Shown in pieces: positions 1-25,347 of a stretch of DNA of 25,347 nucleotides; the first letter of the stretch is position 1, and each line of letters opens with the position of its first letter. A program made the translations under genes and the position numbers. Under the pieces are notes generated by a model, which was not told the origin of the DNA, did no database searches, and was given only the letters and a program-made list of their open reading frames with translations. The DNA is taken from positions 1 to 25,347 of IMG/VR virus record IMGVR_UViG_3300037961_002798, one strand, 5' to 3'. The DNA is from a virus.

Positions 1-34
1 AAAATTATTCAATAAATTGAATATAAAATAGTTG

Positions 35-43
35 TGATAGAAT
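35..43 (+). promoter_or_regulatory. Extended -10 late-type promoter
   Basis: TGATAGAAT is an extended -10 element (TGn plus TAGAAT) 22 bases before the ATG at 65. The surrounding GTGATAGAATATTA closely matches GTGTTAGAATATTA before the first late gene (10787-10800), so both probably belong to one promoter class. No convincing -35 is seen. Seen: the motif match. Inferred: promoter activity. Confidence 0.45.
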
Positions 44-64
44 ATTACCAGGAAGGAGAGTAAT

Positions 65-271
65 ATGTTCAACAGTATAGCAAGTCTTTTCTTGAGTAAA
101 GAGAAGAAAGTATTACTTGATTTAGCAATGCACATAGTCCAGTCTTTGGATACCAAAGAAGAAAGACTAGCAGCAGCTAATACAGTAATTCAAGCTTTAG
201 AAGATGGCAAGATTACAACTATAGAGTGGACCAAGATAGGCAAATCTCTAGGTGTATTTGGTAAAAAATAA
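65..271 (+). CDS. Small late-type hypothetical protein, 68 aa
   Basis: I do not recognise a characterised family. The protein is helical and soluble in appearance, with an amphipathic N-terminus, a charged middle (about residues 28-50) and a C-terminal GKITTIEWTKIGKSLGVF segment of a type I associate with small phage proteins of unknown role. It has no signal peptide or membrane span, so a holin is unlikely. The start is fixed by a very strong AGGAAGGAG Shine-Dalgarno 6 bases upstream. It is the only gene left of the converging terminators and runs in the late direction, so it may be the last gene of the late operon if the genome is circular, although it also has its own promoter-like element at 35-43. 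Function unknown. Confidence 0.75.
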   Translation: MFNSIASLFLSKEKKVLLDLAMHIVQSLDTKEERLAAANTVIQALEDGKITTIEWTKIGKSLGVFGKK

Positions 272-284
272 ATTTACTGTCAAA

Positions 285-313
285 TTTTCTTTGCAGTCTT
301 AAGGTGTTATAAT
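285..313 (+). promoter_or_regulatory. Promoter of the 320-430 small RNA
   Basis: TGTTATAAT at 305-313 is a consensus extended -10 (perfect TATAAT at 308-313), with a weak TTTTCT -35 at 285-290 and 17-base spacing. The predicted start, about 320, coincides with the first base of the 5' arm of the downstream RNA helix. GGTGTTATAA also equals the repeat unit at 10600-10609. Confidence 0.5.
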
Positions 314-319
314 AAATTT

Positions 320-430
320 AAGGCACTAAACTATAACGTAATTAATAAGTATTCAACATTCTTTTTTAATTCTTAAACTTTTTTTCATAAAGTAAGTACG
401 TTCTAATCCTATAGTTTAGTGTCTTTTTTA
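320..430 (+). ncRNA. Putative structured small RNA with intrinsic terminator
   Basis: No reading frame of interest lies here. The 5' arm AGGCACTAAACTATA (321-335) pairs with TATAGTTTAGTGTCT (410-424): 12 perfect pairs plus G-U, G-C and A-T extensions. The U tract TCTTTTTT follows at once (422-429). A second helix is possible inside it, ACGTA (336-340) with TACGT (397-401), and a weak ACTTT/AAAGT hairpin at 377-393. The loop is U-rich. The upstream extended -10 places the transcription start at the base of the stem, giving a closed RNA of about 110 nt. Seen: inverted repeat, U tract, promoter motif. Inferred: an independent ncRNA. Alternative: a long-loop terminator for the 65-271 gene. Confidence 0.5.
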
Positions 431-432
431 TT

Positions 433-475
433 TAAAAAAAATCTCCCCTCTAGCGAGTAAGAACTAGAGAGGAGA
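433..475 (-). terminator. Intrinsic terminator of the early operon
   Basis: On the minus strand, TCTCCTCTCTAG (475-464) pairs with CTAGAGGGGAGA (453-442) across a 10-base loop, with one U-G wobble, followed by a run of eight U (441-434). This is a textbook rho-independent terminator for leftward transcription and faces the plus-strand terminator at 410-430. Confidence 0.85.
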
Positions 476-518
476 CGAGTAAGAGATGAATAAGCCATGA
501 ATAAGTTACGAATAACCG
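475..518. repeat. Four 11-bp tandem repeats carrying the ATGAATAAG box
   Basis: Plus-strand units ACGAGTAAGAG, ATGAATAAGCC, ATGAATAAGTT and ACGAATAACCG sit in register at 475, 486, 497 and 508, one helical turn apart. A diverged GCGAGTAAGAA unit is at 453. The array lies between the stop codon of the last early gene and the terminator, so early mRNA carries the complement: CUUAUUCAU twice and CUUACUC. Those are complementary to ATGAATAAG boxes and GAGTAAG RBS elements of early leaders. Confidence 0.7.
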
Positions 519-566
519 AAGGAGAACTCATTTGCATCTCAATATAATGCTACATTATTAGTGTTA

Positions 567-836
567 CTATATCAAGGAAATAAAGACTGGTGTTGTTTCT
601 CCAACATAAGAGCCGACTACATTAAATTCAAAGTATTCTACTGCTTCCTCATAATCCATGCCAGTAGACATTAAAATATTCAAGCATTTAGTTCTATCAT
701 AAACTGCTAAAGTTTTATTAAACTGATAACCAAAGCCTATCAATGCTTCCTCAAACCCAGTAGCCATCAATGCTCCCTCAAATTCTTCCATCAAATCATC
801 CCAATCCTCTTTGCTTATTCTCTTTGGTTTTACCAT
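567..836 (-). CDS. Conserved-type phage hypothetical protein, 89 aa
   Basis: Last gene of the early operon. I recognise the style of the sequence, an acidic N-terminal half, then AVYDRTKCLNILMSTGM and YEEAVEYFEFNVVGSYVGE (about residues 45-80), from many phage proteins of unknown function, but I know no activity for it. No membrane span or metal-binding pattern is present. The start ATG lies inside the last codons of the RusA-like gene (overlap 830-836), so the two are translationally coupled. It is followed by a 91-base untranslated tail with the 11-bp repeats and then the terminator. Confidence 0.8.
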   Translation of the reverse strand: MVKPKRISKEDWDDLMEEFEGALMATGFEEALIGFGYQFNKTLAVYDRTKCLNILMSTGMDYEEAVEYFEFNVVGSYVGETTPVFISLI

Positions 837-1255
837 AATACTGATACCTCTACTCTCTGGTCTCCTTGTTTACATAATACTTTCTGTATTTTCATTGACC
901 AGACTTGATTATCATCAACCCACATTCCTGCTTCTGTTAACCCATCAACGATTGGCTTTAATAAATTGTCTACATCTGGTTTTTTTATATGAGGTGTGAA
1001 TACTAGACCATCCTGCCTTTTTTTGGCTACTGACTTGGGCATAGGCAGGTGTGCAGATACAATTATGGTTACTGGTACTCCCTCGTCTGCTCTAAGGCCT
1101 TTAGAAGCGATTTCTGCTTTAGCAATATCTCTTACTGTACTCATCCACTCTCTTACTGGTTTGCTATTGTACGAGCCAAACCTACTGTACCTTACAGATT
1201 TAGGTAAAGGTTTGCCTACTATCGTTAGAAAGTAATTTAGTTTAGTTTGTGTCAT
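830..1255 (-). CDS. rusA: RusA-like Holliday junction resolvase
   Basis: Phage RusA enzymes are dimeric, metal-dependent endonucleases that cut four-way junctions during recombination and before packaging. This 141-residue product has the family core KPDVDNLLKPIVDGL followed by WVDDNQV. Asp94, Asp96, Lys100 and Asp115 have the same spacing as the catalytic Asp70, Asp72, Lys76 and Asp91 that I recall for Escherichia coli RusA. The N-terminal VGKPLPKSVRYSRFG segment is also typical. Length is close to the usual 120-140 residues, so the gene looks intact. It overlaps the upstream nuclease-like gene by ATGA and the downstream gene by 7 bases, so it sits in a tightly coupled recombination cassette. 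Confidence 0.9.
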   Translation of the reverse strand: MTQTKLNYFLTIVGKPLPKSVRYSRFGSYNSKPVREWMSTVRDIAKAEIASKGLRADEGVPVTIIVSAHLPMPKSVAKKRQDGLVFTPHIKKPDVDNLLKPIVDGLTEAGMWVDDNQVWSMKIQKVLCKQGDQRVEVSVLW

Positions 1256-1635
1256 TTTAAATTTTTAAATAATGTAGACAGAGGTAACAACACTAAATCG
1301 CTAGTGTTATTATCTCCACCTTTTACTACTTTTGCAGTTTCATTATGAAACATTTTCTCTACTAGGTTTCTTAGTTTGTCTACTGGGAACACAACATGAG
1401 CAACATCCTCATCATTTATTTGTAAACAATGCCACCAGTAATCTGCTTGTGTAGTAGATAAACCAGATGGTTTTCCTCTGGAATTAATTTCTATTGCTAT
1501 ATTCCCAGACTCAACCCATCTATTATTCTCCTCGCTTTTTATTTCTATTGATTTATTTTTCAGTATCTTAGCAATTTGTTTCTCTCTAATCTGACCTAAA
1601 AGTAAATCATATTTAAAATCATTATTATGTTCCAT
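1252..1635 (-). CDS. Putative PD-(D/E)XK-type nuclease-like protein
   Basis: 127 residues. The segment IEIKSE (30-35) followed by ESGNIAIEI (42-50), RGKPSGLSTTQADYWW (53-68) matches a pattern I know from small phage and bacterial proteins with a PD-(D/E)XK nuclease-like core: a beta strand with ExK, then GNIxIE, then an RGKPSGI/L-TT-ADYW helix. Candidate metal and catalytic residues are Glu31, Lys33 and Glu49. The gene is wedged between the RusA-like gene (ATGA overlap) and a small coiled-coil gene (11-base overlap), which supports a recombination or DNA end-processing role. Fold assignment is by motif only; specificity is unknown. AGAGGAG precedes the ATG. Confidence 0.6.
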   Translation of the reverse strand: MEHNNDFKYDLLLGQIREKQIAKILKNKSIEIKSEENNRWVESGNIAIEINSRGKPSGLSTTQADYWWHCLQINDEDVAHVVFPVDKLRNLVEKMFHNETAKVVKGGDNNTSDLVLLPLSTLFKNLK

Positions 1636-1855
1636 TTGTTACTCCTCTGACTTTTAACTCCCCTCTGAGTTTTGTCATTTTATGCTCTAAGTCTTTCAAG
1701 TTACCAAGATACTTGTGTAACTCTTGCATCTGCTTTACTTGTACTCTTTGTATCTCCCAAAGTGTGTCAAGTAAATTATCCTTAGTAGTCGTCAAGTCAT
1801 AATCTATGTCTGAAAGTATTTCAGTTATTTCTTTATCTATTATTTCATGTTTCAT
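1625..1855 (-). CDS. Small coiled-coil protein, 76 aa
   Basis: Almost wholly helical and charged: an acidic N-terminal half (EIIDKEITEILSDIDYDL) and a long heptad-like stretch (LWEIQRVQVKQMQELHKYLGNLKDLEHKMTKL) that should form a coiled coil. I do not recognise the family. I place the start at the ATG at 1853-1855, 11 codons inside the longest frame, because GAGGGAGAAATAGA precedes it at good spacing whereas the longer version has no Shine-Dalgarno. The end overlaps the start of the nuclease-like gene by 11 bases, so the two are probably made together; an accessory or dimerisation partner role is a guess. Confidence 0.65.
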   Translation of the reverse strand: MKHEIIDKEITEILSDIDYDLTTTKDNLLDTLWEIQRVQVKQMQELHKYLGNLKDLEHKMTKLRGELKVRGVTNGT

Positions 1856-1881
1856 TCTATTTCTCCCTCTGTTTAGAATTG

Positions 1882-1925
1882 ATTCCAAAGTTAATTGGAC
1901 AGTTTGTTTCCCTGCGATTTGGAAT
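1882..1925 (-). other. Intergenic inverted repeat
   Basis: ATTCCAAA (1882-1889) and TTTGGAAT (1918-1925) are perfect 8-bp arms 28 bases apart, lying just after the stop of the 250-residue gene. There is no U tract, so it is more likely an mRNA stem than a terminator. Confidence 0.35.
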
Positions 1926-1927
1926 GA

Positions 1928-2680
1928 CTAATCCCAACTAAAAGTTTCTTGTTCAACAGTATCATCAGTTACTTCAACTGCACCTAGTTCTTTTGCCTTA
2001 GCGACACTTGGACTATCATCTAAATCATCTATACCTGCTATATCCTGTAATGGATGTTCGTCTGTGTAAATAGGTAAACCTTTTTCTGATTTATCAAGCC
2101 AATACATACAGTCAACTAACATTTGTTTTTCTTTTTCTTTACCAAAATGTTCGGCAATCTTACCACTACACACTAATAAAACTCTGTTATTTATAGTCAT
2201 ACCTTGTCTTACACCAGTTACATAGTCGTCATTAGACTGTCTGACTGGTGCAGGTGTTTGCGTAGGTGTTGGTTGACTTACAGGAGCAGGTGCATCAGAT
2301 TTTTTTATTGCCCATGCTTCGTTTCCATCATCTCCCTTGTAAGTCTGGACTAGAAAGTTTTCTTTTTCTTGGCCATTCTTATCAATGTAAATCTCATGTT
2401 TCAATTGCACAGAAACATAATCTCCCTGTGAAAACTTCTCTCCTGTATATGGCTTGAAGCCACCTATATCATCACTCCAACTCCCCCTTAAGTTCCATAT
2501 CTTACTTGCATTGTCCTCGCTAAATGCAATGCCATATCCATACTTATCAAAAGTTCTTGAGATAGTTCCATTGACATACTCAAAGACTACTCTCTTTGTA
2601 GGATTTTTGTGTTTATCTACACCATTATTTAGTCTTTTTACTTTTGATGGCCATGTTAGGTCTGGTGATTGTAATTCCAT
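1928..2680 (-). CDS. Possible ssDNA-binding-type early protein, 250 aa
   Basis: Function not recognised with certainty. Three parts are visible: an N-terminal beta-rich domain (about 1-125, rich in aromatic and basic residues, with KRVVFEYVNGTISRTFDKYGYGI), a Pro/Ala/Thr linker (about 130-148, APAPVSQPTPTQTPAPV), and a C-terminal domain (about 150-225) followed by a strongly acidic tail ending in FSWD. A beta domain plus flexible linker plus acidic aromatic tip is the general plan of phage single-strand-binding proteins, and the neighbours are a resolvase, a nuclease-like protein and a primase-helicase. That makes a replication or recombination DNA-binding role plausible, but this is inference from layout, not homology. 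AAGGAG precedes the ATG; the upstream HTH gene ends 2 bases before it. Confidence 0.55.
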   Translation of the reverse strand: MELQSPDLTWPSKVKRLNNGVDKHKNPTKRVVFEYVNGTISRTFDKYGYGIAFSEDNASKIWNLRGSWSDDIGGFKPYTGEKFSQGDYVSVQLKHEIYIDKNGQEKENFLVQTYKGDDGNEAWAIKKSDAPAPVSQPTPTQTPAPVRQSNDDYVTGVRQGMTINNRVLLVCSGKIAEHFGKEKEKQMLVDCMYWLDKSEKGLPIYTDEHPLQDIAGIDDLDDSPSVAKAKELGAVEVTDDTVEQETFSWD

Positions 2681-2682
2681 AT

Positions 2683-2901
2683 TTATTCTCCTTGTTCAAA
2701 TGGATTTGTATTTGTTTTTTTATCTATGTTTTTTTCGTATAACTTATCTATAATCTGTGCCTTGTCATAAGTAGGATGAGACTCTCCTCTTACCCATCTC
2801 CTGATGGTCTCGTGTGCTCTGACACCAGTAGCATCTGCTAGTTCTGATGTTCCTATCTTATCTTTCAAAGCAATTATTTTTTTTGTTGTTTCAGTTATCA
2901 T
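2683..2901 (-). CDS. Small helix-turn-helix regulator
   Basis: 72 residues with a Cro/CI-type helix-turn-helix at about 15-41: GTSELADATGVRAHETIRRWVRGES. The pattern is a first helix ending LADATGV, a tight turn, then a recognition helix RAHETIRRW with the WxxG that often follows it in phage repressors. The tail (about 58-72) is polar and probably flexible. Such proteins bind short palindromes as dimers; the AAGTAC-N4-GTACTT palindromes overlapping the -35 of two early promoters (8243-8258, 8861-8876) are the obvious candidate operators, although no link is proven. The start is supported by AAAGGAGAAACA. No partner antirepressor or integrase is near, so a lysogeny switch is not implied. Confidence 0.75.
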   Translation of the reverse strand: MITETTKKIIALKDKIGTSELADATGVRAHETIRRWVRGESHPTYDKAQIIDKLYEKNIDKKTNTNPFEQGE

Positions 2902-2928
2902 TGTTTCTCCTTTCTAAATTTTTTTTCA

Positions 2929-3168
2929 TTACATCCACCCTTCCATGGTTAGGTCTCCATCCTCTAATTGAAGACCATCACTTGTTGTCCACCTCTGCAA
3001 GTCTTGTTCCCTATGCGTTGCCACTATACTATTCCCTGATTTTTCTACTTGTTCTTTAAATCTGTTGATAGCACCTTGGTCTCCCTCTGGAAAACTATGT
3101 TGCTTACCACCATTTTGGCTAAAGAACATATACTCATCTAGTGTGAATACTATTCTATCTAAACTCAT
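2929..3168 (-). CDS. Hypothetical early protein, 79 aa
   Basis: Not recognised. Predicted mixed alpha/beta: an N-terminal strand (RIVFTLDEYMFF), a charged helix (AINRFKEQVEKSG), strands around SIVATHREQDLQRW and an acidic end closing with TMEGWM. No metal site or membrane span. The ATG overlaps the stop of the upstream zinc-ribbon gene as ATGA (3165-3168) and AAGGAG lies within that gene's last codons, so translation is coupled. Real by packing, RBS and codon use. Confidence 0.7.
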   Translation of the reverse strand: MSLDRIVFTLDEYMFFSQNGGKQHSFPEGDQGAINRFKEQVEKSGNSIVATHREQDLQRWTTSDGLQLEDGDLTMEGWM

Positions 3169-3473
3169 TGTTTGCTCCTTTCTATTATTGCTAAAACATC
3201 ATCTGCAAAATATTCATATCCTCTCATCTCATCATCCCAGTCATCAATACTTTGCATATCATTATCTCTTGCAGTTTCTCTGTTTCTTTCTTTCACTTCG
3301 TCACAGGCTTCTTTTATATCATCCAATGTTTTAATCATTCTCTCTACCAATCCTGCGTTACTGTGCATGTCCATGTCTTGTTCGCAAGATGGACATATCC
3401 AATCTCTGCCTACCAGTCTTGTGTTATCTCCACCAACTGGTCTGGCACACGCATCACAAATTTCTTTACGCAT
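3165..3473 (-). CDS. Zinc-ribbon miniprotein, 102 aa
   Basis: The N-terminus carries two Cys pairs, C6xxC9 and C27xxC30, separated by 17 residues, a classic four-Cys zinc ribbon (ICDACARPVGG and WICPSCEQ). The rest (about 40-102) is a highly charged helical region. Small zinc ribbons in phage early regions often bind nucleic acid or host polymerase, but no specific target can be read here. The RBS is AAGGAGTAAGTA directly before the ATG. It overlaps the next gene by four bases. Confidence 0.75.
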   Translation of the reverse strand: MRKEICDACARPVGGDNTRLVGRDWICPSCEQDMDMHSNAGLVERMIKTLDDIKEACDEVKERNRETARDNDMQSIDDWDDEMRGYEYFADDVLAIIERSKQ

Positions 3474-3476
3474 TAC

Positions 3477-3653
3477 TTACTCCTTACTCTTTTCTAAATT
3501 AATCATTTCCTTTGCTAATGCTACACCTTGATTATAATAATCATTATCTGATTGATTTAGTTCGTTTTGTGAAAAACAATCTATAGCACCTTGCTTAAAA
3601 TTTTCTAAATTTTTGAAGAATAATTTTTCTAATTCTATGTATTCTTTGTTCAT
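3477..3653 (-). CDS. Small acidic helical protein, 58 aa
   Basis: Not recognised. The product is helical, polar and has a single Cys. I choose the ATG at 3651-3653 (MNKEYIELEK), not the one 24 bases upstream: the upstream ATG belongs to the recurrent ATGAATAAG box and has no Shine-Dalgarno, while AGAGGAAATTAAA precedes the chosen one. The leader contains a stem-loop (3686-3708) and the box (3669-3677). Confidence 0.65.
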   Translation of the reverse strand: MNKEYIELEKLFFKNLENFKQGAIDCFSQNELNQSDNDYYNQGVALAKEMINLEKSKE

Positions 3654-3668
3654 TTTAATTTCCTCTTT

Positions 3669-3708
3669 CTTATTCATTTATTTATTGAGCAGTTTAGTCA
3701 CATGCTCA
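3669..3708 (-). promoter_or_regulatory. Leader: covarying stem-loop plus ATGAATAAG box
   Basis: In minus-strand order: stem TGAGCA, 11-nt loop TGTGACTAAAC, stem TGCTCA (3708-3686), AT-rich linker, ATGAATAAG (3677-3669), then the RBS of the 3477-3653 gene. The stem-loop is the first of three related copies (others at 9068-9090 and 9450-9472) whose stems differ by compensating changes. Confidence 0.6.
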
Positions 3709-3723
3709 GGTGTATAGATTACT

Positions 3724-3840
3724 CTAACCTAAATCCATTTCTCTAAGTGCTTTTGATAAAGCAACTTCTGCTTGTAGAAACTTTTTTCGTACTACTGGTT
3801 TAAGTTTTATAGTTTTCTTATTTACTTTTTTCTTATCCAT
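3724..3840 (-). CDS. Basic miniprotein, 38 aa
   Basis: Read codon by codon from ATG at 3838-3840 to TAG at 3724-3726. The N-terminal half is very basic (MDKKKVNKKTIKLKPVVRKK) and the C-terminal half is a short amphipathic helix (FLQAEVALSKALREMDLG). The size and charge would suit binding to nucleic acid or to an acidic partner, but there is no family evidence. GAAGGAGTAAATCT is a strong RBS. It is the first gene after the promoter at 3900-3928. Confidence 0.6.
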   Translation of the reverse strand: MDKKKVNKKTIKLKPVVRKKFLQAEVALSKALREMDLG

Positions 3841-3854
3841 AGATTTACTCCTTC

Positions 3855-3891
3855 CTTATTCATTTATTTTTACTGCAATCTTTTTGACTGC
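3855..3891 (-). promoter_or_regulatory. Leader: 5'-terminal stem-loop plus ATGAATAAG box
   Basis: Minus strand: GCAGTC-AAAAA-GATTGC (3891-3875; six pairs with one G-U), linker, ATGAATAAG (3863-3855), GAAGGAG. The predicted transcription start (about 3893) puts the stem-loop at the very 5' end of the mRNA, a place where stem-loops are known to slow 5'-end-dependent decay. Confidence 0.55.
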
Positions 3892-3899
3892 TCCTTAAC

Positions 3900-3928
3900 A
3901 TGATATCATAACAACAACAACATGTCAA
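3900..3928 (-). promoter_or_regulatory. Early sigma70-like promoter A
   Basis: Minus strand: TTGACA (3928-3923), 17-base spacer containing (GTT)4, TATCAT (3905-3900). It should drive the block from 3840 down to the terminator at 475. Confidence 0.75.
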
Positions 3929-3952
3929 ATCTTAGTTATAATAATTATTTTG

Positions 3953-3973
3953 TTTCCCAAACATTTCCCAAAG
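3953..3973 (-). repeat. Paired GGGAAA repeats upstream of promoter A
   Basis: Minus strand reads TTTGGGAAAT then TTTGGGAAA, 11 bases apart, centred about 35 bases upstream of the -35. A similar pair (GGGAAATATT twice) lies upstream of promoter D at 10351-10370 in the opposite orientation. Possible protein-binding sites. Confidence 0.5.
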
Positions 3974-3980
3974 ATAAATT

Positions 3981-4034
3981 ATAGATAACATAACAACGTA
4001 CTCTCTCTTAAGAGAGTAGTATGTTATGTTCTAT
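3981..4034 (-). terminator. Long imperfect hairpin after the primase gene
   Basis: AACATAACA/TGTTATGTT (9 pairs), a small internal loop, then TACTCTCT/AGAGAGTA (8 pairs) around CTTA, with an outer ATAG/CTAT. It begins at the primase stop codon. There is no clean U run after it, so it may be a weak or protein-dependent terminator, an mRNA-stabilising end, or a dyad binding site. Confidence 0.5.
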
Positions 4035-6067
4035 CAAATATCATTTTCATTAATGTAATACTGTCCACCAGAATTTCTAATTTTATTTCTTGCTTCAAGT
4101 CTTTGTAATGTTACTCTCAATGTTGGTAGAGGTATGTCTGTTTCCTCTGATAGTTCCTCTCTATTCATTGGTCTTGTTTTCAATTGATACAAAATTTTCT
4201 CTGGATTAGTTTGTTTTGCTGACAGGTTACTGCTCTTGTTCAAATCTCCAAAGTCATAACTTATGCTGACAGTATTATCATCCTCATCATTAACAAATGT
4301 AACTTCATATCCAACTGGTTTATGTACACCACCTGTATTGTTACCTTTCCTGTGGTACATACCAATTATGCTAGTGTTTCCATCTTGGTCATCATCTTTC
4401 TCTGCTGACCAAATGTTCCTAGATAGGTTGGTAAAGAACACACTACCATAAGCATGAGTATCTGACCCAGACTTAGTAATATGAGTAATACCAAGTGATG
4501 AAACACCTAAACTTCTAACTGCTTGATGGTAAGTTCTAGCACTTTCTGGACTGTTAGTATCCTCGTTACCACTAGCAACTACACTATCAATACAGATTAA
4601 TTCTATGTTGTGCTTAGAAATATCTCTTTGTATCTCCTCTAAATGATTTACTAAAGGTGCATCAAATCTCCTGTAAATTACAGGATGTAATAAATCTTTT
4701 TCTGTAAGACCTGCACCTCTAAGTAATCCATACATGATGGAATAAAACTCTTGCTCACTTGCTTCCCAGTCACAGAACATAACTGCACTCGGCTCTCTGA
4801 TATAAAGGTTAGGTAATAAATTTTTCCCAGAAGCCTTTGAGAGTAATGTTGCTATTGCAATAGTAGATTTACCAGTACCACCTGCTCCCATGATTAAGTT
4901 ACTTTGGTTTTCTTTGACATATGGTTTAGCACTCCATCCATCTTGCGTGATTTCTGGCTTGTAAGTTCTCATGTCATGTCCTACTGATGATGTTTCTAAA
5001 CTCTTATGTATCAGAATAAAAGTATTAGACAGTATAGATTTCCAATTTCTCTCTGCGTCTATTGATGTAAGTTCTTTCCTTAAACTATCAACACTACTAG
5101 ACGATAGCATATTGATACGTCTTGGTGCAGTAATTGGTGTACCCTCATCCTCTATCTCTATCTGACAACTTAGACTATCTCCTCGTTTTGTAATAGAAGT
5201 ACAGTTTATTACTATGCCTTGTTCTGGATATCTAAACACTCTCCTGTTTGCTATTGAAACTTCTACGATAGGTGTTTCTATTTCTTGGTTTTCATAATTC
5301 TCAAACGTCTGATACCTACCAGAATAAATACTATCTATCACTTGCATCAACTCAACTACTTCCATAGGAGGTGTACACTTACTACTGTATTGTTCCATCA
5401 ATGTTATCGCAACATCTTTACTGATGTTCTTACTTCTAAAATACCCTGCCAGTCTACTCGCCATATCGTTTCTTTGACCCTCTGCTACTCCTCTAAGAGC
5501 ATCCGACACCCATGTAGGTTGTTTGCTACCATTCATACTTTCAATGAAGTTCTGTGAACGTTTCTGTTTTACTTTATTCTGTTGAAATTCTGTAATCTCT
5601 GACCATTTAAGTATCGAAACTTCTTTACTGCTTGTATATTCTTTGCCATTTACAATACTTGGAGGTGCTAAAACGTACCCACCATCTGCTCGGACATCAA
5701 CTTTGTCTACAAGACCTGCTGTTTGTGATAAGTTTTCGTCATACTCAATATAAAAATGGTAACCTCTTGGTGTTTTTACATACCTAGTCTTTGGTATTTC
5801 TAATCCTACCTCTTTCAGATTGGCAACTGCTGACTTATCATCTAAATCTATTACATTTATTCCAGATATTTTACCTGTTGCTATTCCAATATTTGCATCT
5901 GGATATTTTTTGAATAGTTTTTCTGCTATCTCGTAATCATTGGTAGCACTTTTTCCACCATTAGGTTGCAACTCGCTATCATATAATGGCTCTTTGTTAT
6001 TTGACTTGACTGCTAAGACACTAAAACCCTCTGCAATATACTGTTGTGCCATCTCTAAGTTATTCAT
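4034..6067 (-). CDS. Bifunctional PrimPol primase-helicase
   Basis: 677 residues, the likely replication initiator enzyme. The N-terminal PrimPol domain (about 1-160) has NIGIATGKISGINVIDLDD with the metal-binding Asp74 and Asp76, then TPRGYHFYIEY with His104, and VRADGGYVLAPPSIVNGKEY. The central RecA/AAA-type motor has Walker A GAGGTGKS (394-401), FCDWEAS (431-437) and Walker B ELICIDS with Asp494, followed by GITHITK. The C-terminus (about 624-677) looks like a winged helix: REELSEETDIPLPTLRVTLQRL. Such proteins prime and unwind at phage or plasmid origins. I choose the third ATG (6065-6067), 13 codons inside the longest frame, because AAGGAGATAAA precedes it. The leader holds a pseudoknot-capable element touching that RBS, so translation is probably controlled. 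No separate DNA polymerase is seen in the window. Confidence 0.88.
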   Translation of the reverse strand: MNNLEMAQQYIAEGFSVLAVKSNNKEPLYDSELQPNGGKSATNDYEIAEKLFKKYPDANIGIATGKISGINVIDLDDKSAVANLKEVGLEIPKTRYVKTPRGYHFYIEYDENLSQTAGLVDKVDVRADGGYVLAPPSIVNGKEYTSSKEVSILKWSEITEFQQNKVKQKRSQNFIESMNGSKQPTWVSDALRGVAEGQRNDMASRLAGYFRSKNISKDVAITLMEQYSSKCTPPMEVVELMQVIDSIYSGRYQTFENYENQEIETPIVEVSIANRRVFRYPEQGIVINCTSITKRGDSLSCQIEIEDEGTPITAPRRINMLSSSSVDSLRKELTSIDAERNWKSILSNTFILIHKSLETSSVGHDMRTYKPEITQDGWSAKPYVKENQSNLIMGAGGTGKSTIAIATLLSKASGKNLLPNLYIREPSAVMFCDWEASEQEFYSIMYGLLRGAGLTEKDLLHPVIYRRFDAPLVNHLEEIQRDISKHNIELICIDSVVASGNEDTNSPESARTYHQAVRSLGVSSLGITHITKSGSDTHAYGSVFFTNLSRNIWSAEKDDDQDGNTSIIGMYHRKGNNTGGVHKPVGYEVTFVNDEDDNTVSISYDFGDLNKSSNLSAKQTNPEKILYQLKTRPMNREELSEETDIPLPTLRVTLQRLEARNKIRNSGGQYYINENDI

Positions 6068-6079
6068 TTTATCTCCTTG

Positions 6080-6140
6080 CTTATTCATTTGATTAAGGAT
6101 GGGCATGGACTAAATGAATAAGAAAAAAAAATCCATGCCC
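6080..6140 (-). promoter_or_regulatory. H-type pseudoknot in the primase leader
   Basis: In minus-strand order: GGGCATGGA (6140-6132), nine U, CTTATTCATTT (6122-6112), AG, TCCATGCCC (6109-6101), ATCCTTAATC, AAATGAATAAG (6090-6080), then CAAGGAG. Arms 1 and 3 pair perfectly over 9 bp, arms 2 and 4 perfectly over 11 bp, and they interleave, which is pseudoknot topology with loops of 9, 2 and 10 nt. The last arm ends one base before AAGGAG, the primase RBS. Seen: both perfect inverted repeats and their order. Inferred: folding and translational control. Confidence 0.65.
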
Positions 6141-6144
6141 TGTA

Positions 6145-6174
6145 ATATTATTTGTTCTAGTTAAACCATGCCAA
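6145..6174 (-). promoter_or_regulatory. Weaker sigma70-like promoter for the primase
   Basis: Minus strand: TTGGCA (6174-6169), 18-base spacer, TAATAT (6150-6145). The predicted start, about 6139, would make GGGCATGGA of the pseudoknot the 5' end of the mRNA. It overlaps the end of the 6157-6468 gene. Confidence 0.4.
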
Positions 6175-6468
6175 CTGTTCTTTTTGTAATCTTAGTTTCT
6201 CCTCTGCTGGTATTTCTGCCACGCAGGTATCACATAATACATAGCCATCTACGATTGTGTAATCATCTAGTACCATGTAGTCACAATCTTTTCCCTCGCA
6301 CTCCATCAAACTACATTCAGCACAGAAATAACCTTTTAACTCTAACCACTTGCCATCAACTTTCCTGTCTACAAACGCAGGTACTCTGTTTACAAACCTG
6401 CCACTACCGAAACTTGTATCCTGTCGGCAGTCTACACACTCGTCACCTATATCTATAAAGTCACTCAT
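6157..6468 (-). CDS. Double zinc-ribbon protein, 103 aa
   Basis: Eight cysteines: C11xxC14, C49xxC52, C57/C62 and C79xxC82, enough for two four-Cys zinc sites. The segments between them are short beta-type stretches (GRFVNRVPAFVDRKVDGKWLELKGYF and DYMVLDDYTIVDGYVL), so it looks like two stacked zinc ribbons. No enzyme motif is visible. It lies directly upstream of the primase, with a stop only about 90 bases before the primase ATG. The RBS AAGGAGTAAGTAAATG is one of three identical 16-base start cassettes. Confidence 0.75.
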   Translation of the reverse strand: MSDFIDIGDECVDCRQDTSFGSGRFVNRVPAFVDRKVDGKWLELKGYFCAECSLMECEGKDCDYMVLDDYTIVDGYVLCDTCVAEIPAEEKLRLQKEQLAWFN

Positions 6469-6472
6469 TTAC

Positions 6473-6826
6473 TTACTCCTTTCTGTTAGTACTAACTCCT
6501 GTGCAATCAAACTCTGTTGCTATTACCTCGTGCATCAGTCTAATATATTCTGTGTCGCAGTCTGAAAGACTAAGAATTTTACCTCTCAACACTTTAGGTA
6601 TAGCAATCTTTCTCTCGTCTGCTAATGAAAATACCCTCTCATCAATCTCAGTTAGCCAGTTTAGTATGTCATTATTTCCATACACCCTGTAATCTACCAA
6701 TGCTTTCATGATGTCCTCTTTCAAATCATCATCATCAAAATAACAAATCAATCCATAACGTATATCTGAAAGCAAATCCTCTCTACTTGCAGTCTTACTA
6801 TCATACCAATCATTTACATGGCTCAT
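6473..6826 (-). CDS. Hypothetical early protein, 117 aa
   Basis: Not recognised. Acidic and helical; RYGLICYFDDDDLKEDIMKALVDYRVYGNNDILNWL (about 23-58) looks like a helical core, followed by a second helical half. Two Cys near the C-terminus do not form a metal pair. TAAGGAGAAAAAAT precedes the ATG. It sits 4 bases upstream of the zinc-ribbon gene, so it is co-translated. Confidence 0.7.
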   Translation of the reverse strand: MSHVNDWYDSKTASREDLLSDIRYGLICYFDDDDLKEDIMKALVDYRVYGNNDILNWLTEIDERVFSLADERKIAIPKVLRGKILSLSDCDTEYIRLMHEVIATEFDCTGVSTNRKE

Positions 6827-6837
6827 ATTTTTTCTCC

Positions 6838-7134
6838 TTAATTTTCTGCGTCATAAATCTTATCGTTTATGTCTTGTTGCCAACGTGCTTTGTCTTTCTC
6901 AAACTCTGCAATCCATCTATCTAATAATTCATGCAAGTCTTTTGCTTTCAAGTGTGAATGTTTTGTTCTGTTTACATAGTCTGTGTTATACATAAACCTC
7001 AAACCATGTTTACCACTTAACACTACTTGGTTTTCCCACTCGTCATTTATATTCTCCTCTGGAAATCCCTCGTCCATAAGAAACTCTAAATCCTCTAAAG
7101 CATCTTTGACTGCAAACCTTATAAACTTTTTCAT
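6838..7134 (-). CDS. Hypothetical early protein, 98 aa
   Basis: Not recognised. Strongly charged: helix at about 9-22 (DALEDLEFLMDEGF), a beta-type middle (NQVVLSGKHGLRFMYNTDYV) and a long C-terminal helix with many Lys, Glu and Trp (DLHELLDRWIAEFEKDKARWQQDINDKI). The ATG directly follows the TAA of the upstream 56-residue gene (TAAATG), so expression depends on that gene. Confidence 0.7.
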   Translation of the reverse strand: MKKFIRFAVKDALEDLEFLMDEGFPEENINDEWENQVVLSGKHGLRFMYNTDYVNRTKHSHLKAKDLHELLDRWIAEFEKDKARWQQDINDKIYDAEN

Positions 7135-7305
7135 TTACTCATACCCCATTTCTTGACAATCCTCTGTTACATCACAATCATTTCCACCCTCATCTGTTCC
7201 TAATAGTTTGTATGTTATTTCTTTTCTGCCATCTACTTCTAATACAGTTTCAAGTTCTAACTCTTGCAACTCATTATTCTGTAGTAGGTATATAACTTTA
7301 TTCAT
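7135..7305 (-). CDS. Small acidic protein, 56 aa
   Basis: Read from ATG at 7303-7305 to TAA at 7135-7137: MNKVIYLLQNNELQELELET then VLEVDGRKEITYKLLGTDEG and an acidic end with Cys44 and Cys50 (NDCDVTEDCQEMGYE). It looks like a two-stranded beta unit with an acidic tail. Family unknown. The start is certain because the exact cassette AAGGAGTAAGTAAATG precedes it. Stop and next start abut as TAAATG. Confidence 0.7.
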   Translation of the reverse strand: MNKVIYLLQNNELQELELETVLEVDGRKEITYKLLGTDEGGNDCDVTEDCQEMGYE

Positions 7306-7316
7306 TTACTTACTCC

Positions 7317-7646
7317 TTATAATTCTTGGTAATGATTTGTTATCCCTACTCTGTAATCTGATACACCATCATGGTCACTTAATCTTACATCATAAAGACG
7401 TTTACCTAATTGTTTTATTGTAATATTCCACTCGTTATCTGTTCCAATCATGTCTACAATATCTCTTGTTTCCTTGATTTCAAAACCACCTAACACTTCT
7501 GCATTACTCCAACCATCATTGTGTGAAGTTACTACTGCATACCTCCCAACATGGTCTGAAAACATTTCATCTAATTGTTCCAAATAATTATCCCATTCAA
7601 AAACCCTACAATTATTTGTTATCCATAGTTCTTTTTCTTTACTCAT
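7317..7646 (-). CDS. Hypothetical early protein, 109 aa
   Basis: Not recognised. Mixed alpha/beta, aromatic-rich, with a central GRYAVVTSHNDGWSNAEVLGGFEI and a C-terminal beta-type stretch (YDVRLSDHDGVSDYRVGI). I start it at the ATG at 7644-7646 (MSKEKELW), because GAGGAGTTTTAAA precedes this codon and the longer frame would run back through the upstream zinc-knuckle gene. The next gene starts 12 bases after its stop. Confidence 0.7.
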   Translation of the reverse strand: MSKEKELWITNNCRVFEWDNYLEQLDEMFSDHVGRYAVVTSHNDGWSNAEVLGGFEIKETRDIVDMIGTDNEWNITIKQLGKRLYDVRLSDHDGVSDYRVGITNHYQEL

Positions 7647-7647
7647 T

Positions 7648-7758
7648 TTAAAACTCCTCATCACTGCACCATTTACATATAGATACATCTAAGTCACTAG
7701 CCATAGTGATATGTTCGTATTTTTCCCCACACTCTCTACATTTAAACATTTCTTTCAT
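7648..7758 (-). CDS. Four-Cys zinc-knuckle miniprotein, 36 aa
   Basis: Read from ATG at 7756-7758 to TAA at 7648-7650: MKEMFKCRECGEKYEH, then ITMASDLDVSICKWCSDEEF. C7xxC10 and C28xxC31 form a minimal zinc ribbon that takes up nearly the whole protein. AAGGAGTAAGAAA is the RBS. GAGGAG for the next gene lies in its last codons, one base before the next start. A nucleic-acid or protein-binding adaptor role is inferred from size only. Confidence 0.7.
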   Translation of the reverse strand: MKEMFKCRECGEKYEHITMASDLDVSICKWCSDEEF

Positions 7759-7785
7759 TTTCTTACTCCTTATTTTATTTATTTA

Positions 7786-7914
7786 TTAACAACATTTTGT
7801 TATGGTTGCAAGTTCATCAAATTGTTTACAACACTTACAATTTTCATTGTAAATTCCTATCAATCCATCAAAACATATTTCATGTTTTTCATCATCACAA
7901 AAACAACTATTCAT
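7786..7914 (-). CDS. Cys-rich miniprotein, 42 aa
   Basis: Read from ATG at 7912-7914 to TAA at 7786-7788. Eight of 42 residues are Cys: C4, C6, C14, C26, C28, C29, C41 and C42 (MNSCFCDDEKHEICF, then NENCKCCKQF, ending KCC). The spacing is not a plain CxxC ribbon; it could bind zinc in a compact cluster or be an oxidised knot. No signal peptide is visible, so metal binding in the cytoplasm is more likely. It has the exact 16-base start cassette AAGGAGTAAGTAAATG. Confidence 0.65.
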   Translation of the reverse strand: MNSCFCDDEKHEICFDGLIGIYNENCKCCKQFDELATITKCC

Positions 7915-8030
7915 TTACTTACTCCTTATTTATTTTATTTTCGTGGCGAATATACTTCCTCTTTTGTATATCTCTTACTTTGTTTTATACTTAACTCTGA
8001 TTAATAACAGGAATAAAACCACTTATATAT

Positions 8031-8183
8031 TTATTTTATTTTTTTGTATACGATTTTCATTTCGTATTCGTTATTTGACATTAATTTACCTTTACCCAAT
8101 TTTATTGCTGTACAAATAAATATATCCCATAATTTTTTTTGTGGTATCAAATCTGTTACGTCTATTTCATTTTTATTATTCAA
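8031..8183 (-). CDS. Small basic protein with TTG start, 50 aa
   Basis: First gene after promoter B. Read from TTG at 8181-8183 to TAA at 8031-8033: (M)NNKNEIDVTDLIPQKKLWD then IFICTAIKLGKGKLMSNNEY and a basic end. AAGGAG sits 6 bases before the TTG, and the only nearby ATG opens a frame that stops at once, so TTG is the start. Family unknown. The 116 bases to the next gene (7915-8030) contain no start with an RBS; I see nothing else there. Confidence 0.55.
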   Translation of the reverse strand: MNNKNEIDVTDLIPQKKLWDIFICTAIKLGKGKLMSNNEYEMKIVYKKIK

Positions 8184-8215
8184 TATTAACTCCTTATTTT
8201 TTTATTGATAATATA

Positions 8216-8244
8216 ATACTACACTATTATTGTTGTTGTGTCAA
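8216..8244 (-). promoter_or_regulatory. Early sigma70-like promoter B
   Basis: Minus strand: TTGACA (8244-8239), 17-base spacer with (CAA)3, TAGTAT (8221-8216). The spacer triplet is on the opposite strand compared with promoters A, C and D. Confidence 0.65.
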
Positions 8245-8258
8245 GTACTAAAGTACTT
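8243..8258. promoter_or_regulatory. Candidate operator at promoter B
   Basis: AAGTAC-TAAA-GTACTT is a perfect 6+6 palindrome with a 4-base centre. It overlaps the upstream edge of the -35. A near copy is at promoter C (8861-8876) and a decayed one at promoter D (10317-10332). Confidence 0.65.
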
Positions 8259-8261
8259 TGT

Positions 8262-8396
8262 TTAGCAACTGTTTTTTAATTTTTCTATTTCAATCAATGC
8301 CATTATCATAACTATTGTTACAAATATTGCACTCCAAAATGCAAGATGGAACATCAGTTTATAATTTGTTTTTGAATAATAATATTTTATACTCAT
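8262..8396 (-). CDS. Single-span membrane miniprotein, 44 aa
   Basis: Read from ATG at 8394-8396 to TAA at 8262-8264: MSIKYYYSKTNYK, then a hydrophobic segment LMFHLAFWSAIFVTIVMIMALI (about 14-35), then EIEKLKNSC. One membrane span with a basic N-terminus. The start codon overlaps the upstream stop as TAATG, with AAGGAG inside that gene's end. The gene ends just before the promoter B operator. A role in superinfection exclusion or membrane association is possible but only a guess. Confidence 0.65.
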   Translation of the reverse strand: MSIKYYYSKTNYKLMFHLAFWSAIFVTIVMIMALIEIEKLKNSC

Positions 8397-8506
8397 TATT
8401 TATTCTCCTTATCCATATTTTTTATGTAATCAAGCCACTCTTTTTTGCTTTGAAAATAAAGCACTTTGTTTTTATGTTCTATTTTTGGTAATGTTTCTTT
8501 ACTCAT
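8396..8506 (-). CDS. Small charged protein, 36 aa
   Basis: Read from ATG at 8504-8506 to TAA at 8396-8398: MSKETLPKIEHKNKVLYFQS then KKEWLDYIKNMDKENK. Very basic and charged, with a probable C-terminal helix. Family unknown. AGGAGTAAATTAAA precedes the ATG, and it is coupled by TAATG to the membrane miniprotein that follows. Confidence 0.65.
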   Translation of the reverse strand: MSKETLPKIEHKNKVLYFQSKKEWLDYIKNMDKENK

Positions 8507-8518
8507 TTTAATTTACTC

Positions 8519-8779
8519 CTAAACTGTTTCAATTACCCACTCATTTAATAATACTTTACACTCAAAACAATATTCTGTTTCCTCATAAGATAAAAATGTT
8601 TCCTCAATTCCATACCATATTCCATCAAATTTATCATCATCAGAATATAAATTGTAATTATCATCATAATAATAATTTTCACCAAATTTTTCTTTACCTA
8701 ATTTGTAACAACTCTCATTACAAAATACTATTTGGTCACACTCATTTTTATTATCATCTAAATGTCTTATTACTATCAT
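8519..8779 (-). CDS. Putative zinc-binding early protein, 86 aa
   Basis: Five Cys: C14, C20, C24, C71 and C74. The CxxxC at the front and the CFEC near the end frame a very acidic, Tyr/Asp-rich middle (GENYYYDDNYNLYSDDDKFDG). This looks like a zinc-stapled fold with an inserted acidic loop, perhaps a nucleic-acid mimic surface, though that is speculation. The start is the ATG at 8777-8779 (MIVIRHL), not the upstream in-frame ATG that belongs to the ATGAATAAG box; GAGTAAGTAAA precedes it. First gene after promoter C. Confidence 0.65.
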   Translation of the reverse strand: MIVIRHLDDNKNECDQIVFCNESCYKLGKEKFGENYYYDDNYNLYSDDDKFDGIWYGIEETFLSYEETEYCFECKVLLNEWVIETV

Positions 8780-8794
8780 TTTACTTACTCTTTT

Positions 8795-8825
8795 CTTATT
8801 CATTTTTCAATCAATTTATGATTGA
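8795..8825 (-). promoter_or_regulatory. Leader: 5'-terminal stem-loop plus ATGAATAAG box
   Basis: Minus strand: TCAATCA-TAAAT-TGATTGA (8825-8807; seven pairs), four-base linker, ATGAATAAG (8803-8795), then AAAAGAGTAAGTAAA and the start of the 8519-8779 gene. Predicted transcription start about 8826, so the stem-loop is 5'-terminal. Confidence 0.6.
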
Positions 8826-8832
8826 TATTTTT

Positions 8833-8861
8833 ATTGTACACTATAACAACAACAATGTAAA
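8833..8861 (-). promoter_or_regulatory. Early sigma70-like promoter C
   Basis: Minus strand: TTTACA (8861-8856), 17-base spacer with (TTG)3, TACAAT (8838-8833). Confidence 0.75.
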
Positions 8862-8876
8862 GGTACTTTAGTACTT
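8861..8876. promoter_or_regulatory. Candidate operator at promoter C
   Basis: AGGTAC-TTTA-GTACTT, one mismatch from the perfect palindrome at promoter B, touching the -35 and overlapping the stop codon of the 8875-9024 gene. Confidence 0.6.
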
Positions 8877-9024
8877 AGTTTATTCCAATTAATGTAATTG
8901 CGTATATTATTATTATTATGTAACCTAACACAGCAACCCATAATCCAATAGATGTATTTTTTAATCTGGATTTTAATTCTTTATTTTTTTCTAATAATAA
9001 TTCTGCCAATTCTCTATCAGTCAT
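8875..9024 (-). CDS. Single-span membrane miniprotein, 49 aa
   Basis: Read from ATG at 9022-9024 to TAA at 8875-8877. A charged helix (MTDRELAELLLEKNKELKSR) leads into a hydrophobic span (about 26-47, IGLWVAVLGYIIIIIYAITL) and stops. GAGAGGAAAAATTAAA is the RBS. Like the 8262-8396 gene it encodes one short membrane span and its 3' end abuts an operator-promoter unit. No family recognised. Confidence 0.65.
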   Translation of the reverse strand: MTDRELAELLLEKNKELKSRLKNTSIGLWVAVLGYIIIIIYAITLIGIN

Positions 9025-9067
9025 TTTAATTTTTCCTCTCAAGTAGCCTTGATTTTTTTTATTTTTG

Positions 9068-9090
9068 TAAGCAGTTTTTAATCATGCTTA
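9068..9090 (-). other. Covarying stem-loop, copy 2
   Basis: Minus strand: TAAGCA, 11-nt loop TGATTAAAAAC, TGCTTA. Same plan as 3686-3708 and 9450-9472, with different stem bases but intact pairing. It lies between the 9107-9412 gene and the 8875-9024 gene. Confidence 0.6.
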
Positions 9091-9106
9091 GGATTATTTT
9101 ATTTAT

Positions 9107-9412
9107 TTATTCACCATCTGTTATTTCTACTTCTTCAGTATCCTCATCAACCCATATTGTTTCTATTACGTCAACTTCATAGCCTTGATTTTCGTAATTT
9201 CTATAAGCACTATTTATTTCTAAATATGAATTAGGTGTATATTCATCATCATATGGTAAATTTACATATCCTATGAATGCGTCATTATCTCTCATTTTTT
9301 GCGCAACATCATGGGCAACTTTTACCTTAACTCTTCTAGTAATTTTTCTTGTTTCAATAACTGTAATTTCAAAAGTTTCTAATTCTTTTTTTATTGGTTT
9401 TGATGGTATCAT
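9107..9412 (-). CDS. Hypothetical early protein, 101 aa
   Basis: Not recognised. A beta-rich front (ETFEITVIETRKITRRVKVKVAHDVAQKM) is followed by an acidic, Tyr-rich second half (about 45-80) and a very acidic end (ETIWVDEDTEEVEITDGE). The strand-helix-strand beginning resembles small phage proteins of unknown role. GGAATTAATAAA precedes the ATG at 9410-9412. Confidence 0.7.
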   Translation of the reverse strand: MIPSKPIKKELETFEITVIETRKITRRVKVKVAHDVAQKMRDNDAFIGYVNLPYDDEYTPNSYLEINSAYRNYENQGYEVDVIETIWVDEDTEEVEITDGE

Positions 9413-9449
9413 TTTATTAATTCCTATTCTTTTTATTTATTAGTTTTGT

Positions 9450-9472
9450 TAGACAGTTTTAAATCATGTCTA
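9450..9472 (-). other. Covarying stem-loop, copy 3
   Basis: Minus strand: TAGACA, 11-nt loop TGATTTAAAAC, TGTCTA, preceded by ATCC as in copy 2. It lies in the leader of the 9107-9412 gene. Confidence 0.6.
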
Positions 9473-9493
9473 GGATTTATATCTTATAATTAT

Positions 9494-9637
9494 TTATCCT
9501 CTTAATTCTTTCATCTCTTGTTTATACTTTTGTATACTTTCTTTTTTGGTGTAATAATAATATGTTCGTGTTTGCCAATAATCATTTATTATGTCTGATA
9601 TTACCCACGCACCATATTTATTTTTCTCTATAATCAT
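9494..9637 (-). CDS. Small Tyr-rich protein, 47 aa
   Basis: Read from ATG at 9635-9637 to TAA at 9494-9496: MIIEKNKYGAWVISDIINDY then WQTRTYYYYTKKESIQKYKQ and EMKELRG. It looks like a short beta hairpin followed by a basic helix. Family unknown. RBS AGGAATAAATAAAA, the same AGAATAGGAAT style shared by its neighbours at 9412 and 9948. Confidence 0.6.
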   Translation of the reverse strand: MIIEKNKYGAWVISDIINDYWQTRTYYYYTKKESIQKYKQEMKELRG

Positions 9638-9657
9638 TTTTATTTATTCCTATTCTT

Positions 9658-9948
9658 TTATCCTGCTATTATTAATCTTTCAGTATTTGGAATTTCTATA
9701 ACTTCCGTTAATTCTCTTAAATCCTCAACTGTTTCAATATCTGGATATTGTTCTTGAATTTCTGCAAGGTTTTCAAACTCTGAATAATTGCAACATATAC
9801 CCACAATATCTAATTCGTACTCTTCAATTTCATCAAGATAATCAAACAAAGCATTTAATCCTTCGTATGAAAAATTGTTTTTATAATCGCCACCATGCCA
9901 TTTACTAAACGCTTCTATAAATTCTGTTTTATTTATTTCGTGTATCAT
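9658..9948 (-). CDS. Conserved-type acidic phage protein, 96 aa
   Basis: Strongly acidic. The core FSYEGLNALFDYLDEIEEYELDIVGICCNYSEFENLAEIQEQY (about 26-68) is a pattern I have met in many small phage and prophage proteins of unknown function. Its acidity suggests binding to a basic partner or mimicry of nucleic acid, which is only a guess. The RBS is AGAATAGGAATTATAAAC. It follows the promoter-D-proximal gene by 23 bases. Confidence 0.75.
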   Translation of the reverse strand: MIHEINKTEFIEAFSKWHGGDYKNNFSYEGLNALFDYLDEIEEYELDIVGICCNYSEFENLAEIQEQYPDIETVEDLRELTEVIEIPNTERLIIAG

Positions 9949-9971
9949 GTTTATAATTCCTATTCTGTTTA

Positions 9972-10232
9972 TTAGTTTTGTATTTCAAATATTCGTTGGG
10001 CATTGGATAAAATTCTAGTAACTAATCCGAGATGCTGACGTGTAGTCATTGAACGATATCCAGTCATTTTTTCAATGGTGTTTATATCGTAGTCATAGAC
10101 TTGAAAAATTCCTTTTTCTATATCTCCAATTTGTAACTCATAAGAGAACAATTTTCCATCTGCTGAACGCATTGACCCACTTTGACCACTTTTGCCACTA
10201 ATCCAATTTTTTATTACTTGTATATTTGTCAT
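9972..10232 (-). CDS. Small phage protein with DUF8033-like pattern, 86 aa
   Basis: First gene after promoter D. The order INNWISGK-type start, SADGKLFSYELQIGDIEKG, a short strand, then YRSMTTRQHLGLVTRIL is a plan I recall from small viral proteins of unknown function (DUF8033-like); the match is by memory of the pattern, not a search. Residues 1-20 are basic and Gly/Ser-rich, and the C-terminal third is a helix. The RBS GAAAGAGTAATAAAT is weaker than those of its neighbours. As the first early gene it is likely to be made at the start of infection. Confidence 0.65.
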   Translation of the reverse strand: MTNIQVIKNWISGKSGQSGSMRSADGKLFSYELQIGDIEKGIFQVYDYDINTIEKMTGYRSMTTRQHLGLVTRILSNAQRIFEIQN

Positions 10233-10260
10233 ATTTATTACTCTTTCTTATTTATTTATT

Positions 10261-10279
10261 CAGTAAACATTTATTACTG
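10261..10279 (-). other. 5'-terminal stem-loop of promoter D transcript
   Basis: Minus strand: CAGTAA, 7-nt loop, TTACTG. The start predicted from promoter D (about 10282) places it at the 5' end of the mRNA, as at promoters A and C. Confidence 0.5.
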
Positions 10280-10288
10280 TTGATATCC

Positions 10289-10318
10289 ATAATACAACAA
10301 CAATAATATATTTGTCAA
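10289..10318 (-). promoter_or_regulatory. Early sigma70-like promoter D
   Basis: Minus strand: TTGACA (10318-10313), 18-base spacer with (TTG)3, TATTAT (10294-10289). A decayed copy of the AAGTAC palindrome (AAGTAT-TATA-GTAATC, 10317-10332) overlaps the -35. Confidence 0.75.
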
Positions 10319-10350
10319 GTATTATAGTAATCAAATATAAATATTATCAT

Positions 10351-10370
10351 GGGAAATATTGGGAAATATT
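10351..10370 (+). repeat. Tandem GGGAAATATT repeat
   Basis: Two perfect 10-bp units, 10351-10360 and 10361-10370, about 33 bases upstream of promoter D. Related to the GGGAAA pair upstream of promoter A (3953-3973), opposite orientation. Confidence 0.6.
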
Positions 10371-10458
10371 ATTTATATGTGTAATAAAAGTCTGTTATTT
10401 TTATACTGTTAGGGCGTGGATTTATTGGCATTATCACAAGCAACATTAATAATATTTT

Positions 10459-10720
10459 AGTGTTATATTTAGCCCATTTTTAACCTGTTTTTAGTGTTAT
10501 AGTTAGAGCGCCGATACCTGTGCCGTTACTGTTGTATATATATACACCCCATTAGAGTGCTGAATTGTTTTTTGTAGTATTTATAACAGTTATATAACAG
10601 GTGTTATAAGTGTTATAAAACAAGTGTTATAACAGTTATATAACAGTCCTAAAAGTGTTATATAACACCCCCTATATATATATATATATATATATAAATT
10701 ATATTGTTATAACGTAACAC
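10459..10720. repeat. Iteron-like repeat field, candidate origin/control region
   Basis: Between the divergent early and late units. GTGTTAT occurs at 10460, 10494, 10601, 10610, 10624 and 10655. GTTATATAAC is at 10589 and 10635, inside an exact 20-bp repeat starting TTATAACAG at 10581 and 10627. A perfect palindrome, GTGTTATATAACAC, is at 10655-10668, (TA)12 at 10673-10696 and GTATATATATAC at 10534-10545. No gene is present in 10233-10804. The mix of iterons, dyads and melting-prone DNA suits a replication origin or a late-promoter switch; neither is proven. Confidence 0.6.
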
Positions 10721-10788
10721 TTATTGTTTAGGATAAGTGTTACTACTAATGCTTATATTAAAAAGAAAATTAAAAATAAAAGAAAGTG

Positions 10789-10797
10789 TGTTAGAAT
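10789..10797 (+). promoter_or_regulatory. Late extended -10 promoter, leaderless start
   Basis: TGTTAGAAT has TAGAAT at 10792-10797, seven bases before the ATG at 10805. The predicted transcription start falls on or next to the A of ATG, and no Shine-Dalgarno is visible, so the first late gene may be translated from a leaderless mRNA. Confidence 0.45.
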
Positions 10798-10804
10798 ATT
10801 ATCT

Positions 10805-11380
10805 ATGGCAAAAAAACGTAGTGTAGTAGCAAGAACACCAGCAGAAAGATTTAGAGATAACATATTGATTGGTTATCCTGAGTGGCCTACATGGTCTAGG
10901 AAGCTTAGGCGAATATTTGTTTCCTTGCCGTCATATGGTGTTGGTAAAGAAGCGTTAGAGTCTATGTGTGAAGACTTTGAGTGGGATTTTGAAAAGACCA
11001 GTAAGTTGATAGATGGTAATGCTACTTTTACTAAAGCAGTAAATGATTTCATAGAAGATGGTTATAGGTACAGGACAGCTATACGTTATCCTAATTCTAA
11101 AAAGCCATTACCGTTTGAAATAAAATGGAGCAAGTTACAGTTAGTGTATATGATGGAATCTGGTATCACCTCGTTTATCAAAGCAGAATTAGGTAAAATA
11201 TCTGCTGTTGAAAACAAGTTGATAGAAAAGTCTGGCTTGTTAGAGATAGAACCATTGGTAAATGATTGGCAAAGTGATGGTAGTCACCAGCAAGCTGAGA
11301 AAAAAGTTGCTGTGCAAAACGTAGATATATCTGGTGAGTCTAGTTTATTTAATTTAGAAGCAAGCTTGAACGGAAAATAA
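10805..11380 (+). CDS. terS: Putative small terminase subunit
   Basis: 191 residues directly upstream of the large terminase, the usual place for the DNA-recognising small subunit. The N-terminus is basic (MAKKRSVVARTPAERFRDN). The middle (about 45-85, YGVGKEALESMCEDFEWDFEKTSKLIDGNATFTKAV) reads like an HTH-type helical bundle, and the second half is helical with a polar tail. Sequence alone does not prove the family; position is the main evidence. The start is ATG 10805-10807; a longer version from TTG at 10724 would add 27 residues without any RBS. The stop TAA abuts the ATG of the large terminase. Confidence 0.6.
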   Translation: MAKKRSVVARTPAERFRDNILIGYPEWPTWSRKLRRIFVSLPSYGVGKEALESMCEDFEWDFEKTSKLIDGNATFTKAVNDFIEDGYRYRTAIRYPNSKKPLPFEIKWSKLQLVYMMESGITSFIKAELGKISAVENKLIEKSGLLEIEPLVNDWQSDGSHQQAEKKVAVQNVDISGESSLFNLEASLNGK

Positions 11381-12895
11381 ATGTCATATCAATACACACC
11401 GTCTCCTTGGCAACGTAAGTTTCATAATTCAGAAAGCAGGATAAAGGTTGTATGGGCAGGTCGTAGAGCAGGTAAAGGTAGAGCTGTGCTTACTGAGCTA
11501 ATGTTGGCCATAACGCAGGCTTCAAAGACTCCGTTCCTAGCAGACAAAGAAATGGCAGAAGCTGCTAACCTACCAGTAGGATATGACTTGACTAACACAC
11601 TAGAACCTGCAATCCATATATGGGTAGTTGCACCTAACTTTGCACAGAGCAGACAAGCATGGAACGAACTAAAACAATTTATACCACCAGAACTTGTAGT
11701 CAAAAGAAAACAAGGCCAAGGTGGTGGTCGAGGTGATGGATGGAGAGAAGATGCAAAGTCTGTATGGCTATATCTAAAAAGTCCTAACCTAGTGAGACGA
11801 GATGTTTACATTGAAATAAAATCTGCTGATGACCCTGAATCTTTACAGACTGCTGGTCCTGATTTTATCTGGATTACAGAATCACAAGATATAAAAGAAG
11901 CTGCATGGAATAAACTAAGACCTATGCTTAACTCTGCTGGTAGACTAGGTAAAGGTTGTGTAGAAGGCATACCACCATTCAAAAGGTCTCATTGGTTTTC
12001 AAAACTTTTTAAATGGTCACAAGAAAATCCTAGCGAAGATTACGAATCCTTTCATGCAACGAGTTTTGATAACGTTTTCCTATCACAAAAACAAAAAGAA
12101 GCTATCAAAGACGAAAAAGCAACTATGCCAGAAATTGTTTGGGATAGAATGTACATGGCTAAACAACCAGATGGTGGAGGTGGTTTCTTCAGACCTAGCA
12201 AAATACAAGAAGCTGCCATTGGAAAAGAAATATTGATGCCAGATTCTAACAGAAGATATGTTGCTGGATTAGACTTGGGTAAGAAACAAGACTATACTGT
12301 ATTTATAGTAAAGGATGCAGCTAGTAGAAAATCTGTATATGCTTTAGAAATGTCTGGTAGTGATTGGGTTAGCCAAATAGAAACCATTAGTTCTGAAATA
12401 AATAGATGGAAAATAGGTGATATTAGAGTTGACTCAACTGGTTTGGGAGATGTAGTGTTTGACCACTTACTATCTTCTGGATTACCAGTAACACCATTTA
12501 AATTTAGTGCACAAAGTAAATATCAATTATTCCAAAATTACTACATTGCACTAGAAAATGGTACTGTACATTTCCCAGAAAGTTGGGATACACTTAAAAA
12601 ACAATTGGAAGATATAAGTATAAGACCTAGTGGAAATGGTTCATATGTGTTTTATAATGAATCAAGTGAGCATGACGATTGGGTTGATGCAGAGTTGTTA
12701 GCATTAATGGCTAGTGACCCACCAGGTTATGATGATGGTGAATATAAATATTTAGGAGCTATAAGTAGAATGAGACCTATAAGACCTACAGACTCTAGGA
12801 AGCCGTCACGATTTATGCAAATGAGAAGACAACAAAAGACAAAACAAAAATTACAATACTTAGAAGAAAACGAATTAATTACTACAGAAATATAG
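11381..12895 (+). CDS. terL: Large terminase subunit (ATPase-nuclease)
   Basis: 504 residues, normal for the family. The N-terminal packaging ATPase has a Walker A-like loop WAGRRAGKGRA (25-35, Lys32) and a Walker B-like FIWITE (162-167, Glu167). The C-terminal RNase H-like nuclease has GLDLGKKQDYT (Asp298), RVDSTGLGD (Asp351) and HDDWVDA (Asp433, Asp436), the expected acidic triad. It drives DNA into the prohead at the portal and cuts concatemers. Oddities: the Ser/Thr after the Walker Lys is Gly, and the Asp of Walker B is Thr. Both are seen in the sequence; whether this is normal for its subfamily I cannot check. It is followed after 7 bases by the portal gene. Confidence 0.92.
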   Translation: MSYQYTPSPWQRKFHNSESRIKVVWAGRRAGKGRAVLTELMLAITQASKTPFLADKEMAEAANLPVGYDLTNTLEPAIHIWVVAPNFAQSRQAWNELKQFIPPELVVKRKQGQGGGRGDGWREDAKSVWLYLKSPNLVRRDVYIEIKSADDPESLQTAGPDFIWITESQDIKEAAWNKLRPMLNSAGRLGKGCVEGIPPFKRSHWFSKLFKWSQENPSEDYESFHATSFDNVFLSQKQKEAIKDEKATMPEIVWDRMYMAKQPDGGGGFFRPSKIQEAAIGKEILMPDSNRRYVAGLDLGKKQDYTVFIVKDAASRKSVYALEMSGSDWVSQIETISSEINRWKIGDIRVDSTGLGDVVFDHLLSSGLPVTPFKFSAQSKYQLFQNYYIALENGTVHFPESWDTLKKQLEDISIRPSGNGSYVFYNESSEHDDWVDAELLALMASDPPGYDDGEYKYLGAISRMRPIRPTDSRKPSRFMQMRRQQKTKQKLQYLEENELITTEI

Positions 12896-12902
12896 GTAAA
12901 GA

Positions 12903-14840
12903 ATGGTTTTAGATTACGGAACAAACTCAGCTGAAGGTAGCACAGAAGCAATTTTAGTAGAAGCAGCAAATCCTACAGATGAGCCAGATATAACATTACA
13001 ATGGGTAAAAGAAAAAGCACAAACTGGTCACGAATTATTTAGAGAGTTTCGTAGTAAAGCAGAAGAACTAGATGACTTTTATCTAAACAACTTTGATTTT
13101 AGCGTTCCAGAAAACGGAACATTGATTAGACTAGGTACTGCACAGTCAGTAATAAACACTCTAGTTGCACACGTTAGTCCACAGTTTTTAGATATATCTG
13201 TTCCACCTCCAGGTGCAAGAGGACAAGCAAGAGCAGAACTAATCGAAAAGTTTTTGACAGGTGCACATCATATGGTAGAACAAAGAACACCTGTATACAG
13301 AGAGATTACTAAACACGCTGGTCTTTATGGTATTGCTTGGGAAAAAATAGAGTTTACTGCAAATGAATGGAGTGACTTTCCAGAAGCACCACCACATGAA
13401 GAAGAAGCAAGTGCAGAATACAGAGAACAAGTTAAAGAAGTATTGGAAAAACGGTCTGTATCATGGCCTATAAAATCAGTAGCTGTAAATCCTCAAAACC
13501 TTATATGGGATTTAAATAATGGTACACAACCTAGATGGGTTATATATGAATATCAAGTAGATGCAGAATGGGTACAAGCTCACTTCCCAGAATGGAACGT
13601 ATACAAAAAAGGTTACGTTACTTTCCAAGAAGTATGGACAGCTACACAAGTAGGATACTTAGCAGATGATAAATGGGTATTAGAACCTAGACGACATGGT
13701 TATGGTAAACTACCTTGGATTATGTACTGGCCACAGATGGGATTAGATACAGGTAACTCAGAACCAGAAACTTTATACATGGGATTACTAAATGGTTCTA
13801 TAGATATGCTAAGAGCACAAAGTCAACTAGCATCACACTATATTGACATTGTAGGTAAATCAGCTTGGCCTACACTAGAATTTACAGGACCACCAGGAAT
13901 TACAGAAGAAGTGCAAGCAGCATGGGATGATACTCCAGGTGCAAAGAATATTAAACCACCACAGGTAAATGTTGGTGCATCACAAACACCAAGGCCACCT
14001 TCAGAAATTGGTATTGCAAAACAATTCTTAGATGAAGCAATTGAAGCTAATACTGTTCCTGCTGTTGCTAGAGGACAAAGACCAACAGGTGCAGCATCTG
14101 GTTATCATACTGCTGTGCTAGCTGGTATTGCATCACTTAACTTTGGTGCAGTAAAAGAAGCAATGGAACGTGGTTTACAAGATAAAGGTGAATTAATACT
14201 AAGAATAGTAGAACACGTTATTAATGATAAACTAACAGTATTTGGTAAAACAGAAGCTGGAGTTTTAGATGCTGCTATCAAGCCTACTGACATCAAAGGG
14301 CATTACGTCAACATTGTTCGTATTAACTCTGTTTCGCCAGAAGAACAGGAAAGAAGACTTAACTTGTGGGCAAACTTATGGCGTTCAGGATACGTTGATT
14401 TGGATACTGCTCTCAGAAAAGGTGGAGTTAGCAATCCATTAGAAGTTCGTGCTAAGATATTAGAAGAACAATTTATTAACTCGCCAGGCATTCAAGAGCA
14501 GCTACAACAAGCAGCAGCATCAAGAATACCTACGATACAAAATATAATAGAAGCAGCAGGACAACAGTCACCACAAACAGGACCAACTCCTGAACAAACT
14601 GCAATGAATATTTTAAATACACAAGGAGCTATGCAATTGCCTAATGCAGGAAATTTCCAACAAGGTAATCAAGCAGGTACAAGACCTAACAACCCAGGTA
14701 CAGGAGTACCACAAACTACTAGACCTGTAATACCAGGTTCTATAGATGAAATGAATCAAACAGCTCGTGCTGTAGCAGGACCAAGAAGTGGTAATGTTAG
14801 AGTACCAGGAGCAGACATATCACCAGGAGCAAGAGGATAA
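12903..14840 (+). CDS. Portal protein
   Basis: 645 residues between the large terminase and the head genes. It has a portal-like layout: an N-terminal helical region (to about 120), a mixed alpha/beta wing with VSWPIKSVAVNPQNLIWDLN and the Trp-rich PRWVIYEYQVDAEWVQAHFPEW, a central helical stem and crown region (about 290-470), and a low-complexity Gln/Pro/Thr/Gly tail (about 530-645). The portal dodecamer would sit at one capsid vertex and form the DNA channel and terminase dock. The size and lack of a protease motif fit podovirus-like portals. AGGTAAAGA gives a modest RBS. The TAA overlaps the next ATG as TAATG. Confidence 0.85.
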   Translation: MVLDYGTNSAEGSTEAILVEAANPTDEPDITLQWVKEKAQTGHELFREFRSKAEELDDFYLNNFDFSVPENGTLIRLGTAQSVINTLVAHVSPQFLDISVPPPGARGQARAELIEKFLTGAHHMVEQRTPVYREITKHAGLYGIAWEKIEFTANEWSDFPEAPPHEEEASAEYREQVKEVLEKRSVSWPIKSVAVNPQNLIWDLNNGTQPRWVIYEYQVDAEWVQAHFPEWNVYKKGYVTFQEVWTATQVGYLADDKWVLEPRRHGYGKLPWIMYWPQMGLDTGNSEPETLYMGLLNGSIDMLRAQSQLASHYIDIVGKSAWPTLEFTGPPGITEEVQAAWDDTPGAKNIKPPQVNVGASQTPRPPSEIGIAKQFLDEAIEANTVPAVARGQRPTGAASGYHTAVLAGIASLNFGAVKEAMERGLQDKGELILRIVEHVINDKLTVFGKTEAGVLDAAIKPTDIKGHYVNIVRINSVSPEEQERRLNLWANLWRSGYVDLDTALRKGGVSNPLEVRAKILEEQFINSPGIQEQLQQAAASRIPTIQNIIEAAGQQSPQTGPTPEQTAMNILNTQGAMQLPNAGNFQQGNQAGTRPNNPGTGVPQTTRPVIPGSIDEMNQTARAVAGPRSGNVRVPGADISPGARG

Positions 14841-15028
14841 TGGCAAAAAACACACACCCATTAGAACTAGCATTTATGAAATTTGATGACACTACTAAAA
14901 GATATTTAAAACAAGTATCTAATAGTTTTGAAAACATAGATAGTATTCCTGATGTACAACAACCAAAAAAACGTAGCAAGAAATCAATCTATAATTATGG
15001 ATTGAACACACCATTTGGGAGAAGCTAA
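14840..15028 (+). CDS. Small basic late protein, 62 aa
   Basis: Sandwiched by TAATG overlaps with the portal gene and the next gene, so its translation is tightly coupled to both. The N-terminal half is a charged helix (LELAFMKFDDTTKRYLKQVSNSF), the middle polar, the end basic and disordered (QQPKKRSKKSIYNYGLNTPFGRS). Family unknown. A small virion or assembly factor is the natural inference from context. Confidence 0.7.
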   Translation: MAKNTHPLELAFMKFDDTTKRYLKQVSNSFENIDSIPDVQQPKKRSKKSIYNYGLNTPFGRS

Positions 15029-17319
15029 TGGCATTAAGATATAATTTTCAAATAACTACTCCAGATGGAGTTACAGAATCTGTAATTAGCGAAGGTAATA
15101 CTATAGCACAAGCTAGAACAAGTGCTTTATCTCGTTTTCCAGGTAGTACTATTACAGGAACACAATACTTAGGTGAATTTGGACCACAGTTAAATGTAGA
15201 TGAAGGATTTGGAGAGGGAATTTCTCCATTTTCAAATCAAGTTGTAACTCCAGGAGACCCTATTGAATTTACTCCAACTCAAACTATTTTAGATATTGAA
15301 GATTCAGATGTTCCTATTACTAAAGAATTAGTTGAATCTATAAATTTATTATTAAAAAATACAGGAAATTATAATGTTAGTAATTTAACTGATGAAAATG
15401 TAGAAAATGTTGATAATATAATAAACACTATTAGAAGTGTTCCAAGCACACAAGTTTTTGGTAGAGCAGCAGTTCCAACAGCAATAGCTTTTTTAAATGA
15501 TTCTTTAGAAAATAGAGAAGAAGAAGATAAATTAACTAATCAACAAGTTGCAAACCAAGTTGCTTTACTAAATAGTTTTGCAAGTAAAATTAATGTTTTT
15601 AAAAATTCACCTGATAGATTATCACGTTTAATAGAACCAGGAATTGATGAAGATTTAGGATTTAGAATATCTGCTGAATTAGAAAAAGGTAATCCTTTTG
15701 CTAGAGGAAATATTAATACTCCGTTTGCAGCTGATAATGTTACTCCTGAAATTGGAGAAACAGATACAGCAGGTGGTGTTGTAGAAGATGCAAATAATAT
15801 TACGACAGAAGGTGGTGACTTTGGACCACCACCTGGCCCTGGAAATGAAATAGTTGATATAACTCAAACTCCTGAATATCAAGCTTTGTTAGCAGAAAAT
15901 GAACGATTAAAAGCAAGTCAAGCAACAAATCAAGCACCAGGTGCACCTACTCCTGCTGCTTCAGTAACTGAGCTTATTGGAAATATTGGTGACCCAGAAT
16001 TTCAAGAATTTTTATCACAAAATCAAGATATTTTGTTTACAACAACCGTTGATGGTATACCTTCTCTTACTGCTATAGGTGAAGAGTTAATAAACAATTA
16101 TAATGCAATAAAAGAAGATGAATTAAACAAAGAATTTGAATTAAAACAACAGGAAATTCGTGACAATCAAGTTCTTAGTGAAATAGAAAAACAAATAGAA
16201 TTACAAGAAGCTAGACTAGATATAGAAAGAGAAATTACAAAATTAGAAACTGATGCAAGAATTGTTGAATCTAATAATCAATTTAACATAGGTATAAAAG
16301 CAGCTGAACAAGATAGAGTTGCTAGAGCAGCACAAGCAACCCAAGACAGAATAGCTAGGGCAGCTGTAGCTGAAACACAAGCAGGAACATCACCATTTTT
16401 TGGGTTAGAAGGCTTAACTCCTGAAGAACAAGATGCTAGAAGACGAAGTCAACTTGCAGGAACAGGTGGAGTTTTTGGTGCGTTAGCAGCAGGAATAAAT
16501 CCACAAGATATTTTTCAAGCACAAAGAGATGGTTTAAGTATTACTGACCAATTAGCTTTAGCAAGAGCTTCAGGAAATCCTTTTGATTTAGATGCTCAAC
16601 AACAAATAGCTTTACAAACTAGTTTAGCTAGAGGGGGTTTGACTCCAGATGAACAAATAGCTTTGGCTAGAGCAACTGCTAATCCTTTTGGATTTACAGC
16701 AGCTCAACAAATAGGATTGCAAGAAAGTTTAGCCAGAGGTGGTCTTACTGCTCCTCAACAATTTGCATTAGAAACACAATTAGCTAGAGGTGGTTTATCA
16801 GCACAAGAACAGTTTGACTTGCAAACTGCTTTGGCTAGAGGTGGGCTTACACCAGAACAAAGGTTGGCAGAACAAAGAGCAGCTGTCAATCCTTTTAATC
16901 TAACTGCTCAAGAACAAATTGATTTACAAACAGCATTGGCAAGAGGTGGATTGTCTGCTGAAGAAAGATTAGCAGAACAAAGATTAGGAATAGTTCCTGA
17001 ATTATTTAGAGCATCTCCACAATCATTGGGTGCTTTATCTAGTGTATTGGGTGGTACTGCTAATCTAAGAAGTGCATTAAATCCATTTTTAGGAACAAAC
17101 TTTACAGGTGGAACAGCTACTCAAGCGACTGCACCTATGTCAACTCCTACTCTTGGACAATATCAACAACAAACTCCATTCCAACAAGGTGCAACTCAAG
17201 CAAATCTTGCATCAACTGGACAAGATATAGAACAAGCAATTTTAGGAGTAACGCCACAAGGAGTGAATACTAATCCTGGAGGTTTAGCTCCATTTACAAG
17301 TACGATAGGAACTTACTAA
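15028..17319 (+). CDS. Repeat-rich virion-type protein, 763 aa
   Basis: Family not recognised; position between portal and scaffold suggests a virion or injected protein. Three parts are visible. Residues 1-300 are a beta-type start and a disordered Pro/Gly/Thr-rich stretch. Residues about 355-470 form a coiled coil (EDELNKEFELKQQEIRDNQ onward) rich in Ala, Gln, Glu and Arg. Residues about 505-655 are a tandem repeat with a unit of 17-18 residues of the form QIxLQTxLARGGLTxxE, alternating with NPF-containing units (SGNPF, TANPF, AVNPF). LARGGL occurs five times at spacings of 35, 17, 17 and 35 residues. The tail is Thr/Gln/Gly-rich. Such helical repeats suit a fibrous or trans-envelope tube protein. 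It ends one base before the next ATG. Confidence 0.75.
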   Translation: MALRYNFQITTPDGVTESVISEGNTIAQARTSALSRFPGSTITGTQYLGEFGPQLNVDEGFGEGISPFSNQVVTPGDPIEFTPTQTILDIEDSDVPITKELVESINLLLKNTGNYNVSNLTDENVENVDNIINTIRSVPSTQVFGRAAVPTAIAFLNDSLENREEEDKLTNQQVANQVALLNSFASKINVFKNSPDRLSRLIEPGIDEDLGFRISAELEKGNPFARGNINTPFAADNVTPEIGETDTAGGVVEDANNITTEGGDFGPPPGPGNEIVDITQTPEYQALLAENERLKASQATNQAPGAPTPAASVTELIGNIGDPEFQEFLSQNQDILFTTTVDGIPSLTAIGEELINNYNAIKEDELNKEFELKQQEIRDNQVLSEIEKQIELQEARLDIEREITKLETDARIVESNNQFNIGIKAAEQDRVARAAQATQDRIARAAVAETQAGTSPFFGLEGLTPEEQDARRRSQLAGTGGVFGALAAGINPQDIFQAQRDGLSITDQLALARASGNPFDLDAQQQIALQTSLARGGLTPDEQIALARATANPFGFTAAQQIGLQESLARGGLTAPQQFALETQLARGGLSAQEQFDLQTALARGGLTPEQRLAEQRAAVNPFNLTAQEQIDLQTALARGGLSAEERLAEQRLGIVPELFRASPQSLGALSSVLGGTANLRSALNPFLGTNFTGGTATQATAPMSTPTLGQYQQQTPFQQGATQANLASTGQDIEQAILGVTPQGVNTNPGGLAPFTSTIGTY

Positions 17320-20300
17320 ATGGTAACACCTTTTAATAGAAATCCTTTTTCTGCTCCAAGAGAAGATAATTATGAGAGAATAAAAAGACTTCGTAAAGAA
17401 AGAGAAAACCGTTTAAAAGAACAAGAAAGATTACTTATAGAAGCTCAAGCAAGAGAAAGAGCTTTGGTAGCTGAACAAAATATTTTAAACCCTCAACAAC
17501 CTGTTGTTCCTTTGAACCAACCTGATTCTCCACCGAAACCATTTCCAGTTGTAGAACCTCCACAAGAAACAGCAGAGCCTATAAGTTATTCTGGTTTTGC
17601 ATCTGGTGTTAGAGAAAACTTAGCAAATGCAGGATTGAGTGCTTTAGAATTTATAGAACCAGGAATCAACACAGCAGTAGGTATAGCTGCAAGGTTTGTA
17701 AGTCCTGGAGAAACTGAGTTTGATAAACAACTTAAAATAGTAGAAGAAGAACGTGAAGCAGCTGGTAAACAAAGAGGACTTAGAGGATTTTTTGCAACAG
17801 GAACGGAAGCAGCTAGACGTGCAGCTCCTTTACAAAGAGGTGCAGAATATGGAGCTTCTTTAGCAACGAGTGTTATACCAGATGGTGTTTTTGGAATTAA
17901 TTCAGATGAAATTAGAGAAAAAAGAAATCAATATTTTAAAGAAGCTACTGGTGAAGAATGGACTCTTTTAAGTTCTTTTAATAATCCAGTAGAAGATTTG
18001 AATGCAACTAAAAGAGCGTATAAAGAAACAGACCAACCTACATATGTAAAAGGAACATTAGAGTTTATATTTGACCCATTGAATGTATTACCAGGTGTAG
18101 GAATAGCATCAGATATAAAAACAGGGTCTAAAGCTTTAAAAGGTTTAGCTAGGCTTTCTATAAAAGCACCTGTTCAAGCAGTTACTAAAACAGGTAAAGC
18201 AGTTGCACAACCTAAAAAAGTTGTACAAAATATTCAAAAAGCTGCTACAGATATAAGAAGTTATATAGATGATGTAGCAACTTACAATACAAATCCTACT
18301 GATTTATTGCGACAACGTATAGAAGAAAAAGGTGCAGATTTAGTAAAAAATGGATATGCAGAAGAATATGTTGTAGCAGCAGCAGAAGGTAGAGTTGGTT
18401 CTAAAATTCCAGGTATATACGATAATGTTATTCCTCTTGTTGATAGTTATGACCATTATGATAATATTGCAGCAAGAATTACTGAAAAAATTTCTAAAAC
18501 GCCAGAATTAAAAGATTTAGCTAGACCTTTAACAAAAAAACAATTTGATGATTTAGAAAATCTTAAACTTATAGAAACTTTAGACTATACAGAAAGTTTT
18601 TTTGATGATGCTATTACTAGGAATGGAATAGCAAGTAAAGTACGAAGACAAAACAGGCTTAGAGAAAAATTATCAAAAAGAAATCAAAGAGTTTTAAAAG
18701 AATATCAAGCAGCTAAATTACAAGAAGGAATAAGAAAAACTTTTGATGGTATAGACAAGATAGGGTTATCTTTTATAACAAATCCTTTTCGTTCAGTAGT
18801 AAATATTATTGACCCTCAAATATTAGCAAAAATTGGAGATGAAACAGACTTAGCAACTAAACGGTTAGAACACGCTAGCAATAAAGCAAACGCTATGAAT
18901 GCAGCTGGTATTAGTGCAAAAAATACCATTACAAAATCTGGTGATTCTAAGCGTGTTTTTAGAAGTGCTACAGGAAATTCAGAAATAGATGGATTTATAG
19001 TAACGCTTGACAATGAACTAGATAATGACAGAATATATAGAGAATTAAAAAATCAGCATAAAAACTCAGGATATAATGCTAAAGATTTAGACAATTCAAT
19101 TCAAACAAATTCTTTTTTAGAATCAGATATAATTAGTGCAGTAGTAGATGTTAAGCCTGTTTACAGACAAGGCACTCAAGCAGCATTACCAGTAGAAGAA
19201 TTAATTTTTGATATAAAGCGACAATTCAAAGTTCAAAATAGTGATTTTTTTGATGCTAGAAGAGGAATATTAACAGAAAAAGGAAATTATGTTGTGCAAA
19301 GAGCAAAAGCACAATATGAAAAAGCAAAATTGCAAGCTGAATACGGCACTCCAATTGTAGCTGGTGGTAAAGTGTTACAAGGAAAAGCTTTAGCAGATTG
19401 GCTTATACAAGAAGGTACTTATTCTGCAAGGTATGTTCTAAGTAAAAGAAACAATACAGCTTTTTCTAATAACAGTTTATTAAAATCATTTAACAAAAGT
19501 AGAAAATATTTAGACCCAGACAATATTAATGACGATATTATTAGTGGTCAAAGAAATATTATATATGCTAACCCAGAAGATGCTTTGAGTTTATCTTTAA
19601 TTGGTGGGTATAACCAAATAATAGATACAGTATTAAAACACGATTTAATTGATTTGTTTACTAAAAATAAAGCAATGAGAAATAAATATAATGTATCAAT
19701 AGTTGAAAAAATAAAATCGCCACAATCTGGTTTTCAATTAGAAGCTGATAATTTGCCTGCTTATAGAATTGCAAACAAAGAAATTACATTAAAGAAAACA
19801 AAGCCAAGCAATAGAAATGTTCCATTAGAACAAACAGAAAGTGAAAAACTTTGGAGCAGTTTGTTATTTCACACTCCACAAGATGCTGCAAAATTTGCAA
19901 ATGATTTTGATTTAATTGTTAATGCAAGTAAAGATGTTGTAGGTATGCCTGCGTTAATAAAAAATCAAATAAAAACAGGTACAGGTGTTTTAGGAAAACC
20001 TATTTCTACAGCAGGTGATATAACAAAAGTTTTTCGTTTAGCTGGTACTGGTATTGATTTAGGTTTAACTGCAATATATGCACCAATAGTTTTTGGTTTA
20101 GGTTCAGCAAAAATTTTAGGTGGTATTGCAGCAGATAGTCCTAAACTTATAACAGAAGGGAAAAATTTATATAAAGGTATTGGAAGAGCTACTGTTAATA
20201 GTTTTGTTGCTCTTTTTAATCCAGACAGAGTATTAGCAAAAACTTATTCTCCTGCAAGACAAAAAACTTTAGAACTTATGAATAGAAATAATATGAGTTT

Positions 20301-22281
20301 GGGAAGAAAACAAGTAGAAGCTTACGAAGCAGTTTCAGCTAGTAGTCAAAAATGGGGTGGTGAAGTAACTGAACCACTAGGTTTTACTAATTGGAAACCA
20401 ATTACTAAGCTAACAAGTTTATTAAGAACATTTGAAGGTGGTTGGTCTACATTTATAGATGAAATAAAAATTTCTACTTTTGAATCATTAACATCAGGCT
20501 TAGATGAAATAGAAGATGCAATAAAAATAAGAGAAATAGCAGATTTCATAGAAAAAGGAACAGGTACATTAAGTTCAGAGTCTATTGGGTTGTCTAGTTT
20601 TCAAAGAAAATTAGAATCAACATTTTTGTTTTTTTCTCCTAGAATGACTCGTTCTATGTTGGGATTACTTAGTGATGCAGTTACAAGAGGTGGAGAACGA
20701 GGTGCATTAGCAAGACAAGGAGCAATAGGAGCATGGACAAGTTTGCAAGCTTATACTTGGGCTATGGGCCAAGCTTTAGGACAAGATGTAAACTTAGACC
20801 CAACCCAACCACATTACTTGCAAATAAAAATAGGTAATGATTGGGTAGGTCCTGGTTCGCAAATAATTTCTGTACCTAGAGCAGTATATAGATTAGCAGC
20901 TGGACCAGATGATGTAGATGCTGTGTATAGAGAAATAAACCAAGAAAATGAAATTACAGACCAACCTTGGTTTCAATTTTTGCGAAGTAGGGCATTTAGT
21001 GCACCTGCTGGTTCTATGATGTTAGAAGCAATAAGCAATGAAAATTATTTTGGAGAGCCTTATGAAGGATTGAGTGATTTTGGAGCAGCACAATTAAAAA
21101 GAGGTTTACCTTTTTGGATGCAAGATGCAGTAGTTGCTGACCCTTATAGAACAGGATTAAGGGGTGTTGCAGCTGAATTTGTAGGATTAAGAACAAGGCC
21201 ACTTACTACTTATGAAAGAAGACGTGATTTCCGTGACCAAGCAGTAACAGAAATGTTTCCAGAATTTTCAAGTTATTTAGATTTAGACCCAACAAGAAAA
21301 AAATTATTTAATGCTGAGTTAGAAAAAGAATCAAGTGACAAAATTTCGCCAGCTTTATTAAATGATTTAAAAGCAACTGATGAATTAATACAAATTGATA
21401 GACAAAATAAAGGTGGTAATTCTTCTCAATTAGATGATTTTTATGAAATATTAGAAACAACTAGAAATGAAAAAGCAGAAAAAGTAGCAGAAACTTTGAA
21501 TACTTATATATCAAGTGTTGCTCAATCTCCAGCAGATTTAAGAGCTTCATTGAATATAATAAATGCTGAATACTCATCTAAATACAAAGATATATATGAA
21601 GAAGGTGGTAAGTATTCTGATGCACATAATTACATAAAACAATTAGAAAGTATAAATGATACTGAAAAAATAGAAGATATATGGATTAGTTCTTACTTAG
21701 AAAATGTTTTGTATAATTCAGAATGGGAAAAACAAACAGAACAAGGTATATCTTTTTATGATTATGACGGTAAAGCAGAAGCAGAAGCTTCTTGGATTAA
21801 TCAATATGGTAATGATGCCTATGAATACATTCAAGAGTATTTAGTTGCAGGTAAAAATACTTCTCCTATAATACAAGAATTATATGATGCTAGAGAAAGG
21901 TTTTCTTTTTATTGGGATGGTGCAAAAGAAGATGCTATAAACTTTACAGCAAATAAATTAGGAAGACTTAAGTCAGAAGTTTCTCAATTGTATAATGCTT
22001 ACAGAACAGGTACAGTATCAGAAAAAGAAGTATTAAAAGAATCTGACATAATAAAAGAAGTTACAAGTTATATTGCACAATCTCGTAAAATTATGAGAGA
22101 GAATAATCCAGCATTAGATGGATTTTTATATAGATGGGGGTATACTACCACCTTGTTAAACCCTCAAAATGATAGCTTTGAAGCTCAAACTCTATGGAGA
22201 AATAAAAAAGCTATAACACTAAACGAACAAGGTAACTTGTACGACCAATATGCCACAATGGCAGAAAATGTTGTACAATAA
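17320..22281 (+). CDS. Giant virion protein, probable ejected polyvalent protein
   Basis: 1653 residues, the largest gene of the window. The N-terminus (about 20-55) is a strongly charged coiled coil (RIKRLRKERENRLKEQERLL), followed by a Pro-rich stretch. Then come long helical regions, a Gly/Ala-rich hydrophobic segment at about 903-940 (GTGIDLGLTAIYAPIVFGLGSAK) that could insert in a membrane, and a region at about 1090-1230 with FQRKLESTFLFFSPRMTRS and GLLSDAVTRGG, a pattern I associate with large polyvalent phage proteins that enter the cell with the DNA (LPD38-like). No lysozyme or polymerase motif was found by eye. Likely internal head or ejection protein; low certainty on exact activity. 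NPF recurs at its start (NRNPFSAP), echoing the preceding gene. Confidence 0.7.
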   Translation: MVTPFNRNPFSAPREDNYERIKRLRKERENRLKEQERLLIEAQARERALVAEQNILNPQQPVVPLNQPDSPPKPFPVVEPPQETAEPISYSGFASGVRENLANAGLSALEFIEPGINTAVGIAARFVSPGETEFDKQLKIVEEEREAAGKQRGLRGFFATGTEAARRAAPLQRGAEYGASLATSVIPDGVFGINSDEIREKRNQYFKEATGEEWTLLSSFNNPVEDLNATKRAYKETDQPTYVKGTLEFIFDPLNVLPGVGIASDIKTGSKALKGLARLSIKAPVQAVTKTGKAVAQPKKVVQNIQKAATDIRSYIDDVATYNTNPTDLLRQRIEEKGADLVKNGYAEEYVVAAAEGRVGSKIPGIYDNVIPLVDSYDHYDNIAARITEKISKTPELKDLARPLTKKQFDDLENLKLIETLDYTESFFDDAITRNGIASKVRRQNRLREKLSKRNQRVLKEYQAAKLQEGIRKTFDGIDKIGLSFITNPFRSVVNIIDPQILAKIGDETDLATKRLEHASNKANAMNAAGISAKNTITKSGDSKRVFRSATGNSEIDGFIVTLDNELDNDRIYRELKNQHKNSGYNAKDLDNSIQTNSFLESDIISAVVDVKPVYRQGTQAALPVEELIFDIKRQFKVQNSDFFDARRGILTEKGNYVVQRAKAQYEKAKLQAEYGTPIVAGGKVLQGKALADWLIQEGTYSARYVLSKRNNTAFSNNSLLKSFNKSRKYLDPDNINDDIISGQRNIIYANPEDALSLSLIGGYNQIIDTVLKHDLIDLFTKNKAMRNKYNVSIVEKIKSPQSGFQLEADNLPAYRIANKEITLKKTKPSNRNVPLEQTESEKLWSSLLFHTPQDAAKFANDFDLIVNASKDVVGMPALIKNQIKTGTGVLGKPISTAGDITKVFRLAGTGIDLGLTAIYAPIVFGLGSAKILGGIAADSPKLITEGKNLYKGIGRATVNSFVALFNPDRVLAKTYSPARQKTLELMNRNNMSLGRKQVEAYEAVSASSQKWGGEVTEPLGFTNWKPITKLTSLLRTFEGGWSTFIDEIKISTFESLTSGLDEIEDAIKIREIADFIEKGTGTLSSESIGLSSFQRKLESTFLFFSPRMTRSMLGLLSDAVTRGGERGALARQGAIGAWTSLQAYTWAMGQALGQDVNLDPTQPHYLQIKIGNDWVGPGSQIISVPRAVYRLAAGPDDVDAVYREINQENEITDQPWFQFLRSRAFSAPAGSMMLEAISNENYFGEPYEGLSDFGAAQLKRGLPFWMQDAVVADPYRTGLRGVAAEFVGLRTRPLTTYERRRDFRDQAVTEMFPEFSSYLDLDPTRKKLFNAELEKESSDKISPALLNDLKATDELIQIDRQNKGGNSSQLDDFYEILETTRNEKAEKVAETLNTYISSVAQSPADLRASLNIINAEYSSKYKDIYEEGGKYSDAHNYIKQLESINDTEKIEDIWISSYLENVLYNSEWEKQTEQGISFYDYDGKAEAEASWINQYGNDAYEYIQEYLVAGKNTSPIIQELYDARERFSFYWDGAKEDAINFTANKLGRLKSEVSQLYNAYRTGTVSEKEVLKESDIIKEVTSYIAQSRKIMRENNPALDGFLYRWGYTTTLLNPQNDSFEAQTLWRNKKAITLNEQGNLYDQYATMAENVVQ

Positions 22282-22322
22282 CAATAAAACAACACTATCT
22301 ATGGATAGAAAGGTCTAAGGAC

Positions 22323-23105
22323 ATGGCAGAAGAAGTCAAACAAAATACACCAGAAAATACTGCACAACAAGTGCTTGCAGAAAATTCTACGGAACAATCA
22401 CAAGAAGTTGCAGCAACTACGGAAGAACAACCAGCTGTTACCGAAACTCCAGACGTAACAAGTATTGTAAATAAAACATTACAAGACTTTATGGGTAAGG
22501 AACAAGGTAGACTGGCACAAGTGTCAGGACAAAAAATAGCAGCAGTTGAAAAATCTCTTGATAGTAAATTAGAACAATTGAACCAAAGATTAGAACCTTT
22601 GATGCAAATGGCTAATGCACAAGAAAGAGAAAGACTTCTTAACCTTGACAATGAACAACTAGCAGAGATGGTATTAAAACAAAGGTCACAACAAGCTACG
22701 GCACAACCACAACCTGTTCAACAGGAACAACCAGTAGACCCTAATATAAATGCTTTGGCAACAGCTACACAGGATTTGATAAATCAAAACGGTCTTAATA
22801 TGAATATTGAAGACCCAAGATTGTGGGAAGGATATAGTGCAAATATGTCTTTATTGCAGTCAATTGATTTAGCAAGAAAAAATATCGAGAAAATGAAAGG
22901 CTCACAACCTCAACAGACTCAACAACCTCAAGCAACTACACCACCTCCAGCTACTCCTTCAACTCAAGGTGCTCCACAAAAAAGCGTAAAAACAATTAGC
23001 AGTTTGTCTGATGCAGCACAATTATTTGCAGATGGTAATATAAGCTCTACTCAATATAGAGAAGCCAAAAAACAAATAAGAAGGTCTGGGTCAGCAACAT
23101 TATAA
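22323..23105 (+). CDS. Scaffolding protein
   Basis: 260 residues immediately before the major capsid gene. The composition is typical of phage scaffolds: acidic Gln/Glu/Thr-rich N-terminus, a long coiled coil at about 65-125 (KIAAVEKSLDSKLEQLNQRLEPLMQMANAQ), a Gln/Pro-rich flexible stretch (about 195-220) and a basic C-terminal helix (AQLFADGNISSTQYREAKKQIRRSG), the usual coat-binding end. It would line the prohead interior and leave before DNA entry. TAAGGAC precedes the ATG. CTATC-TATG-GATAG (22293-22306) forms a small stem-loop in the 41-base leader. Confidence 0.8.
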   Translation: MAEEVKQNTPENTAQQVLAENSTEQSQEVAATTEEQPAVTETPDVTSIVNKTLQDFMGKEQGRLAQVSGQKIAAVEKSLDSKLEQLNQRLEPLMQMANAQERERLLNLDNEQLAEMVLKQRSQQATAQPQPVQQEQPVDPNINALATATQDLINQNGLNMNIEDPRLWEGYSANMSLLQSIDLARKNIEKMKGSQPQQTQQPQATTPPPATPSTQGAPQKSVKTISSLSDAAQLFADGNISSTQYREAKKQIRRSGSATL

Positions 23106-23116
23106 GGAAATAAACA

Positions 23117-24010
23117 ATGGCAACAGGATTGACACTAACAGGCTCTTCGAGTCTGAGTGATATGTCTAAAATCATTGTCGCTGAATCAATTGATAACGTA
23201 GAGCCGTCAGCACCTATGATGGACCTTGTGAGCAGGTATGATATACCTACAGGAAGCAAGCAAGTCAATGTTCCTATTTGGGGAAGACAGAGTGCAACAG
23301 CTCTTACAGAAGGTGTAGATTTATCTGTACCACAGCAAGTTACAGCAACAGTTGTAAACTTGACTGCTTCTGAACACGGAATACTATCATTTGTTAGTGA
23401 CCGATTACGACATGAAAACAACGAAAACGTACTATCAGCAGTAGGTACTATGCACGGAAGAGCAGTAGGTAGATTGCTAGATAGCGACTTATTAACACTA
23501 TTAGATGGCTTTAGTACATCTAAACCAGGTTCTGGTAGCAATGCAACATTTACTACTATTGCTGGTGCTGTTTCTCTTTTGAGAACAGATAATGCAACTT
23601 TTGGACCAGCTCCAAGTAAACCTAATGCAGTTTTACACCCAGAGCAGATACGAAGGTTGACTCAAGAACTTGCAGGTATACAAGCAGCAGGTGCAGGTGC
23701 AGCAGCAGGTGCTACTGTTCCAGAAGGACCATCAGCTGAAGTTATTAGTTCTTATTGGAGAGGTAATGACCCTATCTTTGGTGTTCCTATATATGAAGAT
23801 GGTAATATTACCGTATCTTCAAACAATGCAAAAGGTGGAGTATTCGCAAGAGAAGCTCTAGCTTTGGCAATGGAAATGGAAATAGCAGCTGAAGAAGAAA
23901 GAGACGCATCACTAAGAGGAACAGAAATTGTAACTGTTGGTACTTGGGGTGAGTCAGAAGTTGTTGATAACTGGGGAGTAGAAATATTCTCATTAGCAAG
24001 TTCAATATAA
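23117..24010 (+). CDS. Major capsid protein
   Basis: 297 residues following the scaffold. The sequence has the plan of an HK97-fold shell protein: an N-terminal arm (MATGLTLTGSSSLSDMSKIIVAESIDN), a long helix-strand core with IPTGSKQVNVPIWGRQSATAL, a spine-type helix (ISFVSDRLRHENNENVLSAVGTMHGRAVGRLLDSDLL), the P-domain region with KPNAVLHPEQIRRLTQEL, and a closing beta part (ALALAMEMEIAAEEERDASLRGTEIVTVGTWG). There is no protease nearby, so assembly is probably by separate scaffold, as in podoviruses. AAGGAAATAAAC precedes the ATG, a good RBS for the most abundant protein. Confidence 0.88.
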   Translation: MATGLTLTGSSSLSDMSKIIVAESIDNVEPSAPMMDLVSRYDIPTGSKQVNVPIWGRQSATALTEGVDLSVPQQVTATVVNLTASEHGILSFVSDRLRHENNENVLSAVGTMHGRAVGRLLDSDLLTLLDGFSTSKPGSGSNATFTTIAGAVSLLRTDNATFGPAPSKPNAVLHPEQIRRLTQELAGIQAAGAGAAAGATVPEGPSAEVISSYWRGNDPIFGVPIYEDGNITVSSNNAKGGVFAREALALAMEMEIAAEEERDASLRGTEIVTVGTWGESEVVDNWGVEIFSLASSI

Positions 24011-24028
24011 GATAAGGAATAGATAGCA

Positions 24029-24391
24029 ATGGTAACTCAGGATACGTCTCAATGGATGAATAAAAAACAAGGCAAAGTAAAACGTTTTTTAGGAAATTCA
24101 ATTGCAGAGCTAAACCTTGATACTCCAGCAGATGCTGAGAAGGTGACACTTTATGACCAGAGAGATGGTTCAAAGTTAGTCATTCCGAGATACTCTGCTA
24201 ATACTTATCTAAAAAAACCTTATTCTGTCTCTTCGCAAGATAAAGACGGAAGAATTACAAATCATGTCGATTCAACAAAAAACTTATTTGATTGGTCGCC
24301 ACCAAAAAAGATTGAGAATAGTGTAACCAGGCCAGGTGAAACTATTTCTAAACCTAAAAAAAGAAAAAGAGGAAAGAGAGGTAAAAGATAA
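24029..24391 (+). CDS. Late protein with very basic tail, 120 aa
   Basis: Family unknown. Residues 1-60 look folded (GKVKRFLGNSIAELNLDTPADAEKVTLYD, with a helix then strands), 60-95 polar, and the last 15 residues are nearly all Lys, Arg and Gly (KPKKRKRGKRGKR). Right after the capsid gene, a structural or head-completion role is likely, and the tail probably contacts DNA inside the capsid or an acidic partner. AAGGAATAGATAGCA is a slightly long-spaced RBS. Its stop overlaps the next ATG (TAATGG). Confidence 0.7.
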   Translation: MVTQDTSQWMNKKQGKVKRFLGNSIAELNLDTPADAEKVTLYDQRDGSKLVIPRYSANTYLKKPYSVSSQDKDGRITNHVDSTKNLFDWSPPKKIENSVTRPGETISKPKKRKRGKRGKR

Positions 24392-24864
24392 TGGAACAAC
24401 CAGTTATTACTCCACCTAAACAAATGCAAGAGTATTGGAAACGTGAAGTCATTGCACGACACGCTGATGATGTCAAAGCATATTTAGATAAGAATAATTT
24501 ACAGGAACTACCGTTACCTGAATATGTAACACCAGACCAAGCGATATTTTATCGTGAAATAGATGGTGTATGGGAATCTCTCAAGTACCCTGCTCAAATA
24601 CATGGTCTCGTTACTGCCGTACAAAAAAATTGGCTCATGGCTCGCCCTGTGCTTGAGACGTTAGAAGCCGATAGTACCGAAGCTTCCAGTAAGAGCAATC
24701 TTAATGTGGCGACTGATATGTTAGTTGAACAGTTGAAGAAACGTGATACAAGAGAAACAAATAAAAGTAAATCTTTGAAATGTACTGTAAAAGGTTGCAG
24801 AAAAAGATTTGCTACAGAGAGTAACATGAAGATTCATATTACTCGGAAACATAAGGAAAAATAA
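24391..24864 (+). CDS. Late protein with C-terminal C2H2 zinc finger, 157 aa
   Basis: Residues 1-95 are a helical, unrecognised domain (with EYWKREVIARHADDVKAYLD and YVTPDQAIFYREIDGVWESL). 95-128 is a polar linker. The end is a textbook classical zinc finger: C131-x4-C136-x3-F140-x5-M146-x2-H149-x4-H154 within SLKCTVKGCRKRF and NMKIHITRKH. All six hallmark positions of the eukaryote-like C2H2 finger are present, unlike the shorter bacterial Ros/MucR finger. The context is late structural: directly after the capsid and basic-tailed genes, before a decoration-like gene. It may bind DNA or the capsid interior, or act as a late regulator. GGTAAAAGATA before the ATG is weak, so translation is probably coupled through the TAATGG overlap. 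Confidence 0.85.
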   Translation: MEQPVITPPKQMQEYWKREVIARHADDVKAYLDKNNLQELPLPEYVTPDQAIFYREIDGVWESLKYPAQIHGLVTAVQKNWLMARPVLETLEADSTEASSKSNLNVATDMLVEQLKKRDTRETNKSKSLKCTVKGCRKRFATESNMKIHITRKHKEK

Positions 24865-24866
24865 TT

Positions 24867-25202
24867 ATGAGTGCAGGAACAAGACAGTATACAACTTCTG
24901 CTGATTCAGCAACTCAAGGTGCTGGTGATATAACAATCACAGCTGCAACTGATAAAATTCTTACTCTCGACCCAGGTGGAGCAGATAGAACTATCGACCT
25001 TGTATTTGTAGATACTTCTGAAACTGGTGTAACTACATCATTTGCAGAAGTTTTTATAGACAACGTAGCTGACGCTGCTGAAGCGTTTACAGTTAGAGAT
25101 GGTAACAACTCCGACTCTGCCCTTTGTGTAATTGAGCAAAATAAAATGGCTCATTTTCAATGGACAGGTGCGAAGTGGGTAACTACTACAGGCGAAACTT
25201 AA
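24867..25202 (+). CDS. Decoration- or fibre-like beta protein, 111 aa
   Basis: Almost all beta in appearance, rich in Thr, Ala, Asp and Gly: a flexible N-terminus (MSAGTRQYTTSADSATQGAGD), then alternating strands (ITITAATDKILTLDPGGADRTIDLVFVD) and an end with an aromatic strand (MAHFQWTGAKWVTTTGET). This is the look of small capsid-decorating or fibre-tip proteins, especially next to the capsid gene. Family not identified. AAGGAAAAATAATT precedes the ATG; the upstream stop is 2 bases away. Confidence 0.7.
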   Translation: MSAGTRQYTTSADSATQGAGDITITAATDKILTLDPGGADRTIDLVFVDTSETGVTTSFAEVFIDNVADAAEAFTVRDGNNSDSALCVIEQNKMAHFQWTGAKWVTTTGET

Positions 25203-25209
25203 AAACAAT

Positions 25210-25242
25210 TAATAGTGGGGAGATTAATTTCTCCCCCTATTA
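25210..25242 (+). other. Strong intergenic hairpin in the late operon
   Basis: TAATAG-(T)-GGGGAG pairs with CTCCCC-CTATTA: 12 bp with one bulged T and an 8-base loop. No U tract follows, so it looks like an mRNA stability or processing element between the decoration-like gene and the next, perhaps letting upstream genes be expressed more strongly. Confidence 0.65.
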
Positions 25243-25257
25243 GACAAGGAATATATA

Positions 25258-25347
25258 ATGGCAAGATTAGGATATGAAAAATTAGCTGTGGCTGCTTCAG
25301 CAGTTGGCTTGGCTAGTGTTCCATCAGAAGCTACAGTTGCACATATA
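25258..25347 (+). CDS. Late gene cut by the window end (first 30 codons)
   Basis: ATG at 25258-25260 after a good AAGGA RBS. The visible residues, MARLGYEKLAVAASAVGLAS then VPSEATVAHI, continue in frame to the last base. The Ala/Val/Ser-rich start suggests a small beta-rich structural protein rather than a signal peptide. It cannot be identified from this fragment. Confidence 0.65.
   Translation, partial: MARLGYEKLAVAASAVGLASVPSEATVAHI

Follow-up and report, generated by a model that had tools for sequence, protein, structure and literature searches.

The window, that is, the whole 25,347-nucleotide stretch of DNA analysed here (IMG/VR record IMGVR_UViG_3300037961_002798), is a linear virus record without close named relatives; weak matches were found for a terminase (PHROG 2) and for a capsid protein, the latter to Pelagibacter phages at 32–34% identity. 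The leftward operon, made up largely of small genes, contains a minus-strand leader that separates a small gene (stop at 6157) from the start codon ATG (6067–6065) of a Prim-Pol/AAA_25 primase-helicase gene (4034..6067, minus; Pfam PF09250, 4e-27; PF08708, 6e-10; PF13481, 9.6e-14). As the original prediction stated, two perfect inverted repeats of 9 and 11 bp interleave here in the order A-B-A'-B' (6140–6080), with the arm lengths and the loops of 9 U, 2 and 10 nt that it gave. Read 5' to 3' on the minus strand, a conserved flank, AATATTACA (6141..6149), upstream of which the relatives diverge, is followed by arm A, the 5' strand of stem 1 (GGGCATGGA, 6132..6140); by loop 1, an all-U tract, TTTTTTTTT (6123..6131), of 9 residues here and 8 or 7 in relatives; by arm B, the 5' strand of stem 2 (CTTATTCATTT, 6112..6122); by AG as loop 2 (6110..6111); by arm A', the 3' strand of stem 1 (TCCATGCCC, 6101..6109); by loop 3, ATCCTTAATC (6091..6100), which includes UCCUU; and by arm B', the 3' strand of stem 2 (AAATGAATAAG, 6080..6090), a member of a ribosome-site motif family. 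A single base, C 6079, separates B' from the Shine-Dalgarno site AAGGAG of the primase gene (6073..6078, minus), again as predicted. The start-codon region AAATGAATAA (6060..6069, minus) offers B a second partner in cis, with 10 bp.

Taken on its own, hairpin A has a 9-bp stem and a 22-nt loop that contains B. Dinucleotide-preserving shuffling of the whole window gave an interleaved pair of at least 9 and 11 bp on the minus strand in 3 of 2,828 trials, and in none of the 60 trials of a first run. The nested fold of 6145–6060 has a z-score of −2.80. A rough energy sum that includes a generic pseudoknot penalty of 9.6 gives −24.1 kcal/mol for the pseudoknot of the window versus −21.7 kcal/mol for the non-knotted ensemble, and for the B/B' variants of two relatives (L007 and L055) it places the pseudoknot roughly level with the plain hairpin or below it in stability. 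At the Rfam gathering threshold the whole window gave no match, with sub-threshold hits alone around the leader site, and no intrinsic terminator was found there on either strand.

The leader is known in eight copies, which come from closely related, incomplete contigs and amount to six distinct sequences. Four IMG/VR contigs have the same primase (97–99% identity) together with the leader, and the primase DNA of this first group of carriers is 96–99% identical. DNA-pattern scans of the viral collection yielded only three further copies (L007, L008 and L055), and a search of bacterial genome contigs with the leader core pattern gave no match. In L007 and L008 the leader, about 95% identical, stands ahead of a C5-cytosine methyltransferase gene (Pfam PF00145), and the element ends more than 15 bases before the Shine-Dalgarno site; in L055, likewise about 95% identical, it stands ahead of a small ORF of unknown function. 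A 75-base block is thus common to phages with different genes on both sides of it. L008 (genome G002) and L055 also have a long segment in common, which includes the terminase gene of L055. Four Prim-Pol relatives at 33–41% identity have no comparable leader, and in three of these the upstream ORF reaches or enters the primase start region; a methyltransferase homologue in a further contig, L018, also stands without the leader. Judged from these gene neighbourhoods, the leader is not a primase-specific regulator. As a separate observation, L007 (7169–8124, minus) and L008 (5072–6045, minus) each carry a pair of long, same-strand ORFs in different frames, which overlap almost completely and start at adjacent positions (ATGTG) after a single Shine-Dalgarno site; the first is the C5-methyltransferase (PF00145, 1.8e-30; phrog_363, 2e-50) and the second matches phrog_1008, 'DNA methyltransferase' (1e-25), which makes the pair a candidate for dual coding or a frameshift fusion.

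Because the eight copies are closely related, conservation alone says little about the pairing. The covariation check in related contigs suggested with the original prediction came out positive for stem A, with one G-C to A-U change, and found none for stem B. Of 100 leader bases, exactly two distinguish L003 from L001, and these are the two partners of a single A/A' pair; we estimate that chance would produce such a paired difference about one time in a thousand. An automatic covariation count was less favourable, its observed score being reached in 72 of 500 within-column shuffles, since one event in six distinct rows counts for little there. The A/A' pairs are kept in all eight copies, and over the six distinct sequences standard pairs occupy all A/A' cells and 97% of the B/B' cells. 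The B strand is identical in 8/8 copies and stem B has no compensatory change: L007 and L008 have a changed last base in B', with which the terminal C-G pair is lost, and L055 has one internal A-A mismatch together with a different 8-bp partner for B, TAAATGAA, which abuts GGAG. On comparative grounds, we regard stem A as a well supported predicted helix, and stem B as plausible but unproven.

Based on this arrangement, we tentatively propose, with a little less than even confidence, that the leader is a modular 5'-UTR RNA of the leftward operon that would impose conditional ribosome loading on whichever gene follows. In this hypothetical scheme, the B segment of the 22-nt hairpin loop would fold back onto B' to form an H-type pseudoknot, and the pairing of B with the A-rich motif beside the Shine-Dalgarno site would act as a brake or insulator on ribosome loading; we infer that stem 2 forms in the cell and that translation is thereby lowered. 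The brake might be relieved by upstream ribosomes, by an RNA-binding protein or by antisense pairing. The regulatory pseudoknot of the original prediction is in this sense retained in part: a pseudoknot-capable leader beside the Shine-Dalgarno site, with a compensatory change in stem A, agrees with it, whereas its tie to the primase does not hold.

The sequence of B' bears on a different reading, in which B, together with the U tract, would pair with AAATGAATAAG and the Shine-Dalgarno sites of several leftward genes. These partners could lie in the same operon or be reached in trans, and the cis pseudoknot would be one case of such pairing; we consider this reading unlikely, although several results point towards it. 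Counting B as a reverse complement, the window holds five exact copies of AAATGAATAAG against 0.05 expected. Four are in operon orientation just ahead of Shine-Dalgarno-like sites of leftward genes, namely B' itself and the copies at 3855..3865, 3669..3679 and 8795..8805 (all minus); the single exact reverse-complement copy is B, located in the hairpin loop; B is invariant where B' varies, and pairs equally well with the copies ahead of other early genes. Among predicted loop duplexes, for which gene starts were taken approximately by a simple script, the gene at 3653 (behind the copy at 3669..3679) is the strongest target at −20.9 kcal/mol and exceeds the leader's own site at −14.2 kcal/mol, and none of the rightward genes scored. 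Only 4 IMG/VR records contain the strict motif together with AAGGAG, and the leader is present in two of these. The match of B to several genes could, however, simply follow from its pairing with B', since a B that evolved for B' would fit the other copies automatically, and action in trans is accordingly hypothetical. Looser relatives of the motif, AAATAAATAAG (family AAATRAATAAG), are common ahead of ribosome sites in these operons, leaderless phages included; the leaderless L018 also has four predicted loop targets, and G002 carries the leader and no other exact copy of AAATGAATAAG. A portable leader whose loop is antisense to the early-gene motif, combining a cis pseudoknot (possibly with U-A-U triples in the major groove, formed by the U tract and the AAA of B') with action on other early mRNAs and so coordinating their translation, would unite both ideas and appears quite unlikely to us. 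We put little weight on a hairpin-plus-motif module as a general rule. With the same approximate gene starts, upstream folding z-scores were compared for 20 chosen leftward genes of the window, and the lowest four strikingly belong to the four genes with the motif, but a looser test gave p = 0.06 for the window, 0.003 for L001 and 0.07 for L003, with no signal in L004 or L055.

The mobility of the leader would also be expected if it were a mosaic joint or passive spacer for cassette exchange, its hairpin serving merely as an insulator or mRNA stabiliser, a reading that we regard as possible, if somewhat unlikely. It accounts for flanking genes that vary between carriers around a kept 75-base block, and other short intergenic blocks act likewise; other leaders, such as the one at 3928–3855, keep their UTR before different genes, and the rare ACC variant of loop 3 that L004 and L007 both carry fits recent exchange. 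Such a joint has no need, however, for the compensatory change in stem A or for an 11-nt self-complement. The inverted repeats exist in the DNA too, and in the window a replication gene follows them, so that a protein operator or a single-strand replication signal might be at work in place of an RNA structure; we judge this improbable, as all motif copies except B share one orientation relative to their genes and are positioned immediately before ribosome sites, and the element also precedes the methyltransferase gene and the small ORF. The original prediction had favoured control of primase synthesis by its own or another product. In favour of repression of primase synthesis by the primase or a phage ssDNA-binding protein bound to the pseudoknot, in the manner of gp32 on its own mRNA in T4, one can cite the position of the pseudoknot beside the Shine-Dalgarno site and the precedent of T4 gene 32 (PMC3014915, PMC535899). 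Because the leader is also found ahead of unrelated genes in L007, L008 and L055, and the Prim-Pol relatives at 33–41% identity lack it, autoregulation by the primase is very improbable and the least likely of these rivals. The modular leader that conditions ribosome loading on the following gene remains the interpretation that we prefer.

Among characterised systems, the leader of gene 32 in T4, T2 and RB69 is a folded element of about 28 nt that is bound by the gene's own product (PMC535899). It has in common with the window an H-type pseudoknot, or in our case a pseudoknot-capable sequence, upstream of the ribosome site of a replication gene. In T4, the pseudoknot is followed by a less structured stretch of more than 40 nucleotides that carries UUAAA/UAAA repeats (PMC535899), whereas the window has predicted stems of 9 and 11 bp, a B' that abuts the Shine-Dalgarno site, and a leader that also stands before unrelated genes and so is not tied to the gene of a binding product. 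By comparison, the T4 pseudoknot is a functional analogue, yet a gene-specific one. The E. coli rpsO (S15) leader likewise contains a pseudoknot, as part of a translational operator (PMC3014915), and the window shares with it a leader pseudoknot that is predicted here; rpsO differs in being a case of gene-specific autoregulation by a ribosomal protein, and the window leader has no Rfam match. In organisation, the closest analogue is provided by the SAS/ESAS elements of Cluster K mycobacteriophages, a motif found in one orientation at the translation starts of a subset of genes, about half of them with inverted repeats just upstream, with a single complementary-strand copy in three genomes and a function described as unknown (PMC3203893). 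A repeated one-orientation motif at translation starts and one opposite-strand copy (B) recur in the window. Sequence and hosts are different, the window motif being AAATGAATAAG and not the SAS sequence GGGATAGGAGCCC; there are 11–19 copies per genome there and four here, and the part of that account available describes no interleaved pseudoknot for the Cluster K elements. A second, unrelated phage leader pseudoknot that is mobile between phages and genes would show pseudoknots to be interchangeable UTR parts, and the complementarity of loop and motif offers a direct, inexpensive way to test whether translation is coordinated across compact early operons.

Other signals proposed around the leader did not hold. 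A promoter at 6145–6174, from which transcription was predicted to start exactly at arm A, relies on a −35 box, TTGGCA, that lies within the upstream gene and is missing from L001–L003 and L007; the alternative pairing of GGCATGG with CCATGCC fails in the same way, its partner (6172–6166) lying in that gene and being absent from the same contigs. In the leftward half of the window, 55 promoter-like hits were found versus 57 expected from shuffles, and a repeated promoter motif, AATATTACAGGG, was dismissed for want of enrichment. Within loop 3, UCCUU can pair with AAGGA of the Shine-Dalgarno site in the window and L001–L003; as an anti-Shine-Dalgarno switch it was rejected, with only −2.3 kcal/mol and UACCU in its place in L004, L007 and L008. 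An N-terminal extension, MPILNQMNKQGDK, in the primase frame is open in both the primase and the methyltransferase contexts, and was set aside given the stop inside it in L055 and the lack of a Shine-Dalgarno site before these ATGs.

The best leftward matches to the promoter consensus lie away from the leader, at 10318–10289 and 3928–3900. The region 3928–3855 (minus) begins with a near-consensus promoter (TTGACA-17-TATCAT, with TG before the −10 box), and the UTR after it carries a hairpin (GCAGTC-AAAAA-GATTGC) as well as the AAATGAATAAG motif. Pieces of the same UTR are also present in L001, L004 and L055, where they precede different genes. A 34-base block at 7908–7941, which has the common ribosome-site sequence AAATAAATAAGGAGTAAG and matches G002 at 94% and G005 at 100%, behaves as expected of a short sequence at a mosaic boundary. 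Dense direct and inverted repeats of the GTTATAAC type, possibly an operator array or an origin, occupy 10580–10668, in the region that separates the leftward from the rightward transcribed half of the window, and a GGACACTTT-type repeat array with interleaved inverted copies occurs at L027:1070 and L028:1165 (minus).
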